From: Polaribacter vadi
GTDB lineage: Bacteria > Bacteroidota > Bacteroidia > Flavobacteriales > Flavobacteriaceae
Direction of reading: 5' to 3'
Assembly (NCBI RefSeq): GCF_001761365.1
Contig: NZ_CP017477.1
Location: 3,524,001 to 3,588,000 of the forward strand
Length of the DNA stretch: 64,000 nucleotides
Shown piece after piece: positions 1-64,000 of the stretch. Both the position numbers and the translations under genes were made by a program. The first letter of the stretch is position 1. Every line of letters starts with the position of its first letter. The notes under the pieces are model-generated. The model had not been told where the DNA came from. It did not search any database and saw only the letters and a program-made list of their open reading frames with translations.

Positions 1-927
1 AAACAACCATATAATAGAGATTTACTCAACGCAATTTTAAACAAAAATATAGAACTTTTTGATCACGAAACTATTATCAAAGAAAATGGAGCAAGGTTAA
101 TAGGTTTTGGAAGATATGCAGGAATTGTTGGCGTTTATAATGGTTTTAGAGCAATTGGTTTAACAAATGAAACTTTTAAATTGCCAAAAGCAGAAAATTT
201 AGACAGTCAAAAAGAATTGATTGACGAACTCAAAAAAATCGACCTAAAAAATTTAAAAATACTTTTAACAGGAAATGGAAAAGTTGCTTATGGAGCAAAA
301 GAAATGTTAGATGCAATGAGCATCAAACAAGTTTCTGTAGATGAATATTTAAATCAAGATTTTGTAGAACCAGTATATTGTTTGGCAGATGTTTTAGATT
401 ATAACAAACGTAAAGATGGAAAAGTAATTGATGTTTTTGATTTTTACAATCATCCAGAAAATTATCTTTCTGATTTTATGCGTTTTGCTAAAGTAACCGA
501 CTTTTTTATTGCTGGACATTTTTATGGAAATGGAGCACCTTATTTATTTACCAGAGAAGATGCAAAACACCAAGATTTCAACATAAAATTTGTGGCAGAT
601 ATTTCTTGTGATGTTGATGGTCCTGTAGCTTCTACGTTAAGAGCATCAACCATTGCAGAACCAATTTATGGATATCATCCAGAAAAAGAAATTGAAGTTG
701 ATTATAAAGATAAAGACGCTATTGTAGTGATGGCTGTAGATAATTTGCCTTGCGAATTGCCAAAAGATGCCAGTGAAGGTTTTGGCGAAATGTTTTTAGA
801 AAATGTAATTCCAGCTTTTTTTAATAATGATAAAGATGGAGTTTTAAAACGTGCAAAAATGACTGAAAACGGAAAATTAACAGAACGTTTTTCTTATTTA
901 CAAGATTATGTGGATGGCAAGGAATAA
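1..927 (+). CDS. Saccharopine/alanine dehydrogenase-like NAD(P)-dependent oxidoreductase (5' truncated)
   Basis: The reading frame is open from the first base of the window, so the gene starts upstream; a TTG at 181 is internal. About 308 C-terminal residues are visible. The text GFGRYAGIVGVYNGFRAIG followed by a beta-alpha segment LKILLTGNGKVAYGAKEML looks like the junction between the N-terminal AlaDH/PNT-type domain and a Rossmann domain, as in Lys1-type saccharopine dehydrogenase (about 400 residues). The Rossmann glycines are GNGKVAYGA. The family interconverts saccharopine and lysine plus 2-oxoglutarate, or acts on alanine; which substrate applies here cannot be told from the fragment. 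Confidence 0.75.
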   Translation, partial: KQPYNRDLLNAILNKNIELFDHETIIKENGARLIGFGRYAGIVGVYNGFRAIGLTNETFKLPKAENLDSQKELIDELKKIDLKNLKILLTGNGKVAYGAKEMLDAMSIKQVSVDEYLNQDFVEPVYCLADVLDYNKRKDGKVIDVFDFYNHPENYLSDFMRFAKVTDFFIAGHFYGNGAPYLFTREDAKHQDFNIKFVADISCDVDGPVASTLRASTIAEPIYGYHPEKEIEVDYKDKDAIVVMAVDNLPCELPKDASEGFGEMFLENVIPAFFNNDKDGVLKRAKMTENGKLTERFSYLQDYVDGKE

Positions 928-929
928 GG

Positions 930-942
930 CTTCAGTTGGCAG
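930..942. repeat. Copy of a dispersed intergenic 13-mer
   Basis: CTTCAGTTGGCAG, just after the stop of the first gene. Its reverse complement CTGCCAACTGAAG occurs in the repeat cluster near 30551-30563. A short dispersed intergenic repeat is suspected. Confidence 0.4.
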
Positions 943-1024
943 TTTTAATTTTCAGTCGTAAAATTAATTTAAATATTATTTTAGATTAATAGAATTTTTT
1001 AAACCAAAAATCAAATTTTAAATA

Positions 1025-1249
1025 GTGGAACAAAATCAACAATTCTTAATAGATTTAGCCAAAATGAAAATGCCTTTTGGAAAATTTCAAGGCAGATTTT
1101 TAATAGATTTACCTGAACATTATATAGTTTGGTATAAAAATAAAGGTTTCCCAAATGGAAAATTAGGGAAACAAATGGAACTGGTTTATGAACTTCAATT
1201 AAATGGTTTAGAGGATATTGTTCGAAAAATTCAACGCGATTTTTCTTAA
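1025..1249 (+). CDS. DUF3820 family protein
   Basis: A 74-residue protein that starts at GTG. It contains the family hallmark MPFGKFQGRFLIDLPEHYI, with WYKNKGFPNGKLG after it, typical of DUF3820 (described as a putative quorum-sensing-regulated virulence factor family, function not established). An overlapping minus-strand reading frame of similar length shows no family likeness and is treated as a shadow. The gene stands alone between the dehydrogenase and the MscS channel. Confidence 0.75.
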   Translation: MEQNQQFLIDLAKMKMPFGKFQGRFLIDLPEHYIVWYKNKGFPNGKLGKQMELVYELQLNGLEDIVRKIQRDFS

Positions 1250-1319
1250 CAATTTCCAATTCAGTGTTAAAAAAGGTATATATTTATAAGGAATTAGAAA
1301 TAGAAAATTGATCAATTAA

Positions 1320-2195
1320 ATGGAATTTCACGAGATCTTAAATCATCCTGTTTTTACAAAAACAGCATCTATTTTTTTGCTTTTTTTAATTGTATATGCA
1401 ATTGTTAAAGTGCTTCAAAAAGCCGCCTTTAAAATTGCAAAAGACAATAGTTCTAAATATAAATTTAAAAAACTTATTAATTTAGGAGGTTATATTCTTT
1501 TTGTATTCGGAATCTTATATGTTTTCAATACAAAACTTGATGGCATTGGTACAGCTTTAGGAGTTGCAGGAGCAGGTATTGCATTTGCGTTGCAAGAAGT
1601 TATTGTAAGTATTGCTGGTTATGTAACCGTTTTTACAAGTAATTTTTATAAAGTTGGCGATCGTGTAAAATTAGGAGGAATTAAAGGAGACGTTATTGAT
1701 ATTGGCTTGCTAAGAACTACATTGATGGAAATTGGTGATTGGGTAAATGGCGATTTATATAATGGAAAAATGGTGAGAATTGCCAACAGTTTTGTGTTTA
1801 AAGAGCCTGTTTATAATTATTCTGGCGACTTTCCTTTTCTGTGGGATGAAATGACAATTCCCATTAAAACTGAAGGCGATTACAAATATGCAGAAGAAAC
1901 TTTTCTGAAAATTTTAGAAGACGAAGTTGGCGATTTTTCGAAAACATCTCAACTTGCTTGGAATCAAATGATAGGAAATTATAGCATAGAAAATGCCAGA
2001 GTTGCACCTATGATTTCTATGACTTTTGATGAAAATTGGATTACCTTAACTTTAAGATATGTTGTGGATTACAAATCGAGAAGAGGTACAAAGTCAAATT
2101 TATATGATAAAATTTTATCTTCCATAAAAGCCTCTGAAGGTAGAATTGAAGTAGCTTCTGCAGCTTTCGAGATAACTAAATTTCCAAAAAACTAG
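1320..2195 (+). CDS. Small-conductance mechanosensitive channel (MscS family)
   Basis: A 291-residue inner-membrane protein. It has transmembrane segments near residues 14-30, 52-66 and 77-110. The third, TALGVAGAGIAFALQEVI, has the glycine/alanine pattern of the MscS pore helix. The cytoplasmic beta domain follows, with VGDRVKLGGIKGDVIDIGLL at about 117-137. MscS channels open on membrane tension and release solutes on hypo-osmotic shock. The length is close to E. coli MscS (286). The LapA-domain gene follows after 10 bp and is probably co-transcribed. Confidence 0.88.
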   Translation: MEFHEILNHPVFTKTASIFLLFLIVYAIVKVLQKAAFKIAKDNSSKYKFKKLINLGGYILFVFGILYVFNTKLDGIGTALGVAGAGIAFALQEVIVSIAGYVTVFTSNFYKVGDRVKLGGIKGDVIDIGLLRTTLMEIGDWVNGDLYNGKMVRIANSFVFKEPVYNYSGDFPFLWDEMTIPIKTEGDYKYAEETFLKILEDEVGDFSKTSQLAWNQMIGNYSIENARVAPMISMTFDENWITLTLRYVVDYKSRRGTKSNLYDKILSSIKASEGRIEVASAAFEITKFPKN

Positions 2196-2205
2196 CATTA
2201 AAAAC

Positions 2206-2415
2206 ATGAGATTTAAAACGATATTGATTCTAATATTTGCTGCTATTATTGTAATATTTTCTTTACAAAATGCCGAAATTACCGATGTTAAATTTTTGTT
2301 TTGGAAAATCTCTATTTCCAGAGTCTTAGTGATTCTCGGCAGTTTTGCAATAGGAATTCTTCTTGGGATTTTAATATCACAAAAAAGAAAAATTACCAAT
2401 TATAATAATAATTAA
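2206..2415 (+). CDS. LapA-domain (DUF1049) small membrane protein
   Basis: A 69-residue protein with two transmembrane helices (residues 4-18 and 37-58) separated by SLQNAEITDVKFLFWKISIS. The SLQN and V.F.FW pattern is characteristic of the lipopolysaccharide assembly protein A domain. E. coli LapA works with LapB in LPS regulation; no LapB is seen here, so only the domain call is safe. It follows the MscS gene closely, and its stop codon overlaps the convergent DUF1361 stop. Confidence 0.75.
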   Translation: MRFKTILILIFAAIIVIFSLQNAEITDVKFLFWKISISRVLVILGSFAIGILLGILISQKRKITNYNNN

Positions 2416-3062
2416 TGTTTTTGTTTTTCTAAGGAGATATTTTCCACACTTTTAAAAAGCGAAAATAATAGATATAAAAATGACCCAAAACTAATGGTAA
2501 TAAACCAAGTTTTTGGGTCATTTATACTTAAAAAGCTTTTCTTTAAAATAAGTAACGGATTTGTAAAAAAATCCCAAGAATTGAACCTTAAAAATCTGCC
2601 TAAATAAATACCAAATCCACATAAAAAAGTAGCTGATATTGAAAAATAATTTGCGTATTGTAAGTTCCATTTTTGTTTTATGAGTTTGTAAACTTCAGTT
2701 AATGATAGTATTGCTAGGAGTAAACCTGTTGATGAAAAAGCGAAAAGAATAAAAATATCCAACCAAATCAAATTTGCTTTTGCATGATGTAAATGGATAA
2801 AATCTGTAATAATATAAGGCGCATTTGGTAGAAAAAGTAGCCAAACAAAAAGTGCTATAATCAACTTAAATGTAGAAGAATTTTGCATCTTTTCTTTTAT
2901 TATTGATGAAATGAAATAAGGAGTGTAGGCTAAAAATAAGTTCCAAATTAGAAAGCCAAAAAATAAAGATTTCGTCATAGAGATTCTTATCATCCAAAGA
3001 AAAAGACAAAAAGAAATTAATAAAAAAAGAAGTCCTTTTGTGGATTTAAATAGTTTTTTCAT
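2412..3062 (-). CDS. DUF1361 domain integral membrane protein
   Basis: A 216-residue protein with about six hydrophobic helices. The conserved core AYTPYFIS near residues 45-52 and LFLPNAPYIITDFIHL near 77-92 matches DUF1361, a family of unknown function. It overlaps the upstream DUF2809 gene by 17 bp, so the two are probably translated together. Confidence 0.75.
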   Translation of the reverse strand: MKKLFKSTKGLLFLLISFCLFLWMIRISMTKSLFFGFLIWNLFLAYTPYFISSIIKEKMQNSSTFKLIIALFVWLLFLPNAPYIITDFIHLHHAKANLIWLDIFILFAFSSTGLLLAILSLTEVYKLIKQKWNLQYANYFSISATFLCGFGIYLGRFLRFNSWDFFTNPLLILKKSFLSINDPKTWFITISFGSFLYLLFSLFKSVENISLEKQKH

Positions 3063-3426
3063 ATCGCTTTTCTAGTTTATGTTCAATGAGTAAAGTTGAG
3101 ATGATTCCTAAAGTATACGCCACTAAATCTCCAATAGAAAAAGAAGTTCCTAAAATAAGTTTTAGTGTCTTTACATGTTCATTAGGATAAAAGTTTTGAA
3201 GATTTGTGAGTTGTAAAAACTCAACAGTATATGCAATCAATAAAACAATACTAGCTGTTTTTAAGTTCGATATTTTTACAAAACTTTTAATAAAAGCGTA
3301 TATTAAAATTACGCACAAATAATCGCCAAAAGTATGTCTTATAAATCCTGTTGTGTATTTTGCGATGAATATTTCTGATAGAAAAAGGATTATAAATATC
3401 AGGAAATATTTTAAGTTAAAGGTCAT
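3046..3426 (-). CDS. DUF2809 family membrane protein
   Basis: A 126-residue protein when started at the ATG at 3426. I prefer this start because it opens MTFNLKYFLIF, like relatives, and sits just after the preceding stop; an ATG at 3438 would overlap that gene. Four hydrophobic helices are visible, with HTFGDYLCVILIYAFIKS and YTVEFLQL as DUF2809 hallmarks. The function of the family is unknown. It lies in a minus-strand run with a small membrane protein upstream and DUF1361 downstream. Confidence 0.7.
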   Translation of the reverse strand: MTFNLKYFLIFIILFLSEIFIAKYTTGFIRHTFGDYLCVILIYAFIKSFVKISNLKTASIVLLIAYTVEFLQLTNLQNFYPNEHVKTLKLILGTSFSIGDLVAYTLGIISTLLIEHKLEKRYEKTI

Positions 3427-3427
3427 T

Positions 3428-3679
3428 TTATAATGCATTAAAAATTATTAGAATTATAGAGAATACAATTATGATAGAAAACAGGATTTTAAAAATTATT
3501 TGTTTTTCGATATTTTTAATTTTAAAAACTTCTATAATTATTTTAGATATTAAGTAGCCAATTCTTGATATAAAAAGAAGTATTAAGAAACTAATAACTA
3601 TAAATACAATCATATTTTGGATCTTTTTAAAAAGCAAAATCTCATAAAATTTAGATGAGATTTTGCTTAAATTATTCAT
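3428..3679 (-). CDS. Small hypothetical membrane protein
   Basis: An 83-residue protein with two strongly hydrophobic helices (about residues 22-46 and 61-82) separated by KNIEKQ. No family is recognised. It is accepted as real because it is packed tightly between creD and the DUF2809 gene on the same strand, 7 bp after the creD stop. Confidence 0.5.
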   Translation of the reverse strand: MNNLSKISSKFYEILLFKKIQNMIVFIVISFLILLFISRIGYLISKIIIEVFKIKNIEKQIIFKILFSIIIVFSIILIIFNAL

Positions 3680-3686
3680 CTATTTA

Positions 3687-5078
3687 TCAATTATTTTCCC
3701 AATCTATTTTTCTTGAAGCGAACATTACACCAGCTAGAATTGCGAATAAACCAATACTACCAACTAATAAAGCATAGTTTTCTAATTGAATGATTACAAA
3801 TATAAAAGTGTATAAAGCTGTTAATGAAATTCCTATAAAAACTGGAAACTTTATATTTTTTAAAATTGATTTTGAATACAATGTAATTAAACTAATTACA
3901 GCAAAACCAGCAATTAAATAGGCTTTTAAAAAGCTACTGTGTTCTGAAATTGAAATCAATAAAGTATAAAACATGGTGAGTGCAACACCTATCATTAAAT
4001 ATTGAAAAGGATGAATTTGAATTTTACTCATTGTTTGAATTAAAAAGAAAATCAGGAAGGTTAAGCCAATTACCAAGAAACCATATTTCGCAGAACGTTC
4101 ACTTTTTTGATATTCATCTACAGGAATCATAAAGTTTACGCCAAAAGCAAATCGTTTTAAGTTCGGAATTCCTTTAAAAAATTGTTGAGAATATGGTCTG
4201 TTAATATCCAAAATTTTCCATTTTGCATTAAAACCTTCCTCTGTAATTTTGTCAGAATTATAAGGTAAATATTCACCTATAAAATTGGCAGTTTTCCAAT
4301 CCGATTTTACGTTAACATCTGTTTCTTTTCCAATAGGAATAAACTGTATTTGCTTACTTCCTTTCATATTAATGTTCATAGAAAAGGTGGTTGTTTTTTC
4401 TTTTGGAACATCAATAAGTTGCAATGTTTTACTCTCTAGTTCATTTAAAGAAACAGCATTTTGAACTTTATAATTGTTTGTATTATAATCATCATTAAAA
4501 TGCGATGAAGAAAAAGGGTATTTGTTTTTATTAATATTGATTTCAAACAAACTATTAGCTCCTTTTAAGTTGGTGGTTTGTACAATCAACTTAATTTTAT
4601 CCCATAGAATATGTTCATCTTTAATTTCTTTTTCAGAAAAATCTGGTTTTTCAAAAGAACCTTTTATTATTATTTCACTTTGATAAACAGCAGTTTTGTA
4701 AATTCCTCTAGTTTTTTCTTCTGGATTTATAGTTGATATAATATCCAGTTTTTCTGGAAAAAAGAACGCGTATTTAGTGCTTTCTATTTCCTCTTTTAAC
4801 CATGTTTTTGTTTTATCTTCATAAGTGCTTTTTGTTGTAAAAACCTTATAAGGTACTTTTAAAATTGGGCCATAAATTAAAACTTCATCTCCCCATTTCT
4901 GATTTATTTCGCCAACAACATCTTGTTGTCTCATCATTCTTTCTTGTATTAACATTTCAATGTAAGAAAGAGGAATCATTAAAATTAGAATTAAAATACC
5001 CACCATTAGCATTCTTGATGTTATAGAATTTTTTGCCCATTTACTTAGTTTTCCTTTTTGATCTTTGTTCGTTTCCAT
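3687..5078 (-). CDS. creD: CreD family inner membrane protein
   Basis: A 463-residue protein. The N-terminus has one membrane helix (about 21-42, ending SYIEMLIQERMMRQ), then a large extracytoplasmic domain containing the CreD motif GDEVLIYGPILKVPY near residues 64-78. Five or six C-terminal helices follow from about 330. In enterobacteria, CreD belongs to the CreBC regulon and affects envelope integrity and colicin tolerance; its biochemical role is unknown. It is the last gene of an operon with a Coq4-like protein 2 bp upstream and a winged-helix regulator before that. No CreBC two-component pair is in the window, so control by the winged-helix protein is inferred. Confidence 0.88.
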   Translation of the reverse strand: METNKDQKGKLSKWAKNSITSRMLMVGILILILMIPLSYIEMLIQERMMRQQDVVGEINQKWGDEVLIYGPILKVPYKVFTTKSTYEDKTKTWLKEEIESTKYAFFFPEKLDIISTINPEEKTRGIYKTAVYQSEIIIKGSFEKPDFSEKEIKDEHILWDKIKLIVQTTNLKGANSLFEININKNKYPFSSSHFNDDYNTNNYKVQNAVSLNELESKTLQLIDVPKEKTTTFSMNINMKGSKQIQFIPIGKETDVNVKSDWKTANFIGEYLPYNSDKITEEGFNAKWKILDINRPYSQQFFKGIPNLKRFAFGVNFMIPVDEYQKSERSAKYGFLVIGLTFLIFFLIQTMSKIQIHPFQYLMIGVALTMFYTLLISISEHSSFLKAYLIAGFAVISLITLYSKSILKNIKFPVFIGISLTALYTFIFVIIQLENYALLVGSIGLFAILAGVMFASRKIDWENN

Positions 5079-5080
5079 AA

Positions 5081-5554
5081 TTATTGAATTTGTAGTATTT
5101 GTTGTGTATTAAAAATGCTTTCTCTTACTTCTTGGAATGATAAGAGTAAAATATGTTTATAATTAAAGTGATGAAAAGTGTTACAGCTCTTGCCTAATTT
5201 GTAAGATTTTAAATAATATTTATAATATTCAGGAAGCAGTATTGTGCCAATTAAAAGCACACCAAATAAATACGGACTTCTTTTACCATTGCCAAAACAG
5301 ACATATTGTAAGGCGATTTCGTCTTCTACTTTTGTACCATAATTGGTTAGTAAATGGTAACAATCATGTCTTTCTACTTTTGGTAACAATTCAAAATTAT
5401 TTTCTGCTAACAATTTACCAAGGTGATAACCAAAACTATCTTTAGGGTAGGTTAGGAGCTCTTGAGCAGATATTCCCCAAGGATTTTTCTTTTTAAATTT
5501 GATGTAGATTCTTTGAGAATGTTCAAACAACCAATAAATAAATTTCTTTCTCAT
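5081..5554 (-). CDS. Coq4-like protein
   Basis: A 157-residue protein from the ATG at 5554. An upstream ATG at 5584 would put the palindromic site 5571-5587 inside the coding region, so the later start is preferred. It carries the Coq4 metal-site signature HDxxH-x11-E (H63, D64, H67, E79). In eukaryotes and proteobacteria Coq4 acts in ubiquinone synthesis, whereas flavobacteria use menaquinone, so the substrate here is unknown. The central segment FGVLLIGTILLPEYYKYYL may associate with membrane. creD follows after 2 bp. Confidence 0.65.
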   Translation of the reverse strand: MRKKFIYWLFEHSQRIYIKFKKKNPWGISAQELLTYPKDSFGYHLGKLLAENNFELLPKVERHDCYHLLTNYGTKVEDEIALQYVCFGNGKRSPYLFGVLLIGTILLPEYYKYYLKSYKLGKSCNTFHHFNYKHILLLSFQEVRESIFNTQQILQIQ

Positions 5555-5570
5555 TTTAATATTTAAAAGT

Positions 5571-5587
5571 ACTTTGAAACACAAAGT
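5571..5587. promoter_or_regulatory. Palindromic operator-like site, copy 1
   Basis: ACTTTGAAACACAAAGT, an inverted repeat ACTTTG-N5-CAAAGT. It lies between the stop of the winged-helix gene and the preferred Coq4-like start, 16 bp upstream of that ATG. It matches the site at 6552-6568 in 16 of 17 positions. It is probably bound by the winged-helix protein encoded beside it. Confidence 0.6.
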
Positions 5588-5606
5588 AATAGTTCAAAAA
5601 AATAGC

Positions 5607-5903
5607 TTATTTGTTTTTTATTAATTTTTCAAGTGCTTCAATGTGTTTTATAAATTCCATTTTACCCAAATTGGTTGCTATGTATTTTGTATTTGGTTTT
5701 CTGCCAATAAACTGTTTTTCTACTTTTATAAAATCTACTTTTTCTAAAGCCTTTGTATGGCTTGCTAAATTGCCATCTGTTGCCCCTAATAATTCTTTTA
5801 AAGTTGTAAAATCGGCAGATTCGTTTACCATTAAAACCGACATTATTCCCAGTCGTATTCTATGATCGAAAGCTTTATTTATGTTAAGAATTATGTTTTT
5901 CAA
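5607..5903 (-). CDS. Winged-helix transcriptional regulator
   Basis: A 98-residue protein that is all DNA-binding domain. It opens KAFDHRIRLGIMSVLMVNE, then the helix-turn-helix FTTLKELLGATDGNLASHTKALE (recognition helix about residues 45-57), then the wing FIGRKPNTKYIATNLG. This is the compact ArsR/MarR-like family seen in Bacteroidota with no sensor domain. It lies within the operon it probably controls: a membrane protein gene upstream, and Coq4-like and creD genes downstream. Two matching palindromes lie in front of two genes of this operon. Confidence 0.85.
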   Translation of the reverse strand: MKNIILNINKAFDHRIRLGIMSVLMVNESADFTTLKELLGATDGNLASHTKALEKVDFIKVEKQFIGRKPNTKYIATNLGKMEFIKHIEALEKLIKNK

Positions 5904-5932
5904 ACGAACTTGTTTAGATTATAAAAATAGTG

Positions 5933-6541
5933 CTATTTTTTATCATATTTAAAGTACATAATTGCACCATAAATGATGTGCATAAAACCAAAGCCAATTA
6001 CCCAAAACCAAAATCCATAACCAGGATATAGAGCAGAAATTAACCCCAAAACAATTTGAGTGTAGCCTAAATATTTAATATCTCCCAACGTATATTTTGA
6101 TGCATTTAGCAAAGCCAAACCATAAAAAAGCAACATTAAAGCACCAGTTTGTCCATATTTTTGATTGTTTAAAATGATGATAATATAAATTCCACCTGCC
6201 AATAATGGTACAATAAAACTTGTTAATAATCTTTTGGTTAAAGAATCCCAAATCTTTTCATTGTTCTTTTTTGCTTTTTTTGTGGTTAAAAAAATGGCAG
6301 TTCCAATGCTTAAAACAGTAATAATTATTAGATCTAAAATTATCAAACGAAATACTGTTCCATCTAAAATTAAATATTCTCTGCCACTATTACAAACTAA
6401 CCAATAAGCAAAAGCTGCACCTATTAGTGCATAAATTCCTGCTAAAATACCAGACAAACCACTTAAAGAAATAAATCTTGATGATTTATTCATTAATGTT
6501 TTAATTTCTGATATGTCTCTTAAATAATCTTCTTGACTCAT
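5933..6541 (-). CDS. Six-helix membrane protein (paralogue 1)
   Basis: A 202-residue protein. A short charged N-terminus (EDYLRDISEIKTLMNKSS) is followed by about six hydrophobic helices, and it ends with GFMHIIYGAIMYF. It is the first gene of the winged-helix/CreD operon and has the palindrome 6552-6568 directly upstream. The protein at 7290-7847 has the same plan and the matching end GVAHITYGVV, so the two are paralogues. The function is unknown. Confidence 0.65.
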   Translation of the reverse strand: MSQEDYLRDISEIKTLMNKSSRFISLSGLSGILAGIYALIGAAFAYWLVCNSGREYLILDGTVFRLIILDLIIITVLSIGTAIFLTTKKAKKNNEKIWDSLTKRLLTSFIVPLLAGGIYIIIILNNQKYGQTGALMLLFYGLALLNASKYTLGDIKYLGYTQIVLGLISALYPGYGFWFWVIGFGFMHIIYGAIMYFKYDKK

Positions 6542-6551
6542 TTTTTAAAGA

Positions 6552-6568
6552 ACTTTGAAATACAAAGT
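6552..6568. promoter_or_regulatory. Palindromic operator-like site, copy 2
   Basis: ACTTTGAAATACAAAGT, an inverted repeat ACTTTG-N5-CAAAGT. It lies 10 bp upstream of the start codon of the first gene in the winged-helix/CreD operon. The sequence is nearly identical to copy 1 at 5571-5587. This is a position where a bound repressor would block transcription or initiation. Confidence 0.6.
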
Positions 6569-6715
6569 AAATACTTATTTTTTAATTTTACTAATAAAAT
6601 TTAAATAAAATCGAAAAAAATAAAAATCCTTTATTATTGAAATTAAATTTAAAATTATTTTTAATAAAATTAAGTACTCAAGTAACTGTATATTCTAATA
6701 AAGTGTAATTTTAAT

Positions 6716-6746
6716 TTTGATATGCTCGTCTTAATATTTATTTTTG
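6716..6746 (+). promoter_or_regulatory. Bacteroidota-type promoter for the universal stress protein
   Basis: A TTTG element at 6716-6719, exactly 19 bases, then TATTTTTG at 6739-6746. This is a full match to the flavobacterial TTTG-N19-TAnnTTTG consensus. It implies a leader of roughly 60 bases before the ATG at 6816. Confidence 0.75.
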
Positions 6747-6815
6747 AGAAAAAAAGTTCAAATTTTAGTAGCATTAATAGTCTTAAAAAATTAGAATTTC
6801 AAAAAAAAAAATATT

Positions 6816-7271
6816 ATGAAAAAAATATGTATTGCCTTAGACACAAGTCCTTCAGCTAAAAAAATAGCCAAAACAGGCTTCAATTATGCAAAAGCGTTGC
6901 AAGCAGAAGTTGTATTTATTCATGTAATTGATAACGCTGGAGTTTATGTAAACACATATGATCCTATTATGAATTATAATGGTTTTTTAGTAAATCAGAA
7001 TATTAAAATTGTAGAAAGTTTAGAAAAAGAAGCTAAATCTTTTCTTAATTCCACAGCAAAATATTTAGGAGAACCAACCACTGAAGTTAAGGTAATTGAA
7101 GGGAATCCTGAATATGAAATTCTTAATTTTGCTAAAGAATGGAGTGCAGATCTTTTAGTAATTGGAACTCACAGCCATAGTCTTTTAGAAGATATATTTA
7201 TGGGAAATATTGCTGCAAGTATCGTTAAAAGTTCAAAAATTCCAGTTTTGGTTATTCCTGTAAAAGAATAA
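6816..7271 (+). CDS. Universal stress protein (UspA family)
   Basis: A 151-residue single Usp domain. It has the N-terminal strand KKICIALDTSPSAKK, the middle VVFIHVIDNAGVYV, and the C-terminal VIGTHSHSLLEDIFMGNIA...IPVLVIP. The usual ATP-binding pattern G-2x-G-9x-G(S/T) is imperfect here: serine replaces the second glycine, and GN replaces GS. This copy may therefore bind nucleotide weakly or not at all. The gene is monocistronic with its own consensus promoter. Confidence 0.88.
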   Translation: MKKICIALDTSPSAKKIAKTGFNYAKALQAEVVFIHVIDNAGVYVNTYDPIMNYNGFLVNQNIKIVESLEKEAKSFLNSTAKYLGEPTTEVKVIEGNPEYEILNFAKEWSADLLVIGTHSHSLLEDIFMGNIAASIVKSSKIPVLVIPVKE

Positions 7272-7289
7272 TAAAAGTTGTATTATAAT

Positions 7290-7847
7290 TTAGCGGTTTA
7301 CAACACCATACGTAATGTGTGCAACTCCTAAAATAACCAATGAAGAATACCAATAAGTAGGAATCGTAAAGCAAATTATGGAAAATAATAAGCAAATTCC
7401 ACTGATTATTAAAAGATTTTTTCGTTCTTTTTTATGAAATGCAAACAGTAAAAGTCCGTAGAAAAGTAAAAAAGTGGGTGTTATAAAGTCTTCAAGATTT
7501 TGAGTGTACACAAAAAATAATATCCCATAAATACTTAAAAATGAAATTAAAATTATCCAAAAAGTAGCAACCGATTTTTTATTCCAAAGTTGTAGTTGTT
7601 GCTGTTTAGCATTTCTTTTTCCTTTAAAAAACAACGCAAAAAACGAAAATAATACCGTAAAAAAAGTAATAGTTGTAATGGCAATCACTAAATTTATTTC
7701 TGATGAAAGGCCTAAGGTATCAGCATCTAAAAAATCTAAAAGTAAAGTTTCAATCGCAAAAGCTGCTAATAAAATATAGATACCAATTTGGATGCTTGTA
7801 AAACCAACTAAAGAAAAATTTAGTTGAGAAGTATTGTCTGTTTTCAT
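7290..7847 (-). CDS. Six-helix membrane protein (paralogue 2)
   Basis: A 185-residue protein from the ATG at 7847 (MKTDNTSQLN). An upstream ATG at 7877 would collide with the divergent gene start. About six hydrophobic helices are visible, and the end GVAHITYGVVNR resembles GFMHIIYGAIMYF of the protein at 5933-6541. It is shorter at the N-terminus than that paralogue and lacks the palindromic site. TATATTTG, read on the minus strand at about 7862-7869, is a plausible -7 element. The function is unknown. Confidence 0.6.
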   Translation of the reverse strand: MKTDNTSQLNFSLVGFTSIQIGIYILLAAFAIETLLLDFLDADTLGLSSEINLVIAITTITFFTVLFSFFALFFKGKRNAKQQQLQLWNKKSVATFWIILISFLSIYGILFFVYTQNLEDFITPTFLLFYGLLLFAFHKKERKNLLIISGICLLFSIICFTIPTYWYSSLVILGVAHITYGVVNR

Positions 7848-7877
7848 AAATTTTATAACTTTCACAAATATACGCAA

Positions 7878-8249
7878 ATGAAACCTGCAGAAGAATATAT
7901 TTTAAATCAACCAGAACCATTTAAATCGATGTTGTTGCATTTGCAAATCTTAATAGAGGGTGCATTTCCAACAGTAGATTTAAGGTGTAAATGGAGAATT
8001 CCTGTTTATTATTTAGATGATAAACCTTTTTGTTACCTAAATGCATCTCACAAAAAAGGCTTTGTAGATGTTGCCTTTTGGGTTTCTGCACATTTAACGA
8101 AATACACAGAATTCTTAGTGACAGAAAATAGAAAGGTTGTAAAATCTTTACGTTATTTTTCTGTTGATGAAATCAATGAGAAAATTTTATTGACAGTTTT
8201 AGAAGAGGCTCATCAACTAAAAGATAAAGGATTTTATAAAAGAAAATAA
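7878..8249 (+). CDS. DUF1801 domain protein
   Basis: A 123-residue protein from MKPAEEYILNQPEPF at 7878. This start places it back to back with the divergent membrane protein gene, with 30 bp between start codons. The segments LRCKWRIPVYYLDDKPFCYLN and GFVDVAFWVSAHL fit the DUF1801/YdhG-like fold (a small alpha/beta domain of unknown role). A longer frame opening at 7824 is less likely. Confidence 0.75.
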   Translation: MKPAEEYILNQPEPFKSMLLHLQILIEGAFPTVDLRCKWRIPVYYLDDKPFCYLNASHKKGFVDVAFWVSAHLTKYTEFLVTENRKVVKSLRYFSVDEINEKILLTVLEEAHQLKDKGFYKRK

Positions 8250-8276
8250 ATATTGTTACTTCTAGGATTTCGAGTG

Positions 8277-8297
8277 AAATTTCTCTTCCAGAAATTT
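8277..8297. terminator. Hairpin between convergent genes
   Basis: An 8-bp stem AAATTTCT / AGAAATTT with loop CTTCC, between the convergent DUF1801 and transglutaminase-like genes. There is only a modest T tract on either side, so it may be a weak bidirectional terminator. Confidence 0.4.
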
Positions 8298-8315
8298 TGT
8301 GTCGAGAAGTTTTGT

Positions 8316-9275
8316 TTATTCAATTTTAACTTTAAAATGCAAAGCATCTTTATTATTGATATACAATGTTAAATCTGCATTTCTATTCGGATTTTTTATA
8401 GTTAAAGTAGCCATATTATCGACAACAGTAATCATTGGTTTTTGAGTATATTTATTACCAGTAATTGCATAAATAATTTGAGAAGTTGTATCTAAATCTT
8501 TAAATTTTAAAACGATATTTTCAGATCTTTTTAGATTGATGATACCATTTTGTGGCGAAATCAATTCAGAATCTAATGCTAAAAATGTATTGGTATAAAT
8601 TGGCTGATTGTAAAATTCTTCCAAACTCATTTGGCCAAAATGTAAGACCCAAATAGCTTCTTTTGGATAATGAGTTTTAAATATTTTATCTATTGGAATA
8701 TTATAAAAGTACTCGTTAAATTTACGAATCCATTTTCCATTATATTCATAACCAGCAGCCCAAGTTGCATCTAAAATAAGCCATTTTCCATCGATTTTAA
8801 CAGCATTCCAAGCATGATTTGTACTGTTTGAAACTGTGCCAATTTCTCTAAAATCACTTCTAACATTTCCTTTGATAACTGCAGCTTCTATGTTTAATAA
8901 ATCACATATTTTTTTGAAAGATTGTGCATAATCTTCACAAACACCCATTTTGTTTTTAAATGTTTCTGCAATAAATTGATTTCTTATGGTTTGTAATTTT
9001 AATACTCGCTCTTCTTCAGATGAATATCTAAAACGATAACTTCTTTTTCTTGGACTGTAATATTCTTTTAAATTATAACGAATATTTTTTGCTAACCAAA
9101 AAAAAGCAGCTCTTGCTTTGTCAGCATCACTTTTAAAATCTTTATCGATTCTATTTGCCAAATCTTCTACCTTATTAAATTTTGGATAATTTAAAACTTT
9201 AGCATCAACAGTATCAAAATTCTGAGAAAATGTGACAATCGAAATGAATAGAAATAAAAATATGAGTTGTTTCAT
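8316..9275 (-). CDS. Secreted transglutaminase-like protein
   Basis: A 319-residue protein from the ATG at 9275, which begins a clean signal peptide (KQLIFLFLFISIVTFSQ). A longer frame from 9305 would bury that signal. The transglutaminase-like catalytic triad is visible: Cys113 in MGVCEDYAQSF, His154 in TNHAWNAV, and Asp169 in WLILDATW. This is the cysteine-protease-like core used for protein crosslinking, or more often peptidase or amidase activity in bacteria. The C-terminal 120 residues look like a beta-rich accessory domain. Its likely location is the periplasm or cell surface; the substrate is unknown. Confidence 0.8.
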   Translation of the reverse strand: MKQLIFLFLFISIVTFSQNFDTVDAKVLNYPKFNKVEDLANRIDKDFKSDADKARAAFFWLAKNIRYNLKEYYSPRKRSYRFRYSSEEERVLKLQTIRNQFIAETFKNKMGVCEDYAQSFKKICDLLNIEAAVIKGNVRSDFREIGTVSNSTNHAWNAVKIDGKWLILDATWAAGYEYNGKWIRKFNEYFYNIPIDKIFKTHYPKEAIWVLHFGQMSLEEFYNQPIYTNTFLALDSELISPQNGIINLKRSENIVLKFKDLDTTSQIIYAITGNKYTQKPMITVVDNMATLTIKNPNRNADLTLYINNKDALHFKVKIE

Positions 9276-9341
9276 TATAAAAAGGTAAACACTTTTAGAA
9301 ATCAAATATTGTGCCTCAATAATTTATTTCAAAAAAAATAA

Positions 9342-9373
9342 AAACCCTTCAACTTTTAAAGATTGAAGGGTTT
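9342..9373 (-). terminator. Rho-independent terminator of kdsA
   Basis: An 11-bp stem AAACCCTTCAA / TTGAAGGGTTT with a 10-base loop. It lies 20 bp past the kdsA stop and is followed on the minus strand by a T-rich run. Confidence 0.8.
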
Positions 9374-9393
9374 AAAATCGATATTAAAATATT

Positions 9394-10212
9394 TTATAAG
9401 CTATTTACAGTTTTACGAATCGCTACTAAATTGCTTAACAACTTTTCTAAATTGTCTAAATGCAACATATTTGCGCCATCAGATTTTGCATTTGCTGGGT
9501 CAAAATGAGTTTCGATAAACAAACCATCTACATTATTTACAATTCCTGCTCTTGCAATCGTTTCAATCATATCTGGTCTTCCTCCAGTAACTCCTGCAAC
9601 CTGATTTGGTTGTTGTAAAGAATGTGTAACATCTAAAATTGTTGGTGCAAATGCACGCATTTCAGGAATTCCTCTAAAATCTACAATCATATCTTGGTAG
9701 CCAAACATGGTTCCTCTATCAGTAACCCAAGCCTTATGATTACCAGCATCTAAAACTTTTTGAACTGCATGTTTCATAGAAGCAGGACTCATAAATTGCC
9801 CTTTTTTTAAGTTGACAACCTTGCCAGTTTCTGCAGCAGCAACTACCAAATCTGTTTGACGAACCAAAAATGCAGGAATCTGTAAAACATCTACATATTC
9901 AGCAGCTTTTGCAGCATCAGAACTTTCGTGAATGTCTGTAACAGTTGGCACTTTGAAAGTTTCAGAAACTTTGCGTAAAATTTTTAATGCTTTTTCATCT
10001 CCAATTCCAGAAAAACTATCAATTCTACTTCTGTTTGCTTTTTTAAAACTCCCTTTAAAAATATAAGGAATCTTTAATTTATCAGTAATTGTTACTACTT
10101 TTTCAGCAATTCTTAAAGCCATTTCTTCGCTTTCGATAGCACAAGGTCCACAAAGTAAAAAGAAGTTGTTTGCTTCAATATTTTTTATATTCGGAATTTC
10201 AGATAAAATCAT
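9394..10212 (-). CDS. kdsA: 3-deoxy-8-phosphooctulonate synthase (KDO8P synthase)
   Basis: A 272-residue protein from the ATG at 10212, the family's usual length. It contains LCGPCAIESEEMALRIAE, FKGSFKKANRSRIDSFSG and VTDIHESSDA near the N-terminus, then VLQIPAFLVRQTDLVVAAAETG, VTDRGTMFGY and DVTHSLQQPN. These are the conserved phosphoenolpyruvate and arabinose-5-phosphate binding segments of KdsA. It makes Kdo-8-phosphate for the LPS inner core. A TATTTTTG element on the minus strand at 10229-10236 is a likely -7 box, leaving a leader of about ten bases. Confidence 0.95.
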   Translation of the reverse strand: MILSEIPNIKNIEANNFFLLCGPCAIESEEMALRIAEKVVTITDKLKIPYIFKGSFKKANRSRIDSFSGIGDEKALKILRKVSETFKVPTVTDIHESSDAAKAAEYVDVLQIPAFLVRQTDLVVAAAETGKVVNLKKGQFMSPASMKHAVQKVLDAGNHKAWVTDRGTMFGYQDMIVDFRGIPEMRAFAPTILDVTHSLQQPNQVAGVTGGRPDMIETIARAGIVNNVDGLFIETHFDPANAKSDGANMLHLDNLEKLLSNLVAIRKTVNSL

Positions 10213-10291
10213 TTTTGTAAATTTTAAACAAAAATACATAAAATTTAAGCGTTATAAATGTTATATTTAGCATCTTAAAAATCAATATATA

Positions 10292-11290
10292 ATGAAAAAA
10301 ACACTATTTCTTTTAGCAGCATCAATATGTATAATTTCTTGTAAAAGCACAAAGAATACAACTGTTGAAAAATCAATATCAAAGAAAGTAAAAACGGAAA
10401 TGCCATCTTTTTTTATTGATTCTGTGATGGTAAAAAAGCATTTGTATACGTTAGCATCAGATGAAATGGAAGGCAGAAAATCGGGAACACCAGGTATTGA
10501 AAAAGCTGCAAAATATATAGAAAATGAATTTAAAAGAATTGGTTTAACCACTTTTGAAGGATTAGAAACCTATAGACAAACTTTTAATTTTACACCAAGA
10601 AGAAGCAATGAAGAAATTACAAGTGCTAATATTATTGGGGTTTTAGAAGGTAAAAGTAAAAAAGACGAATATGTAATTATTTCTGCACATTATGATCATT
10701 TAGGAAACGAAGGAAAAGGAGATGATAAAATCTATAATGGTGCAAACGATGATGCTTCTGGAGTTACTGGAGTTTTAGCATTAGCAGAATACTTTAAGAA
10801 AGTTGGTAATGAAAGAACCATTGTTTTTGTGGCTTTTACAGCTGAAGAAATGGGTTTAATTGGTTCTACACATTTTGGAAAAGGAATTGACGCGACTAAA
10901 TTTGTTGCAGGTATTAACTTAGAAATGATTGGTAAAATACCAAGTTTTGGACCCAATACAGCTTGGTTAACAGGTTTTGAAAGATCTGATTTTGGGAAAA
11001 TTGTTCAGAAAAATTTGGAAGGTTCTGGGTATCAATTATTTCCTGATCCGTATAAAAGTTTTAATTTATTTTTTAGATCAGACAATGCTTCTTTAGCACG
11101 TTTAGGAGTTCCTTCTCATACTTTTTCTACAACTGCAATAGATGTTGATAAAGATTATCATAAAGTTTCTGATGAAGCTGAAACTTTAAATATGACCATT
11201 ATTACACAAACAATTCAAGCAGTTGCAAAAGGAACAAAAAGTATTATTGATGGAAAAGATACACCTACAAGAGTGGTATTAGAAGAATAG
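10292..11290 (+). CDS. M28 family metallopeptidase, lipoprotein
   Basis: A 332-residue protein with a lipoprotein signal ending at Cys17 (SICIISC). The M28 zinc ligands and catalytic residues are visible: HYDHLG (His133, Asp135), NDDASG (Asp153/154) and EEMGLIGS (Glu185/186). The family contains di-zinc aminopeptidases and carboxypeptidases, so an envelope-anchored exopeptidase is the likely role. The next gene, a DUF4136 lipoprotein, starts 4 bp downstream and is probably co-transcribed. Confidence 0.88.
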   Translation: MKKTLFLLAASICIISCKSTKNTTVEKSISKKVKTEMPSFFIDSVMVKKHLYTLASDEMEGRKSGTPGIEKAAKYIENEFKRIGLTTFEGLETYRQTFNFTPRRSNEEITSANIIGVLEGKSKKDEYVIISAHYDHLGNEGKGDDKIYNGANDDASGVTGVLALAEYFKKVGNERTIVFVAFTAEEMGLIGSTHFGKGIDATKFVAGINLEMIGKIPSFGPNTAWLTGFERSDFGKIVQKNLEGSGYQLFPDPYKSFNLFFRSDNASLARLGVPSHTFSTTAIDVDKDYHKVSDEAETLNMTIITQTIQAVAKGTKSIIDGKDTPTRVVLEE

Positions 11291-11294
11291 CAAT

Positions 11295-11816
11295 ATGAAA
11301 AATTTAAAGTATTTGTTTTTGGTTTTGTTGATGAGTTGCTCAACGTCTAAAGTAATCACAGATTACGATGATAAAGCTGATTTTTCGAGCTTTAAAACCT
11401 ATGCTTTTTATAAAGATGTAGGAAAAGGTTTAAATGAATTGGATGTAAGAAGAGTAACTTCAATAATGAATACTGAATTGAATAAATTAGGAATTCAAAA
11501 ATCTGAAAACCCTGATTTTTTTATCAATATTATTTCAAATACTACTGAAGCAACTAACAATAATACAATTGGTATTGGAGTAGGAAGTGGAGGTAGAAAT
11601 GGTGGTTTTGGCATTTCTGGAGGCATACCCATTGGAGGTAAAAAGTTAAACGAAGAATTTATTGTTGAGTTTGTAGCTGCAACTAACAATACACTTTTTT
11701 GGGAAGCTGTTTTAAATTCAACAATAAATGAGAATAGAAAACCCGAGGAAAAAGAATTTCATTTTCAGGAAATTATAAAAATCATTTTAGAGAAATATCC
11801 ACCAAAACAAAAATAG
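11295..11816 (+). CDS. DUF4136 domain lipoprotein
   Basis: A 173-residue protein with lipobox cysteine 15 (LLMSC). After it comes the DUF4136 pattern: TDYDDKADFSSFKTYAFY at the start and NPDFFINIISN in the middle. A glycine-rich stretch GIGVGSGGRNGGFGISGG precedes LFWEAVLN. The family is common in Bacteroidota envelopes and its function is unknown. It directly follows the M28 peptidase gene. Confidence 0.78.
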   Translation: MKNLKYLFLVLLMSCSTSKVITDYDDKADFSSFKTYAFYKDVGKGLNELDVRRVTSIMNTELNKLGIQKSENPDFFINIISNTTEATNNNTIGIGVGSGGRNGGFGISGGIPIGGKKLNEEFIVEFVAATNNTLFWEAVLNSTINENRKPEEKEFHFQEIIKIILEKYPPKQK

Positions 11817-11825
11817 ACACAAAAA

Positions 11826-11851
11826 AATCCTCTAAAATTAATTAGAGGATT
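11826..11851. terminator. Bidirectional terminator
   Basis: A 9-bp stem AATCCTCTA / TAGAGGATT with an 8-base loop, flanked by A-rich bases on one side and TTATTTTTTT on the other. It lies between the convergent DUF4136 gene and beta-barrel gene and can serve both strands. Confidence 0.8.
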
Positions 11852-11873
11852 TATTTTTTTAATAATGTTTTAA

Positions 11874-12368
11874 TTAAAACTGGTATCTAATTCCAAAAGC
11901 GATATCGTTTCCAAAGTCATTATAACGATCTCCAAAACCAAACTCAGGTCTATAATCTAGAGAAAGTAAAATTGGCGTATTTGGGAAATTGTACTCAATA
12001 CCAATATCACCAGCAGCAAAAACAAAAGTTTCAGAATAATCATCATTGTTGTTGTTATTGTTGTTATTTCCACTATAACTTGCTAAACCAGCACCAACAC
12101 CTGCATACCAATTAAATCCACCTTCAATATTCCAAAGCCATTGGTACAAACCTGTTGCTTTAAAACCATCGTAATTATTACTATTACGTAATCCTAAATC
12201 AATTTCTAGTCTGTTATTACCACCTAAAGCTCTTTGGTAAGAAATCTCACCTCCAAAACCGTCATCAGACCCTAAACGCAAACCAATTGCATTTTCAGAA
12301 ATATCCTGTGCATTTATTGTTAATGCTGAACTCACTATAAATCCTACTAATAAAAGTACTTTTTTCAT
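11874..12368 (-). CDS. Small outer membrane beta-barrel protein
   Basis: A 164-residue protein from the ATG at 12368, with a signal peptide ending NAQ. The rest alternates polar and hydrophobic residues as in an eight-stranded barrel (for example LEIDLGLRN, WYAGVGAGLASYSG, DIGIEYNFP) and ends GIRYQF with the C-terminal phenylalanine typical of barrels. A run of eight asparagines near the middle probably forms a surface loop. It is related in style to OmpW/OprF-type small barrels, but no specific family is claimed. Confidence 0.7.
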   Translation of the reverse strand: MKKVLLLVGFIVSSALTINAQDISENAIGLRLGSDDGFGGEISYQRALGGNNRLEIDLGLRNSNNYDGFKATGLYQWLWNIEGGFNWYAGVGAGLASYSGNNNNNNNNDDYSETFVFAAGDIGIEYNFPNTPILLSLDYRPEFGFGDRYNDFGNDIAFGIRYQF

Positions 12369-12455
12369 AATTTCTATCATTTTGATTGAACTACAATATT
12401 AGATATAAAAGGCATATCTAATTAACTCTATCAGAAAGTTTATTAACACTTATGT

Positions 12456-15400
12456 TTAATTATTTATTTTTAAACGAACACCTTTTGAATGACTGCTAAA
12501 TTCAGGTGCATACATACTTTGGATTGTAGAAATTCCGTTGCTAAAGTTCCCAGCATTGTTTACACGAACATCATATTCAAATACATAAACACCTTTTGGT
12601 AACTTATCAAAAAAGAAATTGGTTGCAGCATCTTTAGTACTTTCATAATACCCTAAATTATCTTGCCATTTATAGGTTGATAATACATTAATTGGCTCAA
12701 CTCCAGAAGCTCTCATATCTTTTAAATGAATAAACTCCATATCTCTATCTGAACGCAATTCAATTCTTACCGTAATTAAATCGCCAACTTTAAGTTGCGT
12801 GTTTTCATTAATTAATTTTAGTTCTTTTCCAGTATCAGCATTTACTTTTAAAAACAATTTCTTGTTTAATTTTAACGGACTTTTTGCGGATGTAATTTTG
12901 TCTAAATCTTCAAAATATTGCCAATATAAACCTCCCCAAGCAATTCCTTTTTCTTTTTTGTTGATAGTAATTGTTGCCATTGCTGGTTTTATTTCTTCAG
13001 TATTCCAAGAAGTTTTAAAATAGCCAGTTCCAGCTTCCACTTTTACGTTTTCTATTTCTGATGGATTTATTTGTTGATTTCCAACTTTAATAGTTACCAT
13101 TTCTGTGATAGATAACCAATCATTTCCATTTAACAATAATGCATACACAGCTTCTGTAGTGGCTTTTGTAGTTTTCCATTGATTGGTTTGTTTATTTTTT
13201 AACAACCAAATTTTAAGATTATCAATAGTTTCAACATCATTTTCAATTTCAGAAAAAGTTTCAATCATTAGAGCTTGCGTTTCAACAGGTGCTTGATAAT
13301 AGTAATAACCAGCAGTATTGCTTTTCCAATACATTCCTAATTCATCAGAAGTTATCGAATTTTCTTTTAAAGATTTTAGAATCTTGTTTGCAACTGTTTT
13401 TTCATCAGCTCTAAAAAGTGATAAGGCAATTTGTCCTTTTGCATATAAATTATAAGCATTCCAATATTTTGCAGACTGATTTTGATAATATTTTACAGCA
13501 GATTTTGTTGTATCATCTAAAGAAATATCACCATAAAAACTACGCATATATAAATACTGGATGGTAGCATAGTTCAAATTATTTTTTGATAAATATTCTT
13601 CGTATTTCTTTTCGCCTTCTTTTTTAGATTTTGATTCCTCTTTAATTTTTCTAGCTCTTTCCAAGAGTTTTTCATAATTTTCTAAGAGTTCATCATCTAA
13701 AAATTTCACAGCTTTTTCAATCATGTTTTTGGTTGATGGATCAAAATCAGTAACTCCTAATTTTTGTAGATGCCCAAAACCAGTTGCAATATGTTGGGTA
13801 ATAAACGTATTTGCATATTTACTGCCTTTAAACCAAGGAAACCCACCAGAATTCATTTGGTTTTCCTGCAATTTGTTAATGGCTCTTTCTTGCTCGTTTT
13901 TCATTTTATTTAAATCGAATAACAACGCAATTCTCTTTTTTTGTTCGGTTTCAGATTGTGCATCTCTTAACCAAGGCGTTTCTTGAATGATTAACGATTT
14001 TAACTCTTGGTTTTTTTCTAAATTCGATAAAAGTGCATCAGAAGATTTCCAAGCATTAAAAACATTTTGAATTTTAGGGTTTGAATTCGCCACAAAACTC
14101 GCTAACGTATTTGCATAATATCTAGAAAAAATTTGTTCTGAACATTCATAAGGATATTCCATTAAATAAGGCAAAGCCTGAACTGCAACCCAAACAGGAT
14201 TTGAGGTCATTTCTAGTGTTAACTTATGATTTTTTAACGTTGATGAAGTTGAATTCTTCAATTTGTCCAACGTAAAAGTTTTAGTTTCGTTCGATTTAAT
14301 AAACATTGGAAGTGTTTCTGTAACCAACATTCTATTGGTTAAAACAGGCAACACATTTTGTTCTCCATCAGAAAAATCGCCAGATTTTGCCACAATTTTA
14401 TATTGAACAGCTTGCATATTTTCTGGAATTGCTAAACTCCAAGAAACGTTTGTATTTCCATCTTTATCAACTACAAAATTCTTGTTTGATTCTAGGTTTT
14501 GTAATTCCGAATCAATTTCTTTTCCAGAAATAGCATCTGTTAATATCAATTTTGCAAAACCACTTAATTGATTATTTGTTAAGTTGGTAATTTTTGCATT
14601 CAACGTAATTGTATCTTTTTCTCTCAAAAATCTTGGTGCATTTGGCACCACCATTAATTCTTTTTGAGTAACAGTTTGCAAGGTTTTTGTAGCTGATTTT
14701 AAAGTTGTTGAATGTGCTAATAATTGCAATTTCCATCTTGTCAAGGCTTCTGGCATTGTAAAAGAAAAACTCACTTTACCATTTTCATCTGTTTTTAACT
14801 GTGGATAAAAGAAAGCAGTTTCTTTAAAGTTTTTACGTGCTTGCACTTGAGATAATGCTGCATCTATTTTTTCTTGCCCAGATTTTGTGGTGATAATTAC
14901 AACGCCATTTGCACCTCTTGAACCATAAAGTGCAGTTGCAGCTGCGTCTTTTAGAATAGAAATATTTGTGATGTTACTTCCATTTTCATCAAAAGAATCC
15001 ACAATAACACCATCAACAACATACAAAGGTTCTGTATTTCCATCTAAAGAACTTACTCCTCTAATTGAAATATTTTTATCAGAACCAGGTTGTTCAGAAA
15101 CGCCATCTATAGTAACTCCAGCAACTCTTCCTTCTAAAATACTATTTATATCAGAATCATAAGCTACTTTTTCATAAGAAATAGATGCTTTTGAATAAGC
15201 TTTTCTATTTGTTCCATAACCAACAACGACAACTTCATCCAAAGAGCTAGCATCTTCTTCTAAACTTACATCAATATTTGTTTGAGAATCGATTAAATAT
15301 TCTACTGATTTATATCCTAAATAATTCACAACCAAAACATCTCCTTTTTTTATTTTGATGGAATAATTACCATCAAAATCTGTTTCTGTTCCAAAAGAGG

Positions 15401-18400
15401 TTCCTTTAATTTGAACATTTACTCCAGGCAAAGGTTCTCCATTCTTATTACTGATTAAACCTGTAACTGTACCATCAAAATCTGTTCTTGTACTATTAAT
15501 TTTATTTTTAGTTTCTCTTAAATATTGTTGATTTAACCATCTGTTATTATTCAAACTAAAGCCAAACCAATTGTAAGAACTAGTACCAATTGATGGGATT
15601 TGATAATAATTTCTTTCATTATTTTTGATGTAAAAACTAGTATTTCCAAAACTTTTATTGGCATTACTAGTTTGGTAAGAACTGTAGTTTTGTTTTCCAG
15701 CAATTGGATTAAAATTCCAATTATGAGCTTTAAAATCATCTAAAGACGCATCATACATGCTTGCTAAAACTTCTGCTGCAACTGCATCATTTTTATCATC
15801 TTTGATGGTAAAACTCCAAGTTTCATTTTGACCAGGTTGTAATTTATCTCTAAAAATATTGGTGATAATTTCTATAGACTCTTGCTTTTCAGGAACATTA
15901 ATAAGTAGGTTTCCACTTTCGAAATAATTGTAATTAACATAGTGATATTTAACAGCAAAACCACCTACATCTTCCTTATTTATAGGAATTTTAATTGTTT
16001 CTATACAGTTGTTTAATTTGATCAATTTCGTGTCAACAATTTTATGATTCTTTTCAATTTGAACAATTACTGTCATGTTTTTAGAAGCAGAACCCATTTG
16101 AATTTCAACTTGATCACCCACATTGTAAAAAGTTTTATTTGTGTTGATCGTAAAAAGTTGATTATCGGCTACATTTTTATCTTTTGAAGAGAAAATTGTA
16201 ATTCTTTTTTCGTCTTTTACTTCTTGTCCAAATTTATCTTCGCTTTCTAAAACAACGATATATTTTCCTGAAAGCCAACTTTTAGTGTTTTTTAAAATGA
16301 TTTCTTTTGATGATTCTGTATCAAACTTTTCTGTAAAAACAAGTGCTCCTTTTTTCCAGTTTTTTTCATCACCTTCATCATCTGTATACGGATCATTTGG
16401 AAACAATTTTCGGAATTCATTTTCAGAAATATCTTGATAATCTGGAGCAGACCAAGGTCTGTTTCTTAACGGATTTTTTGGCGCTTGTAATTTGTAAATT
16501 TTAACAATACCTTTTGCAGCGACAAACTCATCATTTAAATTTTTTGTTTCAATTTTAACAATCGTTTCTTTTTGATTTTTATCAATTTTATCATCAATCA
16601 AAATAGAAGCAATTAAAGAATGATAACCAACTTTTACAATAGTTGTTGCACTTCTTGTTTCGCCATTAATGTCAGTAACATCCGCAGTTATTTCATAATT
16701 AAAAACGGGGTTACTTTCTTTGTCTACACTTTCATCAGGGATCGCCTTAAATTTGATAAAGAAATTACCAGATGCATCTGTGATGCTTTCTCCATTGGTA
16801 ATTTCTTGCGAATTAGAAGTCGGATTTGGTCTTCTCCAATAATACCAACTAGGATATTGCACTTTTCTGTGTACTCTATAAACCACTTTTGCATCAGTAA
16901 TATTTGCACCAGAAAACGCTTTTGCAAAACCATTAATTTTAATTGAATCGTTTATTTTAAAACTTTCTGTGATGGGTTTAAATTCGGTCTCAAACTTTGG
17001 TCTTTTATATTCTTCTACAGAAATTGTAACAGAATTATTATAATCGATATCAAAATCTGCATTCTTGTAAAATTTACTTTTTTGTGTAGAACTTTCATCA
17101 ACATCAATTGTAAATTCGCCTGTTAAACCATTGTTTGGAATTATAAATTGGCCAGCAACAGAACCAAAATCGTTTAGTTTTAAATCTAACGTTTTTACAA
17201 TTTGGTTATTCACATCATACAAAGTAACCTCAACAAATTCGTTTTTAAAAACTTCGGATGTATCTCCTTGTTTTTTAATAACAATTGTTTTAAAATATAC
17301 AATTTGTCCTGGTCTATAAATACTTCTATCTGTGAAAATAAATGGTTTTATAATGATTTCTTCATTTGCATTATTCTCATTGTTATTAGAGTTTTGATTG
17401 TACAAATAATTATTATCAAAAATTGCAAAATCATTTTTAGTTGAAATTGTAATTTCTACATTATTGTAGTAATCGTTACTTTTGTAAGAAGCAAAACCAT
17501 TTTTATCCGTTGTTAATTTTTTGTTGATTAATCTGCCATTATTTCTTTTTTCATTTTGTAAATGAATTTCAGCATTCTTAATTGGTTTTCCTGTAGTTCT
17601 ATCAACTACTTGATAATTGTATCTTCCATCAAAAGTATTTTCAATCAATGTTAAGTTGGTTACTTGAATTGTGGTAGTTCCGTAAACTGAGTTTTCGTTT
17701 AAATCATCATTTTCTGAGGCCAAAATTAGATACATTCCACTTTCAAATTTTGGTACAATAACTTCAGTTGAATGTTCTAAATAATCATCTTCATTTCTTA
17801 GTTTGTGATTCCAAGTTTTTAATTTTTCTAACTTGCTGATAAATGCCTTTTTATCATCAAACTTATAAATTTTATTGAATTCCTCTAGTTGTTTTTGATT
17901 GATTTTATACCCCGTAAAAAATAACTTTTCGACATTTTTATAGGTAACTAAAAGTCTCGAATTTTTAGCAATAGGAATATATTCCTCAGCTAAAATAGAA
18001 AGCGTTTTTTGCTCAATTTGATTTTTTAAAACAAAACATTTTTGTGCTCCTAAACTCTTTGGGAAATCTTTTATAACAGTATTACAAATATCAAGAGCTT
18101 CTTTATTCTTCGCTTTATTTTTATAAATTTCAGCAATTTCAAATGCATACAAACCACTTGCTTCATCATTCTTAAAATTTTCTTCCGAGGTTTTTAACGT
18201 TTCTAATAGAATACTATCCTTATTTTCGAAAGTTGCATTTTGATACACAAAATTAATTCGCTGAACATCGATATTTGCAAACGCATTTTTATTGTTTGTA
18301 ATGCTATGTAAATGAAGTAAATTTTGATAAATTTTTAAAGCATTCAATTCTAAAGACAAACTATCTTTTGATGTGATTTTTAACGTGGAAAATGTTTTAG

Positions 18401-19076
18401 CATCACTCAAATAATCAGAACTATCAATCGTAAATTGATAAGAAGGTTTGGTGATGGAAGTCTCTGAAGATTTATAGAATTGAAGAGCGTTATTCGCTAA
18501 AAAATCGAATAGAGTAGGAGTGTATATTTTAGCAGTATGTTGAAGTTGTAAAATATCGGAAAACTCATCAATATTAATTTTTTGTAATAACTTTTCCTCT
18601 TGTAAAGATGCTTTGAAATACGTGTGAATTTCCTCAAAAAGCGTGTCTAAATCCCAAGTTCTAAAATCATTAACATCGACTTTATCTTGAGTTTTTGTTC
18701 GGTTATAAAATTTATATCTATTTTGAGTAAAATATTGCCAATATAAGTTCGCTAAAACATTTTCTAACACATTTTTTGTTGGAGATACATTTTTAGCAAT
18801 TTGCTCTTTAAAATTATGAATTACCTTTAGTTGTGCATCCTCTTCTAATGTTAATGAAAATTTACTTTTGTAAAAAAGCGACTTTATAATTTGTGAAGAA
18901 TTGTTCGTTTTTTCTGCTTTTGTATAAATTTCTTCTACAATTTTTAAAGCCGATTTTGGCAAACCATCAACCTCAAATTTTTCGACTTGTTGCCAAAGTT
19001 TCTCAAAATCGTTTTGAGCATTTGTGGTTAAAGAAAATAAGAATATCATTACTATTGTTGTTGTAAATTTTTTCAT
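12456..19076 (-). CDS. Alpha-2-macroglobulin family protein with inserted SusC-type TonB plug
   Basis: A 2206-residue protein with a signal peptide (about 1-20, ending TNAQ) and no lipobox. Residues 20-500 are mostly helical. An MG2-type segment, FTDRSIYRPGQIVYFKT, lies near 580. The A2M core, QLKTDENGKVSFSFTMPEALTRW, lies near 1420-1450. The thioester site is CSEQ at about 1645-1648, and the alpha-helical toroid (NQMNSGGFPWFKGS) follows. Bacterial A2Ms trap proteases in the periplasm. Unusually, residues about 1199-1400 form a carboxypeptidase-D-like repeat (GEPLPGVNVQIKGTSFGTET) plus a TonB plug (LDEVVVVGYGT, LYGSRGANGVVIITTKSG), inserted just before the A2M core, where a bait region would be. 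The frame is uninterrupted. It is a single-gene unit. Confidence 0.88.
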   Translation of the reverse strand: MKKFTTTIVMIFLFSLTTNAQNDFEKLWQQVEKFEVDGLPKSALKIVEEIYTKAEKTNNSSQIIKSLFYKSKFSLTLEEDAQLKVIHNFKEQIAKNVSPTKNVLENVLANLYWQYFTQNRYKFYNRTKTQDKVDVNDFRTWDLDTLFEEIHTYFKASLQEEKLLQKINIDEFSDILQLQHTAKIYTPTLFDFLANNALQFYKSSETSITKPSYQFTIDSSDYLSDAKTFSTLKITSKDSLSLELNALKIYQNLLHLHSITNNKNAFANIDVQRINFVYQNATFENKDSILLETLKTSEENFKNDEASGLYAFEIAEIYKNKAKNKEALDICNTVIKDFPKSLGAQKCFVLKNQIEQKTLSILAEEYIPIAKNSRLLVTYKNVEKLFFTGYKINQKQLEEFNKIYKFDDKKAFISKLEKLKTWNHKLRNEDDYLEHSTEVIVPKFESGMYLILASENDDLNENSVYGTTTIQVTNLTLIENTFDGRYNYQVVDRTTGKPIKNAEIHLQNEKRNNGRLINKKLTTDKNGFASYKSNDYYNNVEITISTKNDFAIFDNNYLYNQNSNNNENNANEEIIIKPFIFTDRSIYRPGQIVYFKTIVIKKQGDTSEVFKNEFVEVTLYDVNNQIVKTLDLKLNDFGSVAGQFIIPNNGLTGEFTIDVDESSTQKSKFYKNADFDIDYNNSVTISVEEYKRPKFETEFKPITESFKINDSIKINGFAKAFSGANITDAKVVYRVHRKVQYPSWYYWRRPNPTSNSQEITNGESITDASGNFFIKFKAIPDESVDKESNPVFNYEITADVTDINGETRSATTIVKVGYHSLIASILIDDKIDKNQKETIVKIETKNLNDEFVAAKGIVKIYKLQAPKNPLRNRPWSAPDYQDISENEFRKLFPNDPYTDDEGDEKNWKKGALVFTEKFDTESSKEIILKNTKSWLSGKYIVVLESEDKFGQEVKDEKRITIFSSKDKNVADNQLFTINTNKTFYNVGDQVEIQMGSASKNMTVIVQIEKNHKIVDTKLIKLNNCIETIKIPINKEDVGGFAVKYHYVNYNYFESGNLLINVPEKQESIEIITNIFRDKLQPGQNETWSFTIKDDKNDAVAAEVLASMYDASLDDFKAHNWNFNPIAGKQNYSSYQTSNANKSFGNTSFYIKNNERNYYQIPSIGTSSYNWFGFSLNNNRWLNQQYLRETKNKINSTRTDFDGTVTGLISNKNGEPLPGVNVQIKGTSFGTETDFDGNYSIKIKKGDVLVVNYLGYKSVEYLIDSQTNIDVSLEEDASSLDEVVVVGYGTNRKAYSKASISYEKVAYDSDINSILEGRVAGVTIDGVSEQPGSDKNISIRGVSSLDGNTEPLYVVDGVIVDSFDENGSNITNISILKDAAATALYGSRGANGVVIITTKSGQEKIDAALSQVQARKNFKETAFFYPQLKTDENGKVSFSFTMPEALTRWKLQLLAHSTTLKSATKTLQTVTQKELMVVPNAPRFLREKDTITLNAKITNLTNNQLSGFAKLILTDAISGKEIDSELQNLESNKNFVVDKDGNTNVSWSLAIPENMQAVQYKIVAKSGDFSDGEQNVLPVLTNRMLVTETLPMFIKSNETKTFTLDKLKNSTSSTLKNHKLTLEMTSNPVWVAVQALPYLMEYPYECSEQIFSRYYANTLASFVANSNPKIQNVFNAWKSSDALLSNLEKNQELKSLIIQETPWLRDAQSETEQKKRIALLFDLNKMKNEQERAINKLQENQMNSGGFPWFKGSKYANTFITQHIATGFGHLQKLGVTDFDPSTKNMIEKAVKFLDDELLENYEKLLERARKIKEESKSKKEGEKKYEEYLSKNNLNYATIQYLYMRSFYGDISLDDTTKSAVKYYQNQSAKYWNAYNLYAKGQIALSLFRADEKTVANKILKSLKENSITSDELGMYWKSNTAGYYYYQAPVETQALMIETFSEIENDVETIDNLKIWLLKNKQTNQWKTTKATTEAVYALLLNGNDWLSITEMVTIKVGNQQINPSEIENVKVEAGTGYFKTSWNTEEIKPAMATITINKKEKGIAWGGLYWQYFEDLDKITSAKSPLKLNKKLFLKVNADTGKELKLINENTQLKVGDLITVRIELRSDRDMEFIHLKDMRASGVEPINVLSTYKWQDNLGYYESTKDAATNFFFDKLPKGVYVFEYDVRVNNAGNFSNGISTIQSMYAPEFSSHSKGVRLKINN

Positions 19077-19453
19077 TATTCATTAATTTTAAAAAGATTC
19101 CTAAAGTTTATATCTCTTGGTTTCATTTGAAATTGTTAATCCCAATAATCAGGAATTTATGCTATAAAGCACGTGAAATTTATTTTATAAAACTATCCAT
19201 AATTAGCGAACGCGTCTTTTTGGTTCGTAAAACCGCTTTTTTATTTAGTTTCTTCTATGGTAAACTCATTGATTTGTTTCTCGAAAATTCATTTATCCAT
19301 AAGTTTTTCTAAATTATATCCCATAACTATTTGAAAAAATAAATTTCGTGATTTTATTGCTTTTAAATTAACGCATTTGCTTTAGAGTTTATCAATAAAG
19401 ATAATTCATATTGTGCAAAGCTTTTGTATTTTTACCCTTTATAATTTTTACCT
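19077..19453. other. Gene-free intergenic region
   Basis: 377 bp between the divergent A2M and mpl genes. A 61-codon frame inside it resembles no protein and is AT-driven. The region must hold both promoters, but no complete TTTG-N19-TAnnTTTG match was found. TATTTTTA shortly before mpl is the nearest candidate -7 element. Confidence 0.5.
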
Positions 19454-20806
19454 ATGAACATTCATTTTATTGCAATTGGAGGAAGTGCCATGCATAATTT
19501 AGCAATTGCTTTACACCAAAAAGGATACCAAGTTTTTGGAAGTGATGACACCATTCACAATCCGTCAAAAGCTCGATTAGAAAAATATGGTTTATTACCA
19601 AAAGAATTTGGTTGGTTTCCAGAAAAAATATCGTCAGATTTAGATGTGATTATTTTAGGAATGCATGCAAAAAAGGACAATCCTGAATTGTTAAAAGCAC
19701 AAGAATTAGGGTTGAAAATTTATTCTTATCCAGAGTTTTTATATGAACAATGTAAAAATAAAACGCGTGTTGTAATTGGGGGTTCTCATGGAAAAACAAC
19801 CATTACTTCTATGATTTTGCATGTGTTAAATTATCATGAAAGAGATGTAGATTATATGGTTGGTGCACAATTAGAGGGGTTTGAAACGATGGTTCATCTA
19901 ACAGAAGAAAACGATTTTATGGTTTTAGAAGGTGATGAATATTTGAGTTCGCCCATTGATATGCGTCCTAAATTTCATTTATATAAACCAAATATCGCAC
20001 TTTTAAGTGGCATTGCTTGGGATCATATTAACGTTTTTCCAACCTTCGAAAATTATAAAGAACAGTTTAAAATCTTTACAGATTCCATGATAAATGGAGG
20101 AAGTATGGTGTATAATATTGAAGATGAACATGTGAAAGACATTGTAGAATCTTCTGAAAACCACATTAAAAAATATCCTTACGAAACACCCAATCATTTT
20201 ATAGAAAACGGAATTACATATCTAGAAACTGCAGAAGGGAATTTACCTTTAGAAATTTTCGGAAAACATAACTTACAAAATTTAGCAGGTGCAAAATGGA
20301 TTTGTCAACATATGCAAGTTGATGAAGACGATTTTTACGAAGCAATTGCAAGTTTTAGTGGCGCAAGCAAGCGTTTAGAGAAAATTGCTGAAAGTAATTC
20401 AACCGTAATTTTTAAAGATTTTGCCCATTCACCTAGTAAAGTTGCTGCCACTACAAAAGCAGTAAAAGAGCAATACTCAGAAAGAACTGTTTTGGCATGT
20501 TTAGAATTACATACGTATTCTAGCTTAAATGCCGAATTTTTAGCAGAATATAAAGGAGCACTAGATTTTGCAGATAAAGCAGTTGTTTTTTATTCTCCTG
20601 ATGCTGTTAAAATTAAACAATTGGAAGAAGTTACTCATCAACAAATTGCCAATGCTTTTGAAAGAGAAGATTTGGTTATTTATACCAATCCAGCAGCTTT
20701 TAAAGAGTTTTTGTTTGCTGAAAATTTAACAAATTCAGCAGTTGTTTTAATGAGTTCTGGTAATTATGGAGGTTTAGATTTTGATGAAGTTAAGGGGTTG
20801 GTTTAG
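19454..20806 (+). CDS. mpl: UDP-N-acetylmuramate:L-Ala-gamma-D-Glu-meso-DAP ligase
   Basis: A 450-residue Mur ligase. The N-terminal UDP-binding segment is MNIHFIAIGGSAMHNLAIAL, the ATP loop is GGSHGKTT (residues 109-116), and FKDFAHSPSKVAATTKAV marks the C-terminal domain. The opening IGGSAMHNLA and the overall length favour Mpl over MurC (which has GIGG.GM). Mpl reattaches recycled murein tripeptide to UDP-MurNAc in the cytoplasm. Its 3' end overlaps the convergent nucleotidyltransferase gene by 17 bp. Confidence 0.88.
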   Translation: MNIHFIAIGGSAMHNLAIALHQKGYQVFGSDDTIHNPSKARLEKYGLLPKEFGWFPEKISSDLDVIILGMHAKKDNPELLKAQELGLKIYSYPEFLYEQCKNKTRVVIGGSHGKTTITSMILHVLNYHERDVDYMVGAQLEGFETMVHLTEENDFMVLEGDEYLSSPIDMRPKFHLYKPNIALLSGIAWDHINVFPTFENYKEQFKIFTDSMINGGSMVYNIEDEHVKDIVESSENHIKKYPYETPNHFIENGITYLETAEGNLPLEIFGKHNLQNLAGAKWICQHMQVDEDDFYEAIASFSGASKRLEKIAESNSTVIFKDFAHSPSKVAATTKAVKEQYSERTVLACLELHTYSSLNAEFLAEYKGALDFADKAVVFYSPDAVKIKQLEEVTHQQIANAFEREDLVIYTNPAAFKEFLFAENLTNSAVVLMSSGNYGGLDFDEVKGLV

Positions 20807-21908
20807 CTTTTTTTAAACCTAACTGAACCAATTTTTCATTTTGCCAATTTTTATCGGTTGTCCTTTTTACGAGCCAGGTTCTTTTTTCTTTATCAAAAAT
20901 TGAATCTTTAATGATTTTTAATCTTTGTTTTATAAAAAGTTTTGTTTCAATTTTTTTATGAAACTTTTTACTGTTAGCATTATTTTCGATGTTTTTTGTA
21001 AAGAAGTCAATATATTCTTTTGATTCCTTAGTTTCTATATATTTTAACGATTTAGGATGGTTAAAAATAACAGCACAAGAGGCTAAGAAGCAATTTAAAG
21101 GATTTTTAAGGTTGATAAAATCATTAAAAGCCGATTTTGCAGTAGTTTTTTTAGAAAGTAAAAAAACATCATAGGCATTTCTTAAAGAAATATCTTTGTA
21201 ATGAAAACCTTTATCATTTATCTGTTTAGCAATAATGGATAAATTTAGTTGATTTTTAAAACTCAAAAAATGAATGCCATGAATGATTTGTGCATCTTTT
21301 TTAATATACCTATAATTGAATTCATCTGCATACTCTTCAAGTAATAATTCCTTGTGAATTTCTACAGCTGCAATATTGTTTGCTTTTTGTAGCCTTGGAT
21401 AATGTTTAAACTGTGGAAAATCATAGGTTGTATCATGAACTTTAGAATACTCGAAATTTTGTAAAACCTCTATAGCTTTCGGATATTCCTCTTTAGAGAA
21501 AATAAAATCAATATCACCCACCATTCTTTCAGCAATATCTTCATACAAGCCTTCTAATAAATTTCCTGTTCCTTTTAAGAAAATAGGAGTGATGTTATTT
21601 GACAATAATAATTCATTAATTTCTTTAGCTTGTTCTATAATTTGCTCATTTCTATCACGATTTAAATCAGTTATATATATCATATACTCAACCAAATCTG
21701 TTGGTAGATAATGTAGAAAATCAGCTTTTTTAAAGTTGCAATATAAAGCAGGAAAAACAAAATGAGCTGTGCTAACTTTCACAACAGCATCCCAATCAAT
21801 AGAATTTGATTTTAGTTCTTTTTCAACGATTTTTTTATGATGTTCTTCGTGATTAATTGTCAAACATTTTCCAACAAAAAGTAAGGTTTCTTTATAAGTC
21901 ATTGTCAA
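20790..21908 (-). CDS. Nucleotidyltransferase family protein (NTP_transf_5-like)
   Basis: A 372-residue protein. The nucleotidyltransferase motif is visible as FLKGTGNLLEGLY (residues 110-122) followed by RMVGDIDFIF, in which Asp132 and Asp134 are the metal-binding pair. A histidine-rich N-terminal part (HEEHHKK) and a basic C-terminus (KNWQNEKLVQLGLKKAK) are also present. The family is found near peptide-modification and exopolysaccharide genes, and its substrates are largely unknown. Its start overlaps the kinase gene by 17 bp, so translational coupling is likely. A second ATG, two codons in, is an alternative start. Confidence 0.75.
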   Translation of the reverse strand: MTMTYKETLLFVGKCLTINHEEHHKKIVEKELKSNSIDWDAVVKVSTAHFVFPALYCNFKKADFLHYLPTDLVEYMIYITDLNRDRNEQIIEQAKEINELLLSNNITPIFLKGTGNLLEGLYEDIAERMVGDIDFIFSKEEYPKAIEVLQNFEYSKVHDTTYDFPQFKHYPRLQKANNIAAVEIHKELLLEEYADEFNYRYIKKDAQIIHGIHFLSFKNQLNLSIIAKQINDKGFHYKDISLRNAYDVFLLSKKTTAKSAFNDFINLKNPLNCFLASCAVIFNHPKSLKYIETKESKEYIDFFTKNIENNANSKKFHKKIETKLFIKQRLKIIKDSIFDKEKRTWLVKRTTDKNWQNEKLVQLGLKKAKPTP

Positions 21909-23028
21909 ATATTTTAGTAACCGTTTTTATCATTTCTTCATTATTAGAATAGGTTAATTGATAGCAATTTAAACCACCAAACCAATCTAAAAATAATTGA
22001 GCATTTTCTTTTTTGGGTGATAACCAGGAATCTGGAATTAGTTGCTGAAAAGCATCAATTTTAGAAATCTTTTTACACCTAAGTTTTGCCTCTTTTTCAT
22101 ATTTGATAAAAACCAAATCGTTGCAAGGTATATGTGCAAAGAAATTAGCGTTATTTGGTTTTAAATAACGAACAACTTTATTCAATCTTGTAAAATTATA
22201 CTCTTTACTAGTTGCTAGTTCAGGGTAAATTGGCATCAACGTTTTTAAACTATTTTGTTTGATAGATATGGATGCAGGAAAACTATATACTTCTTGTTTT
22301 TTTGCATCAACAGGAACAAAATCATCTGCCAAACAAGTAAAACCATTAGCCTGTAAAAGTGCTAAAGAAGTACTTTTTCCATTGCCAGAATCACCTAAAA
22401 ATAACATTGATTTTTTTCCATTACTAATAGCAGATGCATGAAAAACTCCCAACCATTCCTCTTCTTTCTTTTGATGTATTTTTTGAATGATTTCCATTGA
22501 AAACTTTCCTTGAAAATAATGAACATCATGATGACTCCAAGATCCAATATAGTCTTTATCTACATACAGAAATATAAAATTGCTATTGATAAAAACTTCA
22601 AATTCATTGTCAAAATTTTCAACAGCATCAATTACCAAATGCTCAAATTTAGGATGTATTAAAGATTGCTCTTTTTCGTTTAAATAAGAGATTTTAAAAA
22701 TAACTTCATTTATTTTATAGAAGGTTACAAAATTATAAGAAGATGGTTTTTTTATGTCTCTATCATCGTTAATAACTTCTTTTTTAGTGTTATTATTAGG
22801 TTCGTAAAGTTTCTTTTTTAGATTTAGAATAAAATCTTCAGCTTTTTCTAAAGGGACATCTAATTTTTTTGAAAGTGCATTTGCTATAATTTCTACAGAA
22901 ATTCCTTTGCTTAATCTTTTTAAAATATCGGCTGTAGTATTTTCTAAGACTACATATTTGTTGGTGTTTTCAAACCAAGCAATCGTTTTGTCTTCGATAA
23001 CTTTATACAGCGTTTTCATTGATTTCAT
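21892..23028 (-). CDS. PqqD-like domain fused to HprK-like serine kinase
   Basis: A 378-residue protein. Residues about 4-77 look like a PqqD-type RiPP recognition element: TLYKVIEDKTIAWFENTNKY, then VLENTTADILKRLSKG and helices to KKKLYEP. Residues about 95-370 resemble HPr kinase-related proteins, with P-loop GDSGNGKST (212-220) and acidic ADDFVPVD (234-241). PqqD-like domains bind leader peptides, while HprK-like enzymes in lasso-peptide clusters phosphorylate peptide serines. The gene lies between a small peptide gene and a nucleotidyltransferase gene. The substrate is inferred to be the peptide, not HPr. ATGs at 23028 and 23019 are both possible. Confidence 0.75.
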   Translation of the reverse strand: MKSMKTLYKVIEDKTIAWFENTNKYVVLENTTADILKRLSKGISVEIIANALSKKLDVPLEKAEDFILNLKKKLYEPNNNTKKEVINDDRDIKKPSSYNFVTFYKINEVIFKISYLNEKEQSLIHPKFEHLVIDAVENFDNEFEVFINSNFIFLYVDKDYIGSWSHHDVHYFQGKFSMEIIQKIHQKKEEEWLGVFHASAISNGKKSMLFLGDSGNGKSTSLALLQANGFTCLADDFVPVDAKKQEVYSFPASISIKQNSLKTLMPIYPELATSKEYNFTRLNKVVRYLKPNNANFFAHIPCNDLVFIKYEKEAKLRCKKISKIDAFQQLIPDSWLSPKKENAQLFLDWFGGLNCYQLTYSNNEEMIKTVTKIFDNDL

Positions 23029-23066
23029 AGTTGATAAATATACTTACAATAAATATATAAAAATAA

Positions 23067-23093
23067 AAACGCCTCAAAAATTTTGAGGCGTTT
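23067..23093 (-). terminator. Strong hairpin between peptide and kinase genes
   Basis: A near-perfect palindrome: AAACGCCTCAA, five central bases, TTGAGGCGTTT (11-13 bp stem). It is followed on the minus strand by TTTTTATTTTTATA. It lies 20 bp after the peptide gene's stop and 38 bp before the kinase start. It should stop most transcripts after the peptide gene while allowing some read-through. Confidence 0.8.
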
Positions 23094-23112
23094 AAAGTTG
23101 AAATAATTTTTA

Positions 23113-23283
23113 TTAAAATCCAGTTCCAGGATCTTGAGGAACAGATGCTGCTTGTGCTTTTTGTGGATTTAAAATCATATAGGTTCCTAAAGCAGTTAAA
23201 GCTGCATATTTTCCGTAATTACCTATTTTTTTAATAGCTTCTTTACGAGTAATTTCTTGTTTATTGTCTATGTTTTTTTGCAT
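23113..23283 (-). CDS. 56-residue leader-like peptide (candidate modified peptide precursor)
   Basis: A short gene, ATG at 23281-23283 and TAA at 23113-23115. Residues 1-20 are highly charged with the Tat-like text TRKEAIKKIG. Residues 21-40 are hydrophobic (YAALTALGTYMIL). Then AQA (43-45) gives a signal-peptidase-like site, leaving the tail ASVPQDPGTGF with one serine (47) and one threonine (54). The architecture of leader, hydrophobic part, AxA and Pro/Gly-rich tail resembles short unannotated peptides that I recall from other Bacteroidota. It follows the lamin-tail gene by 24 bp, and a strong hairpin separates it from the PqqD-HprK gene. The function is not known. Confidence 0.7.
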   Translation of the reverse strand: MQKNIDNKQEITRKEAIKKIGNYGKYAALTALGTYMILNPQKAQAASVPQDPGTGF

Positions 23284-23307
23284 AATTTTTTATTTAAAAT
23301 CTCGTAA

Positions 23308-26223
23308 TTATTCTAAGGTTATTTTTTTGTTTAAGCTACCAGTTTCAGTTTCTAATTGAACAATGTAAATTCCTGGAGATAATGCAGGTAGAGTAATATC
23401 TTGAACTCCATTAGAAGTAAATGAATTCTCTAAAACTTGCTTTCCTAAAATAGAATATAATTTAATAGAAGCTTTTCCTTGAGAGATCCCAACAATTCTT
23501 AAATTAGAATTGGTTGTTTTGTAGATGCTGATGTTATCCATATTTAAAGAATCAACACTCAAAGCACTACTGTTTTTTGTATGTAGATAAAAACGTCCAA
23601 TTCCATCTAAAGCAACATCCGATGTTACTTTGTAAGTACTATTTACCTCATCTAATCTTGTAAAGGTATTGGTAAGTCTATCTTCTAAATATACATTGAT
23701 ATCAGCAGGAAGGTTTAAAGCTTCTGCAGAAAAAGAAATTTCTTTATTAGCATCAACAATTAAACCAATAGGAATTACCATGTTTTCATGGTTTGAATTT
23801 GGTAAAGATTGTAATTGATATTTTTTACCATCACTTTCAACTAAATCAGAATATAATGAAAAACTGTAAGAAACACCCCCAAATAATTTACCATCATAAC
23901 CTGCATCATATCCTTTTGTAGTGTTATCAATATATAGAATTCTCGCAAACCTTTCATTATTCCCTTGACTAGCGGTTAAAATAATTTCAGGTCTTGTATT
24001 TGTTGATTTTTGAAATGTATCTGAACTCTGATGAGATGCATCAGCAATTTCAAAAGTTACATTAGCTGCTGAAGTGGCTTCTACAAAAAATCCTTGACCT
24101 GGTGCTATTTCATAAGCAGAATCAGCACTAGAAGTTTTAGTTGTATAGGATGAGCCATTCCAGAAATAAAAATCTGTATCTATATTTGCAGAATTTGTAG
24201 TGTAAAAAGTTCCTAGCGTAATAAATGCAGTAAATGGGTTCCCTATTAAATTAAAATTATTAACACCTTGTGTTAGTAAAAAAGTTTGATCAGAATTATA
24301 GATACCTGTTCCTGTAAAGGAGATATTACCTGCACCTGACCTTATTATACCATATCCACGACCAACTGCAAAAGGGCTTGAAGTCCCTTCTTCCATATAT
24401 CTCCAAAAACCTGTTGCACTATCTGCAGTACTAGCTCCATCAGAATCTGTATCAGAAGATGAATTGTCATACCAACTTATACCTCTGTTATCTACATCTT
24501 GCGTGCTTGATGGTATAGCATTATTTGTTACCCATGTGTTATTATAATTTTCATCAATTACAGGTGAAGACATATAATACCATTGACTACCATTTGTTAA
24601 AGCTCTATTATAAGTTACTGTTCCAGAAAGTGTCCCAGTGGAAATTAAAGTAGCACCAGAATTTATTGTAGCTGAATTAACAGTAACAGCTGTGCTAACT
24701 GTAGGTTGATTTGAAGTTTTCAAAATTTGAACATCATCACTAGCTGTTGGTGCAGTTCCTGTGCTCCAATTAGAGCCTGTTGTCCAAGAATTATCAGTTG
24801 CTCCTGTCCAAGTTAGGGTAGAAAAAGGTAAGTTTGAAGAATTATATCTTCCTGGAGAAGCTGTAACAGGGTTTGATGAAATTGTAGAATGTTTTACAAA
24901 AGTTCCAGTTAAATCATCGTTTCTTCCAATTGATTCAGCAGAATTAGCTTCACTCCCATAAGTATATGTTGCTATTGTTGTTGCTCCAGAATTTGCAAGT
25001 GTAACAGTATCTCCTCCATTGTTTAAAGAAAGAGTTCCAGCTGTATCTGCAAAACCTGATATTCCTGTTGGAGTTCCATCTCCAAAAATAACAACAGAAC
25101 CTCCTGCTGGTATTGTAATTGCACCAAAAGTATATCTAACAGAACCTGCATCAGAAATTGTGTAACCAGTTAAATCGTGAGAGGTAATATCTAAATTAAC
25201 TAACTCAACAAACTCATCATCACCAGTATCTATAGTTCCATCTCCATTTGCATCAATACCAGTTGGATCCGCTAAAATTTCATTGATAATAATGTTTGGT
25301 AAATCATCGTCTTCATTCGTAACTATTGTTGTTACATCAGCAACTGGGGCATAAGCATTATCAGAAGAAGCATCATCTACAGCTACAGTTATAGTAACAT
25401 CTACGTTTCCATCAGCTAAAGCATCATCAACTCCAGTTGCTGTAATAGTTTGTGGAGTATTCCAGTTTGCGTTAGTAAATGTAAGTGTTGCAGGAGAAAC
25501 TGTCACTTCTCCAGTATCTCCACTTGTAATATTTAAAACTACGTCTGTAGTAGGTTCTAGATTAAGAACTGCTGTAAAAGTAGCAGTTGTAGTATCTTCT
25601 TTTGTATTATTAGAAGCTGTACTTAAAGTGATACCTGGTGTAGGAAGTGTTACTGTAAAAGATGATGTTGTGTAGCCTTGGCTACCACCATTTTCAGAAA
25701 ATTCAAAACCAACTACAAGCGTGTTTACTCCTGAAACATCTAAATTTAAAATTGAATAGTTAACATTATCCCCATCTGCAGAAGGTATATCAGCTGTTTC
25801 AACCCTTGCACCTCCATCAAGAATATAAAAATATTTGAATTTATTTTCATTAGCTCCAGAATTAACAGATAATGCAGAAATATCAACGGAAGTAATTGCA
25901 GATACATCTATATTTTGGCTTTGGAAAATTCCTTGCCCTCCCCAGTCATCAGAAACTAAAGCACCTCCATCTACTTTAAAAGAGTTTGCTGACGTATCAG
26001 AACTAGGAGTAGTTGTATAAGACAAAGACCATTGGTTACCAAAACTTCCAAAAGGCCCAACAGAAGCAGGTGCATCAACTGGTGGAGAGAGATCTGATGT
26101 ATGGTCTGCAAAACCATCTCCATCATTTGAGAAATCAGCATTATAAATTTGTGCTGATAAAGTTGAAATTGAAAAAGCAAAGACTAAAGTCAATGCAATT
26201 TTTAATGAGTTTTTCTTTTTCAT
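23308..26223 (-). CDS. T9SS-secreted lamin-tail domain protein
   Basis: A 971-residue protein with a signal peptide (ends LSAQ). In order it has an N-terminal beta region, a Calx-beta-like domain (about 195-305; EDTTTATFTAVLNLEPTTDV), a lamin-tail domain (about 305-465; IIINEILADPTGID, EFVELVNLD, LTGYTISD), a repeat-rich region with WTGATDNSWTTGSNWSTG, and a C-terminal type A sorting domain (about 890-971; SIKLYSILGKQVL, SPGIYIVQLETETG, KKITLE). The sorting domain directs export by the type IX system to the cell surface. Acidic D.NGDG repeats suggest calcium binding. It is the first gene of a minus-strand set that continues with the 56-residue peptide gene. Confidence 0.85.
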   Translation of the reverse strand: MKKKNSLKIALTLVFAFSISTLSAQIYNADFSNDGDGFADHTSDLSPPVDAPASVGPFGSFGNQWSLSYTTTPSSDTSANSFKVDGGALVSDDWGGQGIFQSQNIDVSAITSVDISALSVNSGANENKFKYFYILDGGARVETADIPSADGDNVNYSILNLDVSGVNTLVVGFEFSENGGSQGYTTSSFTVTLPTPGITLSTASNNTKEDTTTATFTAVLNLEPTTDVVLNITSGDTGEVTVSPATLTFTNANWNTPQTITATGVDDALADGNVDVTITVAVDDASSDNAYAPVADVTTIVTNEDDDLPNIIINEILADPTGIDANGDGTIDTGDDEFVELVNLDITSHDLTGYTISDAGSVRYTFGAITIPAGGSVVIFGDGTPTGISGFADTAGTLSLNNGGDTVTLANSGATTIATYTYGSEANSAESIGRNDDLTGTFVKHSTISSNPVTASPGRYNSSNLPFSTLTWTGATDNSWTTGSNWSTGTAPTASDDVQILKTSNQPTVSTAVTVNSATINSGATLISTGTLSGTVTYNRALTNGSQWYYMSSPVIDENYNNTWVTNNAIPSSTQDVDNRGISWYDNSSSDTDSDGASTADSATGFWRYMEEGTSSPFAVGRGYGIIRSGAGNISFTGTGIYNSDQTFLLTQGVNNFNLIGNPFTAFITLGTFYTTNSANIDTDFYFWNGSSYTTKTSSADSAYEIAPGQGFFVEATSAANVTFEIADASHQSSDTFQKSTNTRPEIILTASQGNNERFARILYIDNTTKGYDAGYDGKLFGGVSYSFSLYSDLVESDGKKYQLQSLPNSNHENMVIPIGLIVDANKEISFSAEALNLPADINVYLEDRLTNTFTRLDEVNSTYKVTSDVALDGIGRFYLHTKNSSALSVDSLNMDNISIYKTTNSNLRIVGISQGKASIKLYSILGKQVLENSFTSNGVQDITLPALSPGIYIVQLETETGSLNKKITLE

Positions 26224-26842
26224 AATTTGTTAATTTTTGTTAAAAATACAAAAAATTAATAGAAAATAAAACCAGAAAAAATGTTTAACTATAACTTAAT
26301 CAGGATTTAAACTTATAATAAAGTCAAATTTAATTATTTTTAAAAAAAAGGAATGGATAAAATTGATGATACGAAAAGTTTTGATTTTCCCATTAATCAT
26401 ACAACCTCAACTCTTATTTTTAGGTTCTTTATAAACATCAATATGCCTTTTAATTGTTTTTTTTAATTTTAAGGAAGGCTCGTACTTGAGTTGGAATTTC
26501 TGTATGGTTGTCTTTACACTTAAATGTAATGATATAAGATTTTGTTAATAATTGCCTCTAGTTTAGCATCTTGTTAGGGGCTTGTTCGTGTCTTTCTCCC
26601 AAAACAATGTATTTTTTGAAAATACAGTCCTAGCTCTCTCGAAGAAGACTCGAAGGAGACTCGAAGAAAACCCCCTAAAAAATTGAATTTTGTGTCATGT
26701 TGTGTAATTGTGTGTCAGGATGTGTTAGAATATGTCAAAATCTTTCACAAAGCATCCATTTTCGGAGTGCCTAAATATCAAAGAATTTTAGGATTTAGAT
26801 ATGATTATTTCATCAATAAAAATCTAAAAATGGGTGAGTCAT
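26224..26842. other. Gene-free region with short repeats
   Basis: 619 bp without a supported gene, between two minus-strand genes. It contains a perfect hairpin GTATTTT-TTG-AAAATAC (26609-26625), three tandem 11-mers (26638-26670), and a TGTGT-rich stretch after them. A 62-codon plus-strand frame from 26683 runs into the trkH gene and has no family likeness. Degraded gene remains are possible but unproven. Confidence 0.5.
26638..26670. repeat. Three tandem 11-mers
   Basis: CTCGAAGAAGA, CTCGAAGGAGA and CTCGAAGAAAA in direct succession, richer in G and C than the surroundings. The unit is too short for a CRISPR repeat, and no spacers are present. Confidence 0.7.
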
Positions 26843-28342
26843 TTAATTATTTCTCCAAAAGAAAGGAGTAAACAAAATTAGCACTGTAAAAAGTTCTAAT
26901 CGACCAATTAACATTAAAAAAGAACAAAACCATTTTGCTGCAGCACTAAGATGTGCAAAACTATCTACAGGGCTTACAGAGCCAATTGCTGGGCCAATAT
27001 TACCCAAAGAAGAGGCTGCTGCACCAATGGCAGATAAAAAATCTAACCCTAATAAAGTTAAAATTACAGAGGCTATGATAAAAATTAGCATGTAAATGAT
27101 AAAAAAAGAAAGAATGTTAAAAACAATGGTTTGGTTTACAGATTTACCATCATAACGTACTGGAATAATAGCATTTGGATGCAATGCTTTTTTAAATTCT
27201 AAAAAACTATTTTTAAGCATTATAATATGTCTAACCACTTTTACACCTCCACTTGTAGAGCCTGCAGAACCACCTGTAAAAAATAAGGCAAAGAAAATTC
27301 CTGTTGCAAAGAAACTCCACATAGTAAAATCTGCAGTAACAAAACCAGTGGTGGTAACTACAGAAGTCACCATAAATAATGCATGTCTTATGGCACTTTC
27401 TGCTTCACCATACACTTTTGGATGAGCAATGGTAGTTTGCAAGTTTGGGTCTTGGAAAAAGTAAATTATAATGGTAATAAATGCGGAAACACCAATAATT
27501 CCGAATAAATAATATTTAAATTCTTCACTCTGAAAAACTTTTTGAATTTTCCCTTTTAAAGCAAAATAGTTTAAGACAAAATTGGTACCTGCAACCAGCA
27601 TAAAAAAGATGATAATATATTGTACAAATGGTAAGTTGTTATAAAAAGCAACACTATTATTTTTGGTTGAAAAACCACCTGTACTTACAGTTGCCATTGC
27701 ATGATTTATAGCATCGAACCAAGTCATACCAGCAAATTTTAATAGAAGAAATTGTGCAAAAGTTAATACTACATAAATTAAATATAAACGTTTTGCAGTA
27801 TCTGTTATTCTTGGATGTAGTTTATCTGCAGAGGGTCCAGGAGCTTCAGCCATAAATAGTTGCATTCCTCCAATTCCTAACAGTGGTAAAATAGCAATAG
27901 TTAAAACGATAATTCCCATTCCACCAATCCAATGGGTGGCAGATCTCCAAAACAGAATTCCTTTTGGCATGGATTCAATATCTATTAAAATTGAGGATCC
28001 TGTAGTTGAATACCCAGAAATTGTTTCGAAAAAAGCATCTGTAATACTGGGGATTGCTCCTGATAATAAATAAGGCAACATTCCTGTTATAGATAAGGTT
28101 AGCCAACCTAAAGTAACAATTAAATAACCTTCTTTTTTATGAATATTTGTGTTGGTAGGTTTGTTAAAAGTAAAAAGTAAAAGACCAATAAGAAGTGTAA
28201 TAACTCCTGCATTTAAAATTCCCCAAGCTTCAGGTTCTAAATTAAAGAAACTAAAAGGAAATGCTATAAACATAAAAAAACCGTTTAAGATGGCTGTAAT
28301 TCCTAAAAATCGATAAATTATTTTTAAATTTAAAGTACCCAT
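26843..28342 (-). CDS. trkH: TrkH family potassium uptake channel subunit
   Basis: A 499-residue membrane protein with about ten to twelve helices. The selectivity-filter-like loops of the four pore repeats are visible: ETISGYSTTGSSI, MATVSTGGFSTKN, VTTTGFVTADF and ASSLGNIGPAIG. The segment GGSAGSTSGGVKVVRH is a TrkH hallmark. It forms the potassium-conducting subunit in the inner membrane with the TrkA regulator, whose gene ends 3 bp upstream, so the two form an operon. Confidence 0.92.
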   Translation of the reverse strand: MGTLNLKIIYRFLGITAILNGFFMFIAFPFSFFNLEPEAWGILNAGVITLLIGLLLFTFNKPTNTNIHKKEGYLIVTLGWLTLSITGMLPYLLSGAIPSITDAFFETISGYSTTGSSILIDIESMPKGILFWRSATHWIGGMGIIVLTIAILPLLGIGGMQLFMAEAPGPSADKLHPRITDTAKRLYLIYVVLTFAQFLLLKFAGMTWFDAINHAMATVSTGGFSTKNNSVAFYNNLPFVQYIIIFFMLVAGTNFVLNYFALKGKIQKVFQSEEFKYYLFGIIGVSAFITIIIYFFQDPNLQTTIAHPKVYGEAESAIRHALFMVTSVVTTTGFVTADFTMWSFFATGIFFALFFTGGSAGSTSGGVKVVRHIIMLKNSFLEFKKALHPNAIIPVRYDGKSVNQTIVFNILSFFIIYMLIFIIASVILTLLGLDFLSAIGAAASSLGNIGPAIGSVSPVDSFAHLSAAAKWFCSFLMLIGRLELFTVLILFTPFFWRNN

Positions 28343-28345
28343 TTT

Positions 28346-29692
28346 TTATTTGAATAGTTTTTCTACGGTAGAAATTGCTTCTGGCAAACAGAAAACAATT
28401 ACTTTATCTCCACTTTGTATTTGCATGTCCCCATAAGACATTAAAGCTTTTCCATCTCTAATAATACCTCCAAAAACTGCTTCTCTTGGAAAACGTAAAT
28501 CTCTAATTGGTTTTTCTGTAACTTTTGCATTTGGCTTTACTTCAAACTCAAAAACTTCAGCATCTATATTATGTAGATTTGCTAATTCTAAAATACCACC
28601 TTTTCTAATATGTTTAAAAATATTACTAGCTGCAATTAGTTTTTTGTTAATTAAAGATTGAATTCCAATAGTTTGAGAAATATCAATATAATCCATATTT
28701 TCAACTAAAGCAATTGTCTTTTTAACACCTTTAGATTTTGCTACTAAGCAAGACATTATATTGGTTTCAGAATTACCAGTAACAGCTACAAAAGCGTCCA
28801 TTTCTCTGATGTTTTCTTCTTCTAAAAGTTCTAAATCACGTCCATCGCCATTTATAATTAAAGTGTCGCATAAAGTTTCAGCAAGTGCTTCTGCTTTTTC
28901 TCTATTTTTTTCTATCAACTTCACTTTAAAATTATCTTCACAAAGATGTCTTGCTGTTTTTTCGCCAATGCTACTTCCACCAAGAATCATTACATTTTTA
29001 ATGTTGAATTGTTCTTTACCAATAATGGGATATAAATCTTTAATGCTATAATTGGGTACAGAAAAATACACTTGATCATCTAAATTATAAACAGTATCTC
29101 CTCTAGGAATAATGGTTTGCGATACATTTTCTCTTTTAATGGCAATTGTAATAAAATCTACGTTTTTAAATTTTTGTTTTGCTTCCTTTACAGTTAAATC
29201 TACCAAAGGAGATTTGTAAGAAAGCTCAGTTCCCATAACATTAAACAGACCACTTTCAAACTGAACAGTATCGTTAAAAGAAGATTGATTTAGCAACATT
29301 TTTATTTCGTTCGCTGCTAATTCTTGTGGAGAAATCATAAAATCTAATCCGAACTTGGTAAAATCTACTTCGCAATTGTGTAAAAATTCAGGATTATCAA
29401 TTCTTGCAATCGTTTTTTTTGCGCCCAAAGATTTACCAATCACAGAAATCGTAAAATTTGTGTTCTGACTTTCTGTGACAGCAATTAATAAATCAGCAGA
29501 ATCGATACCAATTTCTTTTAGCAATTTTATGGAAGTAGCATCTCCTTTTTTGGTAATTACATCCAAATGATTGTTGAGATATTCTAATTTATCACCATCA
29601 AAATCAATGATATAAGTATCTTGAGATTCGTAAGAAAGTAATTTCGCTAAATGAAAACCAACATCTCCAGCACCTGCAATTATAATCTTCAT
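28346..29692 (-). CDS. trkA: Trk potassium uptake regulator TrkA
   Basis: A 448-residue cytoplasmic protein with two RCK units. The first NAD-binding motif is IIAGAGDVGFHLAKLLS at the N-terminus and the second is VMILGGSSIGEKTARHL near residue 233. Each is followed by a TrkA-C-like domain (KSPLVDLTVKEAKQKF; KVTEKPIRDLRFPREA). It gates TrkH in response to nucleotides. A TATCTTTG element on the minus strand at 29716-29723 is a probable -7 box for the trkA-trkH operon. Confidence 0.92.
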   Translation of the reverse strand: MKIIIAGAGDVGFHLAKLLSYESQDTYIIDFDGDKLEYLNNHLDVITKKGDATSIKLLKEIGIDSADLLIAVTESQNTNFTISVIGKSLGAKKTIARIDNPEFLHNCEVDFTKFGLDFMISPQELAANEIKMLLNQSSFNDTVQFESGLFNVMGTELSYKSPLVDLTVKEAKQKFKNVDFITIAIKRENVSQTIIPRGDTVYNLDDQVYFSVPNYSIKDLYPIIGKEQFNIKNVMILGGSSIGEKTARHLCEDNFKVKLIEKNREKAEALAETLCDTLIINGDGRDLELLEEENIREMDAFVAVTGNSETNIMSCLVAKSKGVKKTIALVENMDYIDISQTIGIQSLINKKLIAASNIFKHIRKGGILELANLHNIDAEVFEFEVKPNAKVTEKPIRDLRFPREAVFGGIIRDGKALMSYGDMQIQSGDKVIVFCLPEAISTVEKLFK

Positions 29693-29799
29693 ATTTTAAA
29701 AATAGAAATAGTTTACAAAGATAAGAAGAGTTAAGGAGGTAACGTAATAAAATACGTTTTTTAGCATTTTCAAGGTTTTTTGTACATTTATAAAAATTG

Positions 29800-30489
29800 A
29801 TGATGGAAAAACTCACCATAAAAACCTGGGCTTTAGATGACAGGCCAAGAGAAAAATTAGTGGCAAAAGGTAAATTGGCTTTGTCTGATGCAGAATTAAT
29901 TGCAATTTTAATTGGTTCTGGAAATAGAAACGAAAGTGCAGTCGGTTTATCGAAAAGAATTTTACAATCTGTAGATGGTAATATTAATGCTTTAGCAAAA
30001 TTATCCGTAGAAAAATTATGCGAATTTAAAGGAATTGGAGAAGCCAAAGCAATATGCATTATTACTGCTTTAGAAATTGGTAAAAGAAGACAATTGGAAA
30101 TTGCACTCGAAAAACCCAAAATTAATTCAAGTAAAAATGGTTTTAATTTGATGCAACCCATTATTGGGGATTTAGAACACGAAGAATTTTGGGTATTATT
30201 TTTAAATAATTCTAATAAAGTTTTAGCAAAAACACAAATTAGCAAAGGTGGTTTAACAGCTACGATTGTAGATATAAGGTTGCTTTTTAAAAGAGCCTTA
30301 GAGCTTTCTTGTGTTGCAATTATTGTGTGTCATAACCATCCTTCAGGAAAATTACAACCCAGTAATGCTGATAAACAAATTACGCAAAAAATAAAAAACG
30401 CTGGTGTAACTTTAGATATTAAATTGTTGGATCATTTAATCATTACTGAAAAAGATTATTTTAGCTTTGCAGATGAAGGGATTTTGTAG
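29800..30489 (+). CDS. radC: RadC family JAB domain protein
   Basis: About 229 residues; the start is one of TTG 29797, ATG 29800 or ATG 29803. An N-terminal helix-hairpin-helix region (LSVEKLCEFKGIGEAKA) precedes a JAB/MPN-type metal site: CHNHPSGKLQPSNAD has the HxHPSG...SxxD pattern. It was named for DNA repair, but that role is disputed and the biochemical function is uncertain. The near-consensus -7 box TACATTTA at 29783-29790 is so close to the start codons that the mRNA may be nearly leaderless. The gene is divergent from trkA. Confidence 0.88.
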   Translation: MMEKLTIKTWALDDRPREKLVAKGKLALSDAELIAILIGSGNRNESAVGLSKRILQSVDGNINALAKLSVEKLCEFKGIGEAKAICIITALEIGKRRQLEIALEKPKINSSKNGFNLMQPIIGDLEHEEFWVLFLNNSNKVLAKTQISKGGLTATIVDIRLLFKRALELSCVAIIVCHNHPSGKLQPSNADKQITQKIKNAGVTLDIKLLDHLIITEKDYFSFADEGIL

Positions 30490-30521
30490 GATGCAGAACA
30501 TAGTTTGCAGTAAAACAGTTT

Positions 30522-30594
30522 GCAGTAGACAGTCATCAATAGACTGATTACTGCCAACTGAAGACTGCCAACTGATGACTGAAGACTGCCAACT
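30522..30594. repeat. Intergenic hairpin plus direct repeats
   Basis: A hairpin at 30522-30554: GCAGTA / TACTGC outside and CAGTC / GACTG inside, with a 7-base loop. It is followed by three copies of ACTGCCAACT (30550, 30564 and 30585). The 13-mer CTGCCAACTGAAG recurs inverted at 930-942. No T tract is present, so this looks like a dispersed repeat rather than a terminator. Confidence 0.55.
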
Positions 30595-30604
30595 AAACAA
30601 AAAA

Positions 30605-31909
30605 ATGATACTAGTTTACACACATAAAATTACACCAAGAATTCGTTATATTTTTAAGCATCTTCTTACAAGAATTTTATTGATTCCTGTAGATTTTACT
30701 TCTAAGGTAGAAGAATTTGTGGCGCATAATGGTCCAAAATTGTCATATACAAAAACACCTTTAGGAGGCGAATTTTTTATAAAAAGTAATCCGTTATTAT
30801 TTGAGCAAGGTGTAAACGATTTAGAAATTACGCTAAATAAATGGGATGAGGTTCCTTGTTTTTTTTCCACCAATTTAAAATCGGCAATTCCTTTTGATAT
30901 TTTTGCAGCAAGTTTTTATTTGGTAACTCGTTATGAAGAATATTTGCCACACGTAAAAGACGTTCATGGACGTTATTCTGCAGAGCAAAGTTTAGCCTAT
31001 AAAAAAGGTTTTTTAGAAAAACCTGTAGTTGATATTTGGGCGTATAAATTTTTAAAATTACTGAAAGAAAAATTCCCAGAATACGAATGTAAAACAAGAA
31101 CCTACAACTATATTTCTACGATTGATATAGACAATGCTTTTGCCTATAAACATAAAAGTTTGATACGAAGTTTAGGTGGTTTTTTTAACGATTTATTCAA
31201 GTTTAGGCTGTTAAATGTATTATATCGATTAGCAGTTATTTTTAATTTAAAAGACGATCCTTTTGATACGTTTCAAAAAATATTAAGACTTAAAAAAGAA
31301 TACAATGTAAAAACTATTTTCTTTTTTTTAATTGGCGATTATACCACTTTTGATACCAATGTTTCTGCTTCAAAAAGTAAATATAGATTGCTGATTAAAC
31401 AAATGGGCGATTATGCAAAAGTAGGTTTGCATCCTTCTTATTTTACGATGGAAAAAGCGAAACTTTTAAAGAAAGAAAAAGAGCGTTTAGAAAGTATTAC
31501 AAACTCGCCAGTAAAAAGTTCAAGGCAGCATTATTTAAGATTTAGCTTGCCAGAAACGTATCAACATTTAATAGATTTAGAAATCGAAGAAGATTATTCT
31601 ATGGGCTATGCAAGCAATGTTGGGTTTAGAGCCAGCACTTGTACCCCTTTTTATTTTTACGATTTGGATTTTGAGATTCAAACGCCTTTAAAAATATTTC
31701 CTTTTGCTTTGATGGATACTACTTTAAACGATTATATGAAGTTAACGCCAAAGCAATCTTTAGGTAGAATTAGAGACTTAAAAAACGAAGTGCAAGCTGT
31801 AAATGGAACTTTTATAACGCTATTTCATAACGAAAGTTTAAGCGATTATTTACGTTGGAAAGGTTGGAAACGTTTATATGAATCGATGTTAAAAGTAGCC
31901 AACTCTTAA
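30605..31909 (+). CDS. Polysaccharide deacetylase family protein
   Basis: A 434-residue protein from MILVYTHKITPRIRY at 30605; an earlier ATG at 30575 lies in the repeat region. The N-terminal 130 residues form an accessory domain with LVTRYEEYLPH. The NodB-like catalytic part starts with YISTIDIDNAFAYKHK (metal-binding aspartates), continues TIFFFLIGDYTTFD and VGLHPSYF, and ends with GTFITLFHNESL. Such proteins remove acetyl groups from polysaccharides. It overlaps nothing, but the transferase gene begins immediately after its stop, so the two are probably co-transcribed as part of a glycan cluster. Confidence 0.78.
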   Translation: MILVYTHKITPRIRYIFKHLLTRILLIPVDFTSKVEEFVAHNGPKLSYTKTPLGGEFFIKSNPLLFEQGVNDLEITLNKWDEVPCFFSTNLKSAIPFDIFAASFYLVTRYEEYLPHVKDVHGRYSAEQSLAYKKGFLEKPVVDIWAYKFLKLLKEKFPEYECKTRTYNYISTIDIDNAFAYKHKSLIRSLGGFFNDLFKFRLLNVLYRLAVIFNLKDDPFDTFQKILRLKKEYNVKTIFFFLIGDYTTFDTNVSASKSKYRLLIKQMGDYAKVGLHPSYFTMEKAKLLKKEKERLESITNSPVKSSRQHYLRFSLPETYQHLIDLEIEEDYSMGYASNVGFRASTCTPFYFYDLDFEIQTPLKIFPFALMDTTLNDYMKLTPKQSLGRIRDLKNEVQAVNGTFITLFHNESLSDYLRWKGWKRLYESMLKVANS

Positions 31910-32818
31910 ATGATAAAATACATAAAAAGACAAGATTTAAATGTCGTGAAATACGATGCCTGTATAGAGGATTCTCTACAAAGTAGAATTTATGCTTTTT
32001 CTTGGTATTTAGATATTGTTGCAGACAATTGGGATGTTTTGGTTTTGGATGATTATAAGGCTGTAATGCCAATTCCTATTCGAAAAAAATATGGCATTAA
32101 ATATGTATATCCACCTTTTTGGTTGTTAGAATTGGGCGTTTTTTCTTTGGATGATTCCATTGATTATCAACCTTTTTTTGACATGCTTTTTAAGAAATTT
32201 AAAGCTGTAGAAACAAGATTAAATGTTGATAATAGGATTCAAAAATCAGCAACTTTTATGTTGGATAAACAAATGCAGCTATTATCTATTAAAGATGATT
32301 ATGAAGCTGTTTTTGATGGGTATAGAAAAGATAGGAAAAAAGATTTAAGAAAAGCGCAAAACGCAAATTTAGTAGAAAAATGGGGAGATTCTCCAAAGAA
32401 TTTAATTCAGCTTTTTAAAAATAATGTAGGCAAAAGAACGCCATATATTACGAGTAAAGACTACACCGTTTTAGAGGAATTAATGGAAACGTTTATGAAT
32501 AATGGAGTAGGAGATATCCTATCCATTTACAATAAAAAAAATACATTGGTTGCAGCTGGTTTTTTCTTAAAACATAAAAATAAAGTAACTATTTTAGTTT
32601 CGTCTACAGATTTTAATCATCGTAAAAATGGCGAGAATACTTTTTTAATAGATCGTGCAATTTTTAAATATCAACATAATTATGATATTTTTCATTTTGG
32701 AGGTTCATCCATGGAAAGTATTGCAAAGTTTTTCTTAAGCTTTGGTGCAGAAACGCATACGTATCAACAAATAAAATATAGTAATTTGCCTTTTTGGGTA
32801 AAATTATTTAAAAGCTAA
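31910..32818 (+). CDS. GNAT/FemAB-like acyltransferase
   Basis: A 302-residue protein. The text FDGYRKDRKKDLRKAQNANL followed by LVAAGFFLKHKNKVTILVSSTDFNHRKNG and FHFGGSSMESIAKFFLSFGAE matches the FemAB/BioF2-like acetyltransferase fold found in cell-surface polysaccharide clusters. It is likely to transfer an acyl or aminoacyl group to a sugar or lipid-linked intermediate in the cytoplasm. It abuts the deacetylase gene, and its 3' end overlaps the convergent asparagine synthase-like gene by 4 bp. Confidence 0.72.
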   Translation: MIKYIKRQDLNVVKYDACIEDSLQSRIYAFSWYLDIVADNWDVLVLDDYKAVMPIPIRKKYGIKYVYPPFWLLELGVFSLDDSIDYQPFFDMLFKKFKAVETRLNVDNRIQKSATFMLDKQMQLLSIKDDYEAVFDGYRKDRKKDLRKAQNANLVEKWGDSPKNLIQLFKNNVGKRTPYITSKDYTVLEELMETFMNNGVGDILSIYNKKNTLVAAGFFLKHKNKVTILVSSTDFNHRKNGENTFLIDRAIFKYQHNYDIFHFGGSSMESIAKFFLSFGAETHTYQQIKYSNLPFWVKLFKS

Positions 32819-34404
32819 AACTTGTTTTTAGAAAAATAAAGATACCATTGAGCAATAATTTCGTTGTAATCTTTAGACATTCTTTGAAATTTAAGCTTTT
32901 TTAAACGCATTTCATCAACCATTTGTTGGGTAATGGGTTTGTAATTATTCCAATCATTTTTTTCTAAAACTTTTTGTTTGATAAATGTTGGCAACAAAGG
33001 CTTAATTTTATTTTTAATCTTCTGTAGTTCGATTGCTTTTGTAGTGGGTTGAATTTCCTTTTTAAAATATACATTCTGTGGTTTAAAATACGTTTTAATT
33101 AAAACATCATCAAAAAGTGTTTTCATTACTTTATATTTTATGGGTACAGTTTTAAAGAAATTTAGCAGCTCTTTATCCCAAAAAGGAAAGCGATATTCAT
33201 AACCAAAAAACGCATAAAAACTAGCTGAATTAAAAACGTATTTTGCTATTCTTTCTTTAATATTATAATCTTCAAAAACTGTTTCTGGTAGTTTTTGATG
33301 ATAGCTTTCATCGAATCTTTTTAAATTTTTTGTAAGTTCTTTTTTTAATTTTATTTCATCTTGGTTTGATAATTTATAATTATCTAATTTTTTTGCAAGA
33401 ATTAGGCTTTCAATTTCTATTGTTTTTAAATTTTCAGGTATTGTTTTGTAAAACTCGCTACCTCCTAAAATGTCGCCAGCAAAACCAGGAATAAAAATGG
33501 CGTCATCAGTAATTATTTTTTCTTTTTGTAGATGTTTAATTGCGAAATATTCTTGTAAATAGGGCATTGAAGATAATTTACCTGCAAAATGAGCATATTC
33601 TTTAAACTCATCTGTGTGTATATATCCTTCAATTAATTTAGAATTATATTCAACAAAAAACCATTTGAAACCTAATGCTTTTGCTGCTTTTTTTGAGTTT
33701 TCTATTTCAAAACTGTTTTTATTCCCATAGGTAAAACAGATTACATTTTTATACTGATGTTTTTTTAACATTACAGCAATTAATCGAGAATCATAACCAC
33801 CACTTAAAGGAATTACAGCAGTTCTATTATTTAAAGATGTAATAAATCTTTTAAAAGAATTTTCGAAAGCAATAACTGCTTTGTTTTTTAACTCATCATA
33901 AGAATCGGAACTTTCTTTAGGTATGGCATAAGAATAAAAGAAATTACTTTCTACAATTGTATTATTTTCTACAATTAAAGATTCACTTGGCTGTATTTGA
34001 AAAACATTTTTTAACAATGTTTTTTTACCATGTGTGTAATTAGATGCTTTGAATTCAATTTCTGACAACCCATCAAAATCATCAATTTTAAAAAGATTTT
34101 TAAGGTAAAAAATGTCATCACTAAAATATAGTTGGTTGTTTTGTAAAGTATAAAAAATAGGGAATGATCTTGTAAGATCAGATGCTGAAAAAATCTTGTT
34201 TCCATCCTTAAAAACAAGGGTAAAAACACCATTTAATTCTGATAAAAGTTCTTTAAATTGATGACTATTCTTAATTTTAGAAACATAATTTAAAGCATTT
34301 TCTTTTTCGTAAAAGAGATCATCAACATAAAAATATCCTTTAAAAAAGAAAGTTGCTGTTTTGTACCACTTAAAACCTTTGTTATTTTTTAAAGTTATGT
34401 TCAT
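32815..34404 (-). CDS. Asparagine synthase-like protein lacking the glutaminase cysteine
   Basis: About 529 residues from the ATG at 34404 (MNITLKNNKG); an ATG at 34419 overlaps the upstream gene. The N-terminal part keeps the class II glutaminase-like fold (LNGVFTLVFKD, DLTRSFPIFYT), but the residue after Met is Asn, not Cys, so glutamine hydrolysis is not expected. The ATP pyrophosphatase motif PLSGGYDSRL is intact near residue 204. Relatives amidate sugars or peptides using ammonia. Its neighbours are a flippase and glycan-modifying genes, which suggests a surface-polysaccharide substrate. Confidence 0.78.
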   Translation of the reverse strand: MNITLKNNKGFKWYKTATFFFKGYFYVDDLFYEKENALNYVSKIKNSHQFKELLSELNGVFTLVFKDGNKIFSASDLTRSFPIFYTLQNNQLYFSDDIFYLKNLFKIDDFDGLSEIEFKASNYTHGKKTLLKNVFQIQPSESLIVENNTIVESNFFYSYAIPKESSDSYDELKNKAVIAFENSFKRFITSLNNRTAVIPLSGGYDSRLIAVMLKKHQYKNVICFTYGNKNSFEIENSKKAAKALGFKWFFVEYNSKLIEGYIHTDEFKEYAHFAGKLSSMPYLQEYFAIKHLQKEKIITDDAIFIPGFAGDILGGSEFYKTIPENLKTIEIESLILAKKLDNYKLSNQDEIKLKKELTKNLKRFDESYHQKLPETVFEDYNIKERIAKYVFNSASFYAFFGYEYRFPFWDKELLNFFKTVPIKYKVMKTLFDDVLIKTYFKPQNVYFKKEIQPTTKAIELQKIKNKIKPLLPTFIKQKVLEKNDWNNYKPITQQMVDEMRLKKLKFQRMSKDYNEIIAQWYLYFSKNKF

Positions 34405-34405
34405 A

Positions 34406-35683
34406 TTATTTGTACGCAATTTTTTTCTCTTTCGCTGTTTTTAAAAGATAGATAAAAATAAGGATATTGAACAACATACCTACAAGAGAGAAAAAAATTA
34501 ATGAAATTACAATATCATTATAATAATAATAGCCTAAAAACAAACCTAAAAATCTAAAAATTAATAGTAAAACATCAAAAATAACCATGGTTTTTTGCTT
34601 GTTTAAAATCATGATTAAAGAGTTTATTGGGTTGCTTAAAAAAGCAAAAAATAACCATGGAATTAATATTCTAGCATACAAACCAACATCTTGCCAATCG
34701 TCTCCAAAAAGAAAATCTAAATAAAAAGAAATTACAAAAAGAGGTATAAATATAAAAGCACTAATCAACAATAAATTTTTAGCTGTCTTTTTTACAAGTG
34801 TGTGCAAATTACCATCTTGATTATAAACTTTACTTGCTTTATTAAAAAAAACTTGACTTACAGATTGCTGAAAAATGCCAACTGGAGCTCTCATAAATTT
34901 TATAGCCAACCCATAAATTCCAGAACTTGCCAATCCAAAATATTTGGTGATTAACAATACAGGAAGCTCATTAGAAAGATTGTTTGTTAAATTGATTATC
35001 GTGTTAAAAACAGGAATATCTTTATATTTTTTAGCCAGAAAAAGCATGTTTTTAAAAGAGATTTCTTTACGAGCACTCTTTATAGATTTTACTGAAACTT
35101 TTAGTAGAAAAAGTAATTGTAAAAATTGCCCTAAAAGCATACCAGGAATTAAACCTATCCCATTAAATGCACTAAAACCAGTTGCAACTTGAGCAACACT
35201 CATTGTAGAAGACTTTACCAACAATCCTTTAGAGATGTTTTTAAAGTTATTCATTCTATTATTCCAATAATCAAAAATAGAAACACTCCCAAAAAGCAAA
35301 ACGCTTAAAGGCAAAAGATAAATGAAATTTGCAAGTTTATGAATATTAAAAAAATCGGCTATTTGATCATTAAAAATAAAAAGTATTAGTAACAGTAAAA
35401 TTGAATAACCAATTAAAACAATTAAAGAAAAACCTAATAAATTAAGAGCATCTTTATTTTTTTTCGGTAAAACAATCGCAAACTCGTATTGTAATGTTGC
35501 TAAAGGTTTCAATATAATAGTGGCTGATGAAAACAGCATGTAAATTCCAAAAAGTTCGGTAGAAAAAAGCCTTGTAAGTATTAAAATTGATGCATAGATT
35601 ACTATTTGACTCAAAGCAGAACCTGTTACTAATGTTAATACATTTTTAACAAACTCTTTTTTTAAAAAAGAAAATAGTTGCAT
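34406..35683 (-). CDS. Oligosaccharide flippase (Wzx/MOP family)
   Basis: A 425-residue protein with about twelve helices. The start FVKNVLTLVTGSALSQIVIYASILILTRLFS, followed by ELFGIYMLFSS, is typical of Wzx-like lipid-linked oligosaccharide flippases. The middle segment RAPVGIFQQSVSQVFFNKAS is also characteristic. It moves undecaprenyl-linked repeat units across the inner membrane. TATATTTG on the minus strand at 35708-35715 is a good -7 element. The asparagine synthase-like gene follows directly, forming a two-gene operon. Confidence 0.85.
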   Translation of the reverse strand: MQLFSFLKKEFVKNVLTLVTGSALSQIVIYASILILTRLFSTELFGIYMLFSSATIILKPLATLQYEFAIVLPKKNKDALNLLGFSLIVLIGYSILLLLILFIFNDQIADFFNIHKLANFIYLLPLSVLLFGSVSIFDYWNNRMNNFKNISKGLLVKSSTMSVAQVATGFSAFNGIGLIPGMLLGQFLQLLFLLKVSVKSIKSARKEISFKNMLFLAKKYKDIPVFNTIINLTNNLSNELPVLLITKYFGLASSGIYGLAIKFMRAPVGIFQQSVSQVFFNKASKVYNQDGNLHTLVKKTAKNLLLISAFIFIPLFVISFYLDFLFGDDWQDVGLYARILIPWLFFAFLSNPINSLIMILNKQKTMVIFDVLLLIFRFLGLFLGYYYYNDIVISLIFFSLVGMLFNILIFIYLLKTAKEKKIAYK

Positions 35684-35721
35684 ATTACCTACTTAAATAG
35701 TGGAAATCAAATATACCTTAA

Positions 35722-36408
35722 ATGATAAATATAAAGCACGTCTTTTTTGATTTAGATCATACTTTATGGGATTTTGAGAAAAATTCTGATTTAACTTTTG
35801 AAAAAGTGTTTAAAAAACAACAAATAAATACAGATCTAAATGCTTTTTTAGAAGTTTACAGACCTATAAATCTGGAGTATTGGCGATTGTTTAGAGATGA
35901 AAAAGTATCAAAAAAAGAATTAAGATATGGTAGACTTAAAAAAGCTTTTGATAGTATAAATTACACTATTTCAGACGATTTAATTGATACAATTGCTATT
36001 GAGTACATTGAGTATTTATCAGATTTCAATCATCTTTTTGAGGGAACTTTCGAAATTTTAGACTATCTAAAAGATAAATATCAATTGCATATTATTACAA
36101 ACGGATTTGAGGAAGTTCAGTATAAAAAAATGAAGAGTTCTAAATTGCTGCCTTATTTTGATGCGATAATTACATCAGAATCTGTGGGCGTTAAAAAACC
36201 GAATCCTAAAGTTTTTCATCATGCTTTAAAAGTTGCCAACGCAAATCAAGAAAATTCAATTATGATTGGGGATAGTTTAGAAGCAGATATTTTTGGAGCG
36301 ATTAATATTGGCATGCCAGCAATTTATTGCAATTTTAATAATGATGTTAAAACAAGCGATTCTTACACAAGTATTACATCGCTTTTAGAATTAAAGCAAT
36401 ATTTATAA
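35722..36408 (+). CDS. YjjG-type HAD pyrimidine nucleotidase
   Basis: A 228-residue HAD hydrolase. Motif I is FFDLDHTLWDF (nucleophile Asp10, Asp12), motif II is IITNGF, the lysine region is GVKKPNPKVF, and motif IV is MIGDSLEADIFGA. DLDHTLWDFEKNS is typical of the YjjG family, which dephosphorylates noncanonical pyrimidine nucleotides. It starts 38 bp from the divergent flippase gene, so the two promoters overlap. Confidence 0.88.
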   Translation: MINIKHVFFDLDHTLWDFEKNSDLTFEKVFKKQQINTDLNAFLEVYRPINLEYWRLFRDEKVSKKELRYGRLKKAFDSINYTISDDLIDTIAIEYIEYLSDFNHLFEGTFEILDYLKDKYQLHIITNGFEEVQYKKMKSSKLLPYFDAIITSESVGVKKPNPKVFHHALKVANANQENSIMIGDSLEADIFGAINIGMPAIYCNFNNDVKTSDSYTSITSLLELKQYL

Positions 36409-36431
36409 AAATAAAAGCGTTATGTATCTAA

Positions 36432-36995
36432 ATGAAATACCCTTTGAAATTTCCTAAAAATATAGCCTTAATCTTCAGCCTATTTATATTAATAAGTTGT
36501 GCAGAATCCTTAGATTTCAAGCAAATTGAAGCGTATACATTAAAACCTGTTTTCACTACTGCTTTAGTCTCTTTTAAAGCAAAACCTATTCAATTTTTTG
36601 ATTCTTCTGGAACTATTCAAAAAAACAGTGTTTCTGATGTTTTTGAATTTAAAGGTTTTGATGAAAATTACCTTAGAAATAATGTTGTAAAGTTGATTTT
36701 TAATGCAGAATTTAAAAATGAATTTGATAGAGATGTTACAATTCAGGTAGATTTTTTGAATCGTAATAATATTATTATTTATTCTTTTTCGCCCATTTTT
36801 GTAGAAAGTTTCGATGTAAATCCAGCTCCTTATGAAGAGGAAATTATAATTGCTGATAATCTTCAAGTCTTAAATGCGACTCAAGTAAAAATTACGGCAT
36901 CTCTAGAAAACACAACAACGCAGCTAAATCCTACAGATACAAGTGAATTTGATTTTAAATCTTCTGTAACACTATTTATAGAATCAGAATTTTAA
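36432..36995 (+). CDS. Hypothetical lipoprotein
   Basis: A 187-residue protein with a lipoprotein signal ending at Cys23 (FILISCAES). The mature part is beta-rich, with YTLKPVFTTALVSFKA early and NRNNIIIYSFSPIFV in the middle. No domain family is recognised. The next gene starts one base after its stop, so it belongs to a three-gene operon with an outer membrane DUF5723 protein; an envelope role is inferred. Confidence 0.65.
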   Translation: MKYPLKFPKNIALIFSLFILISCAESLDFKQIEAYTLKPVFTTALVSFKAKPIQFFDSSGTIQKNSVSDVFEFKGFDENYLRNNVVKLIFNAEFKNEFDRDVTIQVDFLNRNNIIIYSFSPIFVESFDVNPAPYEEEIIIADNLQVLNATQVKITASLENTTTQLNPTDTSEFDFKSSVTLFIESEF

Positions 36996-36996
36996 G

Positions 36997-38373
36997 ATGA
37001 AGAAACTTTTATTTTTATTACTGATTTTATTTGCGCTTAAAATTACGGCTCAAAACAAACAAATTTTGTACAATTTTGCAGAATTACCACAAACGCTTCT
37101 GTTAAATCCTGCATCAGAAACTAACTATAAATTTCATGTTGGAATTCCTTTTTTGTCTAATATTTCAATACAAACTGGTTCTAAAGGATTTGTGTTGTCA
37201 GATATTTTTGCTGTGGATAATCGAAATATTAATGATAAAATATCTGAAGTTATCAGCAATTTAAAAACGAACGATTTTATAAAATTAAACACACAAATAG
37301 AAGTTATAAGTGGTGGTTTTCGCTTAAACGATAAAACCTATATTAATTTCGGTTTTTATGAGGAAATAGATGCTTTTGGCTATTATCCTAAAGATATTTT
37401 AACTTTGCTTACTGAAGGAAACAACGCTTTTATCAACAAAAATTTTAGAATTTCTCAAATATCATATCAATTAGATGTTTTGGGAGTTCTTCATGCAGGA
37501 TTCTCAAAAAAAATTGATGAGAAACTTACATTAGGAGCTAGATTTAAAATGTATTCTTCTGCATTCAATATGCAATCGACCAACAACACAGGAACTTTTT
37601 CAACTTATGAAAGCACAAATAATTTGTACACAAGTTATTTCAATGCCGTAAATTTAAATGCAAGAACTTCTGGTTTGGTCAATTCAGAAACAAATCAATA
37701 TATAGAAGATACAAGTCAATATTTAAAAAATACTTTTTTTGGTGATAATTTAGGTTTGGGTTTTGATGTAGGTTTTACCTATCATATGTCTCCTCAGCTT
37801 GAGATTTCTGGGAGCATTTTAGATGTGGGTTTTATCAACCATAAAACTAATATAAAAAACACAAAAGTAGAAGGTAATTTTGTATATGAAGGTGTAAATT
37901 TTACGTTCGATCCAGATAATCCAAGAAATTATTGGGGAGAAATAGATCAACGTCTTAAAGAACAATTACCTATTACTGAAGATCAAGAATCCTATATTTC
38001 TTGGAGACCCACAAAAATAAATGCTGCATTAAAATATAGTTTTGGAGAGAGAAGGAGCAAGGTTTGTTATGATAATAGCTTCAAAGATTTTTATACAGAT
38101 GCTTTGGGTTTTCAATTGCACACTGTGTTTAGGCCTTTCAATCCACAATTGGCTTTCACTGGGTTTTATCAAAAATCAATCACCAATAAACTTCATACAA
38201 AATTTACATATACAATCGATGATTTATCTTTCACCAACATTGGTGCAGGTTTGTCAGCACAAATTGGGAATGTTAATTTTTATGGAATGGTAGATAATCT
38301 ATTATCCTATAGAAATCTATCAGCAGCAAATAGTTTATCTTTGCAAGTAGGTTTTAATTTAATATTTAATTAA
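36997..38373 (+). CDS. DUF5723 family outer membrane protein
   Basis: A 458-residue protein with a signal peptide (ends KITAQ). The mature start LYNFAELPQTLLLNPASETNY and regions such as LGLGFDVGFTYHMSPQLEISGSILDVGF look like the PorV/FadL-style barrel family annotated DUF5723 in Bacteroidota. It ends SLQVGFNLIFN, a barrel-type C-terminus. The function is unknown. It is the middle gene of a compact three-gene operon. Confidence 0.72.
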   Translation: MKKLLFLLLILFALKITAQNKQILYNFAELPQTLLLNPASETNYKFHVGIPFLSNISIQTGSKGFVLSDIFAVDNRNINDKISEVISNLKTNDFIKLNTQIEVISGGFRLNDKTYINFGFYEEIDAFGYYPKDILTLLTEGNNAFINKNFRISQISYQLDVLGVLHAGFSKKIDEKLTLGARFKMYSSAFNMQSTNNTGTFSTYESTNNLYTSYFNAVNLNARTSGLVNSETNQYIEDTSQYLKNTFFGDNLGLGFDVGFTYHMSPQLEISGSILDVGFINHKTNIKNTKVEGNFVYEGVNFTFDPDNPRNYWGEIDQRLKEQLPITEDQESYISWRPTKINAALKYSFGERRSKVCYDNSFKDFYTDALGFQLHTVFRPFNPQLAFTGFYQKSITNKLHTKFTYTIDDLSFTNIGAGLSAQIGNVNFYGMVDNLLSYRNLSAANSLSLQVGFNLIFN

Positions 38374-38375
38374 AA

Positions 38376-39170
38376 ATGATTAAAAAAACAATCTTTTTAC
38401 TGATGCTTTTAGTGAGTAATTCGCTTTTAAGCCAACAAACCAATTTAAATAAATATCAATATATTATTGTAGCAGATAAGTTCGATTTTTTGAAAGAAGT
38501 AGATCAATATCAAACAAGTTCCTTGACTAAATTTTTACTAGAAAAGAAAGGGTTTGAAGTTTTTTTAAGTAATCAAAAATTGCCTCAAGACTTAAATAAC
38601 AATAGATGTTTATCATTATTTGTTAGTGTAAAAGACAATTCTAGCATGTTTACAATTAAAAATACCATAGAATTTAAAGATTGTTATGGTAAAGTTGTAT
38701 ATAGTTCAGAAGAAGGAAAAAGTAAATATAAAGATTATAAAAAAGGATATCAAGATGCTATTAGAAATGCTTATGAATCAATGGAGGATTTTGAATACAG
38801 TTTCAATCCTACTTTAATTTCAGAGGAAAAAGCGGTTGAAAAAGAAGAAATAATTGCTAAAAATATTTCTGATGAAGTTGTAAGTAATGTTGTGGCTTCT
38901 CCTAAAGTTATTATAAATTCTGAAGATAAAAATACTGAAACTACCAAAGGTAAAGACTTAACAACTCTATATGCGCAAACCATAGAAAATGGATTTCAAT
39001 TAGTAAATACAAAGCCAGAAGTTATTTTTATACTTTTAAAAACGAATATAAAAGACACGTATTTAATTAAAGATAAAAATGGAAGTTTTTATAAAAAAGA
39101 TACTATTTGGGTTGCTGAATATTATTTAGACAATAAGTTAGTGAAAGAAGAGTATCAAGTAAAATTTTAA
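38376..39170 (+). CDS. Hypothetical exported protein
   Basis: A 264-residue protein with a signal peptide (ends LLSQQ). The mature N-terminal half begins NKYQYIIVADKFDFLKE, then VFLSNQKLPQDLNNNRCLSLFV and a lysine-rich region. The C-terminus has YLIKDKNGSFYKKDTIWVAEYY. It resembles short periplasmic proteins often found behind DUF5723 genes, but no family name is certain. Its 3' end overlaps the convergent rarA stop. Confidence 0.6.
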   Translation: MIKKTIFLLMLLVSNSLLSQQTNLNKYQYIIVADKFDFLKEVDQYQTSSLTKFLLEKKGFEVFLSNQKLPQDLNNNRCLSLFVSVKDNSSMFTIKNTIEFKDCYGKVVYSSEEGKSKYKDYKKGYQDAIRNAYESMEDFEYSFNPTLISEEKAVEKEEIIAKNISDEVVSNVVASPKVIINSEDKNTETTKGKDLTTLYAQTIENGFQLVNTKPEVIFILLKTNIKDTYLIKDKNGSFYKKDTIWVAEYYLDNKLVKEEYQVKF

Positions 39171-40438
39171 TAATTATACTTGTTTTTCCATCGTTGTTTT
39201 AACGTTTCTTTAAACTGATTTTCTCTTTGGTTATTTCCTGGTTCATACAATTTTGTTCCAGAGATTTCATCAGGTAAAAATTCTTGTGCTATAAAATTAT
39301 TTGGATAATCGTGAGAATATCTATATTCTTTTCCATAATTCATGTCCTTCATTAGTTTTGTAGGCGCATTTCTTAAATGAAGAGGTATAGACAAATCACC
39401 AGTTTTTTGAACCAAATTTTGAGCATTTCCTATCGCTAAATAAGAAGCATTACTTTTTGGTGAGTTTGCTAAATACACTGCACATTGGCTTAATATAATT
39501 CTAGATTCAGGATAACCAATTACAGAAACTGCTTGAAAGGTGTTATTTGCCAAAATTAGCGCAGTTGGGTTTGCATTGCCAATATCTTCAGAGGCAGCAA
39601 TTAATAGCCTTCTAGCAATAAATTTAACATCTTCTCCACCTTCAATCATTCTAGCCAACCAATAAACAGCTCCATTAGGATCACTTCCTCTAATCGATTT
39701 TATAAAAGCAGAAACAATATCATAATGTTGCTCACCAGTTTTGTCATATCTAACTGTATTTTTCTGAATCTTTTCTAAAACTAATTCATTAGTAATTTCA
39801 ATTTCATCATCAGCAGAAACTAACAGCTCAAAAATATTTAAGAGTTTTCTTGCATCACCACTAGAAACTTGTAATAATGCATCTGTTTCTTTTAAAGTTA
39901 TTTTTTTGGTCGATAAAATAGCGTCTTTTCCCATAGCTCTATGCAATAAAGCTACTAAATCATTTTTATCAAACGAATTTAAAATATAAACTTGACAACG
40001 AGAAAGTAGGGCAGGAATTACCTCAAAACTTGGGTTTTCTGTAGTTGCTCCAATTAAAGTTACCCAACCTTTCTCTACAGCACCTAATAAAGAATCTTGT
40101 TGAGATTTGCTAAATCTATGAATTTCATCAATAAACAAAATAGGATTTTTTGCTGTAAATAATCCACCACTATTTTTAGCTTTTTCAATAACTTCCCTAA
40201 CATCCTTTACACCAGAACTTATGGCACTTAAGGTGTAAAATGGACGTTTAGATTCTGTTGCAATAATATTAGCAAGCGTAGTTTTTCCTATGCCTGGAGG
40301 GCCCCATAAAATCAAAGAAGGTATTATTCCTTGTTTGATTAATTTTGTTAAAACACCATTTTTACCCACCAAATGTTGCTGGCTAATATAATCTTCAAGT
40401 GTTTTTGGTCTAATTCTTTCTGCCAAAGGTTCATTCAT
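39167..40438 (-). CDS. rarA: Replication-associated recombination protein A (RarA/MgsA)
   Basis: A 423-residue AAA+ ATPase. It begins [20 protein letters not shown], with Walker A GPPGIGKT at residues 46-53, Walker [16 protein letters not shown], and sensor [11 protein letters not shown]. The C-terminal part has [20 protein letters not shown] and the tetramerisation region typical of RarA/WRNIP1. It acts at stalled replication forks. It is divergent from the rhomboid gene with a 22-bp gap. Confidence 0.93.
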
Positions 40439-40460
40439 GGTGTAAAAATAATAAAGATTT

Positions 40461-41204
40461 ATGACAGAATTTGTAAAAAAACCATTTGGTTCATTTTTTG
40501 TTATTTTTATGTTGATGAATGATGAGAACCATTTAAAAATATCGAAGTCAGTTTTTTTTATACCAGTTGTTTATATAGTGGCAATTTGGTTTATTTATTG
40601 GGTTGAAATATATTTCTCCTTCAATTTTAATAAGTTTGGAGTCTATCCAAGAACTTTAAAAGGTTTTAGAGGTGTTTTCTTTACACATTTTATACATAGT
40701 AACACAAGTCATCTCTTTAATAATTCTATTCCTTTATTTGTGCTATTAACCAGTCTTTTTTACTTTTATAAAGATTTAGCATATAAAATACTTCTAATAG
40801 GAGGCTTTTTTACAGGATTTTTAACTTGGGTTATAGCAAGAGATTCCTATCATATAGGAGCAAGTGGAATTGTATATTTATTATTTAGTTTTATTTTCTT
40901 TAGCGGAATTATAAGAAAACATTTTAGGTTGGTTGCTTTATCTTTAATAATCATCTTTCTTTATGGAAGTATGATTTGGTATGTTTTTCCAATAAAAGAG
41001 GGGATGTCTTGGGAAGGACATTTATCAGGTTTTTTAGTTGGATTAATTTTTGCAATACTCTTTAGAAAAAAAGGAATTGTTAAAGAAGAACATCAGTTTA
41101 TAGAAACAGAATTCGATTTATTGTTTGATGAACATGGAAATTTTTCCCCACCTGAAATTAATGAAGAAATTCCAAAAAATACCATTGACGAAAAAATTGA
41201 TTAA
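40461..41204 (+). CDS. Rhomboid family intramembrane serine protease
   Basis: About 247 residues with six helices. The catalytic serine lies in GASG (Ser135) and the histidine in EGHLSG (His187); HSNTSHLFNN around 79-88 supplies the oxyanion-hole His/Asn. Rhomboids cleave transmembrane helices within the inner membrane. The first 18 codons may not be translated, since ATGs at 40509 and 40515 give a more usual N-terminus. The acidic C-terminal tail after residue 203 is cytoplasmic. Confidence 0.85.
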   Translation: MTEFVKKPFGSFFVIFMLMNDENHLKISKSVFFIPVVYIVAIWFIYWVEIYFSFNFNKFGVYPRTLKGFRGVFFTHFIHSNTSHLFNNSIPLFVLLTSLFYFYKDLAYKILLIGGFFTGFLTWVIARDSYHIGASGIVYLLFSFIFFSGIIRKHFRLVALSLIIIFLYGSMIWYVFPIKEGMSWEGHLSGFLVGLIFAILFRKKGIVKEEHQFIETEFDLLFDEHGNFSPPEINEEIPKNTIDEKID

Positions 41205-41394
41205 TTTTTATTTCTTTTTTTGATTTGAAGAAACGTATAATTTTATCGATTTAAAGAGTTTTTTTAAAAAAAACAGAATCTAATTCTTTAGGATCTTTAT
41301 GCAGTAAATTATTATATACTTAAACTTTTTTAATAATTTTAATATTAAAAGTTCAATGAATGAAATTTATCTTCTTTTAAATGAATTAATAAAA

Positions 41395-41434
41395 AAAACT
41401 TAAAAATTACAGTTTTCTGTAATCTTTAAGTTTT
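41395..41434 (-). terminator. Terminator of the arylsulfotransferase gene
   Basis: An imperfect hairpin, AAACTTAAAAATTACA / TGTAATCTTTAAGTTT, with a short loop (GTTTTC), lying about 35 bp beyond the minus-strand stop. A-rich bases on the plus strand give a T tract on the minus strand. Confidence 0.65.
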
Positions 41435-41469
41435 ATATGAACTAGATATTAAAATTTAATTTTAGCGAT

Positions 41470-43056
41470 CTAATTTTTAATTATTTTAAGAACTCTATAA
41501 TTTTCATCAGATATAACTTTAACAATATATATTCCGTTTTTTAAATTTTCTAAATTTATGTTTTTAGAATTTGTTTTGCTTAAAACATTTTTTCCTGACA
41601 CATCATACACATTAATTACATCAATATGCATGTTGAAATTTAAATAACTATTTGTAGGATTTGGATATACACGTAACTTATCTGAGAATAAATTATCAAC
41701 AGATAAAATTTTACTACAATTATCAGAAATAGAATTTACATTTTCAATGATACCTGTGTTATTAAAAGTTTTACCTTCAAAACCTTTATAATCTAAAGCG
41801 TATCTATGAGCTCTAAAAGCGTTATTTCCAACAGCTTCTGTAAATTGATTGTAATTAATATTGCTTCCGACAGGTATTATGTAAACCCAAATTACATTAC
41901 CATCTCTATCAACTTCTGTAATTCTTCCATAACTAGTCTCATTAATCAAAGCATTTCCATTAGCCATTATTTGAACACCAGATTGGGCAGTTTCCCATAC
42001 AACTTTATTTAAAATAGTCCCATCCCAAGACCAGAAATAATCAGTTGGTAAAAATTTGCCAGATCCTGTGCTGTATACTCCATTTGTATCATTCTGATCT
42101 ATAATATGTATAGAAGAAAAAGTAGTACTTGTTCCATATCCATCATTATTAAACACTGACATTTTACCTTTATCAGGACCTTCAGTAATCCATTTTATAT
42201 CATGTTGTTTTCCTAATTTTCTATCATTTATTGTTCCTTTATTATATACTTCAGGATTTCCCCATCTCCAAAGAAAATCTCCACCTTTTCCATAATTACC
42301 TCCAGAATGAGAAGCTGCTTGAGCAGTTGTTGTACTATGGTCTATTACAAACACCTCCTTTAAATGTCTTGCTGAAATTGCAATTTGATCTAAACTTGGA
42401 TTATAATCAATTGCATTTGCATGTATTGGATTCGAACCTTCTCCATCTTCATAATTCATGTTTAGCAATTGAGGATTGTTAGCAACTGAACCATAATTAG
42501 GTTTAGAGCTATCAAATTCTTGAACTAAATGATCAAAAAGTTTCCACTCCCAAACTACATTAGCACTATTTGTGCCCACTGGTTCTATTTCTACAATTTT
42601 TTCTAATGCTAAAACATCATTAGGATAAGAGGTATCCATACCAACAGCAAACATTTCTATATCAGTATAGTTATCTTTAACCAATACTAAAAAGTTTCCA
42701 TTTGGTAAAGGCTGTATATCATGGTGAATCCTAAAGCCAAGTTCACTTTGATAATTCAGACTCCAAAGAATATTATTATCCCAATCTCTAATTTCTGCAT
42801 AGGTTCCTGAACTCTGAAATATGTTACCATTTTCTAATATATAATAATTTCTTGCGTTATCGTCTGGAAAACTCCATTGATGAACTACTTCACCACAATT
42901 ATTAATTAATAAAGTTCTAGTATCAGAAATAGGGTTAATTAGAGTGTAACCATTTGACTTCGTTTTATTGATATCATTAAATACTAATCCAATGGTTTCT
43001 TGAGCGAAATTAAGTTTAAAAACAAATAATAAACTTAAAAAAATTATATTCCTCAT
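41470..43056 (-). CDS. Arylsulfate sulfotransferase-like protein with T9SS sorting domain
   Basis: A 528-residue protein with a signal peptide (ends LNFAQ). The middle is a beta-propeller of the arylsulfotransferase (ASST) type: HHDIQPLPNGNFLVLVKD, IHANAIDYNPSLDQIAISAR, GKQHDIKW and QIMANGNALINETSYG, with several conserved histidines. ASST enzymes move sulfate between phenols through a sulfo-histidine. The last 75 residues are a T9SS type A sorting domain (LRVYPNPTNSYLNF, GIYIVKVISD), so the protein is exported to the surface. TATTTTTG on the minus strand at 43074-43081 is a likely -7 element. Confidence 0.82.
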   Translation of the reverse strand: MRNIIFLSLLFVFKLNFAQETIGLVFNDINKTKSNGYTLINPISDTRTLLINNCGEVVHQWSFPDDNARNYYILENGNIFQSSGTYAEIRDWDNNILWSLNYQSELGFRIHHDIQPLPNGNFLVLVKDNYTDIEMFAVGMDTSYPNDVLALEKIVEIEPVGTNSANVVWEWKLFDHLVQEFDSSKPNYGSVANNPQLLNMNYEDGEGSNPIHANAIDYNPSLDQIAISARHLKEVFVIDHSTTTAQAASHSGGNYGKGGDFLWRWGNPEVYNKGTINDRKLGKQHDIKWITEGPDKGKMSVFNNDGYGTSTTFSSIHIIDQNDTNGVYSTGSGKFLPTDYFWSWDGTILNKVVWETAQSGVQIMANGNALINETSYGRITEVDRDGNVIWVYIIPVGSNINYNQFTEAVGNNAFRAHRYALDYKGFEGKTFNNTGIIENVNSISDNCSKILSVDNLFSDKLRVYPNPTNSYLNFNMHIDVINVYDVSGKNVLSKTNSKNINLENLKNGIYIVKVISDENYRVLKIIKN

Positions 43057-43249
43057 ATATTTTATATTTTATGCAAAAATAATTAAACACGTTATGATTT
43101 CCTAATTTACCCTTGTTGTATTTTTAAGTTTAAATTTCAGTAAACATATTAAATTTTAAAAAAAACATTGAATAACGTATTGTTAATTTTTATCTATAAT
43201 AAATACTTTTTGATTTTTATGTTGATAAATTTGAATAGCTTATAATAAG

Positions 43250-44002
43250 CTAAATATTAGTTATTGTTCTTTGTCTTACAGACTCATAAAGAAAAACGGC
43301 ACAAGCTACAGAAACATTTAAAGACGCAATTTCACCTAATAAAGGTAGTTTTGCTTTATAGTCCACTATCTTTAATACGGAAGGATTCACACCTCTATCT
43401 TCAGAACCCATAACAATTGCTATTGGCTGATTAAAATCGACTTTATAAACAGAATCTTCTGTTTTTTCAGTAGCTGCAACTGTTTTTATTCCAGATGCTT
43501 GTAATAAAAATAAAGCATCTTTAATGTGATCTACTTTACAAATTGGCATTTTAAAAGCAGCACCAGCAGATGTTTTAATGGTTTCTGCGTTTACAGGAGC
43601 GCTTCCATTTTTTTGAATAATAATTGCATGTACTCCAGTACATTCAGCAGTTCTAATAATTGCACCAAAATTTCTGACATCAGAAAGTTGATCTAAAACT
43701 AGAAAGATAGGTGTCTTTTCAGAATCAACGGTTTGTTCAATAATCTTTTCTAAATCATAAAATTCTACAGGAGATATTTGGGCAACAGCTCCTTGATGGT
43801 TACTATTTTTAGATAATCTATCTAATTTCTCTACAGGTACTGTACTTGTTGAAATCTTATGTGTTTTTATGAGCTTATCTAATTCATAGTATAAAGTACC
43901 TCTTAACCCTTTTTGAAGGTAAACTTTGTTAATTGAAGAGCCACTTTCAATAGCTTCAATAATTGCTCTTAATCCAAAAATGTTGGTAGTATTTTTTTCC
44001 AT
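43250..44002 (-). CDS. rlmB: 23S rRNA (guanosine-2'-O)-methyltransferase RlmB
   Basis: A 250-residue SpoU/TrmH-type methyltransferase from the ATG at 44002 (MEKNTTNIFG). The N-terminal substrate-binding domain includes GLRAIIEAIESG. The three SPOUT motifs are NFGAIIRTAECTG, IVMGSEDRGV and ASLNVSVACAVFLYE. It methylates G2251 of 23S rRNA in E. coli. TACATTTG on the minus strand at 44007-44014 lies only 4 bases from the ATG, which suggests a leaderless or near-leaderless message. Confidence 0.9.
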   Translation of the reverse strand: MEKNTTNIFGLRAIIEAIESGSSINKVYLQKGLRGTLYYELDKLIKTHKISTSTVPVEKLDRLSKNSNHQGAVAQISPVEFYDLEKIIEQTVDSEKTPIFLVLDQLSDVRNFGAIIRTAECTGVHAIIIQKNGSAPVNAETIKTSAGAAFKMPICKVDHIKDALFLLQASGIKTVAATEKTEDSVYKVDFNQPIAIVMGSEDRGVNPSVLKIVDYKAKLPLLGEIASLNVSVACAVFLYESVRQRTITNI

Positions 44003-44035
44003 AGTGCAAATGTACTTAAATGTTATCCAAAAAAA

Positions 44036-44059
44036 AACCACCAATTTAAATTGGTGGTT
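44036..44059 (-). terminator. Terminator of the Sus operon
   Basis: A perfect 24-base palindrome, AACCACCAATTT / AAATTGGTGGTT. It lies about 20 bp past the lipoprotein gene's stop and is followed on the minus strand by a run of T. Confidence 0.85.
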
Positions 44060-44079
44060 AAAATTTTAATTTATTTTTT

Positions 44080-44811
44080 TTAATTTGTATCGAAAGCAAC
44101 TTCATATTTAGTACCAAAATCACCTGTTACTGCGGCTTTTTCTTCACCATTAATAGTTAATGTTACATTTCCATCAGCTGGATAACTTAAACCATCTCCA
44201 TAAGCATCATTGAAAGTAAAAGTATAGTCTCTACCAGCACATAATGTAATAGTTTCAGTTGCAGAAGCTTGTCCATCAGCATAAAATTTTTCTGCTTTAG
44301 AAACAACGATACCACCTAAAGCATCTGTAATTGACCAAGAAGATTCACTACCATAACCATCAAAATTTATTTCTAAAGTTGCAGTAACTTCAGTACAATT
44401 TTGTATATAGTTAACAGTAGTACTACCTCCATTATATAAATTTTCAACTACACCGAAATTTAAGATTAATTTATTAACACCAATTCCTAAATTAGTATCT
44501 GTAAGCTGAACTGTTAATGTACCTTCATTAGATCCACTAGGAATAGTTACTGTAGATGGAACTGTATAAGAACCAGCTGCAGCTGCTGAAGCAGGATCAA
44601 CCAAAATATCAAAAGACCTGTCAGATCCAGTAATATTTGCACTATATACTGGAATATCAAAAGAGTTTGATGAACCTACATCAACTCCAGTTGAAAACTC
44701 TGAGTCTGCAAATGCTATATAATTTGTTCCTTCTGGTGTTGGAACTTCCTCTTCACAACCAGTATAAATGAATACTGTTAGTGCTAATAATATATATTTT
44801 ATTTTATTCAT
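44080..44811 (-). CDS. Sus-operon lipoprotein (SusE-like position)
   Basis: A 243-residue protein with lipobox Cys19 (FIYTGCEEE). The first domain, about 30-120, is an Ig-like beta domain (TVPSTVTIPSGSNEGTLTVQL) as in DUF1735/DUF4843-type proteins of Sus loci. The second half, NFDGYGSESSWSITD to DYTFTFNDAYGDGLSYP, resembles repeats in secreted Bacteroidota proteins. It is the third gene of the SusC-SusD operon and probably a surface glycan- or peptide-binding lipoprotein; the ligand is unknown. Confidence 0.7.
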   Translation of the reverse strand: MNKIKYILLALTVFIYTGCEEEVPTPEGTNYIAFADSEFSTGVDVGSSNSFDIPVYSANITGSDRSFDILVDPASAAAAGSYTVPSTVTIPSGSNEGTLTVQLTDTNLGIGVNKLILNFGVVENLYNGGSTTVNYIQNCTEVTATLEINFDGYGSESSWSITDALGGIVVSKAEKFYADGQASATETITLCAGRDYTFTFNDAYGDGLSYPADGNVTLTINGEEKAAVTGDFGTKYEVAFDTN

Positions 44812-44828
44812 GATTTTTTAGATTTTAT

Positions 44829-44864
44829 AATAGCTACCATTTTTTTAGAAAAATGGTAGCTATT
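44829..44864 (-). terminator. Intercistronic hairpin after susD
   Basis: A 16-bp inverted repeat, AATAGCTACCATTTTT / AAAAATGGTAGCTATT, with a 4-base loop. It lies between the SusD stop and the downstream lipoprotein start. No good T tract follows on the minus strand, so it is more likely an mRNA-stabilising or attenuating hairpin than a full terminator. Confidence 0.6.
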
Positions 44865-44868
44865 AATA

Positions 44869-46392
44869 TTATTGATTTTGATTACTCAAGAATGGATTAT
44901 TTTGAATTTCATCTAAAGGAATTTCAAATTGCATTCTTTCATCATTATAAGGAATTGCCTCACCTACAAAAGATAAGTGATTAGTACCTCTAGTAGTGGT
45001 AGCTTTGTTACGTTTCATAGCTAAGAAACTTTTCCCTTCACCCCAAAGTTCTATTCTGGTTTGTAGGTATATTTGGTTTAATAATTGAGCACCACTTAAA
45101 CCATCAATAAAAGAAGCGTCAGGAACTCTTCTGGATACTAATGCTTTTAAACTAGTTCTTGCAGCTCCTTCATTTCCAGCTCTAGCATTTGCTTCTGCAT
45201 TTAATAAGTACATTTCTTCTATTCTCATAAAAACATAATCTGCAACCGTAGTTGTAGAAGTACCTCCAATTACATCTGTTGCTCTAAATTTAAATAATGG
45301 CTGTAAATATCTTCCACTAGCATCATTTCCAAAAAACTGTGCTTTTCTAACATCATTTGCTGGTATTTGATCATATAAAGCTTTGTCGATAGCTTTGTAG
45401 TCACCAACCCAAGCATAGCTGTAAGAATAAGAATCAACTTGACCCCACCATGAAACTAAACCTAAACCAATAGTTGGTGTTAAATCTACACCCCACATCC
45501 AGCTTGGCGTATTAACATCATTAAATCCATTAATTCCACCTGGAGCAGCTACAACCTCTGATTCAGCTAACATTGTATAATTACCAGAAGAAATTACTTG
45601 TTGAGTTAGAGTAGCTACTTCTCCATCTCTACCACCTTTAGCAGCTAAAGCATATGCTAAAATAGCTTTTGCGATATCTTGATTTACTTGATTTTTTGTG
45701 CTTCTACTAAATCCATTTAACAAAGATATAGCTTCTGTCAAATCTTTTTCGATTTGAGTATATACTTCATCTGCAGTAGACTTAGGTAAATTAGTACCAA
45801 TTGGTTCTAATGGCATAGGTAGTATTGCTTCTGAACCAACAAATTCTTTTTGGTAATATTGAGTTAAATAAAAATATGAATGAGCACGCATAGCTTTTGC
45901 TTGTCCCATTGAAAATTTATTGTCATCAATCTCTGGAATTGCATCATTACCACCAAGATTTTGAATAATATTATTTGCAGATCTTATGATTCTGTAGTAA
46001 TATCTCCATACTTGTCTATTACTTCCTCTAGTAAAATCTAAAGGAGCTTGAAATTCTGTAATATCTGCACGATACCAACCATAACCACTCGCACTTAAAG
46101 CCATATCTCCACAAAGCATATCTGCAAAAATATCATAAGCTTTTTGACCAAAATCAGTATGGCTAGTAGTTCCACCAGTTTGAGTTTCTATCATCTGAGA
46201 ATACATTCCACCAACAAAGGCAGCAGGTATTTCTAAGTTTGTGAACGCACCCTGTTCTAATTGTGCATTGGTAATAGACTGTGTCTGGTTACTTACACCA
46301 GATACTCCACTATTATCTAATATATCTTCACTACAACCAAAACTCATTGCTAGTATTGCAGTAATAAAAGATAGTTTTATTATTTTTTTCAT
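44869..46392 (-). CDS. susD: SusD/RagB family outer membrane lipoprotein
   Basis: A 507-residue protein with lipobox Cys20 (MSFGCSED). Typical SusD features include RIIRSANNIIQNLGG, the TPR-like AKAMRAHSYFYLTQYYQKEFVG, and the C-terminal ELWGEGKSFLAMKRNKATT with a final ...IPYNDERMQFEIPLDEIQNNP. SusD forms the lid over the SusC transporter and binds substrate at the cell surface. The SusC gene is 26 bp upstream, in the same operon. No glycoside hydrolase lies nearby, so the substrate (sugar or peptide) cannot be named. Confidence 0.92.
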   Translation of the reverse strand: MKKIIKLSFITAILAMSFGCSEDILDNSGVSGVSNQTQSITNAQLEQGAFTNLEIPAAFVGGMYSQMIETQTGGTTSHTDFGQKAYDIFADMLCGDMALSASGYGWYRADITEFQAPLDFTRGSNRQVWRYYYRIIRSANNIIQNLGGNDAIPEIDDNKFSMGQAKAMRAHSYFYLTQYYQKEFVGSEAILPMPLEPIGTNLPKSTADEVYTQIEKDLTEAISLLNGFSRSTKNQVNQDIAKAILAYALAAKGGRDGEVATLTQQVISSGNYTMLAESEVVAAPGGINGFNDVNTPSWMWGVDLTPTIGLGLVSWWGQVDSYSYSYAWVGDYKAIDKALYDQIPANDVRKAQFFGNDASGRYLQPLFKFRATDVIGGTSTTTVADYVFMRIEEMYLLNAEANARAGNEGAARTSLKALVSRRVPDASFIDGLSGAQLLNQIYLQTRIELWGEGKSFLAMKRNKATTTRGTNHLSFVGEAIPYNDERMQFEIPLDEIQNNPFLSNQNQ

Positions 46393-46418
46393 AATTCTTG
46401 TTGTTTAAAATTTAAAAA

Positions 46419-49400
46419 TTAAAATTTAACTCTAACTCCCATTGTTATAGTAGTAGCAGGTGCATATAATGCTCTACCTGAGTTTCCTGCTTCTGAAGTG
46501 TTAGGATTAAATCCATTTCTAACAGTGTTAAGGAAAAGGTTGTCACCTGAAACCCATAAGTTAATTGAATCAACACCAGATTTTGTTATAAAGTTGCTTG
46601 GAACAGTATAGCCAACTCTTGCATTATTAAGTCCTAAGTAATCTGTACTTGTAATAAAACGTGAAGAAGTACTTGATGCGTTTACAACTGCGTTATCAGA
46701 TAATATTGGAACACCAGTTACATCTCCAGGATTTTGCCATCTTAATAAAATATCACTATGATAATTATTACCAGCAGCTCCAAAACGATCACTCATTAAT
46801 TCTGCATATTGCGCATCATAAGCATAACCACCTAAACTATATGTAAACTGCGTAGAAAAGTCGAAATTTTTAATTTTCCCTGATATTCTAAATGCTCCTC
46901 TTAAATCTGGTATAAAAGATTTATCAATATACTTTTGAGTACCATCTGCATAGGTTTTAGTAGTAGTTTTCTTAATATTTGCATTTTCTGCTAATAATTG
47001 ATATTCATACATTGTTGATGTTGAACTTGATGTACCATCTTCTAAAGTAGCAAAGTCACCCTCACCAGCATCTAAAACATTATTATTGTTTTTATCATCA
47101 TAATATTGGTACCACATTGGCGCTCCATCAGAAGGATCTACTCCAGCCCATTCTCTCATATAAAAATCAAAAATTGAACGTCCTTCTGTAAAAGCGTAAT
47201 TACCATCTGTACTTGAGTTTTCGTCAATAATTTTAGGTAAACCAGTTGAAACATCTAAAGGTAACGTAACCATTTCGTTACTTAACATTTCTCCATTAAA
47301 AGATAGATTTAAAGAAAAATCTTCTTTTTTAATAAGGTAAGCATTTACTTCAAATTCTAAACCAGAGTTTAATACTTCACCATCATTTACTAAAATAGAA
47401 GAGATACCAGATGAAGGTCCAACTCTTTGATTAAAGAATAAGTTGTCTGTATTTTTTCTATAGTAATCTACATTAACATCTAAATAATTTCCAAAACTCA
47501 TTTCAACACCACCTTGTATCATTTTAGAAGTTTCCCAAGTTAAATCTGGGTTACCAACTACAGCCTCAGAAATTGCTAAACCACCTACATAACTAGTGTT
47601 ATATCTTGTAAACGCAGTAGCAGTTCCTGGTCCTTGTTGATCTCCTGTAATACCATAAGATGCTTTCAGTTTTAAATAAGATAAAAAGCTATCCGTCATA
47701 AAGTCTTCTTCGCTTACTATCCAAGAACCACCAACAGAACCAAAAGTACCCCATTTTTCGTTTATAAATCTAGAAGATCCATCTGTTCTAATAGAACCAC
47801 TAAAAAAGTATTTATTAGCATAATTATAAGTAGCTTGACCAAAATAAGACTCAATACCAGATTCATTTATATATCCAAAAGAAGGTTGATTTTCTAATAG
47901 ATAATTAGATAAGTTAAAAACTCCTGGTAATAAAACTTCTTGCTTGTATTGTTGAGAATATGCTAAGCTAGTTTCAAATGTTTCGTGAGCAGCAATTACT
48001 TCTAAAGAATGATCATCAAAAGATTTATTAAAACGTAATAATTGTAAAAAAGTTTTAGACCAATTAATACCATCAGAAATAGTTAAAGTTCCATTTGAAT
48101 TTGATGATGGGCCATATACATGATTTGCAGCATTATGAGCTCTATTGAAAGAATATTGCCCTCCGAAACGAGTTTCGAATTTTAACCAATCTGTAAATTT
48201 AAAATCTGCAGAAAAATTACCATTTATAGCATGTTCTTGAGAACCAACAAAATCTAATGTAGCAGATCCAATTGGGTTTAAAAGGTCTGAATTTGGTCTA
48301 GATCTTGTAAAAGGAACAGGAGCAGTAAGTCCTGTAGGAGAACCATAATCAAATTGTGCTCCACCATAAACAGGATCTGGCACTAAATTTCCAGTGTTTG
48401 GATATCTTGCATAAACTGGGTAAAGAGGTGCCATTTTATCTGAAAATTCAAATATGTTTTCAGCACCATTTGTTTGACCATTGTTTTTGCTTTCAGAATA
48501 AGCGTAACCAAAATTTGCACCAAGTTTTAACCAAGATTTAACATCAGAGGTTAAATTGATTCTAGTAGTATATCTTTTATATTCAGAATTTAATGAATAT
48601 CCAGCATCTTCTAAATATCCTGCAGAAACAAAATATTTCGATTTTTCTGAACCACCACTCATTCTTAAATTTGTTTCTGTACGTATTCCAGTTCCAAATG
48701 CTATATCAGCATATCTTTCTGGTGTATATAATCTATTAACTCCAGTTCTAACTGTTCTTGTTGATGGATCTATTAAAGCATCTCCAGTTGCAGCATCCCA
48801 CATATTATATCCATCTCCTATTCCATTAATAGTAAGTAATGTATTATTTGCGAAATCTGTAGGATTAGCATTATTTGTTACAACACCTCTATTGTATAGA
48901 CCTTCCCATACCAAACCAACATATTGTTCTGGTGATTTAATAACGTCATATCTAGCTATTTGCTGAAAGTTTACACCACTTTTAACATCTACTTCTATGT
49001 ATGATTTTTCGTTAGAAGATCCACTTTTAGTAGTAATTAAAATTACACCATTAGCACCTCTAGAACCATAAATAGCAGTTGCAGTTGCATCTTTTAAAAC
49101 GGTAGTAGTTTTAATATCACCAGGGTTAATTGCATTTAATTCTCCTGCTCCACTAAAAGGAACACCATCAATTACATATAAAGGAGCACGATTTCCTAAA
49201 GGAGAACCATAACCTCTAATACGTACAGTACCAATAGTACCAGGTTGACCAGATGTGTTAATTACAGATACACCAGCAACTTCACCTGTTAAAGCTTGTG
49301 AAACGTTTGTGAAGTTTTTAGCTTCTAAATTTTCAGCAGTAACTGTTGTTGCAGTACCCGTAAAAGATTTCTTTGTACTTGTACCATAACCTACAACTAC

Positions 49401-49712
49401 TATCTCTTCTAATACATTAGCATCTTCTTCCATCGTTAGGTTAATAATATTGGAAGAACCTACAGTTTTTTCAGAAGGTTTATAGCCTAAATATCTAAAA
49501 ACTAAAACATCGCCTGCTTTAGCTTTTATAGAGTATTTACCGTCAAAATCTGTTTCTGCACCAATAGTACTTCCCTTAATTATAACACTTACTCCTGGTA
49601 AACTACCTGAATTATCAGAAACAGTACCAGTAATAGTCTTAACCTGTGCAAAGGAAACTTGCACGATAAACGCCAGTAATAGCGTTAAAATTCCATTAAA
49701 CTTTGTCTTCAT
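46419..49712 (-). CDS. susC: SusC/RagA family TonB-dependent transporter
   Basis: 1097 residues from the ATG at 49712, which opens a signal peptide (KTKFNGILTLLLAFIVQVSFAQ). The frame continues upstream to 49793, but that would bury the signal. The order is a carboxypeptidase-D-like repeat (GTVSDNSGSLPGVSVIIKG), the TonB plug (EIVVVGYGT, LYVIDGVPF, IYGSRGANGVILITTKSG) and a 22-strand barrel ending ITMGVRVKF. It imports a bound oligomer through the outer membrane with TonB energy. Its plug region closely resembles the one inserted in the alpha-2-macroglobulin at 12456-19076. Confidence 0.93.
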   Translation of the reverse strand: MKTKFNGILTLLLAFIVQVSFAQVKTITGTVSDNSGSLPGVSVIIKGSTIGAETDFDGKYSIKAKAGDVLVFRYLGYKPSEKTVGSSNIINLTMEEDANVLEEIVVVGYGTSTKKSFTGTATTVTAENLEAKNFTNVSQALTGEVAGVSVINTSGQPGTIGTVRIRGYGSPLGNRAPLYVIDGVPFSGAGELNAINPGDIKTTTVLKDATATAIYGSRGANGVILITTKSGSSNEKSYIEVDVKSGVNFQQIARYDVIKSPEQYVGLVWEGLYNRGVVTNNANPTDFANNTLLTINGIGDGYNMWDAATGDALIDPSTRTVRTGVNRLYTPERYADIAFGTGIRTETNLRMSGGSEKSKYFVSAGYLEDAGYSLNSEYKRYTTRINLTSDVKSWLKLGANFGYAYSESKNNGQTNGAENIFEFSDKMAPLYPVYARYPNTGNLVPDPVYGGAQFDYGSPTGLTAPVPFTRSRPNSDLLNPIGSATLDFVGSQEHAINGNFSADFKFTDWLKFETRFGGQYSFNRAHNAANHVYGPSSNSNGTLTISDGINWSKTFLQLLRFNKSFDDHSLEVIAAHETFETSLAYSQQYKQEVLLPGVFNLSNYLLENQPSFGYINESGIESYFGQATYNYANKYFFSGSIRTDGSSRFINEKWGTFGSVGGSWIVSEEDFMTDSFLSYLKLKASYGITGDQQGPGTATAFTRYNTSYVGGLAISEAVVGNPDLTWETSKMIQGGVEMSFGNYLDVNVDYYRKNTDNLFFNQRVGPSSGISSILVNDGEVLNSGLEFEVNAYLIKKEDFSLNLSFNGEMLSNEMVTLPLDVSTGLPKIIDENSSTDGNYAFTEGRSIFDFYMREWAGVDPSDGAPMWYQYYDDKNNNNVLDAGEGDFATLEDGTSSSTSTMYEYQLLAENANIKKTTTKTYADGTQKYIDKSFIPDLRGAFRISGKIKNFDFSTQFTYSLGGYAYDAQYAELMSDRFGAAGNNYHSDILLRWQNPGDVTGVPILSDNAVVNASSTSSRFITSTDYLGLNNARVGYTVPSNFITKSGVDSINLWVSGDNLFLNTVRNGFNPNTSEAGNSGRALYAPATTITMGVRVKF

Positions 49713-49923
49713 TGTATAATTATTTGAATTAATTAATGCCAAAAGTCTTAAATAAAACTTAAAAAAACAATTTTTTAACAGTAATTTATTCAAAATAATT
49801 TCTTTATTATAAAATCTTTATAAAGTTAATATTTGTTTAGTTGAGTTTTATTTGATTTGTGTTGATTTTTTGTAAACTATTTAGCTCAAGTAAAAAAAAA
49901 TATATTATTTGTAAGAGTTCTGT

Positions 49924-51588
49924 TTAAAAGGATTTCTTCCAGCTTACAAGTAATTTTGCGTTTTTAAAATCAAATTTTTCACTTTCATTTCTTCCAATTG
50001 AGGAGCTTATATTGATAAGTGAGTTTTTGTTAATAAATAGAAATCCTAAACCTAATGAATTTAAATTTTTAGTATTTTCAAGAGTTGCTGTTTTTGCAAA
50101 GTCTGTAATAGTATATAAATATGATTTTTCAGATGTTAAAAATCTATATTCCAAATTGAACATAATGTATTTATTTACAAAAATACTTTGTTCGTTAAAA
50201 CCTCTTATGGATTTTGGTCCTCCAATTCTAAAAAGCTCGTTATTTAAATATGTGTTTGATTTTAAAAAACCATTAGTGTTTTTAATGTAAAAACTATTTC
50301 GTGAATTTAATTCCCAAATGTAAGATGCAGTGGTTTCTATTTTTATTTGATTCGTACTACTAGAGTTTAAATTTCTTTCTCCAAATGATGGGTTAATTTT
50401 TAAAAGAATTTTATCATTAAAAAAGAAATCATTTTTTTGGACTACAAAGTCAAATTGAAAGCCTAAAAAATAATTACTGAAATTTTCTATGTTATTTTCA
50501 ATTCTTTTATCTAAGTTAATAGAGGATTCAGAATTATATGTTAATGCAAATTTAATTTTTGTATTTAGGTTATAGAATATTTTTGAGTCAAACTTGGTAT
50601 TTAAAAATGTAGAATCTTGTTTGTATATAGAAAATGATAGTTCAGGTGTTATTTTTGATTTAAATATATAAGGTGTTTTTAATGCAATCTCAAACTCTTG
50701 ACGTTCATCTGCAATTTTATTCCAAAAAAGTTTGAATTTTTCTCCTGTATTTAGAATGTTATTTAATTCTAAGTCGATATTGCCATTCAATAATAAATCT
50801 CCATTTTCTTTTGTTGCAAAATTTATGAGTCCATCAAAACTGTTATTTTTCCTTTTTTTTAAATATACGTATAAAAAGGTTGAATCTTTTGTAAATAAAA
50901 CTTCTGGAGTTTTTATTTCTGATACAAATTGCAGGTTTTTGGAAATTTCAGAGATGCTTTTTATTTTTTTTTCATTAAAAACTGAATTTGCTCTAATGTT
51001 AAAATGATTTTTTAAAAATGATTTAGGAAAATCATCATAACCTTTTACAACTACTTTATTTATAATTCTTTTTGAAGAGGTTTCTATTGAGAGTTCTGCG
51101 AATAACTTTTTATCTTTAATTTTAATATTTTTTAATTGAATTTTTGAAAATGATTTCCCTTCTAAATCAATATTTTTTGAAATATTTAATAATGTAGATT
51201 GAAGTTTTTCTATAGAAATATTAATCGTGTTGTTTGTAAATTCAAAACCATTAAAAAGATACTGGTCTTTTAGTTTTACGTAAATTTCACTTTGATTGAT
51301 TTTTTCATTTAAAGAAAAGTAAGCTGAGTAGTTGTTTTTTGTTTTTACTAAAGAGTCAATCGTATTTGTAAAATACCCGATGTTTTTCAAATATTTAGAG
51401 ATCTTATTAATTTCAAAATTAATAGAAGTGGAATCAATATGTTTTTTTTGATATTTTATTTTATTTAAAATAGTTACTTCATTTTTATTTACACTAGATA
51501 TTTTTAAATTTATCCTTTGAGTATATAAGCTTTCTATACTAAAAAATAAGAGTAGTATAAGTGGTTTGATAAATATGTTTTGCTTCAA
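49924..51588 (-). CDS. Omp85/BamA-family outer membrane protein
   Basis: A 554-residue protein with a signal peptide. Residues about 25-240 hold POTRA-like repeats (for example INKVVVKGYDDFPKSFLKNHF). The rest is a 16-stranded barrel with the family motif GGPKSIRGFNEQS near residue 455 (the IRGF tip of loop 6) and the terminal LLVSWKKSF. With so few POTRA repeats it resembles TamA-like or surface-antigen transporters rather than BamA. It lies between the susC gene and rpsL, divergent from the ribosomal operon. Confidence 0.82.
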   Translation of the reverse strand: MKQNIFIKPLILLLFFSIESLYTQRINLKISSVNKNEVTILNKIKYQKKHIDSTSINFEINKISKYLKNIGYFTNTIDSLVKTKNNYSAYFSLNEKINQSEIYVKLKDQYLFNGFEFTNNTINISIEKLQSTLLNISKNIDLEGKSFSKIQLKNIKIKDKKLFAELSIETSSKRIINKVVVKGYDDFPKSFLKNHFNIRANSVFNEKKIKSISEISKNLQFVSEIKTPEVLFTKDSTFLYVYLKKRKNNSFDGLINFATKENGDLLLNGNIDLELNNILNTGEKFKLFWNKIADERQEFEIALKTPYIFKSKITPELSFSIYKQDSTFLNTKFDSKIFYNLNTKIKFALTYNSESSINLDKRIENNIENFSNYFLGFQFDFVVQKNDFFFNDKILLKINPSFGERNLNSSSTNQIKIETTASYIWELNSRNSFYIKNTNGFLKSNTYLNNELFRIGGPKSIRGFNEQSIFVNKYIMFNLEYRFLTSEKSYLYTITDFAKTATLENTKNLNSLGLGFLFINKNSLINISSSIGRNESEKFDFKNAKLLVSWKKSF

Positions 51589-51675
51589 GATATTTTTATA
51601 TGATATTCAAATGTATATTAAAATCTCAAAAAATTAGCTAATAAAAATTCATTTAGAAAAAATAACTCGTTGATA

Positions 51676-51706
51676 TTTGAATAATTAGATTTTAATTGTA
51701 CATTTG
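51676..51706 (+). promoter_or_regulatory. Consensus promoter of the str operon
   Basis: TTTG at 51676-51679, exactly 19 bases, then TACATTTG at 51699-51706. This is a perfect TTTG-N19-TAnnTTTG match, giving a leader of about 50 bases before the rpsL start codon. Confidence 0.85.
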
Positions 51707-51763
51707 CAAACTCTTAAAAAAGAGCAAGGTTTAATTATAAACGAAAAACAGCAACAATTTAGT

Positions 51764-52138
51764 ATGCCAACTATTCAACAATTAGTTCGTAAAGGAAGAA
51801 CCAAAATAACTAAGAAGAGTAAATCGGCTGCTTTGTCGTCTTGTCCTCAAAGACGTGGAGTATGTACTCGTGTTTATACTACAACACCAAAAAAACCTAA
51901 TTCAGCAATGCGTAAAGTTGCCAGAGTTAGATTAACAAATGGTAATGAGATAAACGCATACATCCCAGGTGAAGGACATAACTTACAGGAGCACTCGATA
52001 GTATTAGTTAGAGGTGGAAGGGTAAAAGATTTACCAGGTGTTAAATATCACGTGGTACGTGGAGCATTAGATACAGCAGGTGTTGAGGGTAGAACTCAAC
52101 GTAGGTCTAAGTATGGTGCAAAACGCCCAAAAAAGTAA
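51764..52138 (+). CDS. rpsL: Ribosomal protein uS12
   Basis: 124 residues from [14 protein letters not shown] at 51764, the exact family length; an upstream ATG at 51704 overlaps the promoter. [21 protein letters not shown] contains the lysines that are mutated in streptomycin resistance, here wild type. It is part of the 30S decoding centre and the first gene of the rpsL-rpsG-fusA-rpsJ operon. Confidence 0.97.
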
Positions 52139-52164
52139 TTTAGTAACTTTTTTAATGTAAAGAC

Positions 52165-52644
52165 ATGAGAAAAAGAGCAGCAAAAAAAAGAGTCTTATTA
52201 CCAGATCCAAAGTTTAATGATCAGTTAGTAACACGTTTTGTTAATAACTTAATGTGGAGTGGTAAGAAGTCAGTAGCATTTAAAGTGTTTTATGACGCTT
52301 TAGAGTTAGTCGAAGAAAGAAAAGGAGAAGGCGAGGAAAAGTCGGCTTTAGAAATTTGGAAAGAAGGTTTGTCAAATGTAATGCCACATGTAGAGGTTCG
52401 TTCTAGACGTGTTGGTGGAGCAACATTCCAAATACCAATGCAAATTAGACCAGATCGTAAAGTGTCTATGGCTATTAAGTGGATGATTTTGTATACTCGT
52501 AAGAGAAACGAAAAAACTATGGCGCAACGTTTAGCTGCTGAAATTTTAGCTGCGGCTAAAGAAGAAGGTGCAGCTGTTAAAAAACGTACAGATACTCACA
52601 AAATGGCAGAAGCTAACAAAGCATTCTCTCACTTTAGATTTTAA
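52165..52644 (+). CDS. rpsG: Ribosomal protein uS7
   Basis: A 159-residue protein, start [17 protein letters not shown], with [19 protein letters not shown] and [14 protein letters not shown]. It binds the 3' major domain of 16S rRNA to nucleate 30S head assembly. It is second in the str operon; fusA begins 3 bp after its stop. Confidence 0.97.
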
Positions 52645-52647
52645 GAA

Positions 52648-54765
52648 ATGGCTAGAGATTTAAAATATACAAGAAATATTGGAATTGCAGCGCATATTGA
52701 TGCTGGTAAAACCACAACAACAGAGCGTATTTTGTTCTATACAGGTGTTTCTCACAAGATTGGTGAGGTTCATGATGGTGCAGCTACAATGGACTGGATG
52801 GAACAAGAGCAGGAAAGAGGTATTACAATTACTTCTGCTGCTACAACTTGTACTTGGGTTTTTCCAAAAGAAAATGCAGAACCAACTCCAGAGGCAAAAG
52901 ATTATCATTTTAACATCATTGATACTCCTGGTCACGTAGATTTTACTGTTGAAGTAAATAGATCTTTACGTGTATTAGATGGTTTGGTGTTTTTGTTTTC
53001 GGCAGTTGATGGTGTTGAGCCTCAATCTGAAACAAACTGGAGATTAGCAGATAACTATAAAGTTCCAAGAATTGGATTCGTTAATAAGATGGATCGTCAA
53101 GGATCTGACTTCTTAAAAGTTTGTCAACAGGTTAAAGATATGTTAAAGTCTAACGCAGTGCCAATTGTTTTAAATATTGGTGATGAGGATGAGTTTAAAG
53201 GTATTGTAGATTTAGTGAAAAACAGAGCTATTGTATGGCATGATGATAACTTCGGAGCGACATTCGATGTTGTTGCTATTCCAGAAGATATGAAAGATGA
53301 AGTACGTAAATACCGTGCTTTATTAATCGAAGAAGTAGCTAGTTATGATGAGAACTTATTAGAAAAATTCATGGAAGATGAAGATTCTATTACAGAAGAC
53401 GAAGTGCATGCTGCATTGAGAGCTGCTGTTATGGATATGGCTATCATTCCAATGATTTGTGGTTCTTCATTTAAAAATAAAGGTGTTCAGTTTCTTTTAG
53501 ATGCTGTATGTCGTTATTTACCTTCTCCAATGGATAAGGAAGGTATTATAGGTATAAATCCAGATACAGAAGAAAAAGAATTACGTAAGCCAAGTGTTGA
53601 AGAGCCTTTCGCTGCTTTAGCATTTAAAATTGCTACTGACCCTTTCGTTGGTCGTTTAGCCTTCTTTAGAGCATATTCAGGAAGATTAGATGCTGGATCT
53701 TATGTATTAAATAATCGTTCTGGTAAAAAAGAGAGAATCTCTCGTATTTATCAAATGCATGCTAACAAGCAAAATGCTATCGATTTTATCGAAGCTGGAG
53801 ATATTGGAGCAGCAGTAGGTTTTAAATCTATTAAAACTGGTGATACGTTAACAGATGAGAAGCATCCTATCGTTTTAGAATCTATGGATTTTCCAGATCC
53901 AGTAATTGGTATTGCTATTGAGCCTAAAACAAAAGCGGATGTAGATAAGTTAGGTGTTGGACTTGCTAAATTAGCAGAAGAAGATCCTACGTTTACAGTG
54001 CGTTCAGACGAAGCTTCAGGGCAGACTATTATTTCTGGAATGGGTGAGTTGCATTTAGATGTACTTGTAGATCGTTTAAAACGTGAATTCAAAGTAGAAG
54101 TTAACCAAGGTCAACCTCAAGTGGAATATAAAGAGGCTATTACTGCAGAAGCAGAACATAGAGAGATTTATAAGAAACAATCTGGTGGTCGTGGTAAATT
54201 TGCTGATATTGTATTTACTATTGGACCTGCAGATGAAGGTGTTCAAGGTTTACAATTTGAATCTGTAATTAAAGGTGGTAATGTTCCTAGAGAATTTGTT
54301 CCTTCTGTAGAGAAAGGTTTCAGAGAAGCTATGAAAAACGGACCTTTAGCAGGATACGAAATGGATTCAATGAAAGTTACTTTAAGAGATGGATCTTTCC
54401 ACGCAGTGGATTCTGATGCATTATCTTTTGAATTAGCTGCAAGAATGGGATATAAAGCTTCTGCAAAATCTGCAAAAGCAAAAATTATGGAACCATTGAT
54501 GAAGTTAGAAGTATTAACTCCTGAAGAAAATATGGGAGATATTGTTGGAGATTTGAACAGAAGAAGAGGTCAAGTTAACGATATGTCAGATAGAGCAGGT
54601 TCAAAAGTTGTAAAAGCTATTGTACCATTATCAGAAATGTTTGGATATGTAACTGCTTTAAGAACTATGTCTTCTGGTAGAGCAACATCTACTATGGAAT
54701 TTTCTCATTATGCTGAAACTCCATCAAATATTTCAGAGGATGTAATCGCAAAAGCAAAAGGATAA
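52648..54765 (+). CDS. fusA: Elongation factor G
   Basis: A 705-residue translocase GTPase. It has G1 AHIDAGKTT, switch region [19 protein letters not shown]3 DTPGHVDF and G4 NKMD. Domain II is [20 protein letters not shown], and domain IV is [15 protein letters not shown]...GGNVPREF. The length is like E. coli EF-G. It moves tRNAs and mRNA through the ribosome. It is third in the operon; tuf does not follow. Confidence 0.97.
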
Positions 54766-54783
54766 TCTACTAAATAATACAAG

Positions 54784-55089
54784 ATGAGTCAAAAAATTAG
54801 AATAAAATTAAAGTCTTACGATTACAATTTGGTAGATAAATCTGCTGAAAAAATTGTAAAGACTGTAAAAAGTACTGGTGCAGTTGTAAATGGACCAATA
54901 CCTTTACCAACACATAAAAAGATTTTTACAGTATTACGTTCACCACACGTAAACAAAAAGTCTAGAGAGCAATTTCAATTAGCTTCGTATAAAAGATTGT
55001 TAGACATCTATAGTTCTTCTTCAAAGACTATTGATGCTTTAATGAAACTTGAGTTACCAAGTGGTGTTGAAGTTGAAATAAAAGTATAA
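54784..55089 (+). CDS. rpsJ: Ribosomal protein uS10
   Basis: A 101-residue protein, [20 protein letters not shown], containing [28 protein letters not shown]. It is a 30S head protein that also serves as NusE in antitermination. It ends the str operon here, because a terminator and new promoter separate it from rplC. Confidence 0.97.
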
Positions 55090-55106
55090 TAAAATAGTTT
55101 AAAATT

Positions 55107-55137
55107 ATTTTCGGTTTAATTTTATTAAACCGAAAAT
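55107..55137 (+). terminator. Terminator after rpsJ
   Basis: A 13-bp stem, ATTTTCGGTTTAA / TTAAACCGAAAAT, with a 5-base loop, followed by TTTTT. It lies 17 bp past the rpsJ stop. Confidence 0.85.
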
Positions 55138-55143
55138 TTTTTA

Positions 55144-55151
55144 TACTTTTG
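55144..55151 (+). promoter_or_regulatory. -7 element of the S10 operon promoter
   Basis: TACTTTTG fits TAnnTTTG. The bases 19 upstream read TTTA, close to TTTG, and lie inside the rpsJ terminator. Transcription would begin a few bases downstream and leave a leader of about 220 bases before rplC. Confidence 0.65.
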
Positions 55152-55159
55152 CAATCCCA

Positions 55160-55379
55160 AATAGAGTAGGGAAACTATTTGTTAAGTTTTGCTTAATAAA
55201 TGGTAACATGTCCAGAGCGTTTCGCGACGGAAAAACGGAAAAACAAAATCAGCGTTGAATTTGTTTTGCGCTTTTTTTTTGCTTAATACTTAAAGGATGT
55301 TAATGAAACTTTGTTTCAAATAATAAATTAATAATAGACGCGCTGAATATATTATTTAATCGTCTAAAAAATTAACAGA
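55160..55379 (+). ncRNA. Candidate structured leader of the S10 operon mRNA
   Basis: About 220 untranslated bases ahead of rplC. Short complementary segments are visible: AAATAG / CTATTT, GAAAC / GTTTC, and AGACG / CGTCT just before the rplC start. A ribosomal-protein autoregulatory leader is plausible by analogy with the E. coli S10 leader (bound by L4), but no known motif is recognised. Confidence 0.4.
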
Positions 55380-55997
55380 ATGTCTGGGTTAATAGGGAGG
55401 AAAATTGGAATGACCAGTTTGTTTGATGAGAATGGTAAAAATATACCATGTACTGTCATTGAAGCAGGTCCTTGCGTTGTCACTCAAGTCAGAACTGAAG
55501 AGGTTGACGGATATAATGCGTTGCAGCTTGGTTTCGATGACAAAAAAGCAAAAAGTTCTAACAAAGCGTTAGATGGTCACTTTAAGAAAGCTGGCACCAC
55601 TGCTAAAAAGAAAGTTTTTGAATTTCAAGGATTTAAGGAAGCTTATAAATTAGGGGATTCAGTTACTGTAGATCACTTTAAAGAAGGTGAGTTTGTTGAT
55701 GTATCTGGTGTTTCTAAAGGTAAGGGTTTTCAAGGTGTTGTAAAACGTCATGGTTTTGCTGGTGTAGGTCAAGCTACTCATGGTCAGCATAACCGTTTAA
55801 GAGCTCCGGGTTCTATTGGTGCTGCATCGTATCCAGCTAGAGTATTCAAAGGAATGCGTATGGCAGGTAGAATGGGTGGAGATAAAGTGAAAGTACAAAA
55901 CTTAAAAGTGTTAAAGGTAGTTGCTGAAAAGAATCTACTTGTTGTTAAAGGAGCAGTTCCTGGTCACAAAAACGCTTTTGTAACTATTCAGAAATAA
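55380..55997 (+). CDS. rplC: Ribosomal protein uL3
   Basis: A 205-residue protein with [19 protein letters not shown] and the conserved loop [28 protein letters not shown], in which Gln is the methylation-type residue. It is one of the first proteins in 50S assembly. It is the first gene of the S10-type operon here and its stop overlaps the rplD start. Confidence 0.97.
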
Positions 55998-56626
55998 TGA
56001 AAGTAGCAGTTTTAGATATTACAGGAAAAGATACAGGAAGGAAAGTAGAGCTTTCTAAAGATGTATTTGGGATAGAGCCTAATAATCATGCTATTTATTT
56101 AGATGTAAAACAATACTTGGCAAATCAACGTCAGGGAACACATAAGTCTAAAGAAAGAGCTGAGATTTCAGGTTCTACAAGAAAAATAAAGAAACAGAAA
56201 GGGACAGGTACTGCAAGAGCAGGTTCAATTAAGTCTGGAGTTTTTAGAGGTGGAGGTCGTATGTTTGGTCCAAGACCAAGAAGTTATTCTTTTAAGTTGA
56301 ATAAAAATTTAAAAAGATTAGCGCGTCAATCAGCTTTGAGTATTCAAGTAAGTGATGAAAATGTAGTGATAGTTGAAGATTTTAATTTTGATTCACCAAA
56401 GACAAAAAACTTTGTAGATGTTTTAAAAGCTTTAAACATAGATGCTAAAAAATCATTATTTATATTAGATAGTGAAAATACAAATGTGTATTTATCGTCT
56501 AGAAACTTAAAAAACTCTAAGGTATTGAAAGCTTCAGAAATAAATACTTATGGTGTTTTAAACGCTAATAAGATTGTGATTACTGAAAGTTCTTTAGAGG
56601 GAATTAATACAAATTTAAGCAAATAG
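55997..56626 (+). CDS. rplD: Ribosomal protein uL4
   Basis: A 209-residue protein with [33 protein letters not shown], the extended loop that reaches the exit tunnel. In E. coli L4 represses its own operon by binding the mRNA leader, which makes the long leader before rplC of interest. It overlaps rplC by one base. Confidence 0.97.
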
Positions 56627-56635
56627 GGATTCAAA

Positions 56636-56926
56636 ATGAGTATTCTAATTAAACCTATTATTACGGAAAAAGCTACAAACGATAGTGAAGTATTTAATCG
56701 TTATACGTTTGTTGTGGATAAGAAAGCTAATAAAGTAGAAATTAAAAATGCTGTTGAATCAGCTTATGGAGTTTCTATTTCTAGTGTAAAAACTTTAAAT
56801 TACCCAATTCAAAGAAATACTAAATTTACTAAAAAAGGTTTAGTAACTGGTATTAAGAGTGGGTATAAAAAAGCTATTGTACAGTTAGCAGAAGGAGAAA
56901 GTATTGATTTTTATAACAATCTTTAA
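56636..56926 (+). CDS. rplW: Ribosomal protein uL23
   Basis: A 96-residue protein, [18 protein letters not shown], with [19 protein letters not shown]. It forms part of the tunnel exit, where signal recognition particle and trigger factor dock. It lies between rplD and rplB with 8-9 bp gaps. Confidence 0.96.
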
Positions 56927-56934
56927 GATACAAA

Positions 56935-57759
56935 ATGTCAGTTAGAAAATTAAAACCAATAACACCAGGTCAGCGTTTTAGAGTTGTAAATGGATTCGAC
57001 GCCATTACAACTGATAAGCCGGAGAAAAGTTTACTTGCTCCGAAAAAAAGATCTGGAGGTCGAAACAGTCAAGGTAGAATGACAACTCGTAATATAGGAG
57101 GTGGTCATAAACAAAGATATCGTATTATCGATTTTAAAAGAGATAAGAAAGATGTTCCTGCAATTGTAAAAACTATCGAGTACGATCCAAATCGTACTGC
57201 TTTTATCGCATTATTAAACTATGTTGATGGAGAAAAAAGATATGTAATTGCTCAAAATGGTTTAACAGTAGGTCAAACTGTTGTTTCAGGAAGTGGTATT
57301 GCACCAGAGATTGGAAATACAATGGCTTTAAGTGAAATTCCATTAGGTACAACTATATCTTGTATTGAGTTACGTCCTGGTCAGGGAGCTGTAATGGCTC
57401 GTTCAGCAGGTTCATTTGCTCAATTAATGGCAAGAGATGGTAAATATGCAACTGTTAAAATGCCTTCAGGTGAAACAAGATTAATATTGTTAACCTGTTT
57501 AGCAACAATAGGAGTTGTTTCAAATTCAGATCATCAACTTTTAGTTTCTGGTAAAGCTGGAAGAAGAAGATGGTTGGGTAGAAGACCAAGAGTAAATGCT
57601 GTAAGAATGAACCCTGTAGATCACCCAATGGGAGGTGGTGAAGGACGTGCTTCTGGTGGACATCCAAGATCTAGAAACGGTATACCTGCTAAAGGTTATA
57701 AGACTAGGTCTAAAACCAAAGCAAGTAATAAGTATATTATAGAACGTAGAAAGAAATAA
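56935..57759 (+). CDS. rplB: Ribosomal protein uL2
   Basis: A 274-residue protein with [27 protein letters not shown] and the conserved [17 protein letters not shown] near the end, the segment required for peptidyl transferase assembly. rpsS starts 6 bp after its stop. Confidence 0.97.
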
Positions 57760-57765
57760 TAAGTT

Positions 57766-58044
57766 ATGGCAAGATCATTAAAAAAAGGACCTTACGTTCA
57801 CTATAAATTAGAGAAAAAAGTTTTAGCTAATGTAGAAGCTGGAAATAAAACAGTAATTAAAACTTGGTCTAGAGCAAGTATGATTACTCCAGATTTCGTT
57901 GGTCAAACAATTGCTGTTCACAATGGACGTCAATTTGTACCAGTTTATGTTACTGAAAACATGGTAGGGCACAAGTTAGGCGAATTTTCACCAACTCGTT
58001 CTTTTAGAGGACATGCAGGTGCTAAAAATAAAGGTAAAAAATAG
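57766..58044 (+). CDS. rpsS: Ribosomal protein uS19
   Basis: A 92-residue protein, [18 protein letters not shown], with [20 protein letters not shown] and [19 protein letters not shown]. It binds the 30S head near uS13. It is in the operon between rplB and rplV. Confidence 0.97.
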
Positions 58045-58050
58045 TAGGCA

Positions 58051-58455
58051 ATGGGAGTTCGTAAAAAAAATATGGCAGATCAGTTGAAAGCAGATAGAAA
58101 GCAACGCGCTTTCGCAAAGCTAACAAACTGCCCTACATCACCAAGAAAAATGCGTTTAGTAGCAGATCAAGTAAGAGGTGTGGAAGTTGAAAAAGCTTTA
58201 CAAATCTTAAAGTTCAGTCCTAAAGAAGCATCTATAAATTTAGAAAAACTATTATTATCTGCAATTGCAAACTGGCAAGCTAAAAATGAAGACTCATCTA
58301 TTGAAGATGCAGGTTTATTTGTAAAGTCAATTTGTGTTGATAGTGCAGGTATGTTGAAGAGATTAAGACCAGCTCCACAAGGACGTGCTCATAGAATTCG
58401 TAAGCGTTCTAATCATGTTACTTTAGAGTTAGGTAGTAAAAATTTAAGTAATTAA
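58051..58455 (+). CDS. rplV: Ribosomal protein uL22
   Basis: A 134-residue protein. The core begins [25 protein letters not shown] and ends [22 protein letters not shown], the tunnel-lining hairpin. The N-terminus [18 protein letters not shown] is about 20 residues longer than in E. coli; an ATG at codon 8 is an alternative start. Confidence 0.95.
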
Positions 58456-58466
58456 TCGAAGTATAA

Positions 58467-59189
58467 ATGGGACAGAAAACAAATCCAATAGGAAATCGTT
58501 TAGGTATCATCAGAGGTTGGGAATCTAATTGGTATGGTGGTAATGACTACGGAGATAAATTAGCTGAAGATGATAAAATTAGAAAGTATATTAATGCAAG
58601 ACTTTCTAAGGCAAGTGTATCTAGAATTATTATTGAGCGTACTTTAAAACTTGTTACAGTAACAATTACTACTGCAAGACCTGGTATTATTATCGGTAAA
58701 GGTGGTCAAGAAGTAGACAAACTGAAAGAAGAGCTTAAGAAAATTACTGGTAAAGAAGTTCAAATTAATATTTTTGAAATTAAACGTCCTGAACTAGATG
58801 CAAAATTAGTTGCAACTAGTGTGGCTCGTCAAATTGAAAATAGAATTTCTTACAAGAGAGCAATTAAAATGGCTATTCAAGCTACTATGCGTATGAATGC
58901 TGAAGGTATAAAGATTCAGATTTCTGGTCGTTTGAACGGAGCTGAAATGGCACGTTCAGAGCATTTTAAAGAAGGAAGAATACCTCTTTCAACTTTTAGA
59001 GCTGATATTGATTATGCATTAGTTGAAGCACATACTACTTATGGAAGATTAGGTGTTAAAGTATGGATTATGAAGGGTGAAGTTTATGGTAAGAGAGAAT
59101 TATCTCCATTAGTTGGTTTGTCTAAGAAACAAAGTGGCAATAAAGGTGGTAGTGATAGATCTAAGCGTGGACCTCGTAGAAGAAAATAA
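58467..59189 (+). CDS. rpsC: Ribosomal protein uS3
   Basis: A 240-residue protein, [20 protein letters not shown], with the KH domain [20 protein letters not shown] and the C-terminal [20 protein letters not shown]. It lines the mRNA entry channel with helicase-related residues. The basic tail [14 protein letters not shown] follows. The gene sits 11 bp after rplV. Confidence 0.97.
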
Positions 59190-59211
59190 TTTTTAAAATT
59201 AGAAATTAAAA

Positions 59212-59643
59212 ATGTTACAGCCAAAAAGAGTAAAATACCGTAAAGTACAGAAAGGTAAAGGAAATATGTCTGGTCTTTCAGGTAGAGGAACGCAACTTTC
59301 TAATGGAATGTTTGGTATTAAATCTATAGATCAGAATTTATTAACTTCACGTCAAATTGAAGCGGCTCGTATTGCAGCTACACGTCACATGAAGAGAGAA
59401 GGTCAATTATGGATTAAGATATTTCCAGATAAGCCTATTACAAAAAAGCCTTTAGAAGTACGTATGGGTAAAGGTAAGGGAGCTCCTGATCATTTCGTAT
59501 CTGTTATCAAACCAGGTAGAATTTTGTTTGAAGTTGGTGGTGTACCAATTGAAGTAGCAAAAGAGGCTTTACGATTAGCTGCACAAAAACTTCCTGTAAA
59601 AACGAAGTTTATAGTTGCAAGAGATTTTGATATTAACGCATAA
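59212..59643 (+). CDS. rplP: Ribosomal protein uL16
   Basis: A 143-residue protein, [21 protein letters not shown], with [21 protein letters not shown] and [20 protein letters not shown]. It positions the A-site tRNA in the 50S subunit. It is followed by rpmC after 11 bp. Confidence 0.97.
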
Positions 59644-59654
59644 TTCTAAATAGA

Positions 59655-59846
59655 ATGAAACAATCAGAAATAAAGGATTTATCCACAGCAGATCTTAATG
59701 AAAAGTTGGGAGCGTTGCAAAAGAATTATACTGATCTTAAAATGTCTCATGCAATAACTCCAATGGAAAATCCATTGCAGTTGAGAAGTTTAAGAAGAAC
59801 TGTAGCAAGAATTGCAACAGAATTAACAAAAAGAGAATTACAATAA
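59655..59846 (+). CDS. rpmC: Ribosomal protein uL29
   Basis: A 63-residue helical protein, MKQSEIKDLSTADLNEKLG, ending LRSLRRTVARIATELTKRE. It is a tunnel-exit neighbour of uL23. A plus-strand gene between rplP and rpsQ, in the usual order. Confidence 0.95.
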   Translation: MKQSEIKDLSTADLNEKLGALQKNYTDLKMSHAITPMENPLQLRSLRRTVARIATELTKRELQ

Positions 59847-59866
59847 TTCTATAGTCAATTTTAAAG

Positions 59867-60124
59867 ATGGAAAAAAGAAATCTTAGAAAAGAGAGAATTG
59901 GTGTAGTTTCTAGTAACAAAATGGAAAAATCTATTGTTGTTGCTGAAACTAAGAGAGTAAAGCACCCAATGTACGGTAAATTCGTATTAAAAACGAAAAA
60001 GTACGTTGCACACGACGAACAGAATGATTGCAACGAAGGAGATACTGTTAGAATCATGGAAACAAGACCTATGAGTAAATCTAAACGTTGGAGATTAGTA
60101 GAAATCCTAGAAAGAGCTAAATAA
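59867..60124 (+). CDS. rpsQ: Ribosomal protein uS17
   Basis: An 85-residue OB-fold protein with [21 protein letters not shown] and [22 protein letters not shown]. It binds 16S rRNA early in assembly. Its stop lies one base before the rplN start. Confidence 0.96.
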
Positions 60125-60125
60125 T

Positions 60126-60494
60126 ATGTTACAGACAGAATCAAGATTAAAAGTCGCAGATAATACTGGAGCAAAAGAAGTTTTAGTAATTAGAGTTTTA
60201 GGAGGTACAAGAAAACGTTACGCAAGTATTGGAGACAAAATTGTAGTATCTGTTAAATCTGCAACTCCAAACGGAACTGTAAAAAAAGGTCAAGTATCTA
60301 GAGCAGTTGTTGTAAGAACAAAAAAAGAAGTTAGACGTAAAGATGGATCTTACATTAGATTTGATGACAACGCTTGTGTTTTATTAAATCCTACAGAGGA
60401 AATGAGAGGAACACGTGTATTTGGTCCTGTTGCTCGTGAACTTCGTGAGAAACAATTCATGAAAATAGTTTCATTAGCACCTGAAGTGCTTTAA
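60126..60494 (+). CDS. rplN: Ribosomal protein uL14
   Basis: A 122-residue protein, [20 protein letters not shown], ending with [22 protein letters not shown]. It forms an intersubunit bridge and is the RsfS target site. It immediately follows rpsQ. Confidence 0.97.
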
Positions 60495-60505
60495 ATCATC
60501 ATAAA

Positions 60506-60808
60506 ATGAAGAAGTTTAAAATAAAATCAGGAGATACTGTAAAAGTTATTGCAGGTGATCATAAAGGATCTGAAGGAAAGGTTTTACAAATCATTAAGGA
60601 TAAAGATCGAGTTCTTGTAGAAGGAGTTAATTTAGTATCTAAACATACTAAACCTAGTGCTCAAAGTCCTCAAGGTGGAATTGTAAAAAAAGAAGCATCG
60701 TTACATATCTCTAATTTAATGTTAGTAGAAGATGGTGTAGCTGTAAGAGTAGGTTATAAAGTTGATGGAGATACTAAGACTAGATTCTCTAAAAAAACTA
60801 AAAAATAA
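60506..60808 (+). CDS. rplX: Ribosomal protein uL24
   Basis: A 100-residue KOW-domain protein: [20 protein letters not shown] followed by [21 protein letters not shown]. It initiates 50S assembly. It is in the usual order between rplN and rplE. Confidence 0.96.
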
Positions 60809-60816
60809 TAATAATC

Positions 60817-61368
60817 ATGAGTTACGTACCAAGATTAAAAGCAGAATACAAAGAAAGAGTAGTGAATACTCTTACTGAGGAATTCAGTTATACAAATATA
60901 ATGCAAGTACCTAAATTAGAAAAAATTGTAATTTCTAAAGGTGTTGGTGCTGCAATTGCTGATAAAAAATTAATAGATTACGCGTTAGAAGAGTTGACTA
61001 AAATTACAGGTCAAAAAGCTATATCTACAATGTCTAAAAAAGATGTTGCAGCATTTAAATTACGTAAAGGTATGCCAATTGGTGCAAAAGTTACTTTACG
61101 TGGTGATAAAATGTATGAGTTTTTAGACAGATTAGTTACTGCCTCTTTGCCACGTGTAAGAGACTTTAATGGAATAAAAGCTAATGGATTTGATGGTAGA
61201 GGTAATTACAATTTAGGTATTACTGAACAAATTATATATCCAGAAATAAATATTGACCAAGTTAAAAAAATTAACGGTATGGATATTACTTTTGTAACAT
61301 CTGCAAATACTGATAAGGAAGCAAAGTCATTATTAGGAGAATTAGGTTTACCATTCCAAAAAAATTAA
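60817..61368 (+). CDS. rplE: Ribosomal protein uL5
   Basis: A 183-residue protein with [35 protein letters not shown] and [16 protein letters not shown]. It binds 5S rRNA. rpsN starts 3 bp after its stop. Confidence 0.97.
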
Positions 61369-61371
61369 ATT

Positions 61372-61641
61372 ATGGCTAAAGAATCAATGAAAGCGCGCGA
61401 GCGTAAAAGAGAACGTATTGTTGCAAAATATGCTGATAAAAGAAAAGCTTTAAAAGAAGCTGGCGATTATGAAGCTTTGCAGAAATTACCTAAAAATGCA
61501 TCACCAGTAAGATTACACAATAGATGTAAATTAACTGGTCGTCCAAAAGGATATATGCGTCAGTTTGGTTTATCACGTGTAACATTTCGTGAAATGGCAA
61601 ACCAAGGGTTAATACCAGGCGTTAAAAAAGCAAGTTGGTAG
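61372..61641 (+). CDS. rpsN: Ribosomal protein uS14 (zinc-free form)
   Basis: An 89-residue protein, [20 protein letters not shown], ending [20 protein letters not shown]. The length and the lack of paired CxxC motifs mark the long zinc-independent form. Unlike the usual spc operon, a 161-bp gap with a terminator-like hairpin separates it from rpsH. Confidence 0.96.
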
Positions 61642-61666
61642 AAAATTATAATAAATCATAAAAACT

Positions 61667-61700
61667 AAAATAGAATGTGTATCTTTGCACGCTCTATTTT
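61667..61700 (+). terminator. Terminator-like hairpin with embedded promoter element between rpsN and rpsH
   Basis: A stem of AAAATAGA / TCTATTTT, extended by GTG / CAC, and followed by TTTT. The loop contains TATCTTTG (61680-61687), a perfect TAnnTTTG -7 element. The site could stop transcripts from upstream and start a new one for rpsH onward, with a leader of about 110 bases. Confidence 0.6.
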
Positions 61701-61802
61701 TTTTGAGTATTAGAAATTTAACTGATTATAGGTTCAATTATCACAGAGAAATTTGTAGGTAAATAGAGGTAGTTGAAAACCATAGTCGCAATATAAATAA
61801 GT

Positions 61803-62201
61803 ATGTATACAGATCCAATCGCGGATTATCTTACAAGAGTAAGGAATGCAATAGCTGCAGGACACAGAGTAGTAGAAATTCCGGCTTCTAACTTGAAGAA
61901 GGAAATGACTAAAATTTTGTTTGATCAAGGTTATATTTTAAGTTACCAGTTCAATGACGATAAAGTTCAAGGGACTATCAAGATAGCTTTAAAGTATGAT
62001 AAAGAAACAAAAGAGTCAGTAATCAGAAAAATTCAACGAATTAGTACGCCAGGTTTACGAAAGTATGTTGGTTCTTCAGAAATGCCAAGAGTTTTAAACG
62101 GACTTGGTATCGCAATTGTTTCTACATCTAAAGGTGTAATGACAAACAAGAAGGCTAAGCAAGACAATGTTGGAGGAGAAGTTTTATGTTATATTTATTA
62201 A
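61803..62201 (+). CDS. rpsH: Ribosomal protein uS8
   Basis: A 132-residue protein, MYTDPIADYLTRVRNAIAAGH, ending GLGIAIVSTSKGVMTNKKA...GGEVLCYIY. In E. coli uS8 represses the spc operon by binding its mRNA. Here it is the first gene after an apparent internal promoter. Confidence 0.97.
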   Translation: MYTDPIADYLTRVRNAIAAGHRVVEIPASNLKKEMTKILFDQGYILSYQFNDDKVQGTIKIALKYDKETKESVIRKIQRISTPGLRKYVGSSEMPRVLNGLGIAIVSTSKGVMTNKKAKQDNVGGEVLCYIY

Positions 62202-62211
62202 TCTAGAAGAA

Positions 62212-62757
62212 ATGAGTAGAATAGGAAAAAATCCCGTTAGCATTTCACAAGGTGTAGATGTAAACATAAAAGACAATGTAGTTACTGTAAAAGGAAAATT
62301 AGGTGAGTTAACTCAAACTATTTCTGACGGTATTACAATTGAAATTGAAGATGGAATTATCACTTTAGATAGAGCATCAGAAAGTAAAGACCATAAGGCA
62401 CAACATGGTTTAATGAGAGCTTTAATCAGTAACATGATTGAAGGTGTTAGTAAAGGTTGGACTAAGGACTTGGAATTGGTTGGTGTAGGTTATAGAGCCT
62501 CTAATCAAGGTCAAAAATTAGATTTAGCTTTAGGTTTCTCTCATAATATTGTTTTAGAAATAGCTCCAGAAGTAAAAGTTGAGACAATATCAGAGAAAGG
62601 GAAAAACCCAATCATTAAATTATCTTCATTTGACAAACAATTAGTTGGTCAAATAGCTGCAAAGATTAGATCTTTCAGAGCACCTGAACCTTACAAAGGA
62701 AAAGGAGTTAAGTTTGTTGGTGAAATATTAAGAAGAAAAGCAGGTAAATCTGCATAA
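62212..62757 (+). CDS. rplF: Ribosomal protein uL6
   Basis: A 181-residue protein from [15 protein letters not shown] at 62212, the family's usual start; the frame opens earlier at 62167 inside rpsH. It has two repeats of the L6 fold, ending with [22 protein letters not shown]. It sits near the GTPase centre. Confidence 0.97.
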
Positions 62758-62768
62758 TATATAGTATT

Positions 62769-63119
62769 ATGGCATTATCAAAGCTACAAAGAAGATTAAG
62801 AATTAAGCGTAGAATCAGAAAAATCATTTCAGGTACTCCTACAAAACCAAGATTATCGGTTTATAGAAGTAATAAAGAAATTTACGCTCAATTGATAGAC
62901 GATGTAAACGGAGTGACAATCGCTTCAGTTTCATCTAGAGATAAAAATATTAAAGCAACTACTAAGGTTGAAGCTTCTACAGAAGTTGGTAAATCGATTG
63001 CTGAAAAAGCTATAAAAGCAGGTGTAGATACTGTTGCTTTTGATAGAAACGGATATTTATATCACGGAAGAGTTAAAGTATTAGCAGATGCTGCAAGGGA
63101 ATCTGGTTTAAAATTTTAA
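62769..63119 (+). CDS. rplR: Ribosomal protein uL18
   Basis: A 116-residue protein with [36 protein letters not shown] and [21 protein letters not shown]. It binds 5S rRNA with uL5. rpsE starts 6 bp after its stop. Confidence 0.97.
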
Positions 63120-63125
63120 GAAATT

Positions 63126-63647
63126 ATGCAAGGATATAAAAACGTAGAAAGAGTTAAACCAAGCGGATTAGAGCTTGTAGATAGATTAGTTGGTGTACAA
63201 CGTGTAACTAAAGTAACAAAAGGTGGTAGAGCATTTGGTTTCTCTGCAATCGTAGTTGTTGGTGATGGTAATGGTGTTGTTGGTCATGGATTAGGAAAAT
63301 CTAAAGACGTATCATCTGCAATTGCGAAAGCAGTTGAAGATGCAAAGAAAAATTTAGTAAGAATACCTATTTTAGAAGGAACTTTACCTCATGAGCAAAA
63401 AGGTAAGTTTGGTGGTGCAAAAGTATTTATCAAACCTGCTTCTGCTGGTACAGGAGTTATTGCTGGTGGTGCAGTTCGTGCAGTATTAGAATCAGTGGGA
63501 ATACATGATTGTTTATCAAAATCTCAAGGATCATCTAATCCTCATAATGCAGTAAAAGCAACTTTTAATGCTTTATTACAATTACGTAGTGCTGTAGATG
63601 TTGCAAAACAAAGAGGTATATCTTTAGAAAAAGTATTTAACGGATAA
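63126..63647 (+). CDS. rpsE: Ribosomal protein uS5
   Basis: A 173-residue protein with [21 protein letters not shown] (the N-terminal dsRNA-binding-like fold), [20 protein letters not shown] and [22 protein letters not shown]. It helps maintain decoding accuracy. Confidence 0.97.
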
Positions 63648-63658
63648 ATCTAAAAACG

Positions 63659-63841
63659 ATGGCAAGAATAAAAGTTACCCAAGTAAAAAGTCAAATCGGT
63701 CGTCTTCAAAGTCAGAAAAGGACTTTAGAAGCTTTAGGTTTACGTAAAATGAACCAAACTGTAGAACATGAGGCAACTCCTTCAGTAATTGGTATGGTAA
63801 ATACAGTTAAACACTTAGTTTCTTTCGAAGAAATTAAATAA
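63659..63841 (+). CDS. rpmD: Ribosomal protein uL30
   Basis: A 60-residue protein, [20 protein letters not shown], with [20 protein letters not shown] and [13 protein letters not shown]. It is the usual neighbour of rpsE and rplO. Confidence 0.96.
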
Positions 63842-63855
63842 GATATTTAAATAAA

Positions 63856-64000
63856 ATGAGTTTACATAATTTAACACCTGCAGAAGGTTCCGTTAAAAAG
63901 GAAAAGAGAATAGCAAGAGGTGAAGGTTCTGGTAAAGGTGGTACTTCAACAAGAGGTCACAATGGTCAGAAATCTCGTTCAGGATATTCTAAAAAAGTAG
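63856..64000 (+). CDS. rplO: Ribosomal protein uL15 (3' truncated by the window)
   Basis: The first 48 codons are visible: [20 protein letters not shown], then [20 protein letters not shown]. The glycine-rich, basic start is diagnostic of L15. The gene continues past the window edge, 15 bp after the rpmD stop. Confidence 0.95.

Follow-up and report, generated by a model that had tools for sequence, protein, structure and literature searches.

Linear polyphosphorylated peptides (LPPs), reported from Bacillota in 2026, and the paeninodin-type lasso peptides are the closest known relatives of the system presented here. LPP systems (LppA, LppK, LppB, LppS, LppN; Popov et al., 2026, PMC13381572) comprise a linear precursor with a conserved N-terminal part and a variable tail, an HprK-like kinase, a discrete RRE protein, and an NTP transferase, LppN; a serine stands shortly after the site of leader cleavage (phospho-Ser3 of LppA), and the leader is removed by a signal-peptidase type of cleavage. 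Paeninodin/pseudomycoidin-type tailoring (PadeK, ThcoK, PsmK, PsmN) involves an HprK-like kinase with the residues His-Lys-Asp-Asp, which phosphorylates a C-terminal serine of the peptide, and a nucleotidyltransferase-like enzyme that acts on the phosphoserine (PMC9266682). The biological role of this enzyme set is stated as unknown even for the characterized LPP and paeninodin cases (PMC13381572).

The locus we analyzed lies in the window, a stretch of 64,000 nucleotides from Polaribacter vadi, and contains, on the minus strand, the three genes of a preliminary description, which encode a 56-residue peptide, a kinase (GDSGNGKST), and a nucleotidyltransferase (GDIDF). It resembles the LPPs in its linear precursor, conserved toward the N-terminus and variable in the tail, in its HprK-like kinase with conserved catalytic residues, in its putative RRE-like domain, in its NTP transferase (here PF14907, a likeness to LppN at the level of enzyme kind), in a serine that is the second residue behind AQA, where both the cut and the phosphate are predicted, and in a predicted leader removal of the signal-peptidase type. 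In contrast, the LPPs are described as restricted to Bacillota while the present system is found in Bacteroidota, the RRE-like domain here is part of the kinase ORF, and the LPP leader carries YxxP, which reading of the window peptide did not reveal and in place of which other columns are conserved; nor is a T9SS cargo partner described for the LPPs. With the paeninodin-type systems the locus shares the His-Lys-Asp-Asp kinase and, as we propose by analogy, phosphorylation of a peptide serine and action of the nucleotidyltransferase on the phosphoserine, but the serine here is near the predicted mature N-terminus. The HPr-rel-A cassette includes PqqD-like and nucleotidyltransferase genes, and its kinase family, HprK_rel_A (TIGR04352), ranks first among the NCBIfam matches to the window kinase, although at 63.5 bits it falls below the curated cut-off of 200, and a fused PqqD-like domain and a candidate peptide partner set the present system apart. 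From LPPs and paeninodin-type lasso peptides the system differs in its leader, its RRE-kinase fusion, its phylum, and its T9SS coupling. We found no earlier description of a kinase-linked peptide paired with a T9SS cargo in the literature, of which few subscription papers were covered, so that this absence is weak evidence.

Results

The Peptide Gene and Its Family

The features of the locus are collected in Table 1.

Table 1. Features of the peptide locus, in coordinates of the window.
Feature	Position	Strand	Basis
56-aa precursor peptide gene	23113..23283	-	ORF and translation; motifs TRKEAIKKIG, AQA, tail ASVPQDPGTGF
Leader-like part of peptide, residues 1-45 with AQA at its end; predicted mature tail, residues 46-56 (ASVPQDPGTGF)			
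Ser47 codon, invariant serine, candidate phospho-acceptor	23143..23145	-	Family conservation
Predicted mature peptide, putative signal-peptidase cut behind AQA	23116..23148	-	Sequence; AxA-type triplet
Terminator-like 12-pair hairpin with T-rich tail, peptide/kinase gap	23067..23093	-	Hairpin scan
PqqD-like/HprK-type fusion kinase, 378 aa, GDSGNGKST	21892..23028	-	ORF, profiles, alignments
PqqD/RRE-like N-terminal domain of kinase, residues 1-75	22804..23028	-	Predicted three strands, then three helices
NTP_transf_5 nucleotidyltransferase, motif GDIDF	20790..21902 (ATG), 20790..21908 (TTG, as listed)	-	PF14907
T9SS cargo, 971 aa, lamin-tail domain residues 309-423	23308..26223	-	Same strand, 24 nt before peptide
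Unannotated all-beta C-terminal module of cargo, about residues 476-895	23539..24798	-	Common to peptide-linked cargos
T9SS type A C-terminal sorting domain of cargo, about residues 896-971	23311..23538	-	TIGR04183, PF18962; CTD fold match

The 56-codon gene is genuine and belongs to a large unnamed family. Its profile matched 7762 proteins at E<=1e-3 among 7994 scored candidates and the gene has a pN/pS of 0.13 (93 distinct codon-aligned copies), which, together with a near-perfect co-occurrence with the kinase, place the ORF beyond chance. The leader, which includes a hydrophobic stretch, has near 100% conservation at R13, A16, K25, T30, G33, L38, and P40, and is followed by an AQA-type triplet, x-Ser, and a short Pro/Gly-rich tail. 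Ser47 is invariant in 233 distinct family members; it is kept in 115/115 distinct locus peptides (one judged by eye) and in 120/120 metagenome relatives among the matches listed, and it is encoded by both codon families (AGY in 65/93, TCN in 28/93). Either Ser47 or Thr54 had initially been suggested as the modified residue; conservation favors the former, whereas Thr54 was rejected as phospho-acceptor because its position is not conserved, Gly being the commonest residue there. The peptide of locus L052 has no tail and ends at the serine.

Terminator-like hairpins occur at six sites in the 6.2 kb of the locus, against 2.3 expected from shuffles. Moreover, one lies <=90 nt downstream of 84/118 peptides, compared with 15/1000 random stretches of the same loci, a control that replaced a block shuffle whose mean of 0.0 seemed too low.

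The Kinase and the Nucleotidyltransferase

HprK_rel_A matches all 12 kinase family members scanned, and the candidate catalytic residues H197, K218, D235, and D236 are invariant in the family. As for the N-terminus, described beforehand as PqqD-like, the predicted secondary structure has the order EEE-HHH and PF05402 matches the window kinase with E 7.6e-4, but at 20.2 bits this is under the cut-off of 23.4, and 11 of the 12 members scanned have no such match. Profile comparison with PqqD by hhalign gave a probability of 40.5% (E 2.9e-4), and the match to the lasso RRE TfuB1 in the PDB was weak (E 2.2). A PqqD-like fold is thus plausible but not proven. The fold search of the kinase barely covered this region.

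The nucleotidyltransferase scores 120.8 bits, above the Pfam cut-off for PF14907 (NTP_transf_5), and a sequence search of the PDB found no relative. Its likelier start is the ATG at 21902 rather than the listed TTG at 21908, which still leaves an overlap of 11 nt with the kinase ORF. One kinase locus, L068 (G055), had no match to the nucleotidyltransferase.

In the window ORFs around the locus we recognized by eye neither a SipW-like peptidase nor an MsbA-like transporter, both LPP cluster genes, and the window genes adjoining the kinase include no asparagine-synthase-like lasso cyclase or B2 protease; other loci were viewed through their ORF ends only. The nearest asparagine-synthase-like ORF seen by eye (32815-34419) lies some 10 kb away from the kinase.

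Co-occurrence of Peptide and Kinase

A conserved peptide gene accompanies the kinase in other genomes: kinase and peptide were each found in 15 of 149 family genomes (both in 14), in 10 of 346 order genomes (both in 9), and in 5 of 395 phylum genomes (both in 5), numbers whose Fisher values overstate the link since related genomes are not independent. The order and phylum draws were searched with profiles made from family-draw genomes. Kinase hits of 25-55 bits were dropped before counting, namely those in G141 (35 bits) of the family draw, in G170, G190, G234, G251, G288, G316, G330, G361, G366, and G400 of the order draw, and in G573, G655, G658, G664, and G702 of the phylum draw, as well as a second weak match in G397; G397 apart, these genomes had no peptide above thresholds. 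The dropped matches that were examined have sugar, glycosyltransferase, or lasso-like genes around them, as judged for the most part by the ends of ORFs. Sixteen family-draw genomes with a peptide E of 0.02-0.98 were counted as chance.

Elsewhere in the same order, two loci, of which one is lasso-like, carry related enzyme trios, and this, together with the co-occurrence, supports the suggested role of the peptide as substrate of the kinase/nucleotidyltransferase pair. Nevertheless, the kinase is not a standing neighbor of the peptide: genomes have a single kinase versus up to seven scattered peptides, and a kinase-like P-loop ORF adjoins 13/85 peptides in named loci, so we rejected the kinase as fixed neighbor. 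The gene order first given was incomplete, as it lacked the hairpin between peptide and kinase and the upstream T9SS cargo, which belongs to the locus; the plurality of peptides per kinase and the published LPPs (PMC13381572), a near relative, had also been missed.

The T9SS Cargo Partner

The constant neighbor of the peptide is instead a large T9SS cargo with an unannotated module of ~420 residues. A module HMM matched 110/115 ORFs upstream of peptides vs. 11/638 other ORFs; it was used in place of a regular expression for T9SS tails, which was dropped because it matches 116/638 other ORFs in addition to 109/115 upstream ones. The sorting domain of the window cargo exceeds the cut-offs of TIGR04183 and PF18962 (Por_Secre_tail), and its fold matches Flavobacterium T9SS CTD structures, as in other type A cargos, from which the window cargo is set apart by a further conserved all-beta module ahead of the CTD and by the peptide gene behind it. 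The module fold search was informative for the CTD only.

Full-score module cargos are nearly confined to kinase genomes (15/15, plus G066 and G121), with a cut-off of at least 228 bits for a genome's best match that was chosen after seeing the gap down to 144 bits. The module profile has rows from 11/15 kinase genomes; the kinase genomes outside it (G048, G055, G067, G123) score 228-434 bits. G121 (one contig, 99% complete) has one cargo (module 292-295 bits) and no kinase or peptide match, and G066 (80% complete) has one module cargo (417-418 bits). Cargos and peptides are not one-to-one, the numbers of modules >300 bits and of peptides being nine and one in G305, six and one in G045, and seven and three in G397. 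The L052 and L088 peptides have a hydrolase-like ORF upstream in place of the cargo (L088 by eye), and at L055, L066, and L123 no cargo lies directly upstream.

Discussion

The evidence points to a very small peptide that is probably phosphorylated on its invariant serine by a dedicated enzyme pair, and we consider it reasonably probable that the whole is a system that tailors peptides and is linked to a class of T9SS surface proteins. We infer the following course of modification and export, and the following role with the cargo. The fusion kinase would bind the 45-residue leader through its PqqD/RRE-like domain, and its HprK-type domain, judging from homology and the invariance of Ser47, would phosphorylate this residue in the cytoplasm, after which the NTP_transf_5 enzyme may add a nucleotide or sugar cap to the phosphoserine, by analogy with PsmN. 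Signal peptidase would then cut after AQA and leave a modified peptide of ~10 residues in the periplasm, and one kinase would serve all peptides of a genome in trans. Gene pairing and co-occurrence suggest that the peptide acts with the module-bearing cargos; in the simplest case it would bind or decorate, on the cell surface, the C-terminal module that they share.

The modified peptide might also be a free-standing product (a pheromone, antimicrobial, or binder) placed behind T9SS cargos merely for co-expression. LPPs and lasso peptides, which are made by enzyme sets of this kind, are regarded as natural products (PMC13381572), and peptides behind different cargos of one genome resemble each other and so show no fit to the variable part of the cargo; yet the partner is specifically one cargo class (110/115), its full-score module is nearly confined to kinase genomes (15/15, plus G066 and G121), and in the window ORFs around the peptide gene we recognized by eye no peptide exporter, so we regard a free product as unlikely. 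The same resemblance, and the one peptide for nine cargos in G305, disfavor cargo-specific peptides (immunity or one-to-one chaperone). An uncleaved peptide acting as a small membrane-anchored cytoplasmic phospho-switch, which would tune expression or export of the cargo on the same transcript, could explain a conservation of leader and hydrophobic stretch that is needless for an ordinary signal peptide, but it is quite unlikely, since the AQA-type triplet, x-Ser, and short Pro/Gly-rich tail resemble signal-peptidase processing.

The peptide could alternatively serve as amine acceptor and shared anchor for T9SS cargos: once signal peptidase had freed its N-terminus, a PorU-type sortase would join the cargo C-terminus to it, and the capped phosphoserine would link the peptide to a surface glycan; we consider this quite unlikely. 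Cargo C-termini of P. gingivalis are joined to a seryl-bearing sugar (PMC7468200), short peptides are listed among the nucleophiles of the PorU reaction in a review (PMC10202324), and the peptide is encoded alongside type A cargos. If it were the anchor, the peptide would be a genetically encoded counterpart of the Porphyromonas seryl linking sugar. Against this, of the 47 T9SS tails that pass the cut-off in the window's genome, only 4 are accompanied by module and peptide, and ordinary cargos thus manage without it. Some database records call relatives of the peptide 'Tat' or 'twin-arginine'; however, the motif lacks a twin arginine in all 235 peptides, for which reason we rejected a Tat signal, and given also the near-perfect kinase co-occurrence, a small protein that is targeted by Tat and has no relation to the kinase is hardly credible.

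The family, with thousands of database clusters, offers candidate substrates for the form that the RRE/HprK/NTP-transferase enzyme set takes in Bacteroidota. Pairing with a single class of T9SS surface proteins makes the peptide's role toward them (decoration, anchoring, or regulation) directly testable by simple deletions. Absent from the window and for that reason left out of the core, a beta-barrel-like ORF of ~190 aa follows the nucleotidyltransferase in several loci.

The peptide is a conserved gene with an invariant serine

The preliminary description had proposed that the 56-codon frame is genuine, and the searches bore this out: 7762 of the 7994 scored candidates were relatives at E ≤ 1e-3, and in a codon alignment of 93 distinct copies the mean uncorrected pN was 0.082, against a mean pS of 0.63. 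The ORF is a real gene. Its best 120 relatives are labeled "hypothetical protein" or carry automatic names (Tat/twin-arginine signal, gluconate 2-dehydrogenase subunit 3, secreted protein). Named genomes yielded 450 peptide-encoding stretches, the best 80 of which were kept (79 loci); since these are mostly from Polaribacter, the locus set is skewed toward that genus.

Conservation was assessed on 233 distinct peptides (115 from the loci and 120 from metagenomes, two common to both). R13, A16, K25, A28, T30, A31, G33, L38, P40, and S47 are conserved at a rounded 100%, P49, P52, and G53 at 95–98%, and F56 at 85%; an aromatic residue lies among the final four in 109 of 114 peptides. Either Ser47 or Thr54 had been suggested as the modified residue, and only the former held up: position 54 shows no conservation in this set, and Ser47 is present in 114/114 anchored locus peptides, by eye in the single unanchored one, and in 120/120 metagenome peptides. 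Both serine codon families are used (AGY in 65 and TCN in 28 of 93 copies). Ser47 is thus predicted to be the site of phosphorylation, which we consider probable.

The peptide and the kinase occur together

The expectation that the peptide is the partner of the kinase was examined in three overlapping genome samples. In the family draw (149 genomes, single-sequence searches, peptide threshold E < 1e-8) 15 genomes have the kinase, 15 the peptide, and 14 both; the kinase count was 16 at E ≤ 1e-3 before G141, with a partial match of 35 bits, was removed. In the order draw (346 genomes, profile searches) the kinase exceeds the 100-bit threshold in 10 of the 20 genomes with any match, the peptide is found in 10, and both in nine. 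In the phylum draw (395 genomes) the kinase is full-length in five of 10 genomes with any match, and the peptide occurs in the identical five. The kinase lacks a peptide in G048 (82% complete) and G208 (72%), each with the match at a contig start, and the peptide lacks a kinase in G136 (84%) and G235 (66%). By hand count over the three draws, all 17 genomes at least 90% complete with either gene have both, in agreement with the expected partnership. The P. vadi genome has one kinase and five peptides, G442 one kinase and seven peptides, and in G123 the kinase has no adjoining peptide and two peptides lie at other sites; therefore several scattered peptides are found per single kinase. That the peptide is the kinase substrate appears probable.

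Most peptides follow a T9SS cargo

Coordinates of the genes and neighboring features; window positions unless a locus (L) is named
Feature	Location	Strand
T9SS cargo, 971 aa	23308-26223	-
Precursor peptide, 56 aa	23113-23283	-
PqqD-like/HprK fusion kinase, 378 aa	21892-23028	-
NTP_transf_5 nucleotidyltransferase (from ATG)	20790-21902	-
Alpha-2-macroglobulin-like protein, 2206 aa	12456-19076	-
Asparagine-synthase-like ORF	32815-34419	-
~190-aa beta-barrel-like ORFs	L058:9083-9679, L059:9319-9891, L061:9762-10346, L262:2036-2611	
~190-aa beta-barrel-like ORFs	L060:4044-4655, L064:5772-6329, L263:2187-2783	-
Tail-less peptide paralogue	L052:6187-6327	+
Short-tailed peptide paralogue	L088:1501-1653	+
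Five tandem 119-aa ORFs	L055:1080-3003	+
Apparently split kinase of G040	L062:7233-8129	+
Second HprK-like kinase of G397	L275:4796-5824	-

In the window, 24 nt lie between the end of the cargo and the start of the peptide gene, and the reading frames of the kinase and nucleotidyltransferase share 11 nt. The loci contain 134 peptide ORFs, of which 118 are distinct; 115 of the distinct ones have an upstream ORF, always on the peptide strand (115/115), and for the other three none lies within the stretch covered. Where the upstream ORF has a T9SS-like tail, its distance to the peptide has a median of 27 nt. A profile of the cargo module matches 110 of the 115 upstream ORFs (109 at ≥200 bits) and 11 of the 638 remaining ORFs of these loci (eight at ≥200 bits); 19 cargos were scored against their own model, because the profile was built from them. 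The constant neighbor of the peptide is one cargo class. The exceptions are L052, L088, L055, L066, and L123. The L052 paralogue, ending in KAQASS, is preceded by an alpha/beta hydrolase, and the L088 paralogue, ending in KAQAGSVPIG, by a hydrolase-like ORF (by eye), in place of a T9SS cargo.

A 12-pair hairpin with a T-rich tail separates peptide and kinase in the window (six such sites observed vs. 2.3 expected in the 6.2 kb scanned). Terminator-like hairpins lie within 90 nt downstream of 84/118 peptides, compared with 15/1000 random stretches, and within none of 94 cargo-peptide gaps, a pattern suggesting that the cargo is cotranscribed with the peptide and, as a separate unit, the kinase with the nucleotidyltransferase.

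When the 107 cargo ORFs were compared with the window cargo, 106 matched it, counting the window cargo itself. Average coverage is at most seven cargos in each stretch before residue 450, 67 over residues 476–500, and at least 101 beyond residue 650. Among 11 cargos scanned, front parts with Pfam matches were lamin-tail, FG-GAP plus Ig-like, laminin-G/lectin-like, and haemagglutinin-like. Neither Pfam nor NCBIfam gives the module of the window cargo a match over cut-off; it is predicted to be all-beta (pLDDT 87), and the CTD behind it matches T9SS CTD structures from Flavobacterium.

The distribution of the module class tracks that of the peptide-kinase system. Module relatives at E ≤ 1e-10 occur in 93 of the 149 family-draw genomes, and best scores of at least 228 bits in 17. 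These 17 comprise every one of the 15 kinase-bearing genomes and two others, G066 (80% complete) and G121 (a single contig, 99% complete); the remainder reach at most 144 bits. Profile rows came from 11 of the 15 kinase genomes, with none from G048, G055, G067, or G123. The window genome has 47 T9SS tails over cut-off and a peptide directly behind each of its four modules. By coordinates, a peptide follows 7/8 modules above 300 bits in G442, 1/9 in G305, and 1/6 in G045; the kinase-side stretches of the latter two carry tandem cargos, then a single peptide.

Proposed mechanism and relation to known systems

The kinase N-terminal domain would bind the leader and the kinase would phosphorylate Ser47. 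Because PsmN is reported to put hexoses on phosphoserine (PMC9266682), the nucleotidyltransferase may then cap the phosphoserine; the peptide would be cut after AQA and act jointly with module cargos at the surface. We lean toward this chain as a whole with some reserve. A bolder reading, by analogy, is that the peptide may be an acceptor or anchor for its own cargos, since P. gingivalis cargo carries a seryl linking sugar (PMC7468200) and the nucleophiles that a review figure legend gives for the PorU reaction include short peptides (PMC10202324).

The enzyme logic is shared with LPPs, whose machinery is described as an HprK-like kinase, an RRE, an NTP transferase, and signal-peptidase-like cleavage, with Ser3 of the core phosphorylated (PMC13381572). 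In that account, deletion of lppN left the detected products unaltered in the host used, and the authors call the biological role unknown. In contrast, two LPP features tested, a discrete RRE and a YxxP leader, are lacking here, the phylum lies outside the Bacillota to which LPPs are confined in that description, and the T9SS cargo is an addition of the P. vadi system. Judged from sequence, the peptide system would function like an LPP system, yet we do not class it as one. Compared with HPr-rel-A (TIGR04352), the window kinase scores under the cut-off. No published peptide-T9SS pairing was found in titles or abstracts of the literature searched, which was partially covered.

Surroundings of the kinase loci

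Nucleotide-sugar/polysaccharide-like genes lie, by eye, near kinase loci of several genera (L056, L062, L064, L065), resembling LPP clusters, described as frequently close to capsule loci (PMC13381572). By eye, ftsZ-like genes adjoin L060, L061, L062, and L064. About 10 kb away from the kinase, the window has an ORF judged by eye to be asparagine-synthase-like (IPLSGGYDSRLIAV), next to flippase-like and FemAB/GNAT-like ORFs, and the alpha-2-macroglobulin-like protein (by eye) has in its mid-region an apparent SusC/TonB plug and carboxypeptidase-regulatory-like insert (GEPLPGVNVQIKGT..., YGSRGANGVVIITTKSG). The ~190-aa ORF behind the nucleotidyltransferase in several loci is absent from the window; one of five scanned passes OMP_b-brl and two fall below cut-off. 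The tandem ORFs of L055 have near-identical ends and a 391-bp period. In G040 the kinase gives two overlapping matches, apparently because a frameshift splits it. The second kinase of G397 (genus Polaribacter; Hpr_kinase_C E 1.5e-4, under cut-off) adjoins glycosyltransferase-like ORFs and a 125-aa ORF for which Pfam gave no match.
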